A DNA stretch of 64,000 bases from Pseudomonas silesiensis (GTDB lineage Bacteria; Pseudomonadota; Gammaproteobacteria; Pseudomonadales; Pseudomonadaceae): assembly GCF_001661075.1 (NCBI RefSeq), contig NZ_CP014870.1:2314501-2378500 (forward strand). Reading direction: 5' to 3'. This document shows, piece by piece, positions 1-64,000 of the stretch (the stretch's first letter is position 1; every line of letters starts with the position of its first letter). The notes under the pieces were generated by a model. It saw only the letters and a program-made list of their open reading frames with translations. It was not told the origin of the DNA and searched no databases. The translations under genes were made by a program, and so were the position numbers.

Positions 1-61
1 CCGGACGTACAACCCCCTGTCGCATTCCGCGACATTCATGTTCTGAGAGAAGGAGCTTTAC

Positions 62-544
62 ATGGCAATTCCGATTTATCTGTGGCTGCAAGATGACGGC
101 GGTGCAGACATCAAAGGGTCGGTGGACGTACAAAAACGCGAGGGCAGCATTGAGGTGTTGGCGCAAGATCACAGTCTGTACAGCCCCACCGACAACAACA
201 CCGGCAAGTTGACTGGCCCACGGGTGCATACCCCGTTCCAGTTCACCAAGGAAATCGATGCTTCCAGCCCCTACCTGTACAAGGCGGTATCCAAGGGGCA
301 GACCCTCAAGAGCGCCGAGTTCAAATGGTACCGCATCAACGAGGCTGGCGAGGAAGTCGAGTACTACAACACCTTGTTGGAAAACGTCAAGGTGGTGAAA
401 GTCGCGTCGAAAATGCACGACATCAAGGACCCGACCAAGGAGAAGCACAACCACCTGGAGTTGATTGAGCTGCGTTACGAGAAAATCACCTGGACCTACA
501 AGGACGGCAACATCAGCTGGTCCGACGCCTGGGCCGATCGTTAA
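62..544 (+). CDS. hcp: T6SS tube protein Hcp (TssD)
   Basis: Hcp forms the hexameric rings of the T6SS inner tube and is secreted with VgrG. The 160-residue length and the start MAIPIYLWLQDDGGADIKGS are typical of the Hcp1 family; from memory the whole protein is close to enterobacterial Hcp proteins. There is no signal peptide, as expected. A good ribosome site (AAGGAG, about 50-55) sits 6 bases before ATG. It opens the visible part of the locus, and clpV follows after a 160-base gap holding a hairpin. The sheath genes tssB and tssC are not in the window and are expected upstream. Confidence 0.96.
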   Translation: MAIPIYLWLQDDGGADIKGSVDVQKREGSIEVLAQDHSLYSPTDNNTGKLTGPRVHTPFQFTKEIDASSPYLYKAVSKGQTLKSAEFKWYRINEAGEEVEYYNTLLENVKVVKVASKMHDIKDPTKEKHNHLELIELRYEKITWTYKDGNISWSDAWADR

Positions 545-560
545 AGCACAGTCGTAAAAG

Positions 561-586
561 CCGGCAGACGAACTCGTGTCTGCCGG
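561..586 (+). terminator. Hairpin between hcp and clpV (attenuator or 3' end stabiliser)
   Basis: A 9-bp perfect stem (CCGGCAGAC / GTCTGCCGG) with an 8-base loop lies 17 bases after the hcp stop. It is preceded by AAAAG and followed by only TTCCC, so it is not a strong intrinsic terminator. Inference: it limits read-through or protects the hcp mRNA end, letting Hcp be made in excess over the downstream structural genes. Confidence 0.5.
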
Positions 587-704
587 TTCCCGGTGTGTCG
601 GGCAGAGCGTCCGTTAACGGGCGCTCCACCCTGCACATCGAATTTCATCCCCGCCACCTGCACAACCGGCTACGCGCCGAGAACCCGAACAAGGACGCGC
701 CCCC

Positions 705-3371
705 ATGGCCCCCAATCCCACCCGTTTGCTCCGCCGCCTCAACCCCTATTGCGCCCAGGCGCTGAGCGCGGCGGCTTCGTTGTGCCAAAGCCGCGGCCAT
801 GGACAGATCAGCATCGAGCACTGGCTGCTCAAGCTGCTGGAGCAGGGCGAGGGCGACCTGACCCTCATCGCCCGCCGCTACGAATGGGATATGGACGCGC
901 TCTGGCGTGGGCTGCTCGACCATCTCGACAGCCTGCCACGCAGCGTGCAGGGCAAGCCGCAGCTGTGCGGCAAGTTGCAGCAACTGATCAGTAACGCGTG
1001 GCTGCGCGCCTCCCTGGACGACGACCACGAGCGCCTGCGTTCCGCGCATCTGCTCGGTGCGTTGCTGGACACTCCAGGCCTGCTCGCGTGCGACGCCGCC
1101 TGGCCGCTGCTCAGCCTCAGTGATGTTCAATTGCAGCGTTTGTCTGCGCTGCTCGATCAACACTCCGAAGAGCGTCCGCAAGTACAGCAAGAAGTTGCCT
1201 TGGGCCAGATGGACGTGTCTGCTGGCCAACCGATTACCCCGCCATCCGGTGCCGACATGCAGGATGTCCTGCAGGCGGTGCTGGACAAATTCACCCAGGA
1301 CATCACCGCCAAGGCCAGGGCAGGGCGGATCGACCCGGTGTTCGGCCGTGACGATGAGATCCGCCAGGTCATCGACATCCTCAGTCGCCGACGCAAGAAC
1401 AATCCGATGCTGGTCGGCGAACCCGGGGTCGGCAAGACCGCCCTGGTCGAAGGCCTGGCCTTGCGCATTGCCCAGGGCAATGTCCCGGACAGTCTCAAGC
1501 CAGTCAGCTTGCGCACCCTCGACCTGGGGCTGTTGCAAGCGGGCGCCGGGGTCAAAGGCGAATTCGAACAGCGCCTGAAAAACATCATCGACGCCGTGCA
1601 GCAATCAGCCAGCCCGGTGCTGCTGTTTATCGACGAAGCCCACACCCTGATCGGCGCCGGCAACCAGGCGGGCGGCGCCGACGCGGCGAATCTGCTCAAG
1701 CCTGCCCTGGCCCGTGGGGAACTGCGCACCATCGCTGCCACCACCTGGAGCGAGTACAAACAATACTTCGAGCGCGATGCCGCCCTCGAGCGGCGCTTCC
1801 AGACCGTCAAGGTGGACGAGCCGGACGATGCCGGCGCCTGCCTCATGCTGCGGGGCCTCAAGGCGCGCTACGCCAGTCACCATGGCGTGCACATCCAGGA
1901 CGCGGCGGTACAGGCCGCGGTCAGCTTGTCGCGGCGCTACCTGACCGGCCGGCAACTGCCGGACAAAGCCGTCGACCTGCTCGACACCGCCAGCGCGCGA
2001 GTGCGCATGAGCCTCGACTGTGAACCCCAGGAACTGGTCCGGCTCAAGGCCCGGCAGGCCGCCCTGGAACTGGAGAGCCAGGCCCTCGAAGAGGATCGGC
2101 AAGTCATGGGCGGCAACGCCGGCGAGCGTCTGGCGACGATCGCTGCGCAACAGGCGGATTTGCAAGATGAACACACCGAGCTCGACCAGCAATACCGGCA
2201 TGAACTCGCCCTGTCACGACAATTGCTCGACGCACGCCAGGCCGAACCACCGCGGCCGGATGTCTGCGAACAGTTGCAACGACGACTGACCGACGCCCAG
2301 GGCAACCAACCCTTGCTGGCCCTCGACGTCAGCGCCCGCAGCGTCGCCGAAGTGATCGCCGACTGGACCGGGGTGCCACTGGGCAGTCTGCTCAAGGACG
2401 AACACGCCAACCTGCTGGCACTAGAGCAGCAATTGAGCGAACGGGTCATCGGCCAGGAGCCGGCGTTGAATGCCCTTGCCCAGCGGCTGCGGGCCGCCAG
2501 GACCGGCCTGACCGAAGAACAGGCGCCGCTGGGGGTGTTCCTGCTGGTGGGCACCAGTGGCGTCGGCAAGACCGAGACCGCACTGGCCCTGGCCGACTGC
2601 CTGTTTGGAGGCGAGAAATCGCTGATCACCCTCAACCTCTCCGAGTACCAGGAAGCCCACACCGTCAGCCAACTCAAAGGCTCGCCGCCGGGCTACGTCG
2701 GTTACGGCCAGGGGGGCGTACTCACCGAAGCCGTGCGTCAACGGCCCTACAGCGTGGTGCTGCTCGACGAAGTGGAGAAGGCCCACCGCGATGTCATCAA
2801 CCTGTTTTACCAGGTGTTCGACCGTGGCTTCATGCGCGATGGCGAAGGGCGTGAAATCGACTTCCGTAACACCGTCATTCTGATGACTTCCAACCTCGGC
2901 AGCGACCCACTGCAGGCCTGCCTGCAGCAACAGCCTGACGCGCCGGACAGCACCCTGCAGGAACTGCTGCGGCCGATCCTGCGCGAGCACTTCCAGCCGG
3001 CCCTGCTGGCGCGTTTCCAGACCCTGATCTACCGCCCGCTGCAAGCCGACGCCCTCAAGGGCATCGTCGTCCTCAAGCTGGCCCGGGTGGCCCGGCGTCT
3101 GCAGCGTCACTACGGCCTGGCCTGCCAGATTGACGAGGCCCTCAACGACGCCCTGGTTGCCGCCTGCCTGCTGCCCGACTCCGGCGCGCGCAACATCGAC
3201 AGCCTGCTCAACCAGCAGATCCTGCCGGTGCTCAGCCAGCAACTGCTGCAACGCCAGGCGGCCGGGCAGACAACCGACGGCGTGAACCTGGGCTACAGCG
3301 ACGATTACGGCGTAACCCTGCATTTCACCAACGCCCACGACGCCGCGCACCTTGCCGCGATGGAGGGGTGA
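705..3371 (+). CDS. clpV: T6SS sheath-recycling ATPase ClpV (TssH)
   Basis: ClpV is the AAA+ unfoldase that disassembles the contracted TssB/TssC sheath. The 888-residue protein has a Clp N-domain, a first ATPase module with Walker A GEPGVGKTAL near residue 238 and Walker B LLFIDEAH near 310, a middle coiled-coil region (about 430-520), and a second module with GTSGVGKTET near 616 and VVLLDEVEKAH near 688. Length, order and the divergent N-domain fit TssH rather than ClpB. Its stop overlaps or abuts the vgrG start region, so the two are translationally linked. The long antisense reading frames over this gene are composition shadows. Confidence 0.96.
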   Translation: MAPNPTRLLRRLNPYCAQALSAAASLCQSRGHGQISIEHWLLKLLEQGEGDLTLIARRYEWDMDALWRGLLDHLDSLPRSVQGKPQLCGKLQQLISNAWLRASLDDDHERLRSAHLLGALLDTPGLLACDAAWPLLSLSDVQLQRLSALLDQHSEERPQVQQEVALGQMDVSAGQPITPPSGADMQDVLQAVLDKFTQDITAKARAGRIDPVFGRDDEIRQVIDILSRRRKNNPMLVGEPGVGKTALVEGLALRIAQGNVPDSLKPVSLRTLDLGLLQAGAGVKGEFEQRLKNIIDAVQQSASPVLLFIDEAHTLIGAGNQAGGADAANLLKPALARGELRTIAATTWSEYKQYFERDAALERRFQTVKVDEPDDAGACLMLRGLKARYASHHGVHIQDAAVQAAVSLSRRYLTGRQLPDKAVDLLDTASARVRMSLDCEPQELVRLKARQAALELESQALEEDRQVMGGNAGERLATIAAQQADLQDEHTELDQQYRHELALSRQLLDARQAEPPRPDVCEQLQRRLTDAQGNQPLLALDVSARSVAEVIADWTGVPLGSLLKDEHANLLALEQQLSERVIGQEPALNALAQRLRAARTGLTEEQAPLGVFLLVGTSGVGKTETALALADCLFGGEKSLITLNLSEYQEAHTVSQLKGSPPGYVGYGQGGVLTEAVRQRPYSVVLLDEVEKAHRDVINLFYQVFDRGFMRDGEGREIDFRNTVILMTSNLGSDPLQACLQQQPDAPDSTLQELLRPILREHFQPALLARFQTLIYRPLQADALKGIVVLKLARVARRLQRHYGLACQIDEALNDALVAACLLPDSGARNIDSLLNQQILPVLSQQLLQRQAAGQTTDGVNLGYSDDYGVTLHFTNAHDAAHLAAMEG

Positions 3372-3373
3372 AC

Positions 3374-5752
3374 GTGTCCAGCCAACTGCCCACCTTCTTC
3401 GACCACAGCCGGCACACACTCAGCGTCCACAACTTCGACGCCACCCTCGACGTCCTGGCCTTCCACGGCGAAGAACAACTCAGCCAGCCGTTCCACTACG
3501 TCATCGAATTCACCTGCACCGAACAGGACATCGCCGCCGACCAGTTGCTCAACCGCGACGCCCGCTTCAGCCTGCACGCCCCACCGCGCAAGCCCACCTT
3601 CCTGACCCGGGACCTGCCGATCAAACCGCTGCGCACCCTGCACGGCGTGGTCACCGGCTTCAAGCGCCTGTCCGGCTCCGTCGACGAAGCCCGCTACGAA
3701 ATCACCCTGCAACCGCGCCTGGCACTGCTCGCCCGCGGCCAGCAGTTCCGCCTCTATCAACACCAGTCGGTGCCGGAAATCGTCGAACACATCCTGCGCA
3801 GCCGCCACGATTTTCGCGGCGAGGATTTTTACTTCAAGCTCACCCGCAAGTACCCCAGGCGCCTGCAAGTCATGCAATACGGCGAAAGCGACTTGGCCTT
3901 CATCGCCCGCCTGCTGGCCGAAGTCGGCATCTGGTACCGCTTCACCAGCGACGAACGCCTGCACCTCGACGTCGTCGAATTCCACGACGACCAGCTGCAT
4001 TACCAGTCCGGCATCGAGCTGCCTTGCCACTCGCCGGCCGGCCTGAGCAGCAGCGAGCAGGACGGCGTCTGGGCCTTGCAAACCCAACACCAGGTGGTGG
4101 AACGCCAGGTCAATATCCGCACCTACCAGCACCGCGACGCCTACGCCCACCTGGACGGCGAGATCGACCACACCCGCGGCGCGACCACCACCTACGGCGA
4201 GGCCTACCACTACGCCGAACCCTACACCGCCCTCGGCGACCGCTATCAATTCTACGAAGACCTGCCACCGGAAACCGGCTACTTCTACGCCCGCCTGCAA
4301 CACGAACGTTACCTCAACGACCAGACCCGCCTCAGCGGCACCAGCAGCAGCGCCACCCTGGCCCCGGGCCAGGTGCTGAAAATCACCGGCGGCGCGCCCC
4401 AGGCCTTCGCCCGCGGCACGGTCATCACCCACCTCAGCACCCGCGCCGCCCGCGACGCCAGCTTCGAAGCCCGGTTCCAGGCCATCCCCTATTCGGAAAG
4501 CGTGTGCTTCCGCCCACCGCTGCAGCCCAAACCGCAAATCGCCGGCACCCTCCCGGCCCGGGTCAGCAACCCGCAAAAACACGACCCCTACGCCGAAATC
4601 GACGTTGAAGGGCGCTACTGCGTGCAGTTCCTGTTCGACCGCGACACCTGGAAACCCGGCGAGGAAAGCATGTGGCTGCGCCTGGCCCGGCCCTACGCCG
4701 GCGACACCCACGGCCTGCACCTGCCGCTGATCGCCGGCACCGAAGTGGCGGTGGCCTTCGAACAGGGCGACCCCGACCGCCCCTACATCGCCCACGCCCT
4801 GCACGACAGCGAGCACCGCGACCACGTGACCCTGCGCGCGCGCAATTACAAACGCAACGTGCTGCGCACGCCGGCCAACAACAAGCTGCGGATGGAGGAC
4901 ACAAGGGGCAAAGAGCACGTCAAGCTGAGTACCGAGCACAGTGGCAAGAGCCAGCTGAATCTTGGGCATTTGGTCGATGCCGAGCAGCAGCGGCGGGGTG
5001 AAGGGTTTGAGTTGCGCACCGATGGCTGGGGGTCGATTCGGGCGGGGAAGGGGGTGTTTATCAGTGCCGATGAACAGGCCAAGGCGCAGGGGCCGGTCCT
5101 GGAAATGAGCGCGGCCATCGGCCGCCTGCAACAGGCGGGGGAGCAGCTGCAGCAACTTTCTGAAAATGCCCAGGCCGCCAACGCAGATCCCGCGGATGTG
5201 CAGGCACAACTGGCATTCGTGCGCCAACAACTCGAAGAGCTCAAAGCCGCCGTAGTACTCCTCAGCGCGCCCCAGGGCATCGCCCTCACCAGCGGCAAGC
5301 ATCTGCAATTGGCCGCGCAAAACAACCTGATGCTCAACGCCGGCGGCGAAGCCGACCTCAGCGTGGTCAAGCGCCTGTTCATCGGCGTGGGGCAGGGGCT
5401 CAGCCTGTTCGTGCGCAAGCTGGGCATCAAGCTGATCGCCAATCACGGGCCAGTAAGCGTGCAAGCGCAAAACGACACGCTCGAACTGATGGCCCGTCAC
5501 GGCCTGGCAATCACCAGTACCGAAGACGAAATCCACATCACCGCCAAGAAGAAAATCACCCTCAACGCCGGCGGCAGCTACATCACCCTCGACCCCTCCA
5601 GTATCGAATCGGGAACGGCAGGTGATTACAAGGTCAAGTCGGCGCATTTCGCCTACAGCGGTGCAGCCAAGCAATCGCTGGAAATACCGCCCCTGGCTCA
5701 ATTAACCGAGCATAACTCCACGTCTCTGGGGCGTACGGATTTCTCCGGCTGA
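3374..5752 (+). CDS. vgrG: T6SS spike protein VgrG (TssI)
   Basis: VgrG trimers form the spike on top of the Hcp tube. The roughly 792-residue protein has the gp27-like part in the first ~400 residues, an OB/gp5-like segment (YAEIDVEGRYCVQFLFDRD and following), and a C-terminal DUF2345-type beta-helix segment after about residue 590 (SAPQGIALTSGKHLQLAAQN). The chosen GTG at 3374 has GGAGGGG just upstream at good spacing; GTG at 3368, overlapping the clpV stop, is the alternative and adds two residues. No separate enzymatic domain is seen at the C-terminus. The next gene is the likely cargo. Codon composition becomes less GC-rich after about 4900. Confidence 0.95.
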   Translation: MSSQLPTFFDHSRHTLSVHNFDATLDVLAFHGEEQLSQPFHYVIEFTCTEQDIAADQLLNRDARFSLHAPPRKPTFLTRDLPIKPLRTLHGVVTGFKRLSGSVDEARYEITLQPRLALLARGQQFRLYQHQSVPEIVEHILRSRHDFRGEDFYFKLTRKYPRRLQVMQYGESDLAFIARLLAEVGIWYRFTSDERLHLDVVEFHDDQLHYQSGIELPCHSPAGLSSSEQDGVWALQTQHQVVERQVNIRTYQHRDAYAHLDGEIDHTRGATTTYGEAYHYAEPYTALGDRYQFYEDLPPETGYFYARLQHERYLNDQTRLSGTSSSATLAPGQVLKITGGAPQAFARGTVITHLSTRAARDASFEARFQAIPYSESVCFRPPLQPKPQIAGTLPARVSNPQKHDPYAEIDVEGRYCVQFLFDRDTWKPGEESMWLRLARPYAGDTHGLHLPLIAGTEVAVAFEQGDPDRPYIAHALHDSEHRDHVTLRARNYKRNVLRTPANNKLRMEDTRGKEHVKLSTEHSGKSQLNLGHLVDAEQQRRGEGFELRTDGWGSIRAGKGVFISADEQAKAQGPVLEMSAAIGRLQQAGEQLQQLSENAQAANADPADVQAQLAFVRQQLEELKAAVVLLSAPQGIALTSGKHLQLAAQNNLMLNAGGEADLSVVKRLFIGVGQGLSLFVRKLGIKLIANHGPVSVQAQNDTLELMARHGLAITSTEDEIHITAKKKITLNAGGSYITLDPSSIESGTAGDYKVKSAHFAYSGAAKQSLEIPPLAQLTEHNSTSLGRTDFSG

Positions 5753-5786
5753 TCCCTTTTTCGCAAAACAAGGAGCGACATTCGAC

Positions 5787-8468
5787 ATGGCCAACTTGCT
5801 TGCCCGACTTTTTGGTTTTCACGACACCCGCAGTGACTCGCGGGTGGATCGGCCGGCACCGCCGGTCTTGCCGACGCCTGACACCCGGCCTGTTCCATTG
5901 TCTCCAGCACCCAGTAGCGACACTCTGCCACCGCTGAAAAACTGGAGCCATCCGTTCAAGTGCAAAGATCCGCTCGGGGACAAACGCAACCCGCTGTCGC
6001 AGCTCACCCACATGGCCAAGGCCAAAGCCGGCTATTTTCCCTTGGGACGCAGCGGCCTCTGGCACGGCGGCGTGCACTTCGACAGCGGCACCGCCGGCGA
6101 CCTGAATCAATCCAGCGTGCACTGCCTGGCCGACGGCGAAGTAGTGGCGTATCGCATCGACACGCAGGCGCCGACCACGACCTATTTCGTCAATAAACAA
6201 ACCGTAGAAAAGCCGTTCTCGCGTAACTTCGTACTGGTCCGCCATCGGCTTCAGCCACCGAAGATCGAAGGCCGCCCGGACATGCCGCGCAGCCTGATCT
6301 TCTACAGCCTGTACATGCACCTGCGGGATTGGTCGGTGTACCGGAAGGACGCCGCCATCGTTCGTCCAGCGTGTTGGCCCGAGAGCCCGATCCTTCGCGT
6401 TAAACAGACGGTGAACGACGTCCGCCCCGGAAACCTTGAAGAGCGTGGCCTGAACGTGCGTATCAAGGCCTGGCCGGGCCAAGTGATCGACCTCCTGCCA
6501 CCGGGTGCCGAGGTGACCGTCAGTGGAGAGGGCAGCTATCGCAAGCTGGAGAACAGCCTCGGCCCCGCCAAACTGATCAACGCCGATGGCTCGATAGCCG
6601 GCTACCTCGCCGCCAGCCTTCTGCAACCGGTTGCCGGCAACGAGTACCGCATCACGTCAACGCAAGAGAGGGTCAATGTTCGCGCTGAACCAAGCGCTTC
6701 TAGCCAGGTACTTGTAGAACTGCCGGTGGGAACGTTAGTCAGGGTCAGCGGTGAAGGCGAGTTTCGTAAGCTGGAACGCGTGAATCAGTATGTGCATTTC
6801 GACTCGCTGGAAGGTGCGCAGGAACCGCTGGCGTTAGATCGCGTGGTGGTGCTCGACACGCCTGTTCCCATCAAGGCCGGCGCGTTGATCGGTCACCTCG
6901 GCGAGTACCAGGACGGCGGCGCTGATCAGCCAGAGGAAAAGCTGCACCTGGAAGTGTTCAGTAACGATGACGTCGATTTATTCATCAAGGACAGTCGCGA
7001 CTGGGCCCAGCGCCTACCGGATAAGGACAGAACCTGGCTGAAGCTAGCCAAAGGCACCGCTGTGGTGCCTCATCAAGAGAATGCCACCGCAGCCCAACTG
7101 AAGGTATGGAGCGCCGACAGCCCAATCAGTGCTGCCGACTTATTGGTCCCCAAGAGTGTGCTGGAGGCTTTGCCGGCCGACAGAAAAATCCAGGTGGCCG
7201 CGAGCGACAGCCGCAAAGCCAGCAACTGGTATCGCCTGGATGGGCTGCTCCACGACGCCGACAACCACCTGCTCGACGGTTGGGTGCGCGAAGAAGTCGG
7301 CATCACGCCTTGGCTCAGTCCCTGGTCGTGGGAGGGCTATGACCTTATTTTCGACTACAGCACCCCCAAACACTTGATGGCCTCCTTTCTCAGTGCCGTC
7401 GACGGTTTCACCGAAGAGCAACGCGAGCGCTTCCGGCCCTTGGCTGATAAAGACGACAAGGGGCCGATGAAAAGCCGGCTGTACGAGATCATCGACCGTA
7501 ACCGCGACGGTAAGATGACCGCCGAAGAACTGCAAGCGGTCCTCCACCTGCCGGCCCATGCGCAAGCGATCTCGCAGTTGATCATCCGCAAGGAAAGCGA
7601 GTGGTTTCACCAGGCGAGGAAGTGGGACGCGCTGGATGAATTGCTCGGCCATAGCGGCTCGACTCCGCATCTGAACTGGTTGGCGGAGAAGCAGCGGATC
7701 CAGCAGATGTGTTGGTGGGGTGAGGTGGCGGAGAAAGTGGGGTTGCCGTCGTGGGGCAAGGTCTTTCACTTTCATCCAGTTGGCTTGGCAATGAGGTTTA
7801 ATGTTGCATGCCCTGAAGAGTGCATTGTTGAAACATACAGGCTGGAGAGTGCCGGTGGCCCACTTGTTGTTTCTAAAGAGTCATTTGAATTGATCCTGGA
7901 AAAGGAAGGATATAGTAAATATCCCTATGTGCCAGCTGGAGCGAGCGGAGTTACTGTTGGATACGGGTATGACTTGGGGCAGCAAACGATAGCGCAAGTT
8001 CGTCAGGATTTTGCCCAGATCTATAGTCAGTCAGATATTGAAACTCTGATAGTTTCGGTTGGAAAACAAGGCGATCAAGCGAGAAGCGTCTTGAGCTCTG
8101 TCAATCATGTGTCTATAAGCAAAGAAGACTCCATCGCCCTTGCTATAAAAATGAAAAAACGCTATGCGCAGTTGGTAATCAATGCTTACCCCGGGGTTAT
8201 GGGCTTGCACCCGCATTGCCAAGGAGCACTTCTATCTCTTGTGGTTAACAGAGGCAACTCTTTTACGCAACCAAATACCGAATCTCGGTTGGAGATGAAA
8301 CAAATAAACGATGACTTATTAAATTTTAGTCCGGAAAAAATTCCATCTAGGCTTCGCTCGATGAAAAGACTCTGGGAAGGGAAAGCGGGGCTCGGGGGGT
8401 TGATAATCCGCCGAGAAGATGAGGCCAAACTTTTTGAGAAGGGTATAAAATGCGACTGTTGGGATTGA
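5787..8468 (+). CDS. T6SS cargo effector: M23-like, SH3b, EF-hand and pesticin-like lysozyme domains
   Basis: Probable peptidoglycan-degrading antibacterial effector carried by the VgrG encoded just before it. The 893-residue protein has no signal peptide. A degenerate M23-like region (WHGGVHF at residue 92, LADGEVVAY, SLYMHL) keeps histidines but has His where M23 has the metal-binding Asp. Two SH3b-like modules follow (about 205-275 and 286-345). An EF-hand-like loop DRNRDGKMTAEEL starts at 570. The last ~190 residues resemble the pesticin/T4-lysozyme fold: E707 in LEKEGY, T723 and D729 in VTVGYGYDLG. The T-to-D spacing of 6 equals that of pesticin T201/D207. The gene turns AT-rich after about 7780. 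Its end overlaps the next gene by 19 bases. Domain names come from recognition of motifs; activity is inferred. Confidence 0.85.
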   Translation: MANLLARLFGFHDTRSDSRVDRPAPPVLPTPDTRPVPLSPAPSSDTLPPLKNWSHPFKCKDPLGDKRNPLSQLTHMAKAKAGYFPLGRSGLWHGGVHFDSGTAGDLNQSSVHCLADGEVVAYRIDTQAPTTTYFVNKQTVEKPFSRNFVLVRHRLQPPKIEGRPDMPRSLIFYSLYMHLRDWSVYRKDAAIVRPACWPESPILRVKQTVNDVRPGNLEERGLNVRIKAWPGQVIDLLPPGAEVTVSGEGSYRKLENSLGPAKLINADGSIAGYLAASLLQPVAGNEYRITSTQERVNVRAEPSASSQVLVELPVGTLVRVSGEGEFRKLERVNQYVHFDSLEGAQEPLALDRVVVLDTPVPIKAGALIGHLGEYQDGGADQPEEKLHLEVFSNDDVDLFIKDSRDWAQRLPDKDRTWLKLAKGTAVVPHQENATAAQLKVWSADSPISAADLLVPKSVLEALPADRKIQVAASDSRKASNWYRLDGLLHDADNHLLDGWVREEVGITPWLSPWSWEGYDLIFDYSTPKHLMASFLSAVDGFTEEQRERFRPLADKDDKGPMKSRLYEIIDRNRDGKMTAEELQAVLHLPAHAQAISQLIIRKESEWFHQARKWDALDELLGHSGSTPHLNWLAEKQRIQQMCWWGEVAEKVGLPSWGKVFHFHPVGLAMRFNVACPEECIVETYRLESAGGPLVVSKESFELILEKEGYSKYPYVPAGASGVTVGYGYDLGQQTIAQVRQDFAQIYSQSDIETLIVSVGKQGDQARSVLSSVNHVSISKEDSIALAIKMKKRYAQLVINAYPGVMGLHPHCQGALLSLVVNRGNSFTQPNTESRLEMKQINDDLLNFSPEKIPSRLRSMKRLWEGKAGLGGLIIRREDEAKLFEKGIKCDCWD

Positions 8469-9022
8469 TGGTATGTTTTTCTAACTTTTTTTGGGTTTCG
8501 TTAGTTGTTGCTGGTAATGATTGTAATCCAAATAGCCCGGTCACTAAGGATATTCTTGAGTGCGCAAATTCAGCGTATAAGCGAGTTGACAAAAAACTAA
8601 ATGAGCAATACCGAATATTGGTGTCTAGCTCTAAGTTTCCTAATAAAAACTTACTTCTGGAAGGAGAGCGGGCGTGGATTAAATACAGAGATGCGCACTG
8701 CAATAATATTTACGAGTCTGTATACCCCGGTGAAGAAGCTGGAATTGAGAAAGTAGGGTGTCTTACTTCCTTGACGTCATCAAGACTGGTGGAGTTGGTT
8801 TACTTGGAGACAGGTGCGAGCGGCGATGGTTTCTACAACTCACTTTCAATAATGAGCAAAATTTCTTCAAAAGCAAGGGAGGAAATCCTATCGTACATTG
8901 AGAGCTTGGACCAGGACCCTGAAGAGTCTGAATATTATAAAAAAAATTGTGAGTTGACAGTTCTTGCTCATGCGGAAGTAGAAAGGCTCTGTCGAGTTCG
9001 AATGAAATTTCAGGGTGTGTAG
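8450..9022 (+). CDS. LprI-like (DUF1311) periplasmic protein, candidate immunity protein
   Basis: Likely periplasmic inhibitor protecting the producer from the lysozyme-like effector encoded just upstream. The 190-residue protein starts with a hydrophobic signal-like segment (about 1-21), then follows the LprI N-terminal pattern: paired cysteines, a helix LNEQYRILV, the ERAWIKYRDAHC motif and a closing cysteine with TSSRLVELVY. LprI of Mycobacterium is a known lysozyme inhibitor; members of this fold next to lysozyme-type effectors are plausible immunity proteins. AGAAGGG lies 7 bases before the ATG, which is inside the effector gene, so the two are translationally coupled. The gene is AT-rich like the effector tail. 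The C-terminal ~70 residues are not recognised. Confidence 0.78.
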   Translation: MRLLGLMVCFSNFFWVSLVVAGNDCNPNSPVTKDILECANSAYKRVDKKLNEQYRILVSSSKFPNKNLLLEGERAWIKYRDAHCNNIYESVYPGEEAGIEKVGCLTSLTSSRLVELVYLETGASGDGFYNSLSIMSKISSKAREEILSYIESLDQDPEESEYYKKNCELTVLAHAEVERLCRVRMKFQGV

Positions 9023-9064
9023 GTAGAAGGCGCAGCATTAGAAATACTTAATAGGAGAAATAGG

Positions 9065-9580
9065 ATGATAGCGAGAGTTTTATTTTTGTTGTTGATATCG
9101 CTGTGTGGGCTGAGCTATGCAGAACTATCTCCGTCTTCTTCAGGCTTTTGCGAAACTTTGGATGAACAGGCCGTAAGCCACTGCTTGCAGAGAAGAGTGG
9201 GAGATGGTGACAAACTACTGGGTCAGGTTTATACAGATCTGTATTCAAATGCATCAATGATAAATTCGGGTAGAAGTGGAGGTGTACTTGCTCGCTACAT
9301 AAAAACCTTCGAAAACGACTGTTTAGCAATAGAAATTATAAGCGTTCAAGGGAAGCTGGAAGTATTGGAGAGCATGAATTTATGCAGCTTTGAAGGTAAG
9401 CCTTTTTCAACGGGATTTGCTCAGGCTGGATTCCAAGATATTACCTTTGAAGAAGATGGGATTCACTTAGTTTTAAGCATTGCGCCATTAGAGCCTACGG
9501 GAGAGCAGTTACGTAAATGCTCCATACCAATCGATAACGGGAAAATGAGCCGCTTGTACTGTTCCGAGCCTTTAGAATGA
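9065..9580 (+). CDS. Exported small protein in effector cassette, unrecognised
   Basis: A 171-residue protein with a clear signal peptide (MIARVLFLLLISLCGLSYA) and five cysteines in the mature part, so it is probably periplasmic with disulfides. I do not recognise the family with confidence. The region FCETLDEQAVSHCLQRRVG is faintly like DUF1311 proteins but lacks the WxxxRDxxC motif. AGGAG stands 7 bases before ATG, 42 bases after the LprI-like gene, and base composition is equally AT-rich. Inference: a second immunity or accessory protein of the same cassette, possibly a diverged duplicate immunity gene. Confidence 0.7.
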   Translation: MIARVLFLLLISLCGLSYAELSPSSSGFCETLDEQAVSHCLQRRVGDGDKLLGQVYTDLYSNASMINSGRSGGVLARYIKTFENDCLAIEIISVQGKLEVLESMNLCSFEGKPFSTGFAQAGFQDITFEEDGIHLVLSIAPLEPTGEQLRKCSIPIDNGKMSRLYCSEPLE

Positions 9581-9734
9581 TAATGAGTTAGCGCGGGGTG
9601 CTCGAGGAATGGTGAGCTAATTGGTATGTTCATGCAGAAGAAGGAAAACCCTACTGAGCTCGAATGATATTTTTTTAAGCGCGTGGGGCTGTGTAGTTAA
9701 ACACGGAGTTGAGTTTCTTGAGTAGGGAAAAAGC

Positions 9735-9999
9735 ATGAAAGGCATCATCCATGTTGGTGGCATAACAACTAGAGGTCGAACCGTACTGTCAGGTTCAGTT
9801 GTGGTGAAGTTTGCAATTGTTCGCGCAGCTCGTGAGGAAGACCCGGTGCTGTACCCGATTCCTGAGCATCGCCGCACGGTGACAGCCAAGAGGCTATCCA
9901 ATGTTTAGAGACAAACATTTTTCAGTCGCATCTGACGGTCAATCATACGCTTGCGGCTGCGCATTGATTATCTCCCCGATTGAAGCGAGGGCGAGTTAG
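9735..9999 (+). pseudogene. Frameshifted and decayed PAAR-domain gene
   Basis: PAAR proteins cap the VgrG spike. The frame from ATG 9735 gives MKGIIHVGGITTRGRTVLSG and DPVLYPIPEH, then shifts and stops at 9908. The +1 frame continues with GYPMFRDKHFSVASDGQ and YACGCALIIS to the stop at 9997-9999, which is the usual PAAR C-terminus. One extra base around 9885-9892 explains the break; without it the protein would be about 87 residues, the normal length. Conserved positions are also changed: the family pattern I know is TTHGG and CPIPGH, here TTRGR and YPIPEH. Substitutions plus frameshift suggest real decay, not only a sequencing error. Confidence 0.8.
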
Positions 10000-10001
10000 T
10001 C

Positions 10002-11228
10002 ATGCCCATCAGACTGGATAAAGTACCTGCTCCCGCGCTACGTCCTGCCCGCCCTCGCTTCTGGCTTTGGTTCATCTTGCTGTTGCTGTGTTCATTGCTC
10101 AGTGTGGGAGGGACTTTATTGCTAGGCGATGAACCCTTGCGCCAAAAGCCTGTTGATTTCTGGAGTTTGGCCTTGGGCCTGCCGATCTTGGGGTGGTGTG
10201 TGGTGGGTTTCGGGCGAGTGCTATTTCACATCGGCGAACAGTCCGCTGCCGACGGCTGGGATGAGGCCCGCGAAAAGGCCTTGATCCGCAAGATTCGTCA
10301 GGGGCGACGCTCGCAGCAGGTATTGGGAGTGAGTCTGCATACCGCCCTGCTAGATTCCGCGGACGAGCCAACAGCCCAACTCGACGCTTTGTTGAGTGGC
10401 ACCGAGGCACTGAAGACGCAGCCGTCGAGGATGGACGATGCACCTGTAAGTCACAGCCGCTTTGTCGAAGGCTCAGGTGAGGACCTGGAAGCGGTACTGA
10501 CGAGTGTATTAGAGAAGAGGCTGGCTGACCTGGCGCCGATCCTGGCGCAATTGCCTGACGATAAACCTTTGGCCCTGTTACTGGAGATCGACTGCAGGTT
10601 ACCCGAGGACCAGTGGCGCCTTGTGTGGCGAAAGATATGGCAGGAGTCCGGCATCCGCCAATCGACTGTCTCTGTCGAGGGCAGTGGGCTGGCCGCGCTG
10701 GACCAATGGCTTGACCAGCGCATCGGCGACCAGGCCTTGCTGCTGGTGCTGGCCGTGCAGCTTGCACCGGAACAGCCCGAGGGCACGGCAGAAGTCGCCG
10801 TCGGTGTGTTGTTCGGCAATCGCCTGACGCAAACCACCTTGGCGCCGATCGCCTACTTGCACCGTCCTGAGCAGGAGCGCCAGCCTACCGACGCCGATCT
10901 GCTCTATGCCACGCGTCAAGCCCTCGATTGGGTGCCGCTTGAAGCGAAGTCAATCGAGAAGACCTGGCGGGTGGGTATCGACCCACAACGTCATGCGGGC
11001 ATCGCGACCGTGTTGGCTAAAGAACCCCTGTTGGGCAAGCAGGCGCCTTGCAACCTCGATGCGTTGCTGGGCCATCCCGGGAAAGCATCCCCTTGGCTGG
11101 CCATCGCGGCCGCGACGCAGACGATTGAGCGCGGCGCTGGAGCGCAATTGATTTTCAGTGGTGGTGGCCCTGCCACGGCCGGACTCTGGGGCACGGTCTT
11201 GATGCCGGTGTCAGCACTTTCTAAATAG
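10002..11228 (+). CDS. T6SS-locus membrane protein of unknown function
   Basis: A 408-residue protein with two N-terminal membrane segments (about 20-42 and 52-72, around LWFILLLLCSLLSVGGTLLL) and a long soluble domain of about 330 residues. No enzymatic motif is seen. It starts 2 bases after the broken PAAR gene and ends 9 bases before tssM, so it belongs to the operon. Genes of this kind occur before tssM in T6SS loci with the same order (tssM-tssA-tssF-tssG-tssJ-tssE); I know no assigned function. Inference: an accessory of the TssM/TssL membrane complex. Confidence 0.75.
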   Translation: MPIRLDKVPAPALRPARPRFWLWFILLLLCSLLSVGGTLLLGDEPLRQKPVDFWSLALGLPILGWCVVGFGRVLFHIGEQSAADGWDEAREKALIRKIRQGRRSQQVLGVSLHTALLDSADEPTAQLDALLSGTEALKTQPSRMDDAPVSHSRFVEGSGEDLEAVLTSVLEKRLADLAPILAQLPDDKPLALLLEIDCRLPEDQWRLVWRKIWQESGIRQSTVSVEGSGLAALDQWLDQRIGDQALLLVLAVQLAPEQPEGTAEVAVGVLFGNRLTQTTLAPIAYLHRPEQERQPTDADLLYATRQALDWVPLEAKSIEKTWRVGIDPQRHAGIATVLAKEPLLGKQAPCNLDALLGHPGKASPWLAIAAATQTIERGAGAQLIFSGGGPATAGLWGTVLMPVSALSK

Positions 11229-11237
11229 GAATCTCGC

Positions 11238-14200
11238 ATGCAGTTTCGCCACTCTGTAGGAATGGGGGTGCTGGTTGGCTTGTTGTTGCTGACCGGTGTG
11301 ATCTTGGGTGTGCTGGTTTGGCATGATCCCGAGTCGCTGGGTCTTGCGGCCGGCAGTGACCAGCAAACGGTCTGGCTTTGGGTGATATCGGCCGCGACGT
11401 TGGTCGTCGCGGGGGTTCTGGCTGGGTATCGACTGCTGGGACTTCAGCTAGGGAATTCGGCTTTTAATCGGCTCGACGCGGATGATGCTGTGCAGCCGGC
11501 GCAACCCGCCTCCACTGAATCCCCTGATACTCGGGCGCAACCGACCGCCCTCGTTCCAGCGTATTTGCGCGAGCGCCACGGTCCCTTCTGGCGCCGCAAA
11601 ATCCGCCTCCTGCTGGTCGTCGGCGAACCCGAACAAATCCACGCCATCGCCCCGCAACTCACTCAAAAAAACTGGGTGGAAGGCCAGGACACCGTCCTGA
11701 TCTGGGGCGGCAGCGTCCAAGGCAATGTAGAGGATGCGCCTTTTAAACAGTACCTCAGCCTCAACCGCTGGCGCGCACTCGACGGCGTGATCTGGGCCCT
11801 GAACAAAGAGCAGTCCAGCGATGCCGCCGCAATGGGCGCCGGCGTGCGCTACCTGCAAACCCTGGCCCGCCACCTGCAGTGGCAGTTGCCGTTGTACCTG
11901 TGGCAGGTTTGCTACAGCGAGTGGCCGCAGCCCCAGCGCACGACCCAACCGGTAGGCTGCCTGCTGCCCGCGCGCGCCACCGCCGTAGACCTGGAAACCT
12001 CCCTGGACCAGCTGATCCTGCCCTTGCGCGAATCCGGCTGGGCGCAAATATTCGGCGACATGAAACACGACTTCCTGCTGCGCCTGTCGCGCGATCTGCA
12101 GGCCGAAGGCATTGCCCGCTGGCGCCAGGCGCTCGCGCCGCTGTTCGGCGAATTCGCCCGGGGTCTGCCGTTACGCGGGCTCTGGTTCAGCCTGCCGTTG
12201 CCTGCACACAAGGATCACGCGGCACACCATTGGCCCATCGACCCGGCCTGGCAGGGCGTGCTCGAGGACAAGGCCGTGCACAGTCGCCGTTTGGGCCGAC
12301 ACCCGGTGCGCATCGGCTCGGCGCTGCTGATGGGCCTGGCGCTGGTGTGGGGCGCCGGCATGCTGCTGTCCTTCGCCACCCAGCGCGTGCAGATCGCCCA
12401 GGTGCAGACGTCGCTGGTCGCCTTGGAGCAGTCGCAAACGGGCGACGCCCAACTGCTGGCCCTGAACGACCTGATGCGCGAACTGGCGCGCCTGGATTAC
12501 CGCGCCGAACACGGCGCCCCCTGGTACCAGCGCTTCGGCCTGAACCAGAACCAGAACCTGCTGGAAAAAATCCAACCGATCTATGTCGAAGCCAACCAGC
12601 GCCTGCTGCGCGACCCGGCCGTCGCCAACCTGCAGGCCAAACTCACCGCCCTGATCAAGCTGCCCCCCGGCAGTGCCGAACGCGCGCACCGCGCCCGGGA
12701 GGCCTACGACCAGCTCAAGGCCTACCTGATGCTGGCGCACCCGGAAAAAACCGACGCGGCGTTCCTGACCAAGGTCCTCCGAGAAGCCGAACCGACCCGC
12801 GCCGGAATATCCCCGGGTGTGTGGCAAGGCCTCACGCCAAGCCTGTGGCAGTTCTACGCCGAGCACCTGGCGGCGCACCCCGAGTGGCGCATCGAGGCCA
12901 ACCCGAAGCTGGTCGCCCAGGCCCGGCAAGTCCTGCTCGGCCAACTAGGCCAGCGCAATGCCGAAACCAGCCTCTATCAACAGGTGTTGGAGGGGGCGGC
13001 CAACCACGCCCCGGCCTTGAGCCTGGCGCAAATGGTCGGCGACACCCAGGCCGGCGCGCTGTTCACCAGCAAGGCCAGCGTCCCCGGCGTGTTCACCCGC
13101 CAGGCCTGGGAAGGGCAGGTGCGTCAGGCCATCGAGGCCATCGCCGAAGCGCGCCGCGAGGAAATCGACTGGGTGCTCAGCGACCACCCCGCCGAACTCG
13201 ATGCCAACCTGACCCCGGACGTGCTGCGGGCGCGCCTCACGCAACGCTACTTCGAAGACTACGCCAGCGCCTGGCTGGATTTTCTCAACCGTCTGCGCTG
13301 GCAGCCGGCCGCTAGCCTGGGCGAGGTGATCGACCAGTTGACGCTGATGAGCGACGTGCGCCAGTCGCCGTTGATCGCACTGATGAACACCCTGGCCTAC
13401 CAGGGTCAGGCCGGCGTGCGCGGCCAGGCGTTGGCCGAGTCGCTGATGCAGTCCGCGCAGAAACTGGTCGGCCAGGCCCCGGTGCCAGCGATCGACCAGA
13501 CGTTGCAGGGCCCGAGCGGTCCGCTGGACGCCACCTTCGGCCCGTTGCTGGCGCTGCTGGGCAAAGACGCTGAAGGTGGCGACAGCGACCGCTTGAGCCT
13601 GCAAGCCTTCCTCAACCGCGTCACCCGGGTGCGCCTGAAACTGCAGCAAGTGCACAACGCGCCCGACCCGCAGGCCATGACCCAGGCCCTGGCGCAAAGC
13701 GTGTTCCAAGGCAAGAACGTCGAGCTCACCGACACCCAGGCCTACGGCAGCCTGCTCGCCGCCAGCCTCGGCGCCGAGTGGGGCCAGGTGGGCGAGACGC
13801 TGTTGGTGCAGCCGCTGGACCAGGCCTGGCAGCGGGTGCTGCAACCCTCGGCGGCGGGGCTCAACCGCCAATGGCAGCGCGCGATCGTCAGCGACTGGCA
13901 CAGCGCTTTCGCCGGCCGTTTCCCCTTCGCCGCCACCAGCAGCGACGCGTCCTTGCCGATGCTGGGGCAGATGATCCGCGCCGATTCCGGGCGCATCGAC
14001 CAGTTCCTGCAGCAGCAACTGGGCGGCGTATTACGCCGAGAAGGCAGCCGCTGGGTGGCCGATCCGCGGCACAGCCAGGGCTTGCGTTTCAACCCGCAAT
14101 TTCTCACGGCGATCAACCAGCTCAGCCACCTGGCCGACGTGCTCTACACCGACGGCGGCATGGGCCTGAGTTTCGAACTGCGCGGCAAAGCGGTGCGCGA

Positions 14201-14609
14201 CGTGGTGCAAACCACCTTCGTGCTCAATGGCGAGAAACACGAATACTTCAACCAGAAAGAAAGCTGGCAGCGCTTCAGTTGGCCCGGCTTTAGCAGCCAC
14301 CCGGGCACCAGCCTGACCTGGACCAGCGTGCAGGCCAGTGAACGGCTGTTCGGTGACTACGAAGGCACCTGGGGCTTGATCCGCCTGCTGGAAAAAGCCC
14401 GGGTCACCCCGCTGAACGACAGCGACAGCCTGCACCGCCTGCAGCTCAAGGCCCCGGACGGCCTGGAACTGACCTGGAACCTGCGCACGGAACTGGGGGC
14501 GGGGCCGTTGGCGTTGCTCAAGTTGCGGGGGTTCACCTTGCCCCAGCAGATTTTTCTCAGTGAAAACGATGAGACCGTCCCCGAAGCGCAAAAGAGGAGG
14601 CTCAAATGA
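11238..14609 (+). CDS. tssM: T6SS membrane complex protein TssM (IcmF/VasK)
   Basis: TssM spans the inner membrane and reaches through the periplasm to TssJ. The 1123-residue protein has two N-terminal membrane segments (about 9-28 and 45-64), a cytoplasmic domain, a third membrane segment near 360-380 (ALLMGLALVWGAGMLLSFAT), then the large periplasmic part ending in the IcmF C-terminal beta domain. In the place where many IcmF proteins carry a Walker A loop, the sequence reads LLVVGEPEQIHAI, so there is no P-loop lysine. AGGA precedes ATG at good spacing. The stop overlaps the tssA start by ATGA. Confidence 0.93.
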   Translation: MQFRHSVGMGVLVGLLLLTGVILGVLVWHDPESLGLAAGSDQQTVWLWVISAATLVVAGVLAGYRLLGLQLGNSAFNRLDADDAVQPAQPASTESPDTRAQPTALVPAYLRERHGPFWRRKIRLLLVVGEPEQIHAIAPQLTQKNWVEGQDTVLIWGGSVQGNVEDAPFKQYLSLNRWRALDGVIWALNKEQSSDAAAMGAGVRYLQTLARHLQWQLPLYLWQVCYSEWPQPQRTTQPVGCLLPARATAVDLETSLDQLILPLRESGWAQIFGDMKHDFLLRLSRDLQAEGIARWRQALAPLFGEFARGLPLRGLWFSLPLPAHKDHAAHHWPIDPAWQGVLEDKAVHSRRLGRHPVRIGSALLMGLALVWGAGMLLSFATQRVQIAQVQTSLVALEQSQTGDAQLLALNDLMRELARLDYRAEHGAPWYQRFGLNQNQNLLEKIQPIYVEANQRLLRDPAVANLQAKLTALIKLPPGSAERAHRAREAYDQLKAYLMLAHPEKTDAAFLTKVLREAEPTRAGISPGVWQGLTPSLWQFYAEHLAAHPEWRIEANPKLVAQARQVLLGQLGQRNAETSLYQQVLEGAANHAPALSLAQMVGDTQAGALFTSKASVPGVFTRQAWEGQVRQAIEAIAEARREEIDWVLSDHPAELDANLTPDVLRARLTQRYFEDYASAWLDFLNRLRWQPAASLGEVIDQLTLMSDVRQSPLIALMNTLAYQGQAGVRGQALAESLMQSAQKLVGQAPVPAIDQTLQGPSGPLDATFGPLLALLGKDAEGGDSDRLSLQAFLNRVTRVRLKLQQVHNAPDPQAMTQALAQSVFQGKNVELTDTQAYGSLLAASLGAEWGQVGETLLVQPLDQAWQRVLQPSAAGLNRQWQRAIVSDWHSAFAGRFPFAATSSDASLPMLGQMIRADSGRIDQFLQQQLGGVLRREGSRWVADPRHSQGLRFNPQFLTAINQLSHLADVLYTDGGMGLSFELRGKAVRDVVQTTFVLNGEKHEYFNQKESWQRFSWPGFSSHPGTSLTWTSVQASERLFGDYEGTWGLIRLLEKARVTPLNDSDSLHRLQLKAPDGLELTWNLRTELGAGPLALLKLRGFTLPQQIFLSENDETVPEAQKRRLK

Positions 14610-16192
14610 GCCTGCGTACACTAATCGCCCGATGCCTGGGTGAACGCGATGCCCACTCCCTGACCCACCTGCAAGCCGAGCGTTGGCAACCCTGGTTGCA
14701 GCCGATCAGCACGGACTTGCCCGTGGGTGAGGATCCGGGCTACGACGATGACTTCCAGCGCATGCGTGAAGAGGTCAACAAACTGTCTGGCGCCGATGTC
14801 GATCAGGTGGTGCAACTGGCGGAGAAACTCATCACCCAACGCTGCAAGGACCTGCGCGTCGCCACCTACTACTTGTGGGCGCGTTTGCACAAAGATGGTG
14901 AAAGCGGCTTGGCTGACGGTCTCGGCCTGCTGGCGGCCCTGGTGGAACGCTACGCCGACGAGGTACTGCCCGCGCGTCCCAATAGCCGCAAGGCGGCGTT
15001 GGAGTGGCTGACCAGCGGCAAAGTGCTGGACAGCCTTTCGCTGTTTCCGGAAGTGGTCAAGGACGAGGCTGAGCGCACCGTGGCGGCGCTGGCCTGGCTG
15101 GAGCGGGGGCTTGAGGCGTGGCCGCCGGAGCAACGACCCGCGTTGGGCGCACTGTATGGCGCCTTGTCGGCGCGCCTGGCGCAGTCCGGTGGCGTGGACG
15201 CACTGGTGCCGCAGAACAGCGCCAGTCATGAGTCCAGTGCGCAAACGGCTGCGCCCGACGCGCCAACGATCAAATCCGGCCGCGACCTGTTGGACAGCGG
15301 CAGAGCCCTGGCTGTTTACCTGCGCGAGCAACCCTTGGGCTGGCTGGCGGCTCATCACCTGATGAAAAGCCTGCGCTGGGACACCGTGCATCAGGCGCCG
15401 CCCCAGGACGCCAATGGCATTACGCGCCTGACGGCGCCTCGTGGCGAATATCGGGCACAACTCAAGCGTCTGTATCTGCAACAGAGCTGGGCTGAATTGC
15501 TCGATCAGGTTGAACGGATGTATGCCGAGGGCGTGAACCATTTCTGGCTGGACCTGCAGTGGTATGCCTGTCAGGCGCTGAGTAAACAGCCCGCACCACA
15601 GGACAGTTGGGCCGATGTGGTCAAGCGTGATCTGGGCATGTTCATCGAGCGTCTGCCGGGCGTTGAAGCGTTGTGCTGGAGCGACGGCTCACCGTTCGCC
15701 GATGAGACCACCCGCGAGTGGATTGCCCGGCACGTCAGCGGCAATCGCCCCCAGCAATGGTTACCGGCACCGACCGTCGCGGCGCCAGGCGCAGATACCG
15801 AGATCCTGTCACTGGAAGCTGAGGCCCTGGCTCAAGCCGACAGCGACGGCATCGAGCAGGCGTTGGCCTGGCTGGCGGCGCGCCCCGGCATACAGACCGG
15901 ACGGCAACGCTGGTTGCTGCGCCTGCTGATGGCGCGGGTGGCCGAGCAATATGGCAAGAGCGATCTGGCGATCCACCTGCTGGGCGAACTGGACGCCACC
16001 GCCCAGCGCCAGGCGTTGGCCGAGTGGGAGCCCGAGCTGAACTTCGAGGTCAAGGCACGCCTGCTCAAATTGTTGCGCTTGAAAGCACAACGCAACGATG
16101 CCGACAAACCCACCCTGGCCCGGCGCATGGAGGCGCTGCTGGCGGCGCTGGTGGCCATCGATCCGGTACGTGCCGCAGTGCTCTGCGGCTAA
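14606..16192 (+). CDS. tssA: T6SS cap/baseplate protein TssA (ImpA_N and VasJ-like C-terminus)
   Basis: TssA proteins prime and cap sheath growth. The 528-residue protein has an ImpA N-terminal domain (WLQPISTDLPVGEDPGYDDD then LRVATYYLWARL), a linker near residues 200-225, and a long helical C-terminal part like VasJ-type TssA. GAGGAGG sits just before the ATG, which overlaps the tssM stop. It belongs to the tssM-A-F-G-J-E run. A second ImpA_N-like protein is encoded at the end of the operon. Confidence 0.9.
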   Translation: MSLRTLIARCLGERDAHSLTHLQAERWQPWLQPISTDLPVGEDPGYDDDFQRMREEVNKLSGADVDQVVQLAEKLITQRCKDLRVATYYLWARLHKDGESGLADGLGLLAALVERYADEVLPARPNSRKAALEWLTSGKVLDSLSLFPEVVKDEAERTVAALAWLERGLEAWPPEQRPALGALYGALSARLAQSGGVDALVPQNSASHESSAQTAAPDAPTIKSGRDLLDSGRALAVYLREQPLGWLAAHHLMKSLRWDTVHQAPPQDANGITRLTAPRGEYRAQLKRLYLQQSWAELLDQVERMYAEGVNHFWLDLQWYACQALSKQPAPQDSWADVVKRDLGMFIERLPGVEALCWSDGSPFADETTREWIARHVSGNRPQQWLPAPTVAAPGADTEILSLEAEALAQADSDGIEQALAWLAARPGIQTGRQRWLLRLLMARVAEQYGKSDLAIHLLGELDATAQRQALAEWEPELNFEVKARLLKLLRLKAQRNDADKPTLARRMEALLAALVAIDPVRAAVLCG

Positions 16193-16215
16193 CCTCATTC
16201 ATCAGGATTTTTTCT

Positions 16216-17985
16216 TTGAGTATGGACAATCTGACACTGCGTTATTTCGACGCCGAGATGCGTTATCTGCGCGAGGCCGGCAAGGAGTTCGCCGAGGCTT
16301 TTCCGGACCGGGCGGCGCTGCTCAACCTGGACAAGGCGGGCGCCCACGACCCCTACGTGGAGCGTCTGTTCGAGGGCTTTGCGTTCCTGATGGGACGGCT
16401 GCGCGAGAAGCTCGACGATGACTTGCCGGAGCTCACCGAGGGCCTGGTCAGCCTGCTGTGGCCGCATTACCTGCGCACCATTCCATCGCTGTCGATCGTG
16501 GAACTGGCGCCCGATCTCAAGGAGATGAAGCGCAGCGAACGGATCGCCAGCGGCTTCGAAGTATTGTCGCAGCCCATCGGCCCGCACCGCACCCAATGCC
16601 GCTACACCACCACCCAGGACCTGACACTGCGACCGCTGGCCGTGGAGTCCGTGCGCCTGGCGCATGAGCCCGACGGACGCTCGGTACTGCGGCTGCGTTT
16701 TGCTTGCGGCGCGATGACCGATTGGAACGAGACCGACCTCAGTCGCCTGCCGCTGTACCTGAATGCCGATGCGCCCTTGGCGAGTGCGCTGCATCAGGCA
16801 CTGACCCTCAATACCCAGGCGATGTATGTACGAATGCCGGGACAAACGGACCGTCAGTTGCTGCGGGGCCATTTTATGCCCAAGGGCTTCGCCGACGAGG
16901 ACCGTCTGTGGCCAAAAGGTGACAGCGCCTTCAGCGGGTATCAGTTGCTGCTGGAGTATTTCACCTTCCGCGAGAAGTTCATGTTCGTCACCCTCTGCGG
17001 ACTGGAGCAGTTGCACATCAGCCAGGGGACACCCTGGTTCGAACTGGAGGTGGTGCTGGGCCAGTCATGGCCTCAAGCGTTCAACCTGAGCGCCGGGCAT
17101 ATTCGCCTGCATGCGGTGCCGGTGATCAATCTATTCATCCTGGAGTCCGACCCGCTGGACCTGGCACCTTTGCAAAGCGACTACCTGCTGCGCCCCATGC
17201 GCTTGCAGGACGGTCATACCGAAATCTATTCGGTGGATCAGGTCACCTCTTCGAGGAACACCGAGCGCCAGGACTATGTGCCATTCACCAGCTTTCGCCA
17301 TAAGGGCGGCATGCTGCGGGACGAGGCGCCCGAGCGCTACTTCCATACGCGCTTGAAGCGTGGCGCCAATGGTCTGCATGACACCTGGCTGATCCTGGGA
17401 GGGGAGGGTTTTGACAAGGATCTGCTACTCAACGATGCCAGCCTGTCATTGCGCCTGACCGGTACCCACGGCCAACTCCCGCGCAAGGCCCTGCAAAGCA
17501 CCTTGCTCGATACCCTGGTGCAATCCACCCGGGCCGGCTTGCGGGTGCGCAACCTGTGCGCGCCGACCTTGCCGTGCTACCCGCCGAACCGCGATCGTTT
17601 TCACTGGCGCGTGCTCAGCCACCTGGGCTCGAACTTCCTGCCGATGCTCGACAACGCCGAAGTGTTGCGCGGCACCCTGGCGCTGTACGACTGGACGGGC
17701 AGCGAGCTGAACCGACGTCGGCTGGCGGCGATCGTCGAGGTGCGTCACCACCTGATCCAGCGTTTCGAAAAAGGCTTCCTGCTGCGCGGCGTGGATATCG
17801 AAGTCACCCTGGACGCCAATGGCTTTTCCGGCGAGGGCGACATCAGCCTGTTCGGCGAAATGCTCCATCGCTTCTTCGGCCTGTACGCCGACATTCATTT
17901 GTTCAACCAGCTCACGCTGATCCTGCAACCTACCGGAAAGTGCCTGCGATGGAACGAGAACCACAGTCAACGTATTCCCGGCTGA
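16216..17985 (+). CDS. tssF: T6SS baseplate protein TssF
   Basis: TssF is a wedge component of the T6SS baseplate. The hallmark N-terminus MDNLTLRYFDAEMRYLREAG, followed by FPDRAALLNLDKAG and DPYVERLFEGFAFL, identifies it; length is about 589 residues. I chose TTG at 16216 because AGGA (16204-16207) stands 8 bases before it. ATG at 16222 gives two residues fewer and is the alternative. A longer frame reaching back into tssA is not supported. The gene overlaps tssG by 37 bases. Confidence 0.93.
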   Translation: MSMDNLTLRYFDAEMRYLREAGKEFAEAFPDRAALLNLDKAGAHDPYVERLFEGFAFLMGRLREKLDDDLPELTEGLVSLLWPHYLRTIPSLSIVELAPDLKEMKRSERIASGFEVLSQPIGPHRTQCRYTTTQDLTLRPLAVESVRLAHEPDGRSVLRLRFACGAMTDWNETDLSRLPLYLNADAPLASALHQALTLNTQAMYVRMPGQTDRQLLRGHFMPKGFADEDRLWPKGDSAFSGYQLLLEYFTFREKFMFVTLCGLEQLHISQGTPWFELEVVLGQSWPQAFNLSAGHIRLHAVPVINLFILESDPLDLAPLQSDYLLRPMRLQDGHTEIYSVDQVTSSRNTERQDYVPFTSFRHKGGMLRDEAPERYFHTRLKRGANGLHDTWLILGGEGFDKDLLLNDASLSLRLTGTHGQLPRKALQSTLLDTLVQSTRAGLRVRNLCAPTLPCYPPNRDRFHWRVLSHLGSNFLPMLDNAEVLRGTLALYDWTGSELNRRRLAAIVEVRHHLIQRFEKGFLLRGVDIEVTLDANGFSGEGDISLFGEMLHRFFGLYADIHLFNQLTLILQPTGKCLRWNENHSQRIPG

Positions 17986-19046
17986 AAGCCAATGGATTAC
18001 TGGAAGTACTGCAGGGGCGGGTGGCCGAGGCCAATCTGTATCGCTTCTGCCAATTGCTGGAACAGGCCTTGCCGGATCATCCGCCACTGGGCAGCACGGC
18101 GCACCCGGCGGATGACCCGGTACGCTTTCGGCCCGACCCTGGCATGGGCTTTCCGGCCGGGGAATTGAAGGCGATCGAAACCAGCGACGGTCATCCGCAG
18201 CGCCCGGCGACGGTGCGCACACGCCTGCTCGGGTTGTACGGGGTCGACTCACCGATGCCGACGGCGTTTCTCGACGATATCGCCCAGCGACGGGAAGGGC
18301 ATGAGGCGGTGGAAGCCTTCCTCGATATCTTCAACCACCGGATCTTCACCCAGTTCTACCGCATCTGGCGCAAGTACTCCTATCCGGCCACCTTCGAGGC
18401 GGGCGGCACCGATGCGACTTCGCAGTGCCTGCTGGGGTTGATCGGCCTGGGCATTCCCGGCACCGCCCGGCAGATCGCCACGCCGGTATCGCGCTTCCTC
18501 GCGCTGCTGAGCGTGATGCGCCTGCCCACCCGCAACGCCGAAGGCATCATCGCGCTGGTCAAGCTGCTGGCTCCCGAAACCCGGGCACGGGTGACGCCCC
18601 ATTGGCCGCAGAAAATCCCCTTGGCGCAGCCGGCGAGCCTGTGCAGCCGGCGCCCGGTGAGTCTGTCCCAGGGCACGCCCCTGGGCAGTGTCGGGCATGA
18701 CGCCAATAGCCAGTTGCACCTGGCGCTGTTCACCGAGGATGAAGACGAGGCCCGTGGCTGGCTGCCGGCTGGCCAGTTGCACAACGACCTGCGAGTGCTG
18801 CTGCGTGTGTACCTGGGCTGGCGTTGCACCGCGAAGCTGCAATTGTCGCTACCGCTGCGCAGCCTGCCGGCGCCGGTGCTGGGGCGAGCGCCGGTACGGC
18901 TGGGCATGACCGCTGTGCTGGGCCCGGGCAGTGACGCCTGGCAGGTCGGGGCGCACGACACCATCACCCTCAATCTGGGCCGATACCAGGGCCTTTCGAA
19001 AAATTTCCGGGACAGGGAGATAGAACATGTCACGTACGGTTTTTAA
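17949..19046 (+). CDS. tssG: T6SS baseplate protein TssG
   Basis: TssG pairs with TssF in the baseplate wedge. The 365-residue protein shows family features: an early LYRFCQLLEQ segment, VRFRPDPGMGFP, the NHRIFTQFYRIWRKY helix and the C-terminal LNLGRYQGL. The ATG at 17949 has GGAAAG 8 bases upstream and lies inside the tssF end. A longer open frame upstream is only a tssF shadow. The tssJ start lies inside this gene (20-base overlap), typical of a tightly packed operon. Confidence 0.92.
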   Translation: MEREPQSTYSRLKANGLLEVLQGRVAEANLYRFCQLLEQALPDHPPLGSTAHPADDPVRFRPDPGMGFPAGELKAIETSDGHPQRPATVRTRLLGLYGVDSPMPTAFLDDIAQRREGHEAVEAFLDIFNHRIFTQFYRIWRKYSYPATFEAGGTDATSQCLLGLIGLGIPGTARQIATPVSRFLALLSVMRLPTRNAEGIIALVKLLAPETRARVTPHWPQKIPLAQPASLCSRRPVSLSQGTPLGSVGHDANSQLHLALFTEDEDEARGWLPAGQLHNDLRVLLRVYLGWRCTAKLQLSLPLRSLPAPVLGRAPVRLGMTAVLGPGSDAWQVGAHDTITLNLGRYQGLSKNFRDREIEHVTYGF

Positions 19047-19563
19047 ATCATCGATGGTCGTTGCACTGTGTGCATGGCTCGCCGGCTGTGGGGTGACCCA
19101 GTCAGTGACGGACAGCACCACCTCTGCCGCCAGCTCGATTTTCTACAAGCAGGTGAAAACCTTGCACCTGGACTTCAGTGGGCGGGCATCGCTGAACGTC
19201 GATGGCGCGGACATGAATGCATTGTCGGTCGCCACGCTGGTTCGGGTGTACCAACTCAGCGACAACAAGGTGCTGGAGAAGGCCACCTATGACAGTTTGC
19301 TGAGCCAGGACGACCGGCTGCTGAGCGCGGATCTGCTGGACAAGCGAACCCTGGTGGTCAAGCCGGGCGAGGGGGCGCAACTGAGCGTGCCCCTGGACAA
19401 CAACGCGCGCTCCGTCGCCGTGGTCGCGCTGTTCCGCCAACCCGACAGCCAACTGAAAACGTGGCGCCTGACGTTGACCCGTGATGACCTGGATCCGGAC
19501 CGGGCCCGGGTCATCGAACTGGCGGACAACCTGCTGACCTTGCGACCTTTGGCCAAGGACTGA
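19027..19563 (+). CDS. tssJ: T6SS outer-membrane lipoprotein TssJ
   Basis: TssJ anchors the membrane complex to the outer membrane and binds TssM. The 178-residue protein starts with a lipoprotein signal ending in the lipobox LAGC (Cys at about 21), followed by the beta-sandwich domain typical of the VasD/Lip family, with VYQLSDNKVLEKATYDSLL and a late FRQPDSQLKTWRL. The ATG sits within the tssG end, with GGGA upstream. tssE follows 3 bases after the stop. Confidence 0.92.
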   Translation: MSRTVFKSSMVVALCAWLAGCGVTQSVTDSTTSAASSIFYKQVKTLHLDFSGRASLNVDGADMNALSVATLVRVYQLSDNKVLEKATYDSLLSQDDRLLSADLLDKRTLVVKPGEGAQLSVPLDNNARSVAVVALFRQPDSQLKTWRLTLTRDDLDPDRARVIELADNLLTLRPLAKD

Positions 19564-19566
19564 TCG

Positions 19567-20013
19567 ATGACCGACTTCAATCCTTCGCTCTACGAAATGC
19601 TGCTGCAGAATTTCGACGGCGAGCTGGACCTGTATCGCGTCGCCGAAGCGGACCAGCACACCCTGTCGGTGCTGGACAACCTGCAACGCATCCTCAACAG
19701 CCGGGCGGGCACGCTCGGTCATCTGCCGGATTACGGTCTGCCGGATATGGGCCTGATCCTCCAGGGTTTGCCCGCGGCGGCACATGAGCTGATGAAAAGC
19801 ATGGGCGAGACCTTGCTTAAGTACGAACCGCGCCTGGCGGCGGTGAACATCGAACTGCTGCCGCAGGTGCAACCGGGTCATCTGGAATACGCCCTCGACG
19901 TGCAGCTCAAGGCGGGGCAGCGGCTAACGTTCGGTACCACCCTGGCGCCCGAGGGCCGAGTGCTGGTGCGTCACCTGAAGCGGCAGCACTACCTGTCGGC
20001 CATGAACCTGTAA
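19567..20013 (+). CDS. tssE: T6SS baseplate protein TssE (gp25-like)
   Basis: TssE resembles phage T4 gp25 and joins baseplate to sheath. The 148-residue protein has SVLDNLQRILNSRAGTLGHL and DYGLPD, the family signature, then YEPRL near residue 80. The length is normal. It is 3 bases from tssJ and 15 bases from the next gene, so it is co-transcribed with both. Confidence 0.92.
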   Translation: MTDFNPSLYEMLLQNFDGELDLYRVAEADQHTLSVLDNLQRILNSRAGTLGHLPDYGLPDMGLILQGLPAAAHELMKSMGETLLKYEPRLAAVNIELLPQVQPGHLEYALDVQLKAGQRLTFGTTLAPEGRVLVRHLKRQHYLSAMNL

Positions 20014-20028
20014 CGGAAGGGAAGCGCG

Positions 20029-21147
20029 ATGACGGCGTTGTTTGAAATGCGTATACGCGCGGGCGGTGATCCGCGCGGCTTCGGCGAGTTCATGGCGTTG
20101 CGTGATGAACTGGCCAAATTGAGCCACCCGGCCTGTCCGGACGTGAACTGGGTCAAGGTCGAGCAGTTGTGCCTGACCTTGTTCCAGAGCAATGGGGCGG
20201 ATCTGCAAACCGCGGTCGCTTACGGGCTGGCGCGCAGCCAGCGCCATGGCCTGTCAGGCATGGTGGAAGGGGTGGCCTTGATCGAGGCGCTGAGCTGCGA
20301 ATGGCCGCACCTGTGGCCGCCCGTGGAATCCATGCGCCTGGAGAGCCTGAACGGGCTGTTCGCTCAATTGCAGCCCTTGCTGCGCAGCCTGGCGCTGGAT
20401 ACGCGCAGCTTGCCGGCACTGGTTCATCTGGACACCGGGTTGAGCCGTTTGCACCAGCGACTGGGCGCTCAGGCTCAAGTGCCGATGGTCACGCTGCAGG
20501 CTCTGCGGCAGCAGGTCGATAGCCTGATGCGGCGCCTGCAGCAAAGCCCGGCTGCGGAGGCAACCGTGCTGTTGTCGACGAGAGGCCCAGAACCGGCATT
20601 CGTGATGCCGGTGGTGATCCTGCCGCCCCCTCGCATGCCCGAAGCGGCAACTGCAGACCCGACGACAAAGAGACGTCAAATGGCCCTGTGGCTGTTCGCT
20701 TTGGCGACGGCCATCGCCTTGGCCGGCTGGTTTGTGTGGAAGCACTGGCTGGCAGGCCAGGACGGCGATCATCTGCCTGCCGAGCCCGTGCAGCTGGACA
20801 GTCTGATGCTGTTCGATGCCGGCAGCGCCGAGCTCGGATCCGGCTCGACCAAAGTGCTGATCGATGCCCTGGCCGGCATCAAAGCTCGGCCAGGCTGGCT
20901 GATCGTCATCGTCGGGCATTCCGATGCCACGGGCGATGCCGGACAGAACCTTGCCCTGTCACGCGCCCGCGCCTCTGCGGTGCGTGACTGGATGCAGCGC
21001 ATGGGCGACCTCCCGGACAGTTGTTTTGCTGTCCAGGGGCTCGCGGCCAGCCAGCCGGTCACCGGCAATGACACCGAGTCCGGACGCGCGGCCAACCGCC
21101 GTGTCGATATCCGCCTGGTGCCGCAAGAGGGGGCCTGTGGCAGCTGA
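20029..21147 (+). CDS. ImpA_N-like / OmpA-domain fusion, T6SS accessory
   Basis: A 372-residue protein with three parts. Residues ~1-125 resemble the TssA/ImpA N-terminal domain (CPDVNWVKVEQLCLTLF, LQTAVAYGLARSQ). After a helical linker comes one membrane segment at about 222-240 (MALWLFALATAIALAGWFVW). A C-terminal OmpA-like peptidoglycan-binding domain follows (IVIVGHSDATGDAGQNLALS, SGRAANRRVDIRL). The N-part would face the cytoplasm and the OmpA part the periplasm. It closes the operon, 15 bases after tssE. Inference: a TssA-like accessory that ties the baseplate or tail to the cell wall. VasL-type proteins are the nearest known analogues; the OmpA tail is the distinctive part. Confidence 0.85.
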   Translation: MTALFEMRIRAGGDPRGFGEFMALRDELAKLSHPACPDVNWVKVEQLCLTLFQSNGADLQTAVAYGLARSQRHGLSGMVEGVALIEALSCEWPHLWPPVESMRLESLNGLFAQLQPLLRSLALDTRSLPALVHLDTGLSRLHQRLGAQAQVPMVTLQALRQQVDSLMRRLQQSPAAEATVLLSTRGPEPAFVMPVVILPPPRMPEAATADPTTKRRQMALWLFALATAIALAGWFVWKHWLAGQDGDHLPAEPVQLDSLMLFDAGSAELGSGSTKVLIDALAGIKARPGWLIVIVGHSDATGDAGQNLALSRARASAVRDWMQRMGDLPDSCFAVQGLAASQPVTGNDTESGRAANRRVDIRLVPQEGACGS

Positions 21148-21260
21148 AAAAGGGGCGGGGATTTCAAGACCGGGCTTGATGCCAACCCCCGTCAGACCGA
21201 CAATCCATGAGACGACCTTGATGTGAACCCACTGGCGCGATCGCCTGAGGAGGCATTCAA

Positions 21261-21935
21261 ATGAGTCCCTCATCGCCACTCCTCCTGCAAGACCGCGCGG
21301 CCGCGGGGCGCCGCCTGGTGGAGCCGCTGCGCCAATACGCGCACAGACCCGATGTCATCGTCCTCGCCTTGCCTCGGGGCGGGGTACCGGTAGCCTATGA
21401 AGTGGCCACGGCCCTGGAGGTTCGCCTGGACCTGATGCTGGTGCGCAAGCTGGGCGCGCCCTCCAACGAGGAGTTCGCCCTGGGCGCCATTGCCAGCGGC
21501 GGCATTCAGATCCTCAATGACCATGCGCTGCGGGCGCACCCGATTGATCAGGCCACGTTCGACGCAGTGGTCGCGCGGGAAAAACGGGAACTGTTACGGC
21601 GCGAGCAGGCTTATCGGGGAACGCGCGAGCCGGTGCCGCTCAAGGACCAGGTGGTGATCCTGATCGACGACGGCCTGGCGACAGGCGCCTCGATGATGGC
21701 AGCGATCCAGGCGGTGCGTTTGCAGGCACCGTCGCGCATCGTCGTCGCCGTGCCGGTAGCGCCGATCGAGACGGTGGAGGCGTTGCGCAGTGAAGTGGAT
21801 GAGCTGATCTGTCCGGTCGTCCCGGACTGGTTCATGTCGCTCGGCCATTGGTACATGGATTTCTCCCAGACTTCGGATGAAGAGGTGATCAAGCTGCTAC
21901 AACGGGCCTGGCACAGAGAGGCCGATATCGAGTAA
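21261..21935 (+). CDS. Phosphoribosyltransferase-domain protein
   Basis: A 224-residue type I phosphoribosyltransferase fold protein. It shows LALPRGGVPVAYEVA near the start and the PRPP-binding loop VILIDDGLATGAS in the second half. This family is common and its substrate usually unknown; it is not a classical purine or pyrimidine salvage enzyme by sequence. It has its own ribosome site (GAGGAGG) and lies 113 bases after the T6SS operon, so it is probably an independent gene. Confidence 0.85.
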   Translation: MSPSSPLLLQDRAAAGRRLVEPLRQYAHRPDVIVLALPRGGVPVAYEVATALEVRLDLMLVRKLGAPSNEEFALGAIASGGIQILNDHALRAHPIDQATFDAVVAREKRELLRREQAYRGTREPVPLKDQVVILIDDGLATGASMMAAIQAVRLQAPSRIVVAVPVAPIETVEALRSEVDELICPVVPDWFMSLGHWYMDFSQTSDEEVIKLLQRAWHREADIE

Positions 21936-22381
21936 CCACGGTACCCGCTTGGTTTGGGGAAGCGTCATCGTACAACTTTGCTTGAATTTCCCTTGGCATC
22001 ACAGTGGCAAAGCACAGGGTGTCAGCCCATACAGCGCCGCCGCGCTCTGCACTAAATTGCCCTTTAAACGGGGAACCTTTGAGACGAGCGGTGTTTTATT
22101 CAGATTGACAGCCGGGGCCTGATCTCGATATAAAAAGCACAGTTGTACGACGACAGACGATCAGTCGGCTGTCCATCTTCTAAAAATAAAAAGTGTCGAC
22201 CCGCTCATGAATCCAGCCCGCTTGCCCACCTCCCTGAATTTCACCTCCAATGGTTCGAACCCTGGCTGCTTCCCTCGCCACGCAGCCGGCCTGTTGCATC
22301 GTTCTGGCAATGCTCCACGACCCCATTGATCTCGCTTGAAACCGAGCAATCATCAGCATAATCCAACAATAAAGTGATGCT
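21936..22381 (+). other. Intergenic region before MFS gene
   Basis: No gene is supported here. It is less GC-rich than the surroundings and holds the promoter candidate at 22105-22134. The ~240 bases between that promoter and the MFS start show no reading frame I recognise, so a long untranslated leader is possible. Confidence 0.6.
22105..22134 (+). promoter_or_regulatory. Sigma-70-like promoter upstream of the MFS gene
   Basis: TTGACA (22105-22110) and TATAAA (22129-22134) are separated by 18 bases, a near-consensus sigma-70 promoter. It points to the MFS gene starting at 22382. Expected start of transcription is near 22141, giving a leader of about 240 bases. Confidence 0.55.
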
Positions 22382-23785
22382 ATGAATCTGAACGAGCCCC
22401 TCATTCCGCAACGAGTCGGCCAGGCCGTCGGCAAATACCGCTGGACCATTTGCGCGCTGTTGTTCTTTGCCACCACGGTCAATTACCTGGATCGCCAGGT
22501 ACTGAGTCTGTTGGCGCCGGATCTGTCGACGCAATTTGGCTGGAGCAATACCGACTACGCCAACATCGCCTCCGTCTTTCAGTTCGTGTACGCGATCTCC
22601 ATGCTGTTCGCCGGCCGCGTGGTCGACAAGATCGGCACCAAGACCGCCTATATCGTAGCCATCGGCATCTGGTCGACCGGCGCGATCATGCATGCCTTCG
22701 CGGTACCTATGGGTGAGGGGATCGGCGCCCTGAGCAGCGCATTGGGCCTTGCCGTCATCCCGGTCTCGATTGCCGGCTTCATGCTGTCGCGCGCGGTGCT
22801 GGCGATCGGCGAGGCGGGCAACTTCCCGATCGCGATCAAGGCCACCGCCGAATACTTCCCGAAGAAGGAGCGTTCCTTCGCCACCGGTATCTTCAATTCC
22901 GGGGCCAACGTGGGCGCGATCCTGGCACCGATCTGCGTGCCGCTGATTGCCGCCCTGTGGGGCTGGGAAGCGGCGTTCATCGTGATCGGCGCGCTGGGCT
23001 TCGTCTGGGTGGCGGTCTGGATTGCGCTGTACGAAAAACCGGATCAGCAAAAACGCCTGTCGGCGCAGGAACTGGCCTACATCCGCAGCGACCAGGGCGC
23101 GCAGGCCGTCGAGAGCACGGACTCGGGTGCCACTGCTAAAAAAGTATCCTGGTTCAAGCTGCTGACCTACCGCCAGACCTGGGCCTTTGCCTTCGGCAAA
23201 TTCATGACCGACGGCGTGTGGTGGTTCTTCCTGTTCTGGCTGCCGACCTACCTGTCGGCGCAATACGGCATGAAGGGCCAGGCCATCGTGCTGCCGCTGG
23301 CGGTGTTGTACACCATGACCATGGTGGGCAGCATCGGCGGTGGCTGGTTCCCGAGCTATTTCATGGCCCGCGGCGACGCGCCCTATGACGGTCGCATGAA
23401 AGCCATGCTGGTGATCGCACTCTTGCCGCTGCTGGTGTTGCTGGCGCAGCCATTGGGTTACATCAGTTTCTGGGTGCCGGTGCTGCTGATCGGCGTGGGC
23501 GCCTCGGCGCACCAGGCGTGGTCGTGCAATATCTTCACCACCGTGTCCGATATGTTCCCGCAAAAATCCATCGCCTCCGTGGTCGGCATTGGTGGTATGG
23601 CGGGCGGCCTGGGCGGCGTAGCGATGACCAAGTTAGGCGGTTGGGTGTTCGACTATTACAAGACGGTCAACGATATCCATACCGGCTACATGATCATGTT
23701 TGCCATCTGTGCGCTGGCCTACCTGGTGGCGTGGAGCGTGATGAAGGTGCTGGTGCCGCGCCATAAGGAAATCACCGATCTGTAG
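22382..23785 (+). CDS. MFS transporter, ACS/hexuronate (ExuT-like) family
   Basis: A 467-residue inner-membrane carrier of the major facilitator superfamily with about 12 membrane helices. The anion:cation symporter signature is seen in VNYLDRQVLSLLAPDL near residue 35 and SRAVLAIGEAGNFPIAIKA near 140. Members import hexuronates or related organic anions; ExuT-like is the closest match from memory, but the substrate cannot be read from sequence. No sugar-acid catabolic genes flank it. A clear terminator follows. The AraC regulator downstream could control it. Confidence 0.85.
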   Translation: MNLNEPLIPQRVGQAVGKYRWTICALLFFATTVNYLDRQVLSLLAPDLSTQFGWSNTDYANIASVFQFVYAISMLFAGRVVDKIGTKTAYIVAIGIWSTGAIMHAFAVPMGEGIGALSSALGLAVIPVSIAGFMLSRAVLAIGEAGNFPIAIKATAEYFPKKERSFATGIFNSGANVGAILAPICVPLIAALWGWEAAFIVIGALGFVWVAVWIALYEKPDQQKRLSAQELAYIRSDQGAQAVESTDSGATAKKVSWFKLLTYRQTWAFAFGKFMTDGVWWFFLFWLPTYLSAQYGMKGQAIVLPLAVLYTMTMVGSIGGGWFPSYFMARGDAPYDGRMKAMLVIALLPLLVLLAQPLGYISFWVPVLLIGVGASAHQAWSCNIFTTVSDMFPQKSIASVVGIGGMAGGLGGVAMTKLGGWVFDYYKTVNDIHTGYMIMFAICALAYLVAWSVMKVLVPRHKEITDL

Positions 23786-23807
23786 AAGAGCGGTTTGCTT
23801 GGCACTG

Positions 23808-23838
23808 ATGGGGCGCAGTGAAAACGACGCCCCATTTT
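23808..23838 (+). terminator. Intrinsic terminator after the MFS gene
   Basis: Perfect stem ATGGGGCG / CGCCCCAT with a 12-base loop followed by TTTT, 23 bases after the MFS stop. Confidence 0.75.
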
Positions 23839-24001
23839 ACCGCCTGTCGACTTTCCACGGGCAAGGTGGGACCGCTCGATGGGGCTCGCCACCGAGCCTG
23901 GATGAATAACCAAAAAAGCCCTTTACGAGCCAGCGCAGGCACCGGATGATCTTGCACCAACGGCCGCATCAGCCCGAAAAAAAACAAGATCAGGTGCCTC
24001 T

Positions 24002-25030
24002 ATGCTTCTCGAGCAGGCGTTGTTAACTGATGTCAGCGGCAAGCCGATTCAGCAGCATCACAAGAATTTTTCTACCGAATGGGATGAAATCAGCGACTGG
24101 TCGGATCGCGTCTACATGCCCTATCGGGTGTGTCCCGTAGGGCAGGCCATCAAGCCGTGCGCCAGCATGCACTCATCGAGGATCGGCGAGCTGACGCTGA
24201 CGCGTTTTGCCTATGGCGTGGCGGTAAGCATCGACGATTTTTCCCCCGATGCCGGGAACGCGCTGCTGCTCACGACCGTTCGCGGCAATGCCCGGCACTG
24301 GGCGCAGTGTTCGGTCACTGAAGATACCGCGGTGGGCGAGTCCTTCATTGCCGATTGCAGCCGGGTCGATTACCGGATCGATCTGGACCCGGATCACCTG
24401 CAGCTGAATCTGACCATTCCCCATGCAGTGCTGGAGCGAATGGCGCAGCAGTGGTTCGGGTTCGTCCCCGATGACCGGTTCTGGCGATACAAGTGCGTCC
24501 TCGGCGGGGTCGGTTCGAGCTGGTTGAGTCTGCTCGAGTACACCGTTCGCTGTGTGGCCGAGGCCCCCGGGCACATGGCCGAAGGGCGCATGGGCGCGCA
24601 CCTGGAGCACAATCTTTGCGTGCACTTGCTCCAGGAATGGGCTAGCCGCGCCGGGCGGGCGGGGCTGGATCTGAGCAGTCCGATGAACCGGATCGCTCCG
24701 CGTTTTGTGAGGGCTGCCGAAGAGTTCATGAGTGCCAATGCCGCGAACCTGCCCACGCTGGCAGAGGTGGCCGGCGCGGTCGGGACCAGTGTGCGGTCAT
24801 TGAGTGGTGCCTTTTCGCGTTTTCGCGGCATGACCCCCGGTGCATTCTTGCGCGAGCAGCGGTTGCAGGGGGCGCACCGGGATTTGTTGGCGACTGATCC
24901 GCAATCGGGTACGACGGTGGCGGTCATCGCCTCTCGATGGGGGTATCTGAACCTGGGGGAATTTGCCGGGATCTATCGCAGGCGGTTCGGTGAACTGCCT
25001 TCGCACACCTTGCATCGCCGTCTGCGCTAG
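24002..25030 (+). CDS. AraC-family regulator (BenR/XylS-like N-domain)
   Basis: A 342-residue transcription regulator. The N-terminal ~200 residues match the AraC_binding_2 type of sensor domain found in BenR/XylS/FeaR relatives (VGESFIADCSRVDYRIDLDP, then the mid-region YKCVLGGVGSSWLSLL). The C-terminal AraC DNA-binding domain has two HTH motifs (TLAEVAGAVGTSVRSLSGAF; VAVIASRWGYLNLGEFAGIY). The ligand is unknown. It sits between the MFS gene and the convergent MetA-like/serine hydrolase genes, any of which may be its target. Confidence 0.88.
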   Translation: MLLEQALLTDVSGKPIQQHHKNFSTEWDEISDWSDRVYMPYRVCPVGQAIKPCASMHSSRIGELTLTRFAYGVAVSIDDFSPDAGNALLLTTVRGNARHWAQCSVTEDTAVGESFIADCSRVDYRIDLDPDHLQLNLTIPHAVLERMAQQWFGFVPDDRFWRYKCVLGGVGSSWLSLLEYTVRCVAEAPGHMAEGRMGAHLEHNLCVHLLQEWASRAGRAGLDLSSPMNRIAPRFVRAAEEFMSANAANLPTLAEVAGAVGTSVRSLSGAFSRFRGMTPGAFLREQRLQGAHRDLLATDPQSGTTVAVIASRWGYLNLGEFAGIYRRRFGELPSHTLHRRLR

Positions 25031-25040
25031 CGTGTGACGC

Positions 25041-25088
25041 AAAAAAAAGGGCACCGCAAGTGGCGTCCATCCCACCCTCTCGGTGCCC
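25041..25088 (-). terminator. Terminator for the MetA-like gene
   Basis: On the minus strand a GGGCACCG / CGGTGCCC stem is followed by eight T residues (25048 down to 25041), an intrinsic terminator about 28 bases after the stop of the minus-strand gene. A run of A/T on the other side may let it work weakly in both directions. Confidence 0.75.
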
Positions 25089-25115
25089 CAAAAAAAGTCG
25101 GTTATTCGTCTCGGG

Positions 25116-26039
25116 TCAGAACAACCACAGCAACCGCAGGTTGACCCGCTGCTGTTCCTTGAAGCCGTTGTCGACCGATACGTCCTGGCCGTAATTGAGC
25201 AGGGCCTGGAAGGTGGGGGTTATCCAGTAGGACGAGCCGACACGGTACTTGGCAGTGTCGGGTTCATCGTTCTGGTCCTGGCCGTCGATGCGGGTCTCTC
25301 CACCCCAGAGTCGTGAGGCTCCCACGTGCACCGACAGCTTTGGCGTCACTGCGTATCTGAGGTAGGTCTGGGCTTGCCATAGTGGCTTCTGGCGCAACGT
25401 CAGGCCCTGGCTGGTGAGGTCGTCATTCTTGTCGAACAGCGTCACGTCCGCGGTAAGGTCCAGGGACAACCTTTCAGTGAGGCCGGTGACATAGCCCGTT
25501 TGCAACGTCAGCTTCCAGCGGTTTTCCCCCAGGTTCAGCGCATCGTTGCGGTCATAGTGGCCGGTCGGCACGTACAGGTAGGGAGCAATGCCCCAGTAAC
25601 GGTTTTTCGCCGGGTCATTCACCAGCCACAGGGTGCTCGCCAGGACCAGATCGCCGACGCCATTGGCTTGTCCCAGGGCGTCGTTGTCGCGTTTGCCTTC
25701 CATGCGGCCGAAGGGCAACAGGAACTGGGTGTTGATCGTATAGTCACCCAAGGTCTGGTAATGCGCGACGCGCAAGATGCCGATCTCGGAGTCGAGCCCG
25801 GCCTTGATCGGCACCTTGTGCCCGTCACTGTACAGCGAGCGCCGCTGCGTATCCTGCAGGTACAGCAGGCCGATAGTGCTCCCGGCTGGCAGCGCCGCGG
25901 TGTATTCCCCGGCGTCCACATCGATGGCGTGGGCGTTGCCCGCCAGAGTGGCCAGCACAAGGCCGGCGCCGAGGGATGAAGTGCCAGGCGCGCGTGCCAA
26001 GGGCCGAACGCGCGCAGGGGTACCTGTGGAGATCTCCAT
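25116..26039 (-). CDS. Outer-membrane MetA-pathway-like (phenol_MetA_deg) protein
   Basis: A 307-residue exported protein of the family named after the phenol/meta-pathway MetA protein; members are thought to be outer-membrane beta-barrels in aromatic or hydrophobic substrate uptake. A signal-like segment LGAGLVLATLAGNAHA ends near residue 38. It is followed by family marks AALPAGSTIGLLYLQ, ANGVGDLVLASTLWL and WGIAPYLYVPTG, and it ends in aromatic LLWLF, as beta-barrel proteins do. The first ~20 residues may not be translated (a start nearer the signal is possible). The upstream neighbour on the same strand is a serine hydrolase 105 bases away. Confidence 0.82.
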   Translation of the reverse strand: MEISTGTPARVRPLARAPGTSSLGAGLVLATLAGNAHAIDVDAGEYTAALPAGSTIGLLYLQDTQRRSLYSDGHKVPIKAGLDSEIGILRVAHYQTLGDYTINTQFLLPFGRMEGKRDNDALGQANGVGDLVLASTLWLVNDPAKNRYWGIAPYLYVPTGHYDRNDALNLGENRWKLTLQTGYVTGLTERLSLDLTADVTLFDKNDDLTSQGLTLRQKPLWQAQTYLRYAVTPKLSVHVGASRLWGGETRIDGQDQNDEPDTAKYRVGSSYWITPTFQALLNYGQDVSVDNGFKEQQRVNLRLLWLF

Positions 26040-26144
26040 GAGTCACCTGTTTTGTTTTTGTTGTTTTTGCGGAGGGAGAGTGTTCGTGCGCCATCGCCTG
26101 GAGCCAAGGGCTCACATGGGAACTGAACGGCGTCAGTGAATGGC

Positions 26145-27329
26145 TCAGCGGGTCAGATAGCGGTAGGCCGCCGTTTCGAAACCCAGATAGCCAGAGACCG
26201 AGATGGGGTCGGCGAACGGCAGTATCTGGGTGGCCCAAAAACCACCGATGCCGTTCTTGCGATCGATCCAATAGAACAGATTGGCCAGGCCAGCCCAGGC
26301 CAGAGAGCCCGCCGGGCGACCGGTGTGCGCATCCTCGTCATTGATCATGAAACTCAGCCCCCAGGACTTGGGCATGCCCGGGAAGAATTCTGCGGTGTTG
26401 GTGAGGCTCGGGATAACGCCGGGCAGGGCTTTGATCTTCAGGTTGTCGAGGCCGTTTTTTTCCGCCACGCGAATCGTCTCCGGCCTCAGGATCCGCCCAT
26501 GATCGCCTTGTCCATCGTTCAGCCAGGCACGGATAAACCGACAATAATCCTGCACGGTTGAATACAGGCCATGGCCTCCCATATGCACTTCGGGATCCTG
26601 CGGCAGGATGAAATCCTCGAGTACGCTCAGCGATCCATCCACTTCACGCTGGTGCAGGCAAGCTCGCCGCTGGAGCATCGACGGGGTCATGGTAAAGGCG
26701 GTATCGGTCATGCCCAGCGGCTCGAAGATACGCTGCTGCATGACTTCGCCCAGGCGCTGTCCGGTAATGGCCTCCACCACCAGGCCGGCCCAATCCAGGT
26801 TGGAGCCGTATTCCCACTGTTCTCCGGGCTCGAACAGCAAGGGTGTTTGCAGCGCTGCCAAAGACCCGCTGATGATGCCGGGCAGTCCCTGTTCCCGGGC
26901 AAGTCCGTTGTAGTGTTCGTTGAAGAACTCATAACCAAAGCCTGCGGTATGAAGCAGCAGCATGCGGGTGGTGATGGGTTTTTTCGGCGGGCGCAGGCGA
27001 GGGCTGCCGTCACTGTCGAAGCCCTCGAGCACCTGCTGTTCGCCGATCATCGGCAGGTAGTCCCTGGCGGGCGCATCGAGATCCAGTCGACCTTCCTCGA
27101 CCAACTGCAGCACTGCCGTGGCGGTGATCGCTTTCGTCGCGGAAAACAGGGCAAAGACGCTGTCGGTGGTCATTTCCCCGGCTTGACCGAGTGTGCGTTG
27201 GCCCGAAGCGCCTTCATAGATCAGGCCGTCACGCCCGGTGATGGCGGCGACCACGCCAGGCACGCGCAGCGGTCCGGCGGTGACGGTATCGAACAAGTGG
27301 TTGAGTGACGAAGTAAGACCTGTATTCAT
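26145..27329 (-). CDS. Serine hydrolase, class C beta-lactamase/EstB-like esterase
   Basis: A 394-residue protein of the beta-lactamase-fold esterase family. The SxxK motif is SATK at residues 63-66; a YGSN motif near 170 supplies the catalytic Tyr and Asn; GGHGLYSTVQDYCRF is also typical. There is no signal peptide, so it is probably cytoplasmic, which favours an esterase such as EstB over a resistance enzyme. It is followed on the same strand by the outer-membrane MetA-like gene, and the pair may work together on an ester substrate. Confidence 0.87.
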   Translation of the reverse strand: MNTGLTSSLNHLFDTVTAGPLRVPGVVAAITGRDGLIYEGASGQRTLGQAGEMTTDSVFALFSATKAITATAVLQLVEEGRLDLDAPARDYLPMIGEQQVLEGFDSDGSPRLRPPKKPITTRMLLLHTAGFGYEFFNEHYNGLAREQGLPGIISGSLAALQTPLLFEPGEQWEYGSNLDWAGLVVEAITGQRLGEVMQQRIFEPLGMTDTAFTMTPSMLQRRACLHQREVDGSLSVLEDFILPQDPEVHMGGHGLYSTVQDYCRFIRAWLNDGQGDHGRILRPETIRVAEKNGLDNLKIKALPGVIPSLTNTAEFFPGMPKSWGLSFMINDEDAHTGRPAGSLAWAGLANLFYWIDRKNGIGGFWATQILPFADPISVSGYLGFETAAYRYLTR

Positions 27330-27531
27330 TGTTCTTATTCTCCCTACACCCCTCCATGGACCGGCTGGCGCTCATGGCGAGGTGTGCAGTGGTAGGACTG
27401 TCTGGCCCGACCGTGAAGCGCTGAACGTCGGGGCCAGTGGAGAGTAAGAACATGCAATCAGGGCGTCTGTCGGTTGCCGGCAGAGGGTGTCGGAATCAGG
27501 CAGTTAATGTATATGCCGGGCAGGTGAGGCG

Positions 27532-27834
27532 ATGCAAAAATCGGTTCAGGCAAAGATCCGGCAGCAGGAATCGGTGCGGGTCAGCGGGCCCTTGTCCTCC
27601 AACAATGGCGAGATCGTGCTGGAGTGGGCGTTGAGCGGCGGCGGGGTGTTATTGCGCTCGATGTGGGACGTCAAACCGATGCTGGGGCAGGGGCGCCTGG
27701 TGCAAGTGCTGCACGAATACACCCTGAGCGCCAACGTCTGGGCGGTGTACCCGACCCGACTCAGCCAGTCGGCGAAGTTGCGGGTGTGCGTGGAGTTTCT
27801 GGAGGAGTACTTTCGCGAGATGTCGGTTGAGTGA
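27532..27834 (+). pseudogene. C-terminal remnant of a LysR-type regulator
   Basis: The frame encodes about 100 residues whose last ~85 match the end of the LysR effector-binding domain: [40 protein letters not shown] and [20 protein letters not shown]. The HTH and two thirds of the sensor domain are missing, and nothing resembling them is seen upstream. The in-frame ATG may be chance. It neighbours the leuC/leuD remnants, so a regulator with its target operon may have decayed together. Confidence 0.75.
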
Positions 27835-27883
27835 GGCTCTGGCGATGCAGAACTTGCCTCGGGACTTGAGTTCGCACCGATTA

Positions 27884-27987
27884 CCTGTAGGAGCTGGCTT
27901 GCCTGCGATGAACCGGAGAGCGCCGCGGAGTGTCAGGTTTCCAGCGCTATCGTTGACGACCATCGCGAGCAAGCTTGCTCCTACAAG
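27884..27987. repeat. REP pair (BIME)
   Basis: Two oppositely oriented Pseudomonas REP units (TGTAGGAGCTGGCTTGCC and GCAAGCTTGCTCCTACA) about 70 bases apart, between the LysR and leuD remnants. Confidence 0.75.
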
Positions 27988-28409
27988 TTATCGTAACCAG
28001 GGATTTTCGGCCAGGTGCCTGGATTCGAAACTGCGGATCTGCCCGGCACGCTGCAGCGTGGTGCCGATGGCGTCCAGGCCGAGCAGCAGCGATTGCTTGC
28101 GCAGTTCATCGATCTCGAACGGGATCACCGAACCGTCGGCCAAGCGGATGTTTTGCTCGGGCAGATTCACGCTGATCGTTGCTGACTGAGCATCGCTGAT
28201 AACGCTTGCGATTTGATTCAGTTGATCCTCGGACAGCTGAATCGCCAACACCCCGTTTCGCTGACAGTTGTCATAGAAAATCCCGGCAAAGCTCGTGCCG
28301 ATCAGCGCCCTGATCCCCACTTGCTTCAAGCCCCAGACCGCATGCTCGCGACTCGAACCACAACCAAAGTTGGGCCCGACCACCAGGAACGCGGCGTCGC
28401 TCCAGGCAG
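27988..28409 (-). pseudogene. leuD-like remnant (isopropylmalate dehydratase small subunit family)
   Basis: This minus-strand frame encodes the LeuD swivel domain core, starting with [20 protein letters not shown] and continuing to AENPWLR. Normal LeuD proteins have about 70 further residues before this motif; here the frame upstream is unrelated sequence and then joins a leuC fragment in another frame. A start at 28383 would give 131 residues and truncate the fold. I read it as the surviving 3' part of a second leuD-type gene after an internal deletion. It is probably not the leucine-pathway copy. Confidence 0.72.
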
Positions 28410-28507
28410 GTGTAGACCAGGGTTTGCGACGCCAGCAAGTGTTCGATTTCAGAGGTGCCGATACCGAAACCGAAGGCGCCCAACGCCCCGTAAGTCGTGG
28501 TGTGACT
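28410..28507 (-). pseudogene. Internal fragment of a leuC-like gene (aconitase family large subunit)
   Basis: Minus-strand reading gives [20 protein letters not shown] and [12 protein letters not shown], which is the internal DSHT...[18 protein letters not shown] region of LeuC-type dehydratases. Only about 33 residues remain; an in-frame stop lies shortly upstream, and after the fragment the frame runs out of phase with leuD. Together with the leuD remnant it marks a deleted leuC-leuD operon. Confidence 0.7.
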
Positions 28508-28615
28508 AAAACGACAGAATATTCATCGCGGAATCTGCATCAAGAGCCGTTAAGTGAAGGCGTTGCGCACGTATTGTGAATAATGAGTTGCACGCAGAAG
28601 GAGAGGCGAGCGCTA

Positions 28616-28708
28616 ATCTGTGGCGAGGGAGCTTGCAGTGGGAGTAACGGTCTTGATGGCCTTTATTTTTGAGGCTTATTTGATAGACCGCAGTGCTCCC
28701 ACAGGGGG
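28616..28708. repeat. Degenerate REP-like inverted repeat
   Basis: GTGGCGAGGGAGCTTGC and AGTGGGAG face GTGCTCCCACAGGGG about 60 bases later, an imperfect hairpin related to the REP elements elsewhere in the window. Confidence 0.4.
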
Positions 28709-28718
28709 ATGCGCCCAA

Positions 28719-29474
28719 TCAGCCATGCGTGGCGTTCTTGAGCCAGCTTTCAAAACTCGTCGTGCCCAGGATCGTATTGTCGCCCGGCGTCAGCGACTGG
28801 TCGTCGATCGGCGCTCCGAAGTACGGAACGGTACCGTCCGAAACCGCCTGGCGCGGATCCTTGATGTGTTTCAGGTACTCACTGACGAACTCCACCAGCG
28901 GTCGGCGCTCGGGGCCGGCCACTTCCACGGTCTGGTTGCTCGGCATTTTCAAGGCGATATCGGTCAGTGCCGCCGCCACATCGATCGAGGCCACCGGTTG
29001 CAACGCGGCGCAATTCAGGTGGATGGTGTCGCCGTCCTCGCGGCCCGAGAAGGCAATGGCGCTGATGAACTCGAAGAATTGCGTGGCCCGCAGGATGGAG
29101 TAGGGAATGCCCGAGGCCTTGATCAGTTTTTCCTGGGCCATTTTTGCCCGGAAGTAGCCGCTGTCGAGCATCCGTTCGGTACCGACAACGCCCAGCGCAA
29201 CATGGTGTCTGATACCGTTGACTTTCTCCGCCGCCAACAGGTTTTTCCCCGCCGTTTCGAAAAAATGCAAGGCCGCGTGGTCTTCGAATGAGGGCGAGTT
29301 GGCCACGTCGACCACCACGTCGGCATTGTTCAACGCATCGAGCAACCCTTCACCACTGATGACGTTGACGCCGGTACTGGGTGACGCCGCCAGGGTTTCA
29401 TGCCCCAGTGCCTGCAGGTTTTTGCACAGTTGGCTGCCGATCAGGCCGGTGCCGCCGATGACGACGATTTTCAT
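28719..29474 (-). CDS. NmrA-like NAD(P)-binding SDR protein
   Basis: A 251-residue Rossmann protein of the NmrA/atypical short-chain dehydrogenase type. MKIVVIGGTGLIGSQLCKNL holds the GxxGxxG nucleotide motif; there is no YxxxK active-site pair, so it is likely a redox sensor or an NADPH-dependent reductase of unknown substrate. The open frame continues 24 codons further upstream, but the family N-terminus starts at this ATG. It is close to no obvious partner. Confidence 0.85.
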   Translation of the reverse strand: MKIVVIGGTGLIGSQLCKNLQALGHETLAASPSTGVNVISGEGLLDALNNADVVVDVANSPSFEDHAALHFFETAGKNLLAAEKVNGIRHHVALGVVGTERMLDSGYFRAKMAQEKLIKASGIPYSILRATQFFEFISAIAFSGREDGDTIHLNCAALQPVASIDVAAALTDIALKMPSNQTVEVAGPERRPLVEFVSEYLKHIKDPRQAVSDGTVPYFGAPIDDQSLTPGDNTILGTTSFESWLKNATHG

Positions 29475-29678
29475 GGTCGGTTGTCCGTTGCGGTGAGTGC
29501 TGCATTCATTAAACACCCGCTGAACGGGAACGTCGGGCGCACCCATGCGTGGACCGACAGGTGGTCGGAAGTCCGCGCGCCAAGTGGAATAAACCGCGTT
29601 TCTTTGCTTTAGTCCACCTGTGGCTGGCCGGTGCGCCCAGCACCCCGACGCAGCAGTAAGCCCTGACGGAAGAATCCC

Positions 29679-30248
29679 ATGAGCCCTCGATTTTCACCTT
29701 CCGCCGCCTGGGTTGCCGCACTCGCATTCGCAGCCTTGCCCTGCATCGAGGCGGCCGAATACACCCAGGTCAATACGACTGCCAGCACCATTGCCTTCAC
29801 CTATAAGCAGTTCACCTCGCGGGCCTATGGCACCTTTGGCAAATTCGCCGCCACCCTCGATTTCGACACGGAAAATCCCGCCGCCGCCCACGCTGCCCTC
29901 AGCATCGACCTCGACAGCATCGACGCCGGCAGCAGCGATGCCAACGAAGAACTGCAGAAACCCGCCTGGTTCGACACGGCGAATCATCCAGTGGCGAGGT
30001 TTGAATCGAGTGGCGTGCAAGCGCTGGGCAACGATCGCTACCTGATCACCGGCCAACTCACGCTCAGGGGGATGACGCGCGTGGTGGAGGTACCGGTGCA
30101 GCTCAAGGCCGACGACGCCATCGGCATATTCGATGGTCAGCTGACGGTAAAACGCAGCGACTTCGACATCGGCGAAGGCGAATGGGCCGATGGCGTGGTG
30201 TCCAACGATATCCACATCCGGTTTCGCATGGTTGCGCCACAGCAGTAG
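29679..30248 (+). CDS. YceI-family periplasmic protein
   Basis: A 189-residue exported protein with a signal peptide ending near EAAEY (about residue 25). It shows the YceI lipocalin-like pattern: STIAFTYKQFTSRAYGTFGK, IDLDSIDAGS, WFDTANHPVARFESS, and LRGMTRVVEVPV. YceI proteins bind amphiphilic or isoprenoid-like ligands in the periplasm and are often acid- or stress-responsive. Single gene; no operon partner. Confidence 0.9.
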   Translation: MSPRFSPSAAWVAALAFAALPCIEAAEYTQVNTTASTIAFTYKQFTSRAYGTFGKFAATLDFDTENPAAAHAALSIDLDSIDAGSSDANEELQKPAWFDTANHPVARFESSGVQALGNDRYLITGQLTLRGMTRVVEVPVQLKADDAIGIFDGQLTVKRSDFDIGEGEWADGVVSNDIHIRFRMVAPQQ

Positions 30249-30299
30249 CGTCAGGACGTCCATGGAGCCCATGTCCTGGCGTTGTGGAATCCGATCGCC

Positions 30300-30905
30300 C
30301 TAGACAAAGACTTCCTGCTGGTCTGTCTTGCGTTTTCTGAGTGCGGCCAGCATATCCCTCTCGGTCATCCCGCTGGCCCAGGAAGGGCGCAGTTGATAGT
30401 GGGGCTCATCCTTGAAGGTTTTCCAGTTTCCGCCCCACTCCAGACCCAGGTCCATCGCCAATACCCCGACGGCTTTGTACTTGGGCGAATTGCCCAGGTA
30501 CTTGCCCCCTTCGAAGATACCGATATCGAACGCGATGCCGAAGTTATGGTTGGACTGGCCACCTTTGGCATTGGTGACCGTCGGGCCATTGTCAGGGCGA
30601 CCTCTGGCGTAAAGCGCATCTTGTTCCTCGTAAGTTCTTAGTCCACTGATGATCTTGATGGTGATGCCGTTAAGTCTGGCTTTCTGTATGAGTGCAATGG
30701 CATAGGGGCGCACTGGCGGCAGCAAGGTGTCGATGGTCTTTTTACTTTTGGGGTCCAGGTCGGCGCTGGAGTTATCTGCCAACGTTGCGGCTTGATCGGG
30801 TATCAGGCGTTGGGCAATGGCGGTCCAGGTTTGTGGCCCGGGTTTACCGTCGACTTCTACGCCGACAGCGGCTTGAACGGCACAGATCAGTTGTTGGATA
30901 TCCAT
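30300..30905 (-). CDS. M15-family peptidase, endolysin-like
   Basis: A 201-residue protein with a short N-terminal region resembling a peptidoglycan-binding domain (VEVDGKPGPQTWTAI) and an M15 LD-/DD-peptidase domain. Zinc and catalytic residues are visible in SGLRTYEEQDALYARGR, SNHNFGIAFDIG and EWGGNW...EPHYQL. Relatives cut peptide cross-links of the wall. There is no signal peptide and no holin or phage gene nearby, so how it reaches the wall is open. It is divergent from a lipase-like gene across an AT-rich 334-base gap. Confidence 0.87.
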   Translation of the reverse strand: MDIQQLICAVQAAVGVEVDGKPGPQTWTAIAQRLIPDQAATLADNSSADLDPKSKKTIDTLLPPVRPYAIALIQKARLNGITIKIISGLRTYEEQDALYARGRPDNGPTVTNAKGGQSNHNFGIAFDIGIFEGGKYLGNSPKYKAVGVLAMDLGLEWGGNWKTFKDEPHYQLRPSWASGMTERDMLAALRKRKTDQQEVFV

Positions 30906-31239
30906 TGCTCTGTACTCTTTGTGTTAATTGAATTTTACAGCGGTTGTTAATGTAGGTTTACAGTCCTGCTGTGGATTTTTATAAGGGATTAGTTAAACGT
31001 TAGATGCTGTGGCGGAATTGATCAACTTGTCTGGGGTGATATAAGCTGTATCATTGTTATTACATATCTGTAACGCTGACTTATCAGGTTTGGTGAGTTT
31101 GGTGGTTTATCGTTAATGTTTGTTGCTGATACCAGGCGTCTCATCTAAGTTATCTTGGGAGCCGTTTACAAGTGCAGGCTATTGATAGACGGCACGTTCA
31201 CTTTCTATGTCCGGCAGGCTGTCGGAAAGGAAGGTCACG
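30906..31239. other. AT-rich divergent intergenic region
   Basis: No gene is seen. The region is clearly more AT-rich than the window average and must hold the promoters of the two divergent genes. A possible + strand sigma-70 site is TTGATC (31018-31023) with TATAAG (31040-31045), spacing 16. The composition may point to acquisition of the pair or to a silenced (H-NS/MvaT-like) regulatory region. Confidence 0.45.
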
Positions 31240-32808
31240 ATGGCCAAACCCACCCGCAGGCCGCAACCCCTGATATTGATCCGCGGGTTCGGCGGGCTCA
31301 ACGTCGAAGACGAGAAAAAGACCGCCTATCAAGGCTTCAACGACGGCACGGTCTACCCCCAGAAGCGTGGCGAAAACTACATTTATGAAGGGTTTATCCT
31401 CAGATTCTTGAAGTCTTCCTGGCAATACCAGGATGCAACTAATGTCGTCGGCTATTACGGTGAAAATGTCAGTCTGATCGCGCCGGCCATTCCTGCTGAA
31501 CTGAAGACACTGGATTTGGACTTTTTCAGCAAAGGCAAGTTGATCATCGATCCGGCCATGGCGTTGCACCTGGTACGCACGGCGAATGACCCTAATCGGA
31601 CATTGTGGGTATTTCGCTACTACGATCTCAATGATCGCAAAATGGTCGCCTACGGCGCTGCACTGCTGCGTCTGATCGACTTTATCCGGGCCCTGGCCAA
31701 GCTCAAGAACCCTGGGCAACCTGAGCCGATGGTCAATATCATCGCTCACTCCATGGGCGGTCTATTGGTCCGGCAGGCGATTCAACAGACGATTCCGGAT
31801 GCTAAACGCAAGCCAGCCGATCTGATCAACAAAGTGGTGACTCTCGGTACGCCCCATCAAGGCATTGCTTTTCAAGTGTTGAAAAAATGGGTCGGGACCG
31901 AGGCGCAAAACGAGATCGAGCATTTCAATCCCGACATTCAAAAAAGCACGGACAACACAACGTCATTCACTAAATTTGGCGAGTGCTTCCCGCTGGATCG
32001 CCTGTTGACCGTGGTGGGTACCAACTACAAATCCTACGATGTCGGTTCTGCCTCCCTGGGTAACCGGCTGTTTTCCGTGGCCGACGAATTCGGCATGAAC
32101 TACAACCGCAGCGACGGCCTGGTCAAACAGAGCTACGCGCAGATTCCGGGTGCGCCACGAACCTTCGTGCACAAGTGTCATGGCGGTTTCGACTCGCTGG
32201 TAACGGCCCGGGAGTCGTTCGAGATCGCCACGCGATTCTTCTTTGGCAACGTCAAAGTGCGGTTGCGGCTGGTGGAAGGTGAAGTGCTGCGCGGCATGGA
32301 TATGTTCGGCAAGAGCGAGTTCTTTTTCGGCGTCTCGATCAAACCGCGCGGGGTCGATTTCGAACTGTTCCATCAGGGCGCCGATTCGGAAAACTGCTAT
32401 GGCCCTTTTACCAAGACCAGCCTGACCGACCCGGCTGTGGAGTTCGGCTGGGCCGGCCCCGACCGGCTGATTTGGGAAGGGTATCTCAACACCACGCCCA
32501 TTCTGGAAGATGCCAGCATCAGCAAAAAAGACATGGTCATGCGCCTGGACTTTTATGTCGGCGAGCGCGATCTGTTTGGGGTGGGTTTTTCCGATAATGT
32601 GATTTTCAGAAAGCAGTACTACGTCCGCGGATTGCTGTTGCCGCCTTACACCATGTTTATCCATGACGGAGAGCAGTTCGCGGCACCCGGTTATGTCGAC
32701 GATCCCAAGACGCTGATGACAAAAGTGGCCAAGGGATGGGAATTCGATGTGACGGGGACAGGCTTCAAGGGGCGTTTCAGGATAGAGATTGACCAGGTGC
32801 CTGAGTGA
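31240..32808 (+). CDS. Alpha/beta-hydrolase lipase-like protein
   Basis: A 522-residue protein. The first ~330 residues are an alpha/beta-hydrolase of the triacylglycerol lipase/PGAP1-like kind: LILIRGFGG near the start (oxyanion region), the nucleophile elbow IIAHSMGGLLVRQ, then VVTLGTPHQGIAF, and a candidate acid and His in RSDGLVKQSYA and FVHKCHGGFDSL. The last ~180 residues (VKVRLRLVEGEVL onward) form an unrecognised beta-rich domain. ATG 31240 is preceded by AAGGAAGG; an upstream in-frame ATG at 31207 lacks this. No signal peptide. Possible roles are an intracellular esterase or a secreted lipase effector; the latter is only an inference. Confidence 0.82.
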   Translation: MAKPTRRPQPLILIRGFGGLNVEDEKKTAYQGFNDGTVYPQKRGENYIYEGFILRFLKSSWQYQDATNVVGYYGENVSLIAPAIPAELKTLDLDFFSKGKLIIDPAMALHLVRTANDPNRTLWVFRYYDLNDRKMVAYGAALLRLIDFIRALAKLKNPGQPEPMVNIIAHSMGGLLVRQAIQQTIPDAKRKPADLINKVVTLGTPHQGIAFQVLKKWVGTEAQNEIEHFNPDIQKSTDNTTSFTKFGECFPLDRLLTVVGTNYKSYDVGSASLGNRLFSVADEFGMNYNRSDGLVKQSYAQIPGAPRTFVHKCHGGFDSLVTARESFEIATRFFFGNVKVRLRLVEGEVLRGMDMFGKSEFFFGVSIKPRGVDFELFHQGADSENCYGPFTKTSLTDPAVEFGWAGPDRLIWEGYLNTTPILEDASISKKDMVMRLDFYVGERDLFGVGFSDNVIFRKQYYVRGLLLPPYTMFIHDGEQFAAPGYVDDPKTLMTKVAKGWEFDVTGTGFKGRFRIEIDQVPE

Positions 32809-32870
32809 TAAACCTGAATTTGCCGGAGTGGGCGAGGGGGCCAAGGCTTTGGTTTAGCGGTGTTGCTAAG

Positions 32871-32974
32871 GGCCCCATCGCGGGCAATCCCGCTCCCACA
32901 GTGATCAAGGCTGTTGCACAAATAGAGTGAATAGCACAATACCCTGTGGGAGCGGGCTTGCCCGCGATGGGGCC
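32871..32974. repeat. REP pair (BIME)
   Basis: GGCCCCATCGCGGGCAATCC and its near-perfect inverse (GGATTGCCCGCGATGGGGCC pattern) flank about 55 bases. It lies in the 376-base gap 32809-33184, where I see no gene. Confidence 0.8.
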
Positions 32975-33184
32975 GGCACAGTCAACACTTCAATCACCTG
33001 ACCCACCGGCATCAGCCCCGATGCAGCCTCGCATTGTGAAACCTGACCGGGCACTCGTGACGCAGGGCGTGGGGAGCAATCATGCCAACGCAGAGTACTT
33101 TTGCGAGTAACCCGCCTCGACACGTTATGATAGGCAGCCCCGCGATCAACGCTTCACATCCGCCCCACGGAGTCAGCCCCTGCA

Positions 33185-33865
33185 ATGCCCCAGATCACCC
33201 ATTACCAATCCCCCTGCCCAGAGCCCGTCAACAGCCAGATCCTGCAAATGGTCGTCGACTACCTCACCGACATCAGCATGGTCGCGATCCCGCCGAGCAA
33301 CCTGCTGTACAACATCTACCAGTACGCGATCGGCTATGAGGTTCATCTCTATCTGGAGGCCTTGAACGGGACGAAGGGGATTGCCGTGGAGTTGCTGGTC
33401 GCGACCGACGATGACGACCCGGAAAAGGTAGTCGGCTTTTTGCTGTACCTGCCGGTCAAGGATGATCCTGACGCGTGCGGCGTGGCGTATATGGCGGTGC
33501 ATGCAAGTCATCGGCGCCAGGGCATTGCCCGGCGGATGCTGCGGGAGATGGTCGGCCGCTACCCCCATGCCGAATTGAACTGCGCCGTGGCCAAGGTGCC
33601 GTATTTCGAGTCGATGGGCTTTCAGGTGGTGGGCGTGCGTGGGACTCAGGTGCTGATGAACACTCGCGACCATGGCAGTGAAGGTTTGATGGGGCTGTTG
33701 GATGTAGCGTCGATCTACAGCTCGCTGGAGGTGCGGCAGATCCATACGTATCTGCTGCAGAAACACGGCAAGCGGGCGATGCTCGATGCGGAAAAGCAGC
33801 GGGATCGGCATCTGGACCAGATGACGCGCAAGGCGCAAGAGTTTGTGCGCGAGCGGCTGGGGTAA
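33185..33865 (+). CDS. GNAT-family N-acetyltransferase
   Basis: A 226-residue protein whose middle has the acetyl-CoA-binding pattern: VAYMAVHASHRRQGIARRML (R/Q-x-x-G-x-A loop) followed by NCAVAKVPYFESMGFQVVG. Substrate unknown. A C-terminal ~60-residue helical extension goes beyond the usual fold. Single gene. Confidence 0.87.
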   Translation: MPQITHYQSPCPEPVNSQILQMVVDYLTDISMVAIPPSNLLYNIYQYAIGYEVHLYLEALNGTKGIAVELLVATDDDDPEKVVGFLLYLPVKDDPDACGVAYMAVHASHRRQGIARRMLREMVGRYPHAELNCAVAKVPYFESMGFQVVGVRGTQVLMNTRDHGSEGLMGLLDVASIYSSLEVRQIHTYLLQKHGKRAMLDAEKQRDRHLDQMTRKAQEFVRERLG

Positions 33866-33873
33866 CCCGGTTA

Positions 33874-33905
33874 ACGGTGGGAGCGGGCTTGCTCGCGAAG
33901 GCGGC
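33874..33905. repeat. Single REP unit
   Basis: GGTGGGAGCGGGCTTGCTCG between convergent genes, without an obvious partner. Confidence 0.6.
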
Positions 33906-33914
33906 GGCTCGGTC

Positions 33915-34850
33915 TCACTGCCTGAACACCAACGCCTTCAACCCGCATTCAACATCCGCATCCGGAAATTCCGGCGGGTTCTCCAGCCGTTGCTCGAAGC
34001 GCAGGCTCGGCGCTTCACGCATGACGCCCTCGATCAGGAAGTCCGCGCCGAATGCCGGGTCGTTCATGCAGGCCAGCACCATACCTTGGGGGCTGAGCAA
34101 CTCCGGCAGGCGACGCAACACTCGCTGGTAGTCCTTGGTCAGCAGAAAACTGCCTTTCTGAAAGGACGGCGGGTCAATGATCACCAGGTCGTACGGGCCC
34201 TTGCCGATGACTTTGCCCCAGGACTTGAACAGGTCGTGGCCCAGAAACGTCACCCTGCCCAGGTCATGTCCGTTCAGTCGGTGATTGTCACGGCCTCGGC
34301 TCAGCGCCGGGCTGGACATGTCCAGGTTGACCACATGGGTCGCGCCGCCTTCGATGGCGGCCACCGAAAAGCCGCAGGTGTAGGCAAACAGATTCAACAC
34401 GCGTTTGCCCTGGGCATTGGCCCGCACCCAGTCGCGGCCGTAGCGCATGTCGAGGAACAGGCCGGTATTCTGTTTGCGCCCAAGGTCGACCCGATAACGC
34501 AGGCCGCCCTCGGTGATGGTCATGTCCTCGATCGCCTCCCCGAGCAGCCACTCGGTGGTGCTTTGCAGCAGATAACGATGTTGCAACGCCAAGGTATGAG
34601 CACCGGATGTTGCCCACTCAGATGATTGAGTGAGTTGCAGCAGCCGCTGTTTCAACGCCTCCAGTTGCGCCGCTTCGGGTTCCTTGAACAGCGACACCAG
34701 CACCACGCCCTGCAACCAGTCCACCGTCAATTGCTCCAGCCCCGGCCAGCAGCGACCGCGGCCGTGGAACAGCCGGCGGGTTTCTGCCGGGGCGGCGGCC
34801 AGGGCTTTGAGCAAATGATCGTGGAGGATGGAGAGCGCGTCAGAGTTCAT
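33915..34850 (-). CDS. RlmI-like class I SAM methyltransferase
   Basis: A 311-residue protein of the YccW/RlmI branch of S-adenosylmethionine methyltransferases, probably acting on 23S rRNA cytosine. Visible are RVLNLFAYTCGFSVAAIEGG (SAM motif I), VVNLDMS, and the IIDPPSFQKG motif IV. The N-terminal PUA domain of full RlmI is replaced by a shorter region, so the exact target may differ. Confidence 0.85.
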   Translation of the reverse strand: MNSDALSILHDHLLKALAAAPAETRRLFHGRGRCWPGLEQLTVDWLQGVVLVSLFKEPEAAQLEALKQRLLQLTQSSEWATSGAHTLALQHRYLLQSTTEWLLGEAIEDMTITEGGLRYRVDLGRKQNTGLFLDMRYGRDWVRANAQGKRVLNLFAYTCGFSVAAIEGGATHVVNLDMSSPALSRGRDNHRLNGHDLGRVTFLGHDLFKSWGKVIGKGPYDLVIIDPPSFQKGSFLLTKDYQRVLRRLPELLSPQGMVLACMNDPAFGADFLIEGVMREAPSLRFEQRLENPPEFPDADVECGLKALVFRQ

Positions 34851-35104
34851 CGGGCAGGGTCGGCAACAGGTTGGGGCGGCATTTTAAACACAAATGCTCC
34901 CCAACGAACCAACGGCGCACGGGTTTACCCGTCCACCGAATAGCTGACCGCCAATCGACGATCAAGTCTGATGATGGCGATGCCGGGGGCAAACAGGCGA
35001 CGCCTGCCTTGGCAATTATCACGATTAATTTAACTTTTCGTGAGGATTTGGCGATTGGCCGGCCCCCATACTCGGCTCCAACGACCAACCGCCGGGAACG
35101 CATC

Positions 35105-35713
35105 ATGTCCTCGCTACCTGCTTCATCCCATCCTCGCTGGCTACGCCTGACCCATTGGCTCAATGCGCTGGCGGTGCTGGTCATGGTCACCAGCGGCTGG
35201 CGGATCTATAACGCGTCGCCGCTTTACGAGTTCAGTTTTCCCGCTTCGATCACCCTGGGCGGCTGGCTCGGCGGTGCATTGCAATGGCACTTCGCAGCAA
35301 TGTGGTTGCTCGCCTTCAACGGTCTCGTCTACCTGATCCTCAACCTCTTCAGTGGTCGCCTGAAACGACGCTTTTTCCCCGTCTCGCCCCGTGGTGTCCT
35401 GCATGACCTGTGGGCCGCATTGCGCGGGCGGTTGGGGCATGCCGACCCGAGTCATTACAACCAGGTGCAACGGGTGGCGTACCTGTTCGTGATGGTCGAC
35501 ATCGCGCTGTTGGTGATCTCCGGGCTGGTGCTGTGGAAGTCCGTGCAATTCCCGCTCCTGCGTGAGTTGCTGGGCGGATACGAAGGCGCGCGGCATGTGC
35601 ATTTCATTGCGATGGCGTTGTTGGTGGCATTCGTCGCGGTGCATCTGTTGATGGTCGCGCTGGTACCCAAAACGTTGTGGGCCATGATCGTCGGTCGCAA
35701 GGAACCCGTATGA
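35105..35713 (+). CDS. Cytochrome b561-type membrane subunit
   Basis: A 202-residue protein with four membrane helices and the heme-ligand histidines expected for a b561-type cytochrome (RLTHWLNALAVLVMVTSGWR; HFAAMWLLAFNGLVYLIL; VHFIAMALLVAFVAVHLLMV). It overlaps the next gene, a molybdopterin oxidoreductase, by ATGA, so the two are translated together; it likely passes electrons between the quinone pool and that enzyme. The frame is open for 78 codons before this ATG, but there is no family match there. Confidence 0.87.
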   Translation: MSSLPASSHPRWLRLTHWLNALAVLVMVTSGWRIYNASPLYEFSFPASITLGGWLGGALQWHFAAMWLLAFNGLVYLILNLFSGRLKRRFFPVSPRGVLHDLWAALRGRLGHADPSHYNQVQRVAYLFVMVDIALLVISGLVLWKSVQFPLLRELLGGYEGARHVHFIAMALLVAFVAVHLLMVALVPKTLWAMIVGRKEPV

Positions 35714-36495
35714 AAAAGCACATCGAAGGCTCGGCGCTGGACGAGTCGTCCATCCTGACCGACGCCCGGAAAATCATTGCACCGCAGATCGAGGATCGTT
35801 CCCGTCGCAACTTCCTGATGCGCGGCCTGACCCTCGGCGGCGTGGCCATGTTGTCCGGCTGCAACCTGACCGACAACGACAGCGTCGAGACGGCCTTGTC
35901 CGCCATGTCCCGGTTCAACGATCGGGTGCAGGGCTGGCTGTTCAACCCCAACGCGATGGCGCCCACCTATCCTGAGTCGATGATCACCCGGCCGTTTCCC
36001 TTCAATGCCTTCTACGGCATCGATGAGGCACCGACGGTGGAGGAAGAGGCTTATCGCCTGGAAGTGACCGGGCTGGTCGCCGACAAGCGCAGCTGGCGCC
36101 TTGAAGAGCTGCGCGCCATGGCGCAGACCGAGCAGATCACCCGCCACATTTGCGTCGAAGGCTGGAGCGCGATCGGGCGCTGGGGCGGCGTGCGGTTCAG
36201 CGATTTCCTGAAACGGATCGGTGCCGACACCGATGCCAGATATGTCGGCTTCAAATGCGCGGACGACTATTACACCAGCATCGACATGGCCACCGCGCTG
36301 CATGCGCAAACCCTGATGGCGCTGACTTATGACGGCGCGGTGCTGCCTCGCGAGTACGGCTTCCCGATGAAGCTGCGCATGCCCACCAAGCTGGGCTACA
36401 AGAACCCCAAACACATACAGGCGATATTCGTCAGCAACACCTACAGCGGGGGCTACTGGGAAGACCAGGGGTACAACTGGTTCGGTGGCAGCTGA
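35710..36495 (+). CDS. Tat-exported molybdopterin oxidoreductase (sulfite oxidase/YedY-like)
   Basis: A 261-residue molybdenum-cofactor enzyme. The twin-arginine motif SRRNFLMRG near residue 35 is followed by a hydrophobic stretch and a lipobox-like LSGC, so it may be a Tat-exported lipoprotein. The Mo-binding Cys is in RHICVEGWSAIGRWGG, and FPMKLRMPTKLGYKNPKHIQ is typical of the sulfite oxidase fold. The partner cytochrome is encoded immediately upstream with a 4-base overlap. Periplasmic; the substrate may be a sulfoxide or similar, but it is unknown. Confidence 0.88.
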   Translation: MKKHIEGSALDESSILTDARKIIAPQIEDRSRRNFLMRGLTLGGVAMLSGCNLTDNDSVETALSAMSRFNDRVQGWLFNPNAMAPTYPESMITRPFPFNAFYGIDEAPTVEEEAYRLEVTGLVADKRSWRLEELRAMAQTEQITRHICVEGWSAIGRWGGVRFSDFLKRIGADTDARYVGFKCADDYYTSIDMATALHAQTLMALTYDGAVLPREYGFPMKLRMPTKLGYKNPKHIQAIFVSNTYSGGYWEDQGYNWFGGS

Positions 36496-36567
36496 CGACG
36501 TCTGGCAATTTTATTGCGCAGCTCACGCTGCGTTCATTCGCAACCTGTGATTCAAAGGAGTTTCATC

Positions 36568-36834
36568 ATGAAAGTGTTAACGACCGCAGTACTGTCGATG
36601 TGCCTGGCAATGGGTGCCGCCTCCGTGTTCGCTACCGATGCCATGAGCAACGACAGCATGAGCAAGGATTCGATGTCCAGGGACGCCATGAAAAAGGACG
36701 CCATGTCCAAGGATTCCATGGCCAAGGACTCGATGAAGAAAGACGAGATGTCCAAGGATTCCATGGGCAAAGACGCCATGAAAAAAGATGCCATGTCCAA
36801 GGACGCCATGAAGAAGGACGCCATGGCGCAGTAA
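36568..36834 (+). CDS. Pentapeptide MxKDx repeat protein
   Basis: An 88-residue exported protein: signal peptide of about 22 residues (MKVLTTAVLSMCLAMGAASV...), then 12 tandem pentapeptides of the form M-x-K/N/R-D-x (MSKDS, MKKDA and variants), coded by 36643-36822, ending MAQ. It belongs to the MxKDx repeat family, whose function is not known; the regular Met and Lys/Asp spacing suggests an amphipathic, oxidation- or metal-sensitive peptide. AAGGAG precedes ATG. It follows the molybdenum oxidoreductase. Confidence 0.9.
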   Translation: MKVLTTAVLSMCLAMGAASVFATDAMSNDSMSKDSMSRDAMKKDAMSKDSMAKDSMKKDEMSKDSMGKDAMKKDAMSKDAMKKDAMAQ

Positions 36835-36919
36835 TTCGAACACTGTCAGTCGTGAGCTACCGCTTTCAGGACTCTCGATTTTTGTCATTGCCTGTATCAA
36901 AAATGAATTTCCTCGGAGT

Positions 36920-36945
36920 CCGCTGCTCATACCTGTAAGCAGCGG
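36920..36945. other. Hairpin before response regulator gene
   Basis: CCGCTGCT and AGCAGCGG form an 8-bp stem with a 10-base loop, with no T-run after it. It may be a weak terminator or an mRNA structure. Confidence 0.4.
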
Positions 36946-36991
36946 AATTCAGACCGCGAAGTCATTTACGTAATCAGGGAGTGACACAGTC

Positions 36992-37399
36992 ATGAGTCCA
37001 GTATCGACGACAGGTGAGTCGCGCCTTGACGGATTGATTCTTGTGGTTGAGGACGACCCGTTGATCCTGGAGTTTCTCTGCGAAATTCTTCAAGAGGAAG
37101 GGTTTGCGGTTGAGCCGCAGGCCAGTGCAGACGCCGCATCAGTCTATCTGGAGCGGCACTCCAATAAAGTTCGTCTATTGCTCACGGACATCACCATGCC
37201 TGGCAAACTCAATGGCGCGGATCTGGCCAACCAGTTCGGCGATCGCTGGCCGGACAAGCCGATCATGATCATGTCCGGCTTCGAAACCCCGAAATCCTCC
37301 GGGGTGCGGCATCAGGTTTCGTTCATCAAGAAGCCTTGGGCGCTCGGGCAACTGCTCGATTGTGTGCAAAATGCCTTGGATTCACACAAGACACTGTAG
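36992..37399 (+). CDS. Single-domain response regulator (receiver only)
   Basis: A 135-residue CheY-like receiver. The acidic pair is in LVVEDDPL, the phospho-acceptor Asp is in LLLTDITMPG (near residue 66), followed by MIMSGFET and the conserved Lys in FIKKPWAL. No output domain, so it works through protein contact. No histidine kinase is adjacent. Confidence 0.9.
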   Translation: MSPVSTTGESRLDGLILVVEDDPLILEFLCEILQEEGFAVEPQASADAASVYLERHSNKVRLLLTDITMPGKLNGADLANQFGDRWPDKPIMIMSGFETPKSSGVRHQVSFIKKPWALGQLLDCVQNALDSHKTL

Positions 37400-37459
37400 G
37401 AGCACGGTGGTGTACATTGCATGAAATACCCGCCTGGCTCTTGCAAAAGGAAGTGCCCT

Positions 37460-38128
37460 TTGCCTGCTCACCACTCCATCTTCAACACCCCATACCGCGC
37501 CTTTCTATTCGACATGGATGGCACCGTCCTCAATTCCATCGCCGCCGCCGAACGGATCTGGACCGCCTGGGCCGTGCGCCATAAGGTCGATGTCGAGTCT
37601 TTCCTACCGACTATCCATGGTGCCCGTGCCATCGACACGATCAATCGTCTGGCGCTGTCCGGGGTGAATGCCGAGGCTGAAGCGGCATTTATCACTGAGG
37701 CGGAAATCGAAGATGTCGAGGGGATAGTCGAGGTGGCGAGCGCCGCTCGCTTCCTCAAATCGTTGCCAGCCAATCAATGGGCCATCGTCACCTCCGCGCC
37801 CAGGGCGTTGGCACGGAGGCGGATGGCCGCGGCGGGGATTCCGCAACCCGAGGTGATGGTCACTGCCGAAGACGTCAGCGCCGGCAAACCCGATCCTGCA
37901 GGTTATCGACTGGCGGCCAGGCGGCTGGGTGTCGAGGTGACCAAGTGCCTGGTTTTCGAAGATGCGGCGGTGGGGATTCTCGCGGCTGAGGCGGCGGGGG
38001 CGGGCCTTGTGGTGATGACATCGACCCATGTTCATCCGATCGAGACGCCACATGCGACGCTGGTCAGCTATGACAGGGTGACCGCAGTAGTGGATTCCGA
38101 CGGCCAGCTTCGTCTTCACACCCTCTAA
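37460..38128 (+). CDS. HAD-superfamily hydrolase (phosphatase)
   Basis: A ~222-residue HAD hydrolase of the sugar/glycerol phosphatase group. Motif I is FLFDMDGTVLNS, motif II is IVTSAPRALARR, and motifs III/IV are GKPDPAGYRLAARRLG and CLVFEDAAVGILAAEAAG. I chose TTG at 37460 because AAGGAAG lies 6 bases before it; ATG at 37421 in the same frame would add 13 residues not typical of the family. Confidence 0.86.
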   Translation: MPAHHSIFNTPYRAFLFDMDGTVLNSIAAAERIWTAWAVRHKVDVESFLPTIHGARAIDTINRLALSGVNAEAEAAFITEAEIEDVEGIVEVASAARFLKSLPANQWAIVTSAPRALARRRMAAAGIPQPEVMVTAEDVSAGKPDPAGYRLAARRLGVEVTKCLVFEDAAVGILAAEAAGAGLVVMTSTHVHPIETPHATLVSYDRVTAVVDSDGQLRLHTL

Positions 38129-38129
38129 C

Positions 38130-38245
38130 TGTGGGAGCGAGACCGACTTGCCAGCGAAAGCGGTCTTTCAGACACATCAATGCTGAATGTACCGACGCTT
38201 TCGCTGCGGGCGGCGATCCGACAAGCCAGCTCCTGCAGGGGGGTT
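38130..38245. repeat. REP pair (BIME), diverged
   Basis: CTGTGGGAGCGAGACCGACT and a facing GACAAGCCAGCTCCTGCAGG about 90 bases later, between a + and a - gene. Confidence 0.6.
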
Positions 38246-38253
38246 ATGGTGTT

Positions 38254-38913
38254 TCAGTAAATCCCGGGAATCAACCGCCAGCTTCGGCTGCAATAAGCCT
38301 CGTATTCATTACCAAACTGCGCCCTCAACAGCGCTTCTTCTGCATGGATGCGCGCTACCAGCGGAATCATTGTCAGCGCGACCAGCAACAGGCCGACGCC
38401 CGAGCGAAACGCCAGCGCCCAACCCACGGCAGTGATCAACATCCCGAGGTAGCTGGGGTTGCGCAACTTGCGATAGATCCCGTCGGTGACCAGGCGATGC
38501 CCCGGTTGAATCGCCACCAGTCCACTGAAGCGATTGCCCAGCACAAACACCGGCCACAGCCGCAGTGCACCGCCGATGATGAACAGCAGGACACCGAGCC
38601 AGCGCACGCCCTCGCCACCGAAGGTCCAGAAATCGATTCGGTCCGTGTAGGCCGGCAAAAAACCGCTCAATAGTCCAATCACCCCGAACGCCGGAAGCAC
38701 CCAACGATTGGCCCGGTCCTCACGTTCGCCGGAGCTCAGGTTGACCTCGGTGAACAGCGAGGCGATTGCCATCACCAGGGTTGCCAGCACCACGACCACC
38801 AGCGGCGCATGGGAAAAAAACGCTGCAAACCCGCCCATCCCCCACACCGCGAGCCCCAGGTAGGCGAGGGTGACAACGATGGCGAAAAGCGCCAGCCTGG
38901 CGGAGATTTTCAT
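38254..38913 (-). CDS. Isoprenylcysteine methyltransferase-family (ICMT) membrane protein
   Basis: A 219-residue multi-pass membrane protein. The C-terminal ICMT/phospholipid methyltransferase pattern is clear: VTDGIYRKLRNPSYLGMLIT followed by EEALLRAQFGNEYEAYCSRS. Such bacterial proteins methylate unknown substrates with S-adenosylmethionine. GGGAG stands 7 bases before the ATG at 38913; a start 7 codons further upstream is less likely. Confidence 0.86.
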   Translation of the reverse strand: MKISARLALFAIVVTLAYLGLAVWGMGGFAAFFSHAPLVVVVLATLVMAIASLFTEVNLSSGEREDRANRWVLPAFGVIGLLSGFLPAYTDRIDFWTFGGEGVRWLGVLLFIIGGALRLWPVFVLGNRFSGLVAIQPGHRLVTDGIYRKLRNPSYLGMLITAVGWALAFRSGVGLLLVALTMIPLVARIHAEEALLRAQFGNEYEAYCSRSWRLIPGIY

Positions 38914-38976
38914 GATCGAACTCCCAAGGGGCATATCACAAAGTGTAGGAGCTGCCGCAGGCTGCCCACGCAGCGC

Positions 38977-39924
38977 CTACGCCGCGTAGTCAGTCCGGGC
39001 ATTGCGCCGAATCACCTGTGGCGGCTGGCCGAACGCCCGAAGGAACGCTTCTCGCATGCGCCGACGGTCGCTGAAGCCGGTCTCGACGGCAATCTGATCA
39101 AGATTCAACCGTCCGCGTTCCAGCAACTGTCGGGCTGCTTCCAGGCGCAGGTTCTCGATGGCCTTGGCCGGCGACTGGCCGGTTTCGGCGCGAAAGGCCC
39201 GGCTGAATTGCCGAGGGCTGAGGCGCGCCACGTCCGCCAGGTGCTCCACCGACAAGGCCTCGGCGAGGTGTTCCCGGGCATAGCCCAGCACGGTCTGGAT
39301 GCGGTCGGATTTCGGTTCCAGGTCCAGCAGTGCCGAGTGCTGCGACTGACCGCCTGCACGGCGGTGGTACATCACCAGCTTCTGTGCCACGGAACGGGCC
39401 AGTTCGGCGCCGTGATCCTTTTCCACCATGGCCAGCGCCAGGTCGATGCCGGCGGTCATTCCGGCGGACGTCCAGATCGAACCGTCGATGACGTAGATGC
39501 GGTCTTCTTCGACCTTGATCGACGGGAACCGCGCTTGCAGGTCCCGAGCGTACGCCCAATGGGTGGTCGCCCGTCGACCGTCCAGCAAACCGGCCTGGGC
39601 CAGGACAAAGGCGCCGGAGCAGATCGATGCCGTGCGGCGAGCAGTCTTGACGCTGGCGCGCAGGTAATTCAGCACCCCCTCGGGCGCCTGCTGGAGGATG
39701 GCATCGCCGCCGACCACGATCACCGTATCGAACACCCGCTCATCGAACTCCTCGGTGCCGACACTCAGGCCACCGGAGGCGCGTAGCGGGCGGCCGTGCT
39801 CGGACAACACGCTGACGTCATACAGCGCTTCGCCGGCGCTGAAGTTGGCGTATTCGAACACTGGCATGGCCGCCAGCGCCATGGACTGGAAACCTTCAAA
39901 AACGACAAACGCCACGCAAGTCAT
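38977..39924 (-). CDS. GlxA-type AraC regulator with DJ-1/PfpI domain
   Basis: A 315-residue regulator. Residues ~1-190 form a DJ-1/PfpI-like class I amidotransferase domain (IVVGGDAIL; the nucleophile Cys in TASICSGAFVLAQAG), used as a sensor. Residues ~215-305 hold AraC HTH motifs (LSVEHLADVARLSPRQFSRA; LDQIAVETGFSDRRRMREAF). It is divergent from the SDR gene 125 bases away, which is its most likely target. Confidence 0.9.
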   Translation of the reverse strand: MTCVAFVVFEGFQSMALAAMPVFEYANFSAGEALYDVSVLSEHGRPLRASGGLSVGTEEFDERVFDTVIVVGGDAILQQAPEGVLNYLRASVKTARRTASICSGAFVLAQAGLLDGRRATTHWAYARDLQARFPSIKVEEDRIYVIDGSIWTSAGMTAGIDLALAMVEKDHGAELARSVAQKLVMYHRRAGGQSQHSALLDLEPKSDRIQTVLGYAREHLAEALSVEHLADVARLSPRQFSRAFRAETGQSPAKAIENLRLEAARQLLERGRLNLDQIAVETGFSDRRRMREAFLRAFGQPPQVIRRNARTDYAA

Positions 39925-40049
39925 CGCCAGTTCCTCAAAGGGTCATGTCCTGAAAACGTACTTTAAACGTCATTTGCCAAGCGCGTCAGCCCATTTATAA
40001 CGGATCACTCCCCGGCGAATCTATCGTCTCACTGTGAAGGAAAATCGAC

Positions 40050-40841
40050 ATGGCCCTCTCATCCAAAGGCACCGCACTGATCACTGGCGCATCTTCGGGC
40101 ATCGGCGCGGTCTACGCCGAGCGTCTCGCCCGGCAAGGTTTCGACTTGATTCTGGTCGCCCGCAGCCGGAGCAAGTTGAACGGCCTGGCCAATCAGCTCA
40201 GCAACCAGACCGGCCGCGCGGTGGAAGTGGTCGCCGCCGACCTGAAAGACAAAGCCGACCTGCTGCGAGTCGAAGAGATACTGCGCCACGACGCGAGCAT
40301 CACCTTGCTGGTCAACAATGCCGGGGTCGGCGGCGTCATGCCATTGCTGGGCAGCCCGGTGGACGACATGGAAGACATGATCACCCTCAACGTCACGGCG
40401 TTGATGCGCCTGGCTTACGCGGTGGTACCCGGCTTCGTCGCCCGCGGCACCGGAACCGTGATCAACATCGCTTCGATCGTGGCCATCGCTCCGCAAATTC
40501 TCAACGGCGTGTACGGCGGGACCAAGGCCTTCGTCCTGGGCTTGAGCCAGTCGATGCATCACGAGCTGGCCGACAAAGGCGTGCGCATCCAGGCCGTATT
40601 GCCCGGTGCCACTGCCACGGACTTCTGGAGCGAGGCCGGCAACCCGGTAGAAAACCTGCCGCAGGAGATCGTAATGTCCGCCGAGGACATGGTCGACGCC
40701 GCCCTGGCGGGCTTGGCCCAAGGCGAAGTGGTGACCATTCCCGGCCTGCACGACGGCGAGCAGTGGGACCGCTATGAAAGCCAGCGCATAACGCTGGCCG
40801 GGTTGTTCGGCAACTCCACGGCGGCACCGCGTTATCGCTGA
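40050..40841 (+). CDS. Short-chain dehydrogenase/reductase
   Basis: A 263-residue classical SDR: NAD(P)-binding TGASSGIG near residue 14, LVNNAGVGG near 90, active-site Ser in NIASIVAIA and the YGGTK catalytic pair near 155. Substrate unknown. GAAGGA lies before the ATG. It is divergent from the GlxA-type regulator gene. Confidence 0.9.
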   Translation: MALSSKGTALITGASSGIGAVYAERLARQGFDLILVARSRSKLNGLANQLSNQTGRAVEVVAADLKDKADLLRVEEILRHDASITLLVNNAGVGGVMPLLGSPVDDMEDMITLNVTALMRLAYAVVPGFVARGTGTVINIASIVAIAPQILNGVYGGTKAFVLGLSQSMHHELADKGVRIQAVLPGATATDFWSEAGNPVENLPQEIVMSAEDMVDAALAGLAQGEVVTIPGLHDGEQWDRYESQRITLAGLFGNSTAAPRYR

Positions 40842-40947
40842 CACGACAAGTCCGGGGGCCGGGGTGAACTAAGCTAGGGTAATGAGCGTTCACCCTTGGC
40901 TCGTTGAAACGATCGAGGAGCCGGTGGCGTGCCAAAGGGGAGCCACC

Positions 40948-41877
40948 ATGCTTCACATCAGAACACCATTGATTCTGCACCCAGGCCTGTCGACCCCGAC
41001 CCGACGCATCTGGCTCAAACTGGAAAACCTGCAACCCAGCGGTTCGTTCAAACTGCGCGGCATGGGGCTGTTGTGTACCCAGGCAAAGGCGCAGGGCAAA
41101 CGCAAAGTGGTTTGCCCCTCTGCTGGCAACGCCGGTTTCGCCACGGCCGTGGCCGCCGCCAGTCTGGGCCTGAAAGCCTGCATCGTGGTGCCGCATACCA
41201 CCCCGGAAACCACCCGCGCCAGAATCCGCAAGACCGGTGCCGAGGTGATCGTGCATGGCAAGGTCTGGGACGATGCCAATCAGAAGGCCATGGAGCTGGC
41301 ACAGGGTGCCCACACCGAATATGTGCCGGCCTTCGATCATCCGGTGTTGTGGGAGGGGCACAGCAGCATGGTCGATGAAATTCTCGAGGACTGTCCTCAG
41401 GTCGATACCCTGGTGACGTCGGTCGGGGGCGGTGGCTTGCTGGCGGGGATCCTCACCGGCTTGATCCGCCATGGCCGCATGGACTGCCGGATCGTCGCCT
41501 GCGAAACCCAGGGCGCCGCTTCTTTCTCGGCGGCGCTTGCTGCCGGGCATCCAGTCCGATTGCCGCGTATCGACACGGTCGCCACCTCTCTCGGCGCGGC
41601 TCAAGTGGCCGCCTGGCCGGTGCAGCACATCCACGATTTTGCTCACCAATGCGTGGTGCTCAGCGATGACGAGGCGATCATGGGCGTGGTGCGTTATGCC
41701 AACGACCTGCGACAGTTGGTCGAACCGGCGTGCGGGGTTTCATTGGCGATCGGCTACCTGGACCATCCGGCGATTGCCGATGCCCGGGACGTAGTGATCG
41801 TGGTGTGTGGCGGGGTGAATATCAGTGCGCAGAAGGTTGCCGGGTGGGCGCGTTTGTCCACCGCGAGCGAAAAATAG
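40948..41877 (+). CDS. PLP-dependent serine/threonine dehydratase-like enzyme
   Basis: A 309-residue fold-type II pyridoxal-phosphate enzyme. The PLP lysine is in LQPSGSFKLRGMG, an SAGNAG substrate loop is in VVCPSAGNAGFA, and the phosphate-binding glycine loop is TSVGGGGLLAG. It has no regulatory C-terminal domain, resembling the short L-serine dehydratase (liver SDH-like) group. AGGGGAG precedes the ATG; in-frame codons upstream are not supported. Confidence 0.88.
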   Translation: MLHIRTPLILHPGLSTPTRRIWLKLENLQPSGSFKLRGMGLLCTQAKAQGKRKVVCPSAGNAGFATAVAAASLGLKACIVVPHTTPETTRARIRKTGAEVIVHGKVWDDANQKAMELAQGAHTEYVPAFDHPVLWEGHSSMVDEILEDCPQVDTLVTSVGGGGLLAGILTGLIRHGRMDCRIVACETQGAASFSAALAAGHPVRLPRIDTVATSLGAAQVAAWPVQHIHDFAHQCVVLSDDEAIMGVVRYANDLRQLVEPACGVSLAIGYLDHPAIADARDVVIVVCGGVNISAQKVAGWARLSTASEK

Positions 41878-41946
41878 AGAGAAAGCGAAGGCAGGGCCGG
41901 AAACCCTCTCCGGGTGTCACAAGCCCCACCGCTCATTTTTCAGTGA

Positions 41947-42264
41947 TCATTGCCCGGCAGGCGTGCCTTCCTGAACCAGAATGGCTCGGGCCAGCTCTTC
42001 ATCGCTTGCCTTCAGGCCAGGATTGTTCTGGCGAACCTGCTGTAATACCGACTCCAGGTACACCCCACGAATCGTGCCGCCACTGGCCACGAAGCTGGAA
42101 GCGTCATCCCGGGCGGGAATCATCATTTTGTCATCCTTGAAGGTCGAATACAGGGACGCGGAAAGACCCGCCGAGGTGGCGACATCGCTTGCATCCACAT
42201 CGGCCAGGGCCGAACCGACGGGCAAGCAAAGCACTAGCGAAGAGATGAGAAACAGGCGGCGCAT
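41947..42264 (-). CDS. DUF2388 exported small protein
   Basis: A 105-residue Pseudomonas-type DUF2388 protein with a signal peptide (MRRLFLISSLVLCLPVGSALA). The family core RDDASSFVASGGTIRGVYLE and DEELARAIL is present. Function unknown; periplasmic. GGAGGA is 7 bases before the ATG at 42264, so the longer open frame is not used. Confidence 0.86.
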   Translation of the reverse strand: MRRLFLISSLVLCLPVGSALADVDASDVATSAGLSASLYSTFKDDKMMIPARDDASSFVASGGTIRGVYLESVLQQVRQNNPGLKASDEELARAILVQEGTPAGQ

Positions 42265-42380
42265 GACGGAGTCCTCCGAAAGCATGAAGCGTAAAGGAAG
42301 TGCTACATACCTTAAGATGCCTGATGGCACTCAGTAGTTCCTTGCCGCACAAACTATCACTTCAACCAATAACCGCGATC

Positions 42381-42407
42381 CCTGTAGGAGCTGGCTTGCC
42401 CGGTGAG
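42381..42407. repeat. Single REP unit
   Basis: CCTGTAGGAGCTGGCTTGCC in the gap between divergent genes; no partner seen. Confidence 0.5.
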
Positions 42408-42532
42408 GTTCAAGACGGTATCTACAGGGCCACTCGTGCCAATCCAGAACAATTGTATTGCCCCTACCTGTCTGTTTCCCCACCGCGGGGCTGCGTACCT
42501 TGGGTTCATTGCAACCAGACAAGGATCTCCCC

Positions 42533-43471
42533 ATGCTGCACCGATTGGTACTGCCGTTTGCCCTGTTGTTCTCCCTCAATGCCGCCCACGCCGCGGAAGC
42601 CGAAAAATGGTACCCGTCGAAATACGGCGCCAAGGATGAGATCGGCGCGCTCAATCTATTGAACGCCGAGTCGGTGCTCAACGCCGCGACACTGATCAAG
42701 ACGGGCAAAACCTACCCCTTGGCCGTGCCCATCGATAAAAACCTGCCGGCCTTCCGCCATCGCAGTTTTCACCTGACCAACATCCAGCCCGGCGAAGCCG
42801 GCGGCACCACCATGGGGCCGAACAAGTTCACCTTCAACGATGAGCTGGTGGTGGGCTGGACCGGCGTCGGCACCCAACTCAACGGCATCGGCCACATCGG
42901 CATCGACAATGTCTATTACAACGGCAACCGCGCCGCGGACTTCGTGACCGTGGAAGGGGTGCAGAAACTCGGCATCGAAAAAGTCCCGCCCATCGTCACC
43001 CGAGGCGTGGTGCTGGACATGACAGCGGTGTACGGCAGCGCCATCGTGCCGGAGAAAACCGAGTTCAGCGTCGCCGACATCCAGAAAGCCCTGGACCTGC
43101 AAGGCATTACCATCCAGAAGGGCGATGTGGTGCTGTTCAACACCGGTTGGCTGGAATTGCTGGGCAAGGACAACGAGAAATTTCTCGCCGTGGAGCCGGG
43201 TATCGGCATGGCGGCGGCCAAGTGGCTGGCGGACAAGCAGATCGTCGCATTCGGTGGCGATACCTGGGCGTCGGAAATCTACCCAGGCACAGACGGCCAG
43301 GAGTTCCCGGTCAATCAATTCATGCTGGCCAAAAACGGGATCTATAACCTCGAGCTGATCGACAGCCGCGCGCTGGTCCGGGACAAGGCCTGGGCGTTCA
43401 TGTTCGTGCTGGGGCAACCGCTGTACAAGGGTTCGACCCAGGTCAACATCAATCCGGTGGCCATTCGCTGA
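42533..43471 (+). CDS. Exported cyclase-family (kynurenine formamidase-like) hydrolase
   Basis: A 312-residue metal-dependent hydrolase of the cyclase family (PF04199), with a signal peptide (MLHRLVLPFALLFSLNAAHA) so probably periplasmic. Family marks: GALNLLNAESV, the metal-site region GTQLNGIGHIGIDNVYYNG (H in GHIG replaces the usual HxD layout), and GDTWASEIYP. AAGGA stands 7 bases before ATG. A terminator follows. The LysR gene downstream may regulate it. Confidence 0.86.
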   Translation: MLHRLVLPFALLFSLNAAHAAEAEKWYPSKYGAKDEIGALNLLNAESVLNAATLIKTGKTYPLAVPIDKNLPAFRHRSFHLTNIQPGEAGGTTMGPNKFTFNDELVVGWTGVGTQLNGIGHIGIDNVYYNGNRAADFVTVEGVQKLGIEKVPPIVTRGVVLDMTAVYGSAIVPEKTEFSVADIQKALDLQGITIQKGDVVLFNTGWLELLGKDNEKFLAVEPGIGMAAAKWLADKQIVAFGGDTWASEIYPGTDGQEFPVNQFMLAKNGIYNLELIDSRALVRDKAWAFMFVLGQPLYKGSTQVNINPVAIR

Positions 43472-43490
43472 CACCCATCTTTAACTCGCA

Positions 43491-43528
43491 ACGGGCCCGG
43501 GGATGACTTTATCGCCTGGCCCGTTTTT
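43491..43528 (+). terminator. Intrinsic terminator after the cyclase gene
   Basis: ACGGGCC / GGCCCGT stem with a 20-base loop, followed by TTTTT, 20 bases after the stop. Confidence 0.72.
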
Positions 43529-43559
43529 GTCGTTGGATTGTCCTTTGAATAGAGAACAT

Positions 43560-44495
43560 ATGGATAAGGTTCCTTCCCTTTGCAGCATCGCGGCACGTCT
43601 GCGCCTCAAACAATTGCGCCTGCTGATCGCCCTGGATGATCGCGGGTCACTGCACAAGGCCGCCGAGCACATTTCGATTTCCCAGTCCGGCGCCACCAAG
43701 GCCTTGCATGAGGTCGAATCGATGATCGGCATGCCGCTGTTCGAACGCCAGCCCAAAGGCCTGGTGGCCAATGAAATGGGCCGGTGCATGATTCGTTATG
43801 CGCGGCTGATCTACAGCGACGTCGCGCACCTGCGCGAAGAAATGATCAGCATCATGCAGGGCCAGGGCGGGCGGCTGTCGGTGGGGGTGATCATGGGGGC
43901 CGTGCCGCTGCTGACTCGGGCCTTGACCGAGTTGCGGCTCAAGCAGCCGCAGCTGTCGGTCGAACTGGTGGAAAACACCAGCGCCACCTTGCTCGGCTTG
44001 CTGGATCAGGGACGGCTGGACCTGGCCATTTGCCGCGCCAGCGTCGGCCAGCGCTCGGCCACTTACGACTGCATCGAATTGACCGAGGAGCCCTTGGCGG
44101 TGGTCGCCAGCAAGCAGCATCCGCTGGCCGCCGCCGACGCCTTGCAGCTATCGCAGTTGAGCGACTACCGCTGGGTGGTCTATCCCAAGGACATGCCGAT
44201 GCGCCAGGCCCTGGAGCGTGAACTCAACGAGGCGGGCCTGCAGGTGCCGCGTTATCCCCTGGAAACCTCGTCGACCTTCGCCACCATCTTGCTGGTGCAG
44301 CAGGATCCGACCCTGTTGGCGGTGATCCCGGTGGAAGTCGCCCGATTCTGCGAGCAGTTCGACCTGCTGGTGAAACTGCCGGTGTCGATGCGGGCCTTGA
44401 TCGAACCTTACGGGGTGATCAGCCGGGCCGGCGCCGACCTGTCGCCGGCGGCGGCCCTGTTGATCAACGAATTGCAGCAGGACCTGACTACTTGA
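43560..44495 (+). CDS. LysR-type transcriptional regulator
   Basis: A 311-residue LysR regulator. The winged HTH is at residues ~13-70 (LRLLIALDDRGSLHKAAEHI, SQSGATKALHEVE), followed by the two-lobed effector domain. A terminator separates it from the cyclase gene, so it has its own promoter. Candidate targets are the adjacent cyclase or the divergent ADH/MFS unit further right. Confidence 0.9.
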   Translation: MDKVPSLCSIAARLRLKQLRLLIALDDRGSLHKAAEHISISQSGATKALHEVESMIGMPLFERQPKGLVANEMGRCMIRYARLIYSDVAHLREEMISIMQGQGGRLSVGVIMGAVPLLTRALTELRLKQPQLSVELVENTSATLLGLLDQGRLDLAICRASVGQRSATYDCIELTEEPLAVVASKQHPLAAADALQLSQLSDYRWVVYPKDMPMRQALERELNEAGLQVPRYPLETSSTFATILLVQQDPTLLAVIPVEVARFCEQFDLLVKLPVSMRALIEPYGVISRAGADLSPAAALLINELQQDLTT

Positions 44496-44562
44496 TCACG
44501 ATCGGATTCACTGGCACCCCGGTGCCGCCGACGATCTTCAATGGCGCGGCTGTCTTACGTCT
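44490..44562 (-). pseudogene. C-terminal scrap of a cyclase-family gene
   Basis: Minus-strand reading gives TAAPLKIVGGTGVPVNPIVI then K and stop, which looks like the C-terminal strand of cyclase-family (PF04199) hydrolases. The rest of the gene is missing. Its stop overlaps the LysR end by a few bases. Evidence is one short match by eye, so it is tentative. Confidence 0.45.
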
Positions 44563-44569
44563 GGATCTG

Positions 44570-44606
44570 ACTGTGTAGGAGCAGCCAGCGGCAGCTCCGA
44601 CAGGGG
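44570..44606. repeat. Degenerate REP-like hairpin
   Basis: TGTGTAGGAGCAGCC faces GGCAGCTCCGACAGG in an imperfect hairpin similar to the other REP units. Confidence 0.4.
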
Positions 44607-44627
44607 ATTGATGTTGACCCGGGGGGA

Positions 44628-44942
44628 TTATTTGATCGGTGAGAAATCAGCGGGGATCAGCAATTTCGACTCCATCTTCTCCAGCATCGCAAACGCGATC
44701 GGCACAAAGCCCTCAAGCCAATCCGGGTCCTGATACAACGCGGCGCGTTTCCTGATCCGGTCATCCAGGCTCTCGTAGGCCCAGATATGAATCACCTGGT
44801 TCAGCTCGCCGATTTCGGTGTACCACCAGCCCACCAGGGTGGCGTAGCGGGAGATCACCGGCAGGCCGTTTTCCTCGAAGTGCTTGAGGTAGGTCTGCAT
44901 TTTTCCGATGTGGAGGGTGTAGGTGCGCATTTCGTAAAACAT
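44628..44942 (-). CDS. NIPSNAP-family protein
   Basis: A 104-residue dimeric alpha/beta-barrel protein of the NIPSNAP family (MFYEMRTYTLHIGKMQTYLK; VIHIWAYESLDDRIRKRAAL). Function unknown; often found with catabolic genes. It lies 13 bases after the iron alcohol dehydrogenase on the same strand and should be co-transcribed. Confidence 0.88.
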   Translation of the reverse strand: MFYEMRTYTLHIGKMQTYLKHFEENGLPVISRYATLVGWWYTEIGELNQVIHIWAYESLDDRIRKRAALYQDPDWLEGFVPIAFAMLEKMESKLLIPADFSPIK

Positions 44943-44955
44943 GGGATGTGTTCTC

Positions 44956-46122
44956 TCAGGAATGAATGCCGTGGAAAGCGTTGCTGATGATCCGTTCGAT
45001 GTCGGCGGCGGTGGTCAGGCGCGGGTTGACCAGCACGTTGCCGCTGCGCATCGAGTCGCTGAGCATCTGCGGCATGTAGTCCAGATCCACGCCCAGGTCC
45101 TTGATGTTGCCGGGGATGCCGATGGCCTGGTTCAGCGCCACCACGTGTTCCATGACTTTGTGCCCGGCGCGGGCCGGGCTCAGGCCGTCGACGTTCTCGC
45201 CCATGGCGATGGCGATCTCGCGAAAAAGCTCCGGGCAGGCCGCCAGGTTGTATTCGATGACGTAGGGCAGCAGCGTGGCGTTGGCGATGCCATGGGGAAT
45301 GTTGAACACCCCGCCGAAGGTGTGGGAGATCGCATGCACGTTGCCCAGCTTCGATTGAGCGAACGCCACCCCGGCCAGGAACGAACCGAGCAGCATCTGT
45401 TCCCGGGCGTGCAAGTCCGAGCCGCTGAAAAACGCTTTTGGCAGATGCGTGCAGATCATCTTGATCGCTTGCAGGGCCAGGGCCTGGCTGACCGGGTTGG
45501 CTTGCTTGGAGACGTAGGATTCGATGGCATGGGTCAAGGCGTCCATGCCCGTGGCGGCGGTGATCGACGGCGGCAACTTCAGGGTCAGTTCGGCATCGAG
45601 AATCGCCAGTGTTGGAAACAGCGCCGGGCTGATGATCACCGTCTTGAACAGGGTCTTGGTGTTGGTGAACACCGTAGAGGCGGTGCATTCGCTGCCAGTG
45701 CCGGAGGTGGTCGGTATCGCGAAGATCGGCAACGGTGGCTGCAGCAGCTTGTCGTAGCCTTCGTAGTCGAGGATGTTGCCGGGGTTGGTGGCCATGGCCG
45801 CGACCCCCTTGGCGGTGTCGATGCTGCTGCCGCCGCCGACACCGATCACCGAATCGCAGTCATGGTTTTTCAGGAACGCCACGGCGCGCTCCAGCACATC
45901 GGTGGTGGGGTTGGGCTCGACCCCGGAAAACACTTCGTAGCTGACTTCGCTTTCGGCCAGCGAGGCAAAAAAGCCTTCCAGCACGCCCGATGCGATCAGC
46001 CCCTGATCGGTGACTACCAGCAGTTTTCTGCGCACATGGGGCTTGAGCAATGCACCGGCCTGACGCACCAGGCCGTTACCGCTCTTCAAGGTCGTGGGGA
46101 AGTAAAACTGAAAGGGGTTCAT
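44956..46122 (-). CDS. Iron-containing alcohol dehydrogenase
   Basis: A 388-residue group III (Fe-dependent) alcohol dehydrogenase. NAD-binding GVGGGSSIDTAKG near residue 100, then PTTSGTGSE near 140, and iron-ligand histidines in ATGMDALTHAIESY and the later GNVHAISHTFGG and IPHGIANA. Substrate unknown. It is divergent from the MFS gene across a 254-base region with a strong inverted repeat. Confidence 0.92.
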   Translation of the reverse strand: MNPFQFYFPTTLKSGNGLVRQAGALLKPHVRRKLLVVTDQGLIASGVLEGFFASLAESEVSYEVFSGVEPNPTTDVLERAVAFLKNHDCDSVIGVGGGSSIDTAKGVAAMATNPGNILDYEGYDKLLQPPLPIFAIPTTSGTGSECTASTVFTNTKTLFKTVIISPALFPTLAILDAELTLKLPPSITAATGMDALTHAIESYVSKQANPVSQALALQAIKMICTHLPKAFFSGSDLHAREQMLLGSFLAGVAFAQSKLGNVHAISHTFGGVFNIPHGIANATLLPYVIEYNLAACPELFREIAIAMGENVDGLSPARAGHKVMEHVVALNQAIGIPGNIKDLGVDLDYMPQMLSDSMRSGNVLVNPRLTTAADIERIISNAFHGIHS

Positions 46123-46200
46123 GGGTTTCTCCGGTACTTATTGGTGCGCAAACACTAATAAGCGCCGCAGACGCCCGATAATGAAAAGGTCTGATCCGGT

Positions 46201-46290
46201 GATCACCCTTTGTCATCCCCCGTCTAGCCTGGACGGCGGGCCGTTACCCCGGAACATTCCGATCTTTTGGGGGGATGACATTCAGTGATC
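46201..46290. promoter_or_regulatory. Paired inverted operator between ADH and MFS genes
   Basis: GATCACCCTTTGTCATCCCC+C at 46201-46221 reappears inverted at 46270-46290 (GGGGGATGACATTCAGTGAT+C). Both arms follow GATCAC-N4-TGTCATCCCCC, with only the four N bases different. They are 48 bases apart in the centre of the divergent promoter region, so this looks like two sites for one regulator that could loop or bind as a tetramer. Confidence 0.7.
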
Positions 46291-46376
46291 CCCCAATCAG
46301 ATCCCCTCATTATTCAGCTGTCGGGCGCGTAACTAGAGTGGGGCCGCTTGCATCCACAACAACAAGAGCGCCCTTC

Positions 46377-47690
46377 ATGAACAATCCGAGTGCCGAAACA
46401 CTGCGGCTGACAGCCGCGTCCGCAACCGAGCGTCCCACCAGCGTGCGCTGGCGAATCTTCCTCATCATGCTGCTGCTGACCGCCATCAACTACATCGACC
46501 GCGCCTCGCTGTCGGTGGCCTTGCCGCTGATTTCCGCCGAGTTCCAGATCCCGCCGGCGCTGGAAGGGCTGATGCTCAGTGCGTTTTTCTGGTCCTACGC
46601 CTTGATGCAGATTCCCGGCGGCATGCTGCTGGATCGCTTTCAGACGCGGCGGGTGATTGTCATCGCGACGGTGGCCTGGGGTGCGTTCCAGGCCCTGGCC
46701 GCCGGTGCGCACAACTGGATCACCCTGCTGATCACGCGCATGGGCCTGGGCATCGCCGAATCGCCGATCATGCCCGCCGGGGCCAAGCTCAATGGCGCCT
46801 GGCTGACCCCCAACGAACGCGGACGCGGCGCGGTGCTGGTGGACGGCGGCGCACCGCTGGGCAGTGCTTTTGGCGCGATCATCATCGCGGGCCTGATCGG
46901 CTGGTTCGACTCCTGGCGCATCGCCTTCGTGATCGCCGGTGTCGGCACCATGCTCGCCGGTGTGCTGGCCTGGAAATACATTCGCAATCACCCCAGTGAA
47001 CACCCCGGCGTCAATGCCGCGGAACTGGCGCACATCACCGCGGGCAACAGCACCGTCAGTCAACCCGGCGCCGTGACCAGCATCCCGCTCAAGGAGCTGC
47101 TCAAAGATCGCTCGGTGCTGGCGATGTTCGCCGGCTACTGCTGCATCCTCAGCGTGTTCTATGGTCTGCTGACCTGGATGCCGAGCTACCTGCACCAGAC
47201 CCACGGCCTGAACATTTCGAGCATGGGCGGTGCGACCTTCCTGATCTTCATGTGCGGCTTCGTCGGTGAACTGGTCGGCGGTTACCTGGGGGACAAATGG
47301 AAGTCCAGCGGCGCCTCGCCCAACCTGGTGATGCGCAGCATGTTCAGCGGCTCGGCACTGGTGGCGGCGGTGTGCATGCTGGCGGTGGCTTATGCCAGCG
47401 AGGCGAGCAAGGCGATCGGCCTGCTCTGTGTGGCGATGTTTTTCATTCGCTGGTGCGGCATGTACTGGTGCATTCCGTCGATCCTCGGCGGCACCTCGAA
47501 AACCGGCGTGCTCGCCGGCACCATGAACTTTTGCGGGAACATGGCCGGGGTCATCGTGCCGATCATGATCGGGTTGATCGTGCAGTTCACCGGTTCGTAT
47601 TTCCTGGTGCTGATTTTCTTCGTGGTCATGGCCCTGTTGCTGGCGATATTCTCCAGCCTGATCGATTACCGGGAGCGGGGGCTGACCTGA
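46377..47690 (+). CDS. MFS transporter, ACS family
   Basis: A 437-residue major facilitator carrier with about 12 membrane helices; INYIDRASLSVALPLISAEF near residue 38 and TRMGLGIAESPIMPAGAKLN near 120 are anion:cation symporter marks. It probably imports an organic acid that the neighbouring ADH and FAD oxidoreductase use. The ATG at 46377 is the first with family-like sequence after it; upstream in-frame codons are in the operator region. Confidence 0.87.
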   Translation: MNNPSAETLRLTAASATERPTSVRWRIFLIMLLLTAINYIDRASLSVALPLISAEFQIPPALEGLMLSAFFWSYALMQIPGGMLLDRFQTRRVIVIATVAWGAFQALAAGAHNWITLLITRMGLGIAESPIMPAGAKLNGAWLTPNERGRGAVLVDGGAPLGSAFGAIIIAGLIGWFDSWRIAFVIAGVGTMLAGVLAWKYIRNHPSEHPGVNAAELAHITAGNSTVSQPGAVTSIPLKELLKDRSVLAMFAGYCCILSVFYGLLTWMPSYLHQTHGLNISSMGGATFLIFMCGFVGELVGGYLGDKWKSSGASPNLVMRSMFSGSALVAAVCMLAVAYASEASKAIGLLCVAMFFIRWCGMYWCIPSILGGTSKTGVLAGTMNFCGNMAGVIVPIMIGLIVQFTGSYFLVLIFFVVMALLLAIFSSLIDYRERGLT

Positions 47691-47723
47691 TATGAGCAGG
47701 GTTTTGACAGGGATAAAGCGCCG

Positions 47724-48830
47724 GTGAGCGTCGATATCGAATGCGTGGTGGTCGGGGCCGGGGTGGTCGGGCTGGCGGTGGCCAGGGCCCTGGCCCGCAG
47801 CGGACGGGAAGTGGTCCTGGTCGAGGCGGGCGAGGGCATTGGGGTGGGCATCAGTTCGCGCAATTCCGAGGTGATCCACGCCGGGATCTATTACCCCAGC
47901 GGCAGCCTCAAGGCGCAGTTGTGCGTGGAGGGCAAGCAACGCCTGTACGCCTTTTGCGATGAGCGAGGTGTCGATTATCGGCGGCTCGGCAAGCTGATCG
48001 TGGCCACCGATGATAGCCAGTGCGCAGCCTTGCAGAGGTTGCTGGAGCAGGGGCGGCGCAATGGCGTCCAGGATCTGCAATGGCTGGACGCCGGTCAGGC
48101 GCGGGCGCTTGAGCCGGCGGTGTCTTGCGTCGCCGCGCTCTGGTCGCCTTCCACCGGGATTGTCGACTCTCACGCCCTGATGCTGGCGCTGCAGGCCGAT
48201 GCCGAGGCCAGCGGAGCATCGGTGGCCTTTCACACGCCGTTGGCATCGGCCCGTTGCACCGGGCAAGGTTTCGAGTTGCACATGGGCGGCGCCGAGCCGA
48301 TGACCTTGAGCTGCCGGGAGCTGATCAATTGCGCCGGATTGTCCGCGCCCGAGGTGGCGAGCCGGATCGAAGGTTTGCCATTGCAACACGTTCCTCAAGC
48401 GCGCCTGTGCAAGGGCAGCTACTTCAGTTTCAGCGGCCGGGCGCCGTTCCGGCACCTGGTCTATCCGGCCCCGGAAAGTGCGGGGCTGGGTGTGCACATG
48501 ACCCTGGACCTGGGTGGACAGGCGCGCTTCGGGCCGGACGTCGAGTGGGTCGATCAGGTCGATTACCGCGTCGACCCGAACCGGGTGCATGGCTTCTACG
48601 AGGCCATCCGGCGTTACTGGCCGGCCTTGCCCGATGACAGCCTGCAACCGGCCTACAGCGGCATCCGTCCGAAAATCTGTGGCCCAACCGAACCGGCCGC
48701 CGACTTCGTCATCAGTGGCCCGCTCGAACATGGCGTGCCGGGGCTGGTGAACCTGTTCGGGATCGAATCGCCGGGCCTGACCAGTTGCCTGGCACTGGCC
48801 GAGCGGGTGCAGGCGATACTGGCGCGGTAA
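47724..48830 (+). CDS. FAD-dependent oxidoreductase, L-2-hydroxyglutarate oxidase-like
   Basis: A 368-residue FAD enzyme of the DAO family. The dinucleotide motif is [17 protein letters not shown] at the N-terminus. [20 protein letters not shown] and a late [11 protein letters not shown] resemble LhgO-type L-2-hydroxyglutarate oxidases. It starts with GTG 33 bases after the MFS stop, with AGGGA upstream, so the carrier and enzyme are one unit. Likely oxidises a 2-hydroxy acid; exact substrate unproven. Confidence 0.87.
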
Positions 48831-48917
48831 CGGGTGTACCGATGATCAGCGTTTGCGCTGCCGTTCGTCGATGAGGGCTATGCTTTGCAATGCGCCCATT
48901 GAAGTGGGAGACCTCTG

Positions 48918-49514
48918 ATGATCAACGCACGCACTGCCCGCATGCTTGCCGATTACAAACGCTGGGCCGATCAACGCCTCTTCGACAGCCTGGCCTCCCT
49001 GCCGCCAGGTGAGGTCAATAAAGATCGGGTCTCGGTATTCAAGAACATGATCGGCACCCTGAACCACATCTACGTCGTGGACTGCATCTGGCAGGCCCAC
49101 CTCGAGGGCCGAGGGCACGGCTTCAAGACCTCACACGATCTGCTGCACCCCGATCTGGCCGAGCTGCGCGTGGCGCAGAAGGACATCGATCACTGGTACT
49201 GCGACTGGAGCGAACGCCAGACCGATGAATCGCTGGACCAACCCGTCGAGTTCAGCTTTGTCTCGGGCGAAAGCGGCACCATGAGCGCCGGCGCGATGCT
49301 GCTGCATGTGGTCAATCACGCCAGCTATCACCGCGGCTGGGTGGTGCAGATGTATTTCGAGATTCCAGCCATGCCACCGGTCACGGACATGCCGGTGTAT
49401 TTGCGCGAGTACGAACCGGTGCCCTTGCGATCGTTTACTGCGCCGGCGATGGCGCGGCCATGTGCTGTACAATTTTCGAGCGCAACCAGCGTTCTGCCGG
49501 ATCGTTATCGTTGA
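48918..49514 (+). CDS. DinB-family protein
   Basis: A 198-residue DinB/YfiT-type four-helix protein. Histidines for metal are in NHIYVVDCIWQAHL and VVNHASYHRGWVVQ. Function unknown, possibly a thiol-dependent transferase. The last ~30 residues (after YLREYEPV) lie antisense to the end of the LysR gene and are unlike the family, so the original stop may have been lost. Confidence 0.85.
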   Translation: MINARTARMLADYKRWADQRLFDSLASLPPGEVNKDRVSVFKNMIGTLNHIYVVDCIWQAHLEGRGHGFKTSHDLLHPDLAELRVAQKDIDHWYCDWSERQTDESLDQPVEFSFVSGESGTMSAGAMLLHVVNHASYHRGWVVQMYFEIPAMPPVTDMPVYLREYEPVPLRSFTAPAMARPCAVQFSSATSVLPDRYR

Positions 49515-50355
49515 CCCCGTTCCAGACCATGGACAGTTCGGACAGGTTGATTTCAAACGGCGGGTCGTCGGCCCGCAACTGGCTGCTGCCCTCGATCAAC
49601 GCGCACGCGGCGTAGTCCGGCACTGTGGCGAGCATATCGGTGCCTGCGAGCAACGCACGCAGGCCGGCAAACTGCGGCACCGCCAGCACCACCCGGCGCG
49701 AACGGCCGATACGGGCCAGGTCGTTGTCGATGGCACCGGTCAGATCCCCGGAGAACGACACCAGCGCATGGGGGCGTTCGCAATAGTCATCCAGGGTCAA
49801 GGTGCCGGGACGGCTGTCGCCGCGCAGGATCTTGACGCTCAGGTCCCGCAGCTTCTTGCGCTTGGCGTTGGCCGGCAGTTCCGTGGTGTAGCTGATGCCG
49901 ACGGAAATTTCCCCGGAGGCGAGCATCGACGACATCAGCAGGTAATTCACCCGACGCACCACCACCACCACGTTCTGCGCCTCCTCGCGCATCTGCTTGA
50001 GCAACGGTGGAAACAGGCCGAACTCGGCGTCGTCGGACAGGCCAATGCGAAACACATCGCGGCTGGTGGACGGGTCGAAATCCTTGGCCCGGCTGACCGC
50101 CCCGGAGATGGTGTCCATTGCCGGCTGCAGCTCCTTGAGAATCTGCAACGCGCGCTGGGTCGGTTCCAGTATGCGGCCGTTACGCACCAGCAGCGGGTCG
50201 TCGAACAGATCGCGCAGCTTGGCCAGCGAGGCACTGACGGCGGGCTGGCCGAGGAACAGCTTTTCCCCGGCGCGGGTCAGGTTTTTTTCGAACATCAGGG
50301 TTTCGAAAATCACCAGCAGGTTCATGTCCACGCGGCGCAGGTCGTTGCGGTTCAT
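49435..50355 (-). CDS. LysR-type transcriptional regulator (NodD/NahR-like)
   Basis: A 306-residue LysR protein. The HTH is in MNLLVIFETLMFEKNLTRAG and QPAVSASLAKLRDLFDDPLL, typical of the NodD/NahR/SyrM branch. A central effector domain follows. Its 3' end overlaps the DinB gene by 80 bases on the opposite strand. No clear target. Confidence 0.9.
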   Translation of the reverse strand: MNRNDLRRVDMNLLVIFETLMFEKNLTRAGEKLFLGQPAVSASLAKLRDLFDDPLLVRNGRILEPTQRALQILKELQPAMDTISGAVSRAKDFDPSTSRDVFRIGLSDDAEFGLFPPLLKQMREEAQNVVVVVRRVNYLLMSSMLASGEISVGISYTTELPANAKRKKLRDLSVKILRGDSRPGTLTLDDYCERPHALVSFSGDLTGAIDNDLARIGRSRRVVLAVPQFAGLRALLAGTDMLATVPDYAACALIEGSSQLRADDPPFEINLSELSMVWNGVNDNDPAERWLRSKIVQHMAAPSPAQ

Positions 50356-50433
50356 GGTGGGGGGCTCGCTGGGGCTTGTATCTTTTAGTAAAGCACCAAT
50401 CCCCTGTGAGGGCTTACTGTGGCGAGGAGGGGG

Positions 50434-50533
50434 CTGTGGGAGCGAGACCGGCTTGCCGGCGAAAACGGTGTGTCAGGCAATGGCGATGCCAACTGACATT
50501 CCCTCTTCGCCGGCAAGCTGGCTCCTACAGGGG
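50434..50533. repeat. REP pair (BIME)
   Basis: CTGTGGGAGCGAGACCGGCT and facing GCCGGCAAGCTGGCTCCTAC, about 60 bases apart. Confidence 0.75.
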
Positions 50534-50539
50534 CTGCGT

Positions 50540-50899
50540 TTACTCGGGTGGATCGAGTTGATCCAGTGCCCGGTTCACCGCCAGCTCGCCCAGCATGATG
50601 ACTTGCGCTATGCCCAACAGGGAGTTGCGGCTCGGTCCATCCATATGGTCCGCCAGGTCCATGGCCATGACGTTGGCCGAGGCCAGCGATTCGCAGGCAT
50701 GGGCCAGCAGGGTTTCAGTATCAAGCTGCGGATTGACGATGAACATGGTGCCGGGTGTGCGCGGGGTGGCGTTGATGTCGGCGGCTGTGTTGTAGGGGAA
50801 ATCGAGGCCTTCGTCGGTCGCTTCGTGGAGTTTTGAATCGAGGTTTTCGTTGGGGGATGCTGGATCGGTGTCCGGGGGATTTGGGGTGACCTTGAACAT
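50540..50899 (-). CDS. DUF6124 (formerly DUF3077) family protein
   Basis: A 119-residue protein found across Pseudomonas; the C-terminal part (LDTETLLAHACESLASANVM; LLGIAQVIMLGELAVNRAL) is helical and conserved, the N-terminal part is polar and variable. No signal peptide. Function unknown. AGGAG is 7 bases before the ATG. The 5' leader contains three hairpins. Confidence 0.87.
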   Translation of the reverse strand: MFKVTPNPPDTDPASPNENLDSKLHEATDEGLDFPYNTAADINATPRTPGTMFIVNPQLDTETLLAHACESLASANVMAMDLADHMDGPSRNSLLGIAQVIMLGELAVNRALDQLDPPE

Positions 50900-50924
50900 G
50901 GTGGAACTCCTAGAGAATTGGAGC

Positions 50925-51015
50925 TGCCACCAGTCGCTGCGAAACGAAAAAAAGGTGGCAACTGTACGCGGGTTCGCAGACCAGGACTCTAGGAACCCGG
51001 CAGACCCGAAAGTCT
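50925..51015 (-). ncRNA. Structured 5' leader of the DUF6124 gene
   Basis: Read on the minus strand, three hairpins follow one another: AGAC-UUUCGG-GUCU (51015-51002), CGGGTTC...GAACCCG (50999-50969) and TGCCACC...GGTGGCA (50960-50925), ending 14 bases before the AGGAG site. From memory, very similar leaders precede other genes of this family in Pseudomonas. A cis-acting RNA or an sRNA derived from the leader is inferred. Confidence 0.5.
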
Positions 51016-51313
51016 CCCACGCACAGCCGCCATGACATGAGTGACAGACCTGATAAAGCGTCTGCTCACGGACGGTAGACGTTGTGCGTCTAGAGTTTAC
51101 CCAGGCTGCGAAACCCGATCACTGATGGGCAGTGACGGGCATCAAGTTACCGAGCGGCCCCAAGGCGCACAAGCCGGCGGATTCTGGCGTAACTGTAGGC
51201 AACGGCGCAAGAAGCTGTAGCTTTCGTGAAGTAACCTGAAGGGCGTTTAAACAAGTGCCGCTGGTCGGTGTTTAATTCACGGATTTCGCGGCACAAATAC
51301 ATCTGCCGGATAC
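51016..51313. other. Intergenic region upstream of DUF6124 leader
   Basis: No gene is supported. A minus-strand open frame here begins inside the REP cluster and is not convincing. I believe parts of this stretch recur before DUF6124 genes in related genomes, so it may carry promoter elements or further RNA. Confidence 0.35.
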
Positions 51314-51481
51314 CACGGACCTGTGGGAGCGAGCCTGCTCGCGAATGCGGAGTGTCAGGCGACATCAATGTTGTCTGGCACATCGCAATCGCGAGCAGGC
51401 TCGCTCCCACAGGTCCGTGTCCGACACAACATTGTTGTCGCCTGACACTCCCTCTTCGCGGGCAAGCCCGCTCCCACAGGG
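51314..51481. repeat. Triple REP cluster with perfect 31-base inverted arms
   Basis: Arms 51314-51344 and 51389-51419 are exact reverse complements (CACGGACCTGTGGGAGCGAG and on). The inner segment GGAGTGTCAGGCGACA (near 51350) is again mirrored at about 51434-51452, followed by a third REP unit ending at 51481. Typical of amplified BIME elements. Confidence 0.85.
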
Positions 51482-51525
51482 ATTGTGCTGACCTGACAGG
51501 TATCAGGTGGATAATCCATCCGTTT

Positions 51526-52425
51526 TTATGTTGCAGGACCCGGTTCTGTCAGCACCTTCCTGAACGTCTCGACCAAGGGCCGCAGGTTGATCCGGTGCCA
51601 CGCCGCCCACAGTGGTGTGGTGAAGGAAATCCACGGCACTTCCCGCAGCACCACCCCCGGTGGCGCATTGCGGCTCAGGCCTTTCTGGATCATCGCGATC
51701 CCCAGCCCCGATGCCACCAGCCCCAGCGCGGTGAAAGGTTCGGTGGCTTCCATGCGGATGTCCGGGGTGAACCCGGCGCGGATGCAGGCGCTGACGAAGT
51801 CTTCGCGGCTGGCGCAGTTCTGGCGGTGTTGCACGCCGATCCATTCCTGATCGGCCAGGTCGGCCGGGGTCAAGGTTGTCTGCTGCGCCAAAGGATGATG
51901 CTCGGGCAACGCCAGCAGCATCGGGTCGTCCAGCACCTGAAAACCCAGCAGGTCCGGATCATCGGCGACGGGCGGCTCACTGACCAGGGCGATATCGAGA
52001 CTACGCTGTCGCAGGCCTTCGAGTTGTTCGGCGGAACTCAGGTTGTACAGCGCGACGTGCACGTTCGGCCGGTCGACCCGCAACACCCGCAAAGCGTTTG
52101 GCAGCACCCCGGCATGCATGGCGTTTTCGATGTAGCCGATGCACAGGCCGCCTTCTTCGCCGCGCCCCAGGCGTTTGCCGAGGGATTCCAGGCGGTTGGC
52201 GTGGGTCAGCAGGGCGCGGGTTTCGGCGAGGAAGGTCTGGCCGTCGCGGGTCAGGCGGATGCGCTGCTGACTGCGTTCGAACAGGGTCAACCCCAGGCGT
52301 TCCTCAAGCTGGGCGATCTGCCGACTCAGGGGCGACTGGGAAATGTGCAGGCGTTCGGCGGCGCGACCGACGTGTTCTTCTTCGGCGACGGCGACGAAGT
52401 AGCGCAATTGGCGGATGTCGATCAT
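51526..52425 (-). CDS. LysR-type transcriptional regulator
   Basis: A 299-residue LysR regulator starting MIDIRQLRYFVAVAEEEHVG, with the HTH RLHISQSPLSRQIAQLEERL; the effector domain resembles the CatR/BenM branch. AGAGG is 6 bases before this ATG; a longer frame is open but not typical. It is divergent from the aldo/keto reductase-SDR-SRPBCC genes 205 bases away and probably controls them. Confidence 0.9.
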   Translation of the reverse strand: MIDIRQLRYFVAVAEEEHVGRAAERLHISQSPLSRQIAQLEERLGLTLFERSQQRIRLTRDGQTFLAETRALLTHANRLESLGKRLGRGEEGGLCIGYIENAMHAGVLPNALRVLRVDRPNVHVALYNLSSAEQLEGLRQRSLDIALVSEPPVADDPDLLGFQVLDDPMLLALPEHHPLAQQTTLTPADLADQEWIGVQHRQNCASREDFVSACIRAGFTPDIRMEATEPFTALGLVASGLGIAMIQKGLSRNAPPGVVLREVPWISFTTPLWAAWHRINLRPLVETFRKVLTEPGPAT

Positions 52426-52529
52426 TTCAGACCTCTGGGGACTCAAGTGCTGCACATTATGTCTTGGACGGTCCGATGCTCGCAATCTAGGATTTGCTCA
52501 TCGGCAACGCAACACAAACCGTTTTGCGG

Positions 52530-52612
52530 GAGTCGGCTTGCTGGAGATAGCGGATCGTCCAGTAGTCATTGTTGCGACTGTTCCAGCGTTTTCGCCAGGC
52601 CGGCTCCTGCAT
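52530..52612. repeat. Degenerate REP pair
   Basis: GCGGGAGTCGGCTTGCTGG faces CGCCAGGCCGGCTCCTGCA in the divergent promoter region, an eroded version of the REP pairs elsewhere. Confidence 0.45.
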
Positions 52613-52630
52613 ATCCAAGAGGATTCACTT

Positions 52631-53647
52631 ATGAGCTTGAAAGACAAACTGCCCGGCACCCTGGGTTTTGGTACCGCACCCTTGGGCAACATGTTCCGCG
52701 CCATTCCTGAAGAAGAGGCGATGGCCACCGTGCACGCCGCCTGGGATGTCGGCGTGCGTTATTTCGACACCGCGCCGTTTTACGGTTCTGGCCTGTCGGA
52801 GATTCGCCTGGGCGCCGCGCTGGCCCAGTACAACCGCGACGACTATGTTCTGAGCAGCAAGGTCGGTCGGGTGATTCTCGATGAAGTCGAAGACGCCTCG
52901 GCCCGGGATCTAGGCGAGAAGAGCGGGGTGTTCGAACACGGTCGCCCGAACAAGATCGTCAACGACTACAGCGCCGACGCGACCCTGCGTTCGATCGAAG
53001 ACAGCCTCAAGCGCCTGCAAACCGATCGCCTGGACATCGTCTGGGTGCATGACATCGCCCAGGACTTCTACGGCGATCAATGGCTCGAATATTTCAATCA
53101 GGCCCGAACCGGCGCGTTCAAGGTGCTGACCCGTTTGCGCGAAGAAGGGGTGATCAAGGGCTGGGGCCTGGGCGTGAACAAGGTCGAACCGTGCGAGCTG
53201 ACCCTTGATCTGACCGAAGCGCAACCGGACGGTTTTCTGCTGGCGGGGCGCTACACGTTGCTCGATCATGACCGTGCGTTGCAGCGTTTGATGGACGCGG
53301 CGCTGGCGCAGAACGTCGAGATCGTGGTCGGTGGACCGTACAGCTCGGGCATTTTGGCGGGCGGCGCGCACTTCGAGTACCAGAAGGCCAGCCCGGCGAT
53401 CGTCAATAAAGTCGAGCAGATCAAACGCATCGCTGCGGCCCACGGTGTCGACATCAAGGCGGCGGCGTTGCAGTTCTCCCTGGCGAACCCGGCGGTGGCG
53501 GCGGTGATTCCAGGTTCCAGTCGCCCGGACCGGATTGCCGAAGATGTCGCCGCGTTGTCAGCGGTGATCCCTGCAGCGTTCTGGCAGGCGATGCGCGAGG
53601 CGAAGCTGGTCTCCGAGCGCGCACCCTTGCCCATTACAGGAGCTTGA
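52631..53647 (+). CDS. Aldo/keto reductase (aldose/fucose dehydrogenase-like)
   Basis: A 338-residue TIM-barrel aldo/keto reductase. FGTAPLGNMFRAIPEEEA and VRYFDTAPFYGSGLSE contain the catalytic Asp and Tyr; VIPGSSRPDRIAEDVAAL closes the cofactor site. The sequence resembles the D-threo-aldose 1-dehydrogenase/L-fucose dehydrogenase group. It lies 2 bases before the SDR gene, so they are co-transcribed. Confidence 0.9.
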   Translation: MSLKDKLPGTLGFGTAPLGNMFRAIPEEEAMATVHAAWDVGVRYFDTAPFYGSGLSEIRLGAALAQYNRDDYVLSSKVGRVILDEVEDASARDLGEKSGVFEHGRPNKIVNDYSADATLRSIEDSLKRLQTDRLDIVWVHDIAQDFYGDQWLEYFNQARTGAFKVLTRLREEGVIKGWGLGVNKVEPCELTLDLTEAQPDGFLLAGRYTLLDHDRALQRLMDAALAQNVEIVVGGPYSSGILAGGAHFEYQKASPAIVNKVEQIKRIAAAHGVDIKAAALQFSLANPAVAAVIPGSSRPDRIAEDVAALSAVIPAAFWQAMREAKLVSERAPLPITGA

Positions 53648-53649
53648 GC

Positions 53650-54447
53650 ATGAAAATCGATCTGACTGGAAAACTGGCCATCGTCAGCGGCAGCACCGCC
53701 GGCATTGGCCTGGGCATCAGCAAGGCACTGGCCGAGTCCGGTGCCACGGTGGTGGTGATCGGCCGCGACACGGCCAAGGTCGAGCAGGCGCTGGCGAGCA
53801 TTCGCCAGCAGGTGCCCGGTGCGCAGCTGCGCGGGCTGACGGCCGACCTCGGTACGGCTGAAGGCGCGGAAAAACTGTTCGCCGCCGAACCACGGGCAGA
53901 CATTCTGGTGAACAACCTGGGGATCTACGACGCGGTGGATTTCTTCGACACGCCCGATAGCGAGTGGACGCGCTTCTATGAGGTCAACGTGATCTCCGGG
54001 GTACGCCTGTCCCGGCATTACGTGCCGGACATGGTCAAACAGGGCTGGGGGCGGGTGATATTCCTGTCTTCGGAATCCGGGATCGCGATCCCCGCGGACA
54101 TGCTCAACTATGGGGTGACCAAAAGCGCCAACCTGGCGGTGTCCCACGGACTGGCCAAACGGCTGGCCGGCACTGGGGTGACGGTCAATGCAATCCTGCC
54201 GGGCCCGACGTTGACCGACGGCGTGGAGCTGATGCTCAAGGATGCCATTGCCGCGTCCGGTCGCAGTGTTCAGGAAGAAGCCGACGCCTTTGTGCAAAAG
54301 TCGCGGCCGACATCGATCATCCAGCGCGTGGCGAATGTCGAGGAAGTGGCGAACCTGGTGGCCTATATCGCTTCGCCGCTATCCTCGGCCACCACTGGCG
54401 CGGCCCTTCGAGTCGACGGTGGTGTCGTCGACAGCATGGCGATCTGA
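53650..54447 (+). CDS. Short-chain dehydrogenase/reductase
   Basis: A 265-residue classical SDR: IVSGSTAGIGLGIS at the cofactor site, LVNNLGIYDAV, the catalytic Ser in FLSSESGIAIP and the YGVTKSA pair. AGGAG is 7 bases before the ATG at 53650; a TTG two codons earlier is too close to it. It follows the aldo/keto reductase and precedes an SRPBCC protein in one operon. Confidence 0.91.
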   Translation: MKIDLTGKLAIVSGSTAGIGLGISKALAESGATVVVIGRDTAKVEQALASIRQQVPGAQLRGLTADLGTAEGAEKLFAAEPRADILVNNLGIYDAVDFFDTPDSEWTRFYEVNVISGVRLSRHYVPDMVKQGWGRVIFLSSESGIAIPADMLNYGVTKSANLAVSHGLAKRLAGTGVTVNAILPGPTLTDGVELMLKDAIAASGRSVQEEADAFVQKSRPTSIIQRVANVEEVANLVAYIASPLSSATTGAALRVDGGVVDSMAI

Positions 54448-54474
54448 ACCTTACTGATTAAGAGAGAACAGTAC

Positions 54475-54885
54475 ATGGCAACTGCATCAGCATTTATCGA
54501 TATCCCGGCTTCGGCCGATCAGGTCTGGCAATTGATCGGCGGCTTCAACTCGCTGCCGGATTGGCTGCCATTCATTCCCCAAAGCGAGCTAAGTGACGGC
54601 GGGCGGGTGCGCAGTCTGCAAACGGCGGATGGGGCGGTGGTGGTGGAGCGGCTTCAGGCGTTTGATGACGCGGCGAAGACGTACAGCTACTCGATTTTAC
54701 AGGCGCCGTTTCCGGCGACTGACTATCTGGCGACTATCCGTGTTGAAGCGCAAGGGCAGGGGGCGCGGGTGACCTGGTCCGGGCAGTTTGCGCCGGTGGG
54801 TGTGAGTGATGAGGAAGTGGTGGCGTTGTTTACCGGGATTTATCAGGGTGGGCTGGAGGCATTAAGGGCTAACTACCCAGCCTGA
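54475..54885 (+). CDS. SRPBCC-family (START-like) protein
   Basis: A 136-residue polyketide cyclase/Bet v1-like fold protein (FIDIPASADQVWQLIGGFNS LPDWLP pattern; TYSYSILQAPFPATDYLATI). It likely binds a hydrophobic ligand or substrate linked to the SDR and aldo/keto reductase encoded upstream (27-base gap). Confidence 0.87.
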   Translation: MATASAFIDIPASADQVWQLIGGFNSLPDWLPFIPQSELSDGGRVRSLQTADGAVVVERLQAFDDAAKTYSYSILQAPFPATDYLATIRVEAQGQGARVTWSGQFAPVGVSDEEVVALFTGIYQGGLEALRANYPA

Positions 54886-54898
54886 CAACACCACAAAT

Positions 54899-54995
54899 CC
54901 CCTGTGGGAGCGGGCTTGCTCGCGAAGGCGTCGTGTCAGTCGATATCATTTTTATTGACACACCGCCTTCGCGAGCAAGCCCGCTCCCACAAGGG
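54899..54995. repeat. REP pair (BIME)
   Basis: CCCTGTGGGAGCGGGCTTGC and its inverse GCAAGCCCGCTCCCACAAGG enclose about 45 bases; near-perfect arms of about 27 bases including CTCGCGAAGGCG/CGCCTTCGCGAG. Confidence 0.85.
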
Positions 54996-55020
54996 ACGCC
55001 TGGTTGTCAGGGAGATTGGG

Positions 55021-56415
55021 TCATGCCTGGGGGATCAGGCTCTGTCGGCAATCGACTACCAACCGTGCACCACCCGATTCACTGCTCCCCACCTCCAGCG
55101 TAAACCCATGCAGGCTGACAATCGCCGCCACGATCGATAGCCCCAGCCCGAAGCCGTTTTGCTGATTGCCGCCCTCGGCACGATAAAAGCGCTGAAACAC
55201 CGCTTCGCGTTCGCTCTCGGGAATTCCGGGCCCCGAGTCGAGTACCTCGATCCGTGTATGCCCACCTTCATTGACCCCGCGCAAAATCACCTGGCCACCG
55301 GGTGGTGTGAATTTGATCGAGTTGCTCAGCAGGTTCGCCACCGCTTCAAACAGCAACGCCCGATCCCCATTCAATGGCGGCAATGACTCAGGTAATTGCA
55401 GCTGGAAACCCAGCTCGCCTTCTTCCGCCAACGGCAGGTAAAACTCGTGCAGTTCCTGCAACAACGGCAGCGGATCCAGCTGCACGAAACCGGAACGCCG
55501 TTGCCGGTCTTCCAGCTCGGAAATGCGTAGCAATCCGCGAAAACGCGCCATCAAGGTGTCGGCCTCGGCCAGCACTGATTCCAGTTGCGTCGCCTCCCGG
55601 GACCCTTCGCCCGCCTCTTGCTGCATGCGGTACAACTGCGCGCGCAAGCGGGTCAGCGGCGTGCGCAGGTCATGGGCAATGTTGTCGCACACGCCCTTGA
55701 CCTCGTTCATCAAGCGCTCGATACGCTCGAGCATGGCGTTGACGATGGCCGCCAGCATGTCCAGTTCATCGCGGCGACTGGACAGCGGCAAGCGTCGGGT
55801 CAGGTCGCCGGCGACTATCGCTTCGGCGCTGGCCTGGATCCCGCGAATACGCCGCAGAGGCCGGCGGCGCAACAGGTGCCAACCGACGATGCCCGGGACA
55901 ATGGTCAGGGTCATGCCCCAGAACAAGGCATGGAGAATGATCCGGGTCACGGCAAACAGCGAGCCGTTATCCCGCAGCAGTACCAGCCAGCGACCGTCCA
56001 CGGCCTGGGTCGCGACGGCGTCGCAACTGTCGTTGGGCAGGGTCGGGTCGTCGGAGTCGGCGCAGTCGCCGAGCATGTGAATCTTGCCGTCCAGCGGCAA
56101 TCCCTTGGGGATATGGCGCAGGGCACCGCTGAGGTAACGGTGCTGTTCATCGAACAGGCCATAAGCGTCGAGGCCGGGAATGTCGAAGGTCATGCTGACG
56201 GTGAGGGCGTCGACCAGTTGTTCACCGGAAAAACGCGAAAACAAATGCTGACGCTGCATCAGCGAGTGCTTGGCCAGGTTGTCCAGGTAAGCGGACACCT
56301 CGTAGTACATGACCCCCATGAGCATCCCGCTCCAGAGCACGAACAGCGAACTGTAGAGCGCCAGCAACCGGCTGCTGGAAGAGCGCCAGCCTTTAGAGGG
56401 GTTCGGCAATGACAT
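55021..56415 (-). CDS. Sensor histidine kinase
   Basis: A 464-residue membrane kinase. Two membrane segments (about 13-37 and 160-185) enclose a periplasmic sensor of about 125 residues with a Cys-containing DCADSDDPTLPNDSCDA loop. A HAMP-like region follows, then the H-box NIAHDLRTPLTRLRAQ and the ATPase with LSNSIKFTPPGGQ, DSGPGIPESE and GFGLGLSIV. Its start overlaps the response regulator gene by 23 bases; the two form a two-component system. Signal unknown. Confidence 0.91.
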   Translation of the reverse strand: MSLPNPSKGWRSSSSRLLALYSSLFVLWSGMLMGVMYYEVSAYLDNLAKHSLMQRQHLFSRFSGEQLVDALTVSMTFDIPGLDAYGLFDEQHRYLSGALRHIPKGLPLDGKIHMLGDCADSDDPTLPNDSCDAVATQAVDGRWLVLLRDNGSLFAVTRIILHALFWGMTLTIVPGIVGWHLLRRRPLRRIRGIQASAEAIVAGDLTRRLPLSSRRDELDMLAAIVNAMLERIERLMNEVKGVCDNIAHDLRTPLTRLRAQLYRMQQEAGEGSREATQLESVLAEADTLMARFRGLLRISELEDRQRRSGFVQLDPLPLLQELHEFYLPLAEEGELGFQLQLPESLPPLNGDRALLFEAVANLLSNSIKFTPPGGQVILRGVNEGGHTRIEVLDSGPGIPESEREAVFQRFYRAEGGNQQNGFGLGLSIVAAIVSLHGFTLEVGSSESGGARLVVDCRQSLIPQA

Positions 56416-57076
56416 AGCCCGAGCCTCGCACGGTCCGAATCAGTGGGACATTGCCGGGCGGGTCGATCTTCTTGCGCAGACGGCCGATATGCACGTCGAT
56501 CAGGTTGGTGCCGGGATCGAAGTGGTAACCCCAGACCTCTTCGAAAATCATCATCCGCGACAGGATCTGCCCGGTGTTGCGCATCAGGAATTCCAGCAGC
56601 TTGTACTCGGTGGGCAACAAGGTCAGCAACTGGCCGTCGCGGCTGGCTTCGTGGCTGATCAGGTTCAGTTCCAGGTCCGCGACCCGCAGTGTGGTGGCCT
56701 GGGCGGTCACGGTGTTCTGTCGGCGCAGCAGCACTTCGACCCGGGCGGCCATCTCATCGGTGGCGAAGGGTTTGGTCAGGTAATCGTCCCCCCCGGCGCG
56801 CAAACCGCGCACCCGCTCGTCGACATCGGAGAGGGCGCTGATCATCAGGATAGGCGTGGCCACACCCATGGTCCGCAGGGTGGTGACTATCGCCAGCCCA
56901 TCGAGCTCGGGCAGCATGCGGTCGAGGGTGATCAGGTCGTAGTCGCCGCTGACCGCGCGCGCCAGACCTTCGCGGCCATTGTCGACCCAATCCACGTCGA
57001 GGCCGTGGCTGCTCAATTCAGCGACGATTTCCCGGGCGGTCACGGCGTCGTCTTCGATGGTCAGGATGCGGGTCAT
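56393..57076 (-). CDS. OmpR-family response regulator
   Basis: A 227-residue regulator: receiver domain with IEDDAVTAREI, phospho-acceptor Asp in LITLDRMLPELDG, and the Lys in YLTKPF. A C-terminal winged helix follows (LTLLPTEYKLLEFLMRNTGQ; NLIDVHIGRLRKKID; GSGYVI). It precedes its kinase on the same strand with overlap. Target genes unknown; the divergent membrane protein gene at 57475 is a candidate. Confidence 0.92.
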   Translation of the reverse strand: MTRILTIEDDAVTAREIVAELSSHGLDVDWVDNGREGLARAVSGDYDLITLDRMLPELDGLAIVTTLRTMGVATPILMISALSDVDERVRGLRAGGDDYLTKPFATDEMAARVEVLLRRQNTVTAQATTLRVADLELNLISHEASRDGQLLTLLPTEYKLLEFLMRNTGQILSRMMIFEEVWGYHFDPGTNLIDVHIGRLRKKIDPPGNVPLIRTVRGSGYVIAEPL

Positions 57077-57474
57077 AGGGCGGGCCTGATAATGGGTTCA
57101 TGGCAAATGTGTGAGCATTTTGCCAAGAAATGCCGCCGACTTTTTAAATTAACTTTCATGTTGCTTTATGGGCTTGGCTGGAGCCTGCAGAGCGACGAAG
57201 GTTGCACATGTGGCACCGGCTCATTTTGTACGGGCCCTCGAGGCGGGATCTAATGCCTGACGCCCAGCGGCAACAAGCGTTACAAACGCAAATAGGCAAT
57301 GCATAAAACCCGCTGCTATTACCGTTTCCTTGCAAATTGCATGGCCATTGGAAGTTCAATCTTTATAATTCTTTGAAATTAAACGACTTTTTTAGAATTC
57401 GCGACTGGCACGGTGGCTGCACTTCTTCATTCGAAGAGTTGTAACACCATCTTTCTGCCTGGAGCGATAAAACA
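57077..57474. other. Divergent intergenic region
   Basis: No gene seen. The 398 bases between the response regulator and the membrane protein gene are AT-rich in the second half; a TATAAT at 57364-57369 is a possible -10 box for the + strand gene but has no good -35 at standard distance. Confidence 0.4.
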
Positions 57475-58410
57475 ATGAATAGATCCCCTGATGGTTTCTA
57501 TCCTGGCGAATACGAATCGAGCTCGCGCTCGGGCGTGTCCTGGGGTGCCATTTTCGCCGGTGCCGCGGCGGCGGCCGCATTGTCGCTGATTCTGGTGCTT
57601 CTGGGCTTCGGCCTGGGTTTTTCCGCGGTGTCGCCCTGGGCCAATGAAGGCATGAGTGCCAAGGGCCTGGGCATCTCCACGATCGTCTGGCTTGCCGTCA
57701 CACAAATCATTGCCTCGGGACTGGGTGGTTATATTGCCGGTCGTTTGCGGGTGAAGTGGGCGAACATGCACGGTGACGAGGTTTACTTCCGGGACACGGC
57801 CCATGGCTTCCTGGCCTGGTGCGTGGCAACCCTGGTGACCGCGACACTGCTGGTCGGTTCGGTCAGCGGTATTGTCAGTGGCGGGGTGCAGGCCGGGGCG
57901 AGTGTAGCCGGTGGTGCCGTCAATGCCGCTACGCAAGCGGCCGGCACGGCTGCCGGCAATACCGACAGTGATCAGTACGGCTACTTCATCGACAGTCTGT
58001 TCCGCGCCGATACCCCGGCCGCCACCAGCGATGAGGCAGTCCGCGGCACCGTGACCCGCATCTTCGTGCGCAGCCTGAGCGACGGTCAACTGTCTGCTGA
58101 AGACCGCACCTATCTGGCGCAACTCGTTGCCCAGCGGACAAACCTCACTCAAGCGGATGCTGAGCGTCGTGTCGATGAGGTTTATGCCCGCACCCAGAAA
58201 GCCGTCGCCGACGCCAAACTGGCTGCCCAGCAAGCTGCCGATACGGCTGCGAAGGTGGCCGCGATGACCTCGCTGTGGATGTTCATTGCCCTGTTGATCG
58301 GCGCGTTTTTCGCCAGCTTTTGTGCAACGTTCGGTGGTCGTCGTCGGGATGCAGTCGAGTATCTTGAAACCGACGCCTACGTCACCACCACTTCAGTCCC
58401 TGTTCGTTAA
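57475..58410 (+). CDS. Membrane protein of unknown function
   Basis: A 311-residue inner-membrane protein: membrane segments near 25-50 (AAALSLILVLLGFGLGFSAV), 68-90, 108-135 and 258-280, and a central soluble domain of about 110 residues with helical segments QLSAEDRTYLAQLVAQRTNL and DAKLAAQQAADTAAKVAAMT. Glycine/alanine-rich (GVQAGASVAGGAVNAATQAA). Not a recognised family. A 23-residue hydrophobic peptide gene follows 15 bases later. Confidence 0.85.
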   Translation: MNRSPDGFYPGEYESSSRSGVSWGAIFAGAAAAAALSLILVLLGFGLGFSAVSPWANEGMSAKGLGISTIVWLAVTQIIASGLGGYIAGRLRVKWANMHGDEVYFRDTAHGFLAWCVATLVTATLLVGSVSGIVSGGVQAGASVAGGAVNAATQAAGTAAGNTDSDQYGYFIDSLFRADTPAATSDEAVRGTVTRIFVRSLSDGQLSAEDRTYLAQLVAQRTNLTQADAERRVDEVYARTQKAVADAKLAAQQAADTAAKVAAMTSLWMFIALLIGAFFASFCATFGGRRRDAVEYLETDAYVTTTSVPVR

Positions 58411-58425
58411 CCCAGGAGAACTTCC

Positions 58426-58497
58426 ATGCGCTCATTACTGCTGTTCTTTCTCGGCATACCTATTCCGATCATCATCCTGATCGCTCTGTTTACCTGA
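58426..58497 (+). CDS. 23-residue single-helix membrane peptide
   Basis: ATG at 58426 is preceded by CCAGGAGAAC (AGGAG at 7 bases) and encodes MRSLLLFFLGIPIPIIILIA then LFT and a stop. One hydrophobic helix with a PIP kink. From memory similar peptides occur in other proteobacteria, but no function is known to me. It follows the larger membrane protein closely and is followed by a terminator, so the pair is one transcript. Confidence 0.7.
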   Translation: MRSLLLFFLGIPIPIIILIALFT

Positions 58498-58518
58498 TAT
58501 TTCTGAGGCTTGTGCCTC

Positions 58519-58556
58519 TGCCGCTTCTGCCTCTGGTGGAAGCGGCGTTTTTATTT
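58519..58556 (+). terminator. Intrinsic terminator
   Basis: GCCGCTTC / GAAGCGGC stem (8 bp) with an 11-base loop, followed by GTTTTTATTT, 22 bases after the small peptide stop. Confidence 0.8.
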
Positions 58557-58596
58557 GAACCGGCTGTTAGTTACATTGAGGTGACTAGTAGTCCGT

Positions 58597-58690
58597 CATC
58601 GCGAGCAAGCTCGCTCCTACAGTGGATCTGTGGTGAACATGAGTTTGTGCACGCCACAGATCAAATGTGGGAGCGAGCTTGCTCCGGGCG
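58597..58690. repeat. REP pair (BIME)
   Basis: CATCGCGAGCAAGCTCGCTC and facing GTGGGAGCGAGCTTGCTCC, with an inner inverted pair GATCTGTGG / CCACAGATC. Confidence 0.8.
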
Positions 58691-58731
58691 GCGTTCCGAC
58701 GAAGGCGCCAGACCAGACACAACAGATCTGC

Positions 58732-59343
58732 CTACTCGATCGGCGTATCGGCAAACACCCGCAGCCCCTCGGCATATTCGGTAAATTCACTGATCCGTGG
58801 AAACCGCCCGACCTCCACCTGTTCCGGCACCACCAGGTTGGTAAAACTCCAGGCCACCGCCAGGGTAATCCCGTCCTGAGCAATCGAGCCGTCGGTTTTC
58901 AGCGGCTGCTTCTCCAGCTCCCGCTCCAGTACCGAATAGGCCGCCGCCAATTGTTCTTCGACCCGTTCCACCCAGGGTTCGAATTGAACATGAGCCGGCC
59001 GCAGCGTGCGTTCGTAGTAAATCTGCACGGATTTCTCGCAGGCCACCAACCCCAGACCGATCAGGCGCAACGCGCGCAGTCGTTGATCGAGGCCGCCCGG
59101 CATCAAACTCTTCCCAGGGGCGGCCAAGGCTTCGAGGTATTCGATGATCAGCGTCGAATCCATCAACACTTCACCGTCATCCAGCACCAGCGTCGGCGCC
59201 TTGACCACCGGGTTGATCTGGCGGAATTGCTCGAAGTGCCGAAACACCGAGACCGCCTGATGTTCCAGGTCTATTCCCAGGCATTTGGCAGAAATGGCGA
59301 CGCGCCGCACATAGGGCGAATCCAGCATGCCGATCAATTTCAT
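58732..59343 (-). CDS. Glutathione S-transferase-family protein
   Basis: A 203-residue GST: thioredoxin-like N-domain (MKLIGMLDSPYVRRVAISAK; NPVVKAPTLVLDDGEVLMDS with the glutathione-binding Pro and DS) and helical C-domain. Cytoplasmic; substrate unknown. GGAGAGG lies before the ATG. Confidence 0.9.
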   Translation of the reverse strand: MKLIGMLDSPYVRRVAISAKCLGIDLEHQAVSVFRHFEQFRQINPVVKAPTLVLDDGEVLMDSTLIIEYLEALAAPGKSLMPGGLDQRLRALRLIGLGLVACEKSVQIYYERTLRPAHVQFEPWVERVEEQLAAAYSVLERELEKQPLKTDGSIAQDGITLAVAWSFTNLVVPEQVEVGRFPRISEFTEYAEGLRVFADTPIE

Positions 59344-59776
59344 TGAACCTCTCCTTCGATGGCCATTGCGCGATGGACATCCTTAGCTTAGCGTCAGCGC
59401 ACTGCAACCGTAGGGTGTGAAGGCGGCCCGCGTAAATTCAAGCTCTCAAACGCATGCAAACCGCATAAATGTGCCACGCCTGACTCGCGTGGCGCAGCCG
59501 TTTGTCTTCTCTATACAGCCGCTCGATGGAATTTCTTGCTATAAACGCACTCCGATAACCACCGCATAGCCTGCCATATAGCACTTTCGGGGCTTTGTCG
59601 GACGAATTCGCTGTCTTTTCAGTTGCTGAGGCCTCAAGTCGGCCTTAGACTGCCGCCCCTCGTAAATTGAGTGCCGGGTGGCGCTTGGAACAATTGGCGC
59701 CTTTCCGAGGACCGACCGAGGTCCGCCGGAACGCTCCCTAATTCGCCTTAATGCACGTTTTTTTATAGAGATATCA
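59344..59776. other. Intergenic region before the DksA-like gene
   Basis: No gene seen in 433 bases. It must contain the promoters of the GST gene (-) and the DksA-like gene (+). A TATAAA at 59540-59545 could be a -10 box. An in-frame open stretch before the DksA-like ATG is not family-like. Confidence 0.45.
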
Positions 59777-60181
59777 ATGACAAAGGACAAGTTGCTGGCC
59801 ATGCCGGCGGATGACTACATGAATGCCGAGCAACATGCTTTTTTCTCCGAGCTGTTGCAGAACATGAAAGTCGAAACCCATGAGCGCATTGAACAGAACC
59901 GCATCGCCATCGAGAGCCTGGACACCCCGGCCGACCCGGCTGACGCTGCTTCTGTCGAAGAAGAGCGCACCTGGCTGGTGAACGCGATCGATCGCGACCA
60001 GCGCATGCTGCCTCAGTTGGAACAGGCGCTGGAACGCATCAAGGAAGACAGCTTCGGCTGGTGCGACGACAGCGGCGAGGCCATTGGCCTCAAGCGCCTG
60101 CTGATCAGCCCGACCACCAAGTACTGCATCGAAGCTCAAGAGCGTCACGAGCAGATCGACAAGCACCAGCGTCAGGCCTGA
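59777..60181 (+). CDS. DksA/TraR-family regulator with incomplete zinc finger
   Basis: A 134-residue DksA-like protein, which would bind RNA polymerase through its secondary channel and modulate stringent-response promoters. A helical hairpin (about 20-95) is followed by the zinc-finger region, which reads FGWCDDSGEAIG and TKYCIEAQERHE: the first Cys of each CxxC pair is kept, the second is replaced. That resembles zinc-independent DksA2-type paralogues of Pseudomonas. The ATG follows ATAGAGATATCA, a weak ribosome site. Confidence 0.86.
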   Translation: MTKDKLLAMPADDYMNAEQHAFFSELLQNMKVETHERIEQNRIAIESLDTPADPADAASVEEERTWLVNAIDRDQRMLPQLEQALERIKEDSFGWCDDSGEAIGLKRLLISPTTKYCIEAQERHEQIDKHQRQA

Positions 60182-60208
60182 TTCAGTAGCGCGATTCAGT
60201 AGCGCCCC

Positions 60209-60273
60209 CATCGCGGGCAAGCCCGCTCCCACAGGTTCAATGCAACCTTGTGGGAGCGGGCTTGCCCGCGATG
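60209..60273. repeat. REP pair (BIME)
   Basis: CATCGCGGGCAAGCCCGCTC and its inverse GAGCGGGCTTGCCCGCGATG, arms perfect, with a short spacer; the complete palindrome may also end transcription of the DksA-like gene. Confidence 0.85.
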
Positions 60274-60410
60274 CTTTTCGACGTCTTCGAAAAACCCCGC
60301 GCACTTCTATTGATCTGCTGCAACGCCCACTACTAATGGACCATGGATAATGGCCCAGTGGTGGCGTTTAATGCGGACACAACAATCAGAAGACACCTGG
60401 GGTGACAACG

Positions 60411-62012
60411 ATGACGCGAGACGGGTCTCTGGCCGCGGCGGTGCCTGCAGCCGTACTTCTGCCGAAAAACCAGTGGCTGACGCCCACCCTGCAAAGCATC
60501 GCCCTGATGCTCCTCTTGTGTGGCATGGCCCTGGGCGGCTGGTCGCTCTACCTCGGCCTGCCATTGGCCGTGCTGATTATCTGGCTGCCGCGCCTGCGCT
60601 CGCGCCCGATCCCTCAAGCCCCTGCCGACAACGGCGACGCCATCGCCGGGTTGACTCGCGACCTGTCCTATACCACCAGCCATAACGCACTGTCCGCCGC
60701 CGGCGTGGCCTATTCGGTCAAGCAACTGGCCGAGAAACTGCAGTCGCAGCTCAGTGCCGCGGCGCAGATTGTCAGCAGCGCCGAAGTGATGATCGTCACC
60801 GAACAAGCCACCTCGACCCTCAGCCGGCAGGCCCTCAGCGCTGCCAGCGAGGCTCACCGAAGCAGTGCGGCAGGGCGTACGGAGCTGATCGAGTCCATCG
60901 CCCGCATGCACCAACTCAGTCAGCGCGCCAACAATAGCCGGGAGCTGATCGAAGCCCTGAGCCTGCGCAGCGACGATATCCAGCGGGTGACCCTGGTGAT
61001 CCAGTCCATCGCCAGCCAGACCAATCTGCTGGCCTTGAATGCTGCCATCGAAGCGGCGCGGGCCGGGGAGCACGGTCGTGGTTTTGCGGTGGTGGCCGAT
61101 GAGGTTCGCGGTCTGGCGGCGCGCACGGCGACGGCGACCGGCGAAGTCGGGGAGATGGTCGCCGATATCCAGCAACGTACCGCGCAAGTGGTGGAGCAGA
61201 TCCGCCAACTGTCCATCGATCTCGACAGTGGCGTCGAACAGGTCGAGCATACGGGGCAGCATCTGCAAAATATCGCGCGTCTGGCGGCGGGCGTCGAAAG
61301 CCAGGTCGGGGATATCGCCAAGGGCACGGACACCAACCGCGAGCAACTGGACAGCCTGTTCCATGCCATCGAGCAGATGCGCAGCGACCTGGCGATGAGC
61401 GACGAGCAGACCCAGCGCCTGGCCAAGGCGGCCGTGCAAATGGAAGGTCAGGCCGAAAGCATCAGCGAGCGCCTCGCCGAAGTCGGGCTGGATGACTATC
61501 ACCAGCGCATTTATGACCTGGCCCGTGAAGGCGCGAAACAGATTGCGCTGCGTTTCGAAGCGGATATCGACGAGGGCCGGATCAGCCTCGACGACCTGTT
61601 CGATCGCAACTACCAGACGATTCCCGGCACCCGCCCGGCCAAGTTCCAGACCCGCTTCGATCGCTACACCGATCAGGTGTTGCCGGCCATACAGGAACCG
61701 TTGTTGAAAGGCCATGAGGGGCTGGTATTCGCCATAGCCTGCACGCAGCAGGGCTACGTGCCGACCCATAACAACGTATTCAGCCAGGCGCTTACCGGGG
61801 ATGCCCAGGTCGACAGCCTGCAAAACCGTACCAAGCGCAAGTTCGCCGACCGCACCGGGATCCGCTGTGGCAGCCATCAACAGGCCGTGCTGCTGCAGAC
61901 CTATACCCGCGACACCGGTGAGCTGATGCATGATCTTTCGGTACCGATCATGCTCAAGGGCCGGCATTGGGGTGGACTGCGTCTGGGCTACAAGCCGCAG
62001 AGCCCTCGCTGA
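60411..62012 (+). CDS. Methyl-accepting chemotaxis protein with C-terminal sensor-like region
   Basis: A 533-residue chemoreceptor. Two close membrane helices (about 25-60) have almost no periplasmic loop. A coiled-coil signalling domain follows with the hairpin tip [20 protein letters not shown] and [18 protein letters not shown]. About 170 C-terminal residues lie beyond the signalling domain ([35 protein letters not shown]), like a PAS/Cache-type sensor. GGGGTGA precedes ATG 60411 by 5 bases; the upstream GTG at 60402 is within it. Input is probably cytoplasmic. Confidence 0.88.
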
Positions 62013-62030
62013 GAACACGTATGCTGCCTT

Positions 62031-62056
62031 TGTAGGAGCAAGCTCGCTCCTACAAG
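62031..62056 (+). terminator. REP-derived hairpin after the chemoreceptor gene
   Basis: TGTAGGAGCAAGCTCGCTCCTACA is an almost perfect palindrome (stem of about 10 bp) followed by AGTGTTTATTGTT; a REP unit in a position to act as a terminator. Confidence 0.55.
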
Positions 62057-62173
62057 TGTTTATTGTTACAGTTTGAGTAACGAAGCTGTACGACAGCGTT
62101 GCTGTTTCCCCGGAAATGAACTCGTTAACATGCCTACATAGTTAGGTTGCTAATGAAATTCGAGGGGTCAGCA

Positions 62174-62377
62174 ATGCAGTGCAGAGTCGATGTGGCTGTC
62201 ATGATTGGCAGCGGTGTGCCCGCCAGCTTGCGTGCGATGGGCCAAAGTGTCTGCTGGGTGGTACTGCTCGATGGTGAACGCCGCGGGACGGCATTCTCCA
62301 GTCGCGAAGAGGCGCAGGCGTGCAGGGCTGTCTGGCTGGCGCAATTGAACGCCGGAACACCCGACAGCCTGCATTGA
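62174..62377 (+). CDS. Small hypothetical protein
   Basis: A 67-residue protein with GAGGGG 6 bases before the ATG (alternative starts lie further upstream in frame). The sequence MGQSVCWVVLLDGERRGTAF is followed by an EEAQACRAVWLAQL helix. Not recognised as a named family; small proteins of this pattern are common in Pseudomonas. Single gene. Confidence 0.6.
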   Translation: MQCRVDVAVMIGSGVPASLRAMGQSVCWVVLLDGERRGTAFSSREEAQACRAVWLAQLNAGTPDSLH

Positions 62378-62385
62378 ACCGGCGG

Positions 62386-62625
62386 CTAGTGTACCTGGTG
62401 CATGCGCAGGTTGAGGTCGTCGACCACCCGCGCCCAATCCGCGTCTTCGCGCAATTGCTCTTTCAGGAAGCCGGCTTGCTGCGGCGTCCAGAACTCGGCA
62501 TCGATGAGTTTCTTATCATCGGCCAGCGGCGAATGGCTGGCGATGAAATCGTCGATGGCCTTCTCGGTGGAGTCCAGGCCGAGCTGGTCGAACAAGCCTT
62601 TCAAGTCATGCGTAGGTGAATCCAT
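62386..62625 (-). CDS. DUF2789-family protein
   Basis: A 79-residue DUF2789 protein: MDSPTHDLKGLFDQLGLDST, then FWTPQQAGFLKEQLREDADW near the end. Function unknown. AAGGAG precedes this ATG by 7 bases; the longer frame is not needed. Confidence 0.86.
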   Translation of the reverse strand: MDSPTHDLKGLFDQLGLDSTEKAIDDFIASHSPLADDKKLIDAEFWTPQQAGFLKEQLREDADWARVVDDLNLRMHQVH

Positions 62626-62755
62626 CTTCATCTCCTTGCTGGTCACGCGGATGCGAGATCTGAGGTGCGGCTTCATTGCATCTGAGGGAGCCGCGCTTCA
62701 GGAGTTCGATAGCGATGTTCGAAAGCAGGAATGAGCATAGACTGCAAACCGGCGA

Positions 62756-62986
62756 TCAGGCTTTCAAGGCGCCTTCATCGACGGCAAGCTTCAGGGCCTT
62801 GGCGGCATCCTGGGCTGCGATCGCGGCGACGTCGGAGGTCTTGAACCAGCGATCTTTCTCGACCTGGTGATAGGTCACGGTGGTCAGTGGTGGTTTGGCG
62901 CGCATGATAATGACTGCCTGGAATTCGCCTTCGACTTCTCTGGCTTCGCCCCGGATAAAAAATTCACCGATATCAAATTCCGTCAC
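62756..62986 (-). CDS. Small hypothetical protein
   Basis: A 76-residue protein starting at GTG (GAAGG 7 bases upstream). Acidic beta-rich N-half (FIRGEAREVEGEFQAVIIMR) and a helical end (AAQDAAKALKLAVDEGALKA). Not recognised; possibly a conserved Pseudomonas small protein. Confidence 0.6.
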   Translation of the reverse strand: MTEFDIGEFFIRGEAREVEGEFQAVIIMRAKPPLTTVTYHQVEKDRWFKTSDVAAIAAQDAAKALKLAVDEGALKA

Positions 62987-63143
62987 GTAGCCGCCTTCCC
63001 TTGGAAATATTATGGTGTGTCGAACGCCGCCCGCCCTGGGGATGCGGTTCGTCTGGTCGGCCAGTATGGCAGTAGTTGCCTGCCGGCGGCTGAGTTAAGT
63101 CGCCGGCATGACGAAACGTCTATAGGGCTGAAGGTCGCAGACG

Positions 63144-63392
63144 TCAACTACGCGACTCAAGGGAGCGGGCGAGGGCGCAGGCTTCGTTATGGTCGCCGCG
63201 GAAACCTCTTACATGGCCCGTTGAGATTTCCTTGATATGGAAGAAGGCGTTACCCGCCAGAACCACTTGGAACCGCGGCGCGACAAGGTCTGGCGCGGGG
63301 AAGCCGTGGGGCTGGAACACAGCCGGGTGTCGGGGTTTGAGCCCGCTTTTGCAGGATGGCTGAGGTTGGGCGAAGTGAGTCAGTGTGCACAT
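63144..63392 (-). CDS. Small hypothetical protein
   Basis: An 82-residue protein with AAGGA 7 bases before the ATG at 63392. The N-half is rich in Pro/His/Phe and the C-half reads FFHIKEISTGHVRGFRGDHN EACALAR style, which I believe is a conserved small Pseudomonas family of unknown function. A + strand frame over the same bases is less convincing. Confidence 0.5.
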   Translation of the reverse strand: MCTLTHFAQPQPSCKSGLKPRHPAVFQPHGFPAPDLVAPRFQVVLAGNAFFHIKEISTGHVRGFRGDHNEACALARSLESRS

Positions 63393-63805
63393 GGGAAGTC
63401 CTTTTCGTTGTTTTGCCGACGTGTGTACTGCGTTTTGAGTAGTCTGGATGAGCATCGCTGCTCTAGAATCACCATCATTGGTGAGTGATTGATGGTTATC
63501 TAAAGCAATTTTTTGCTGGTGATATGTAAGAAAAGTGCTTTTTTTTTAGCGTTTTTTCCCTAAAGTTAGTAATCCGGTTTTTCTGGCCGTCAGCAGGGCG
63601 TTTTCCTTCAACCTCTGACGAACGACAGGCAGGGCGGCGCGAGTGACATTCCAGTAGTCTTCTCTCGCCTCGCCGAAGACGAGCGCTTCGCTCGTCCTCA
63701 GGATTTCAACCGGGCCATTTGGCTAAACCCTCGGCATTGCCGCTTTTTTTTCTGCTGTGCGCTTTTTCCGTGTGCGGCATCATTTTCAGATGTGGGGATG
63801 TTTCC
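63393..63805. other. Intergenic region
   Basis: Over 400 bases without a supported gene, partly AT-rich (T-runs near 63540 and 63552). A GACGAGCG / CGCTCGTC hairpin (63678-63696) stands out but has no T-run. The region probably holds the promoter of the gene cut by the window end. Confidence 0.4.
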
Positions 63806-64000
63806 TTGGCAGTAAGTAATCTCGATATGCATGCCTTGTTCGTGTTGGGTGATTTGCGCGCAAAACTGGTTAAACAGTTTCAGTCACGTTTCGTTTACAT
63901 CACCGAACAGAACGCTGAAGGCATTTACATTGCCGAAATCGATACCGAGTCAGCGCTGGTGGTGGACGACAAGCCAGGGCTCAAACTCAAGGTCGGCGAT
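63806..64000 (+). CDS. 5' part of an unrecognised gene (cut by window end)
   Basis: Open from TTG 63806 (GGGGA 7 bases upstream) to the window edge: 65 codons so far. ATG at 63827 in the same frame is the alternative. It reads MHALFVLGDLRAKLVKQFQS and FVYITEQNAEGIYIAEID, a soluble beginning without signal peptide. I do not recognise the family. Confidence 0.55.
   Translation, partial: MAVSNLDMHALFVLGDLRAKLVKQFQSRFVYITEQNAEGIYIAEIDTESALVVDDKPGLKLKVGD

What the first reader, a model, noticed from the sequence alone, without database searches (positions are those of the whole stretch)
5787..9580. Composite lysozyme-type T6SS effector with LprI-like immunity
Seen: a gene directly after vgrG with M23-like, SH3b and EF-hand parts and a pesticin-like catalytic triad layout (E707, T723, D729). 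It overlaps a gene for a periplasmic protein with the LprI/DUF1311 pattern. Known: LprI inhibits lysozyme; pesticin is a muramidase. Inference: an effector/immunity pair in which the immunity protein is a lysozyme-inhibitor fold. The pairing of pesticin-type toxin and LprI-type immunity appears little described.
Basis: partly seen in the sequence, partly recalled or inferred. Interest (0 to 1): 0.72.

Follow-up and report, generated by a model that had tools for sequence, protein, structure and literature searches.

The report
T6SS pesticin-type effector with LprI immunity
Next to a bacterial injection machine's spike gene sit a cell-wall-cutting toxin built on a known delivery scaffold and the small helical protein that most likely protects its owner; the pair is a new member of a known kind, but it gives the poorly understood LprI domain a clear, testable job.

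The parts
3368..5752 (+). vgrG (TssI), likely carrier of the effector
   Evidence: TIGR01646 1.8e-122, TIGR03361 1.4e-73; Phage_GPD, DUF2345, T6SS_Vgr
5787..8468 (+). effector, 893 aa: WHIX/TseP-type front, SH3, EF-hand-like motif, pesticin-fold tail
5922..6962 (+). front domain, aa ~46-392: WHGGVH (aa 92-97), SLYMHL (174-179), KLHLEVF (385-391); WHIX-type delivery, M23-like motifs
   Evidence: H93, H97, H387 in 19 of 19 and H178 in 17 of 19 aligned fronts, window included
6669..6755 (+). SH3_3 match, aa 295-323, lying between the two halves of the front domain
   Evidence: PF08239 3.7e-6
7479..7547 (+). EF-hand-like loop, aa 565-587 (DRNRDGKMTAEE), below the curated cut-off
   Evidence: PF13405 9e-4
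7809..8465 (+). toxin tail, aa 675-893, pesticin/GH24-like fold; G+C about 45% against 60% in the front part
7905..7907 (+). codon of E707 (aligned to pesticin E178)
7953..7955 (+). codon of T723 (aligned to pesticin T201)
7971..7973 (+). codon of D729 (aligned to pesticin D207)
8450..9022 (+). immunity gene, 190 aa, apparent Sec signal (read by eye, no signal-peptide program run), LprI domain plus helical C-terminal extension
   Evidence: PF07007 1.8e-16; model pLDDT 85; fold matches
9065..9580 (+). likely orphan immunity gene, 171 aa: aa 60-169 belong to the immunity family that partners type-C pesticin tails
   Evidence: E 1.7e-35 for a database of 10,000; no Pfam family
9735..9975 (+). degraded PAAR gene remnant, similarity in two frames; intact PAAR at the same place in L052
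   Evidence: (tblastn), PAAR_motif 1.9e-20 for the L052 gene

Best explanation
A polymorphic T6SS antibacterial effector with its immunity gene. The front (aa 1 to ~670), a WHIX/TseP-type module, docks on the VgrG encoded just upstream and carries the tail into a neighbouring bacterium (inferred from the published WHIX and TseP work). The tail, a pesticin-fold muramidase with E707/T723/D729 in the active site, cuts peptidoglycan glycan strands in the prey periplasm (fold and residues shown by computation; activity inferred). The 8450-9022 product, exported to the owner's periplasm (signal read by eye), is a helical LprI-domain protein that blocks the tail, probably by covering its substrate groove (linkage and fold shown; binding inferred from the fold shared with TsiV3, for which an effector-immunity complex is solved). 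Tail and immunity gene moved in as one low-G+C cassette behind a resident front (inferred from G+C and the tail swaps). The 9065-9580 product probably guards against a different pesticin-tail subtype that was not found in this genome.
Confidence: 0.87

Rival explanations
1. The protein is a two-toxin effector: the front is itself an active Zn-dependent peptidoglycan amidase, and the LprI protein (or another) must also neutralise it.
For: TseP's front is reported as a Zn amidase with conserved H19, H23, H109, H339 among others, and TsiP blocks both halves (PMC11893102, passages). The window protein has the same kind of HxxxH plus two later His, kept in 17-19 of 19 aligned fronts.
Against: M23 similarity is weak by profile; the first His of the M23 HxH motif is Lys or another residue here. 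The front is constant over copies with different neighbours, so an immunity protein for the front would be expected to be constant too. The WHIX paper treats this region as a secretion domain.
Confidence: 0.35
2. The third gene (9065-9580), not the LprI gene, is the cognate immunity gene.
For: It is secreted-looking, close by, equally low in G+C and belongs to a family that partners pesticin-type tails.
Against: Its family sits behind type-C tails; type-A tails have LprI next door in 8 of 8 genus loci. L052, with the same kind of effector and LprI gene, has a PAAR gene there instead.
Confidence: 0.05
3. The LprI neighbour is a periplasmic housekeeping or cell-wall protein whose adjacency is incidental.
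For: LprI-domain genes exist elsewhere in this genome (3 hits in all), and the ScwA study found no lysozyme protection.
Against: Recurrence 24 of 33 against 0 of 23 in the control, the overlap of the two frames, and tail-specific co-divergence.
Confidence: 0.03
4. The effector is no longer deliverable: the PAAR gene of the cassette is degraded, so the locus is a relic kept for immunity only.
For: PAAR similarity is split over two frames at 9735-9975, whereas L052 keeps an intact PAAR gene there.
Against: The effector, vgrG and the core genes looked at are open and the active site is intact; other PAAR genes of the genome could serve (not searched).
Confidence: 0.12

Closest known systems
WHIX effectors (Fridman et al. 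2025, PMC12135965; section 6 and passages read)
   Same: WHxxxH motif near the N-terminus, front split in two conserved parts, pesticin lysozyme-like C-terminal class (448 proteins), spike-gene neighbourhood, DUF1311/LprI immunity neighbours
TseP-TsiP of Aeromonas dhakensis (PMC11893102; passages read)
   Same: Long front with HxxxH and later His residues, lysozyme tail, G+C break between the halves, VgrG carrier
   Different: The TseP tail was solved with an SPN1S endolysin search model and the word pesticin does not occur in the text; any relation of TsiP to LprI was not seen in the passages
VgrG3cp-TsiV3cp of Vibrio cholerae E1 (PMC9927483; passages read)
   Same: Pesticin-like T6SS tail with the T and D catalytic residues; muramidase activity and cognate immunity shown there
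   Different: Tail is fused to VgrG itself; their text gives two of the three pesticin residues as conserved, here all three are
VgrG3-TsiV3 (structures 4NOO, 4NSO, 4NSR; that the partner of 4NSO is VgrG3 is recalled)
   Same: TsiV3 shares the helical fold of the window's LprI protein; a front copy in this genome pairs a VgrG3-like tail with a TsiV3-family gene
   Different: Different tail family (PF21277, not PF16754); different Pfam family for the immunity protein (PF20889)
LysM effector SED_RS06235 / LprI protein SED_RS06230 in Salmonella Dublin (PMC8867033; passages read)
   Same: T6SS peptidoglycan effector next to a secreted LprI protein, proposed as immunity
   Different: Different toxin domain; prediction only in the passages read

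Membership tests
WHIX-class T6SS effector | WHxxxH motif in the first conserved region | tested here: met
   WHGGVH at aa 92-97; the two His in 19 of 19 aligned fronts
WHIX-class T6SS effector | Homology to the published WHIX reference domain (V. alginolyticus WP_005373349.1) | not tested
WHIX-class T6SS effector | Constant front with variable tails, near spike genes | tested here: met
   Own-genome copies match only to aa 670-695 and carry other tails; tails of 23 genus relatives include GH19 in 14, N-acetylmuramidase in 2, VgrG3-like in 1; vgrG upstream
WHIX-class T6SS effector | Front is sufficient for T6SS secretion | not testable with these tools
   Needs a secretion assay
Pesticin (PF16754) muramidase | Sequence match over the curated cut-off | tested here: met
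   28.5 bits against 25.8, aa 701-796; modest score
Pesticin (PF16754) muramidase | Pesticin fold | tested here: met
Pesticin (PF16754) muramidase | Catalytic E178/T201/D207 (named in PMC9927483) | tested here: met
   Aligned to E707/T723/D729 by the A5 profile; 28 of 28 invariant
Pesticin (PF16754) muramidase | Muramidase activity | not testable with these tools
   Needs peptidoglycan digestion
LprI / DUF1311 (PF07007) | Pfam match over cut-off and DUF1311 fold | tested here: met
TsiV3 superfamily (proposed union with LprI) | Shared fold and signature residues | tested here: inconclusive
M23 peptidase | Significant M23 sequence match and intact catalytic motifs | tested here: inconclusive
   No Pfam hit for the window protein; 2 of 13 fronts at E up to 1, best 0.017; hhalign E 5e-4, probability 13%
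T6SS effector-immunity pair | Cognate gene adjacent, secreted, protective | tested here: inconclusive
   Adjacency and recurrence met; secretion signal by eye only; protection not testable here

The most novel reading that the evidence does not exclude
LprI/DUF1311 and TsiV3 are one superfamily of small helical, Cys-rich periplasmic immunity proteins whose T6SS job is to block lysozyme-superfamily toxins (pesticin-type and VgrG3-type), and members of it have followed these tails as they were swapped between delivery fronts. In some Pseudomonas an LprI domain has been fused to a second, unrelated anti-pesticin immunity domain into a single two-headed protein (13 of 29 loci examined). This would give the 'lysozyme inhibitor' label of PF07007 a real basis. 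Against it: one genus effector with a VgrG3-like tail (one among 23; L032, by eye) is not followed by a gene that Pfam calls LprI or TsiV3.
Probability: 0.5. Interest if true: 0.6.

Novelty: new member of a known kind. Interest (0 to 1): 0.46.

Why it matters
The function of the widespread LprI/DUF1311 domain is unsettled: named after a mycobacterial lysozyme inhibitor, yet PMC7933661 (2021) reports no support for that role of the domain itself. A clean set of natural toxin-immunity pairs, in which the LprI gene follows one toxin tail and not the delivery part, makes the question directly testable in laboratory E. coli. The locus also shows a low-G+C tail-plus-immunity cassette behind a constant front, a likely orphan immunity gene against a sister toxin, and, elsewhere in the same genome, the same front with a VgrG3/TsiV3 cassette, a good natural comparison.

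Tried and rejected
Hybrid origin of 9065-9580: its N-terminus looked like an LprI start (E 0.032; 5.2e-5 in a very small search), but 73 of 2000 shuffles of that stretch scored as well against the LprI part of the fused relatives; dropped. The relation of aa 60-169 to the type-C immunity family stands.

M23 as the identity of the front: motif pattern present, profile support weak; kept only as 'M23-like', with TseP's published superposition on 3SLU.

TseP numbering (H19, H23, H109, H339) was compared with spacings in 19 fronts; similar to, but not identical with, any row. TseP itself was not fetched.

PADLOC: no hit for the three proteins at E up to 0.01. Plasmids: 87 records match the effector, all under 60% identity; not followed. 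Carobbi et al. 2022, cited in the WHIX paper for DUF1311 in T6SS immunity, is not held; I know it here only through citations. A search for TsiV3, VgrG3, crystal structure and lysozyme inhibitor together found no paper. No held paper listed joins TsiV3 with LprI, DUF1311 or PF07007 (listing). PMC9022076 (passages) reports a pesticin-like gene between two vgrG genes in a plant-beneficial strain; not compared. PMC12396204 turned out not to bear on the question.

Rows dropped: L140 (frame interrupted) from the neighbour count, leaving 33 of 34. One search gives the number 24 only; which nine lack LprI (L127, L128, L131-L135, L137, L138) is my reading. L124, L125, L139 are missing from the distance test (not in A2). 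One place, G698:C34:1476-1661, of the 37 long-type places besides the window was not analysed. L108/L092 and L109/L052 are the same genes seen in two collections, so the genus counts and the 34 loci overlap.
Full report
What is there. The window begins inside a T6SS cluster: hcp (62-544), clpV (705-3371), vgrG (3368-5752), the effector (5787-8468), an LprI gene (8450-9022), a third small secreted-looking gene (9065-9580), a decayed PAAR stretch (9735-9975), then a 408-aa gene without a Pfam match, tssM, tssA, tssF, tssG, tssJ and a gene with ImpA_N and OmpA domains. The genome is a single 6.82 Mb contig; the nearest named relatives of the locus are Pseudomonas, so the host is taken to be a Pseudomonas. 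G+C is 60% in the effector's front part, 45% in its tail, 41% in the LprI gene, 42% in the third gene and 61% in the next full gene, which suggests a tail-plus-immunity cassette.

The front. The first ~670 residues occur at four more places in the same genome, with 88, 74, 70 and 70/63% identity, the last copy interrupted; the similarity stops where the tail begins. Tails and neighbours differ from the window's. In the genus, 69 of 249 genomes match the effector. The front carries WHGGVH at aa 92-97, which fits the WHxxxH motif after which the WHIX delivery domain is named (PMC12135965, section 6). That paper lists 448 WHIX proteins with pesticin lysozyme-like tails and names DUF1311/LprI among the immunity neighbours. 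TseP, whose paper is cited there for a secreted WHIX protein, has a front reported to be a Zn amidase and superposed on 3SLU (PMC11893102, passages; that 3SLU is an M23 peptidase is recalled). Whether it is an enzyme here is open.

The pairing. In the genus sample 47 of 398 genomes have a PF16754 match, at 53 places. Fifteen are short high-scoring genes (L057-L071), not identified further. Besides the window there are 37 others, of which I examined 36. Their tails fall, by eye, into four subtypes. LprI neighbours by HMM: type A, the window's type, 8 of 8; type B 6 of 6; type C 0 of 19; type D 0 of 3, with a clean gap in scores (E 4.3e-13 or better against 0.19 or worse). A scan of the named genome collection with the type-A tail gave 34 loci in Pseudomonas, Burkholderia and relatives, Acinetobacter, Aeromonas, Pantoea, Ewingella, Actinobacillus and others. 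The downstream gene matches Pfam LprI (E up to 0.01) in 24 of the 33 that could be tested. Of the nine others, seven share, by eye, a different secreted-looking protein, one (L127) has its own, and L138 is cut by its contig end. In L117, L119, L124 and L125 the tail sits behind a different front, in L117 PAAR-like by eye, and still has an LprI neighbour. Controls: of 23 WHIX effectors with other tails (Pfam: GH19 in 14, N-acetylmuramidase in 2, VgrG3-like in 1, Pesticin in 0), 0 of 23 have LprI in the next gene at the same Pfam threshold; a local HMM gives 0 of 23 below 1e-3, with two marginal (L017, L035), and 0 of 15 for the short pesticin-domain genes. Tail and immunity distances correlate (r 0.85, 22 pairs). 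In the 15 sets with a front, front and immunity also correlate (r 0.74), but with the front held constant tail-immunity stays at 0.75 (p 2e-4), while front-immunity with the tail held constant is 0.17 (p 0.11). The immunity gene thus follows the toxin tail, as a cognate immunity gene should.

The third gene. Residues 60-169 belong to the immunity family of type-C tails (E 1.7e-35 for 10,000 sequences); relatives occur in 31 of 249 genus genomes, the own one included. The own genome has no PF16754 match besides the window's, so no type-C tail was found for it: a likely orphan immunity gene. In 13 of 29 loci of relatives examined, a full LprI domain is fused to this second domain in a protein of 253-272 aa. 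I fetched the surroundings of five of these: a WHIX effector lies within 10 kb in three (L172, L173, L174), and in the four where my gene picker showed the fused gene it stands among small secreted-looking genes (in L174 the picker hid it). Polyimmunity proteins as a concept are in PMC3482391 (passages), whose held text has no occurrence of pesticin or DUF1311. The window's gene is not shown to be such a fusion.

Verdict. The part worth a specialist's time is the LprI-TsiV3 link and the clear test it offers for the function of PF07007. Literature basis: PMC12135965 section 6 plus passages; the other papers passages or search listings only; Carobbi 2022 and Sethi 2016 only as cited.

Noticed in passing
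L145-L152, L155-L159 (253-272 aa genes): Thirteen Pseudomonas genes fuse a full LprI domain to the type-C immunity domain in one secreted-looking protein, a possible two-headed immunity protein.
   Followed up: partly
L053: 2163-5199 (own genome, minus strand): A front copy 88% identical to the window's carries a VgrG3-like tail with a TsiV3-family immunity gene; the TsiV3 family was found in 1 of 249 genus genomes searched, this one.
   Followed up: partly
window 9735-9975: Remnant of a PAAR gene, split over two frames, between the third gene and the next full gene; intact in L052.
   Followed up: partly
L056: 3325-6092 (own genome, minus strand): Another front copy is interrupted; it is followed by several small secreted-looking genes, and a relative of the 9065-9580 protein (25% identity) lies in this region.
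   Followed up: no
L173: 11132-15124 (reversed) and L182: 796-2034: Rows of small secreted-looking genes include a lone long-type LprI gene beside a fused one, and in L182 an LprI domain behind an unknown N-terminal part, as in orphan immunity arrays.
   Followed up: no
L041 and L047: Pesticin-domain genes of two other genomes of the class also have an LprI gene nearby, suggesting that the pairing extends beyond WHIX effectors; the L047 pesticin match is below the curated cut-off.
   Followed up: no
window 10002-11228: A 408-aa protein before tssM has no Pfam match at E up to 1e-5 but, by eye, recurs next to other front copies (L052, L055, L056).
   Followed up: no
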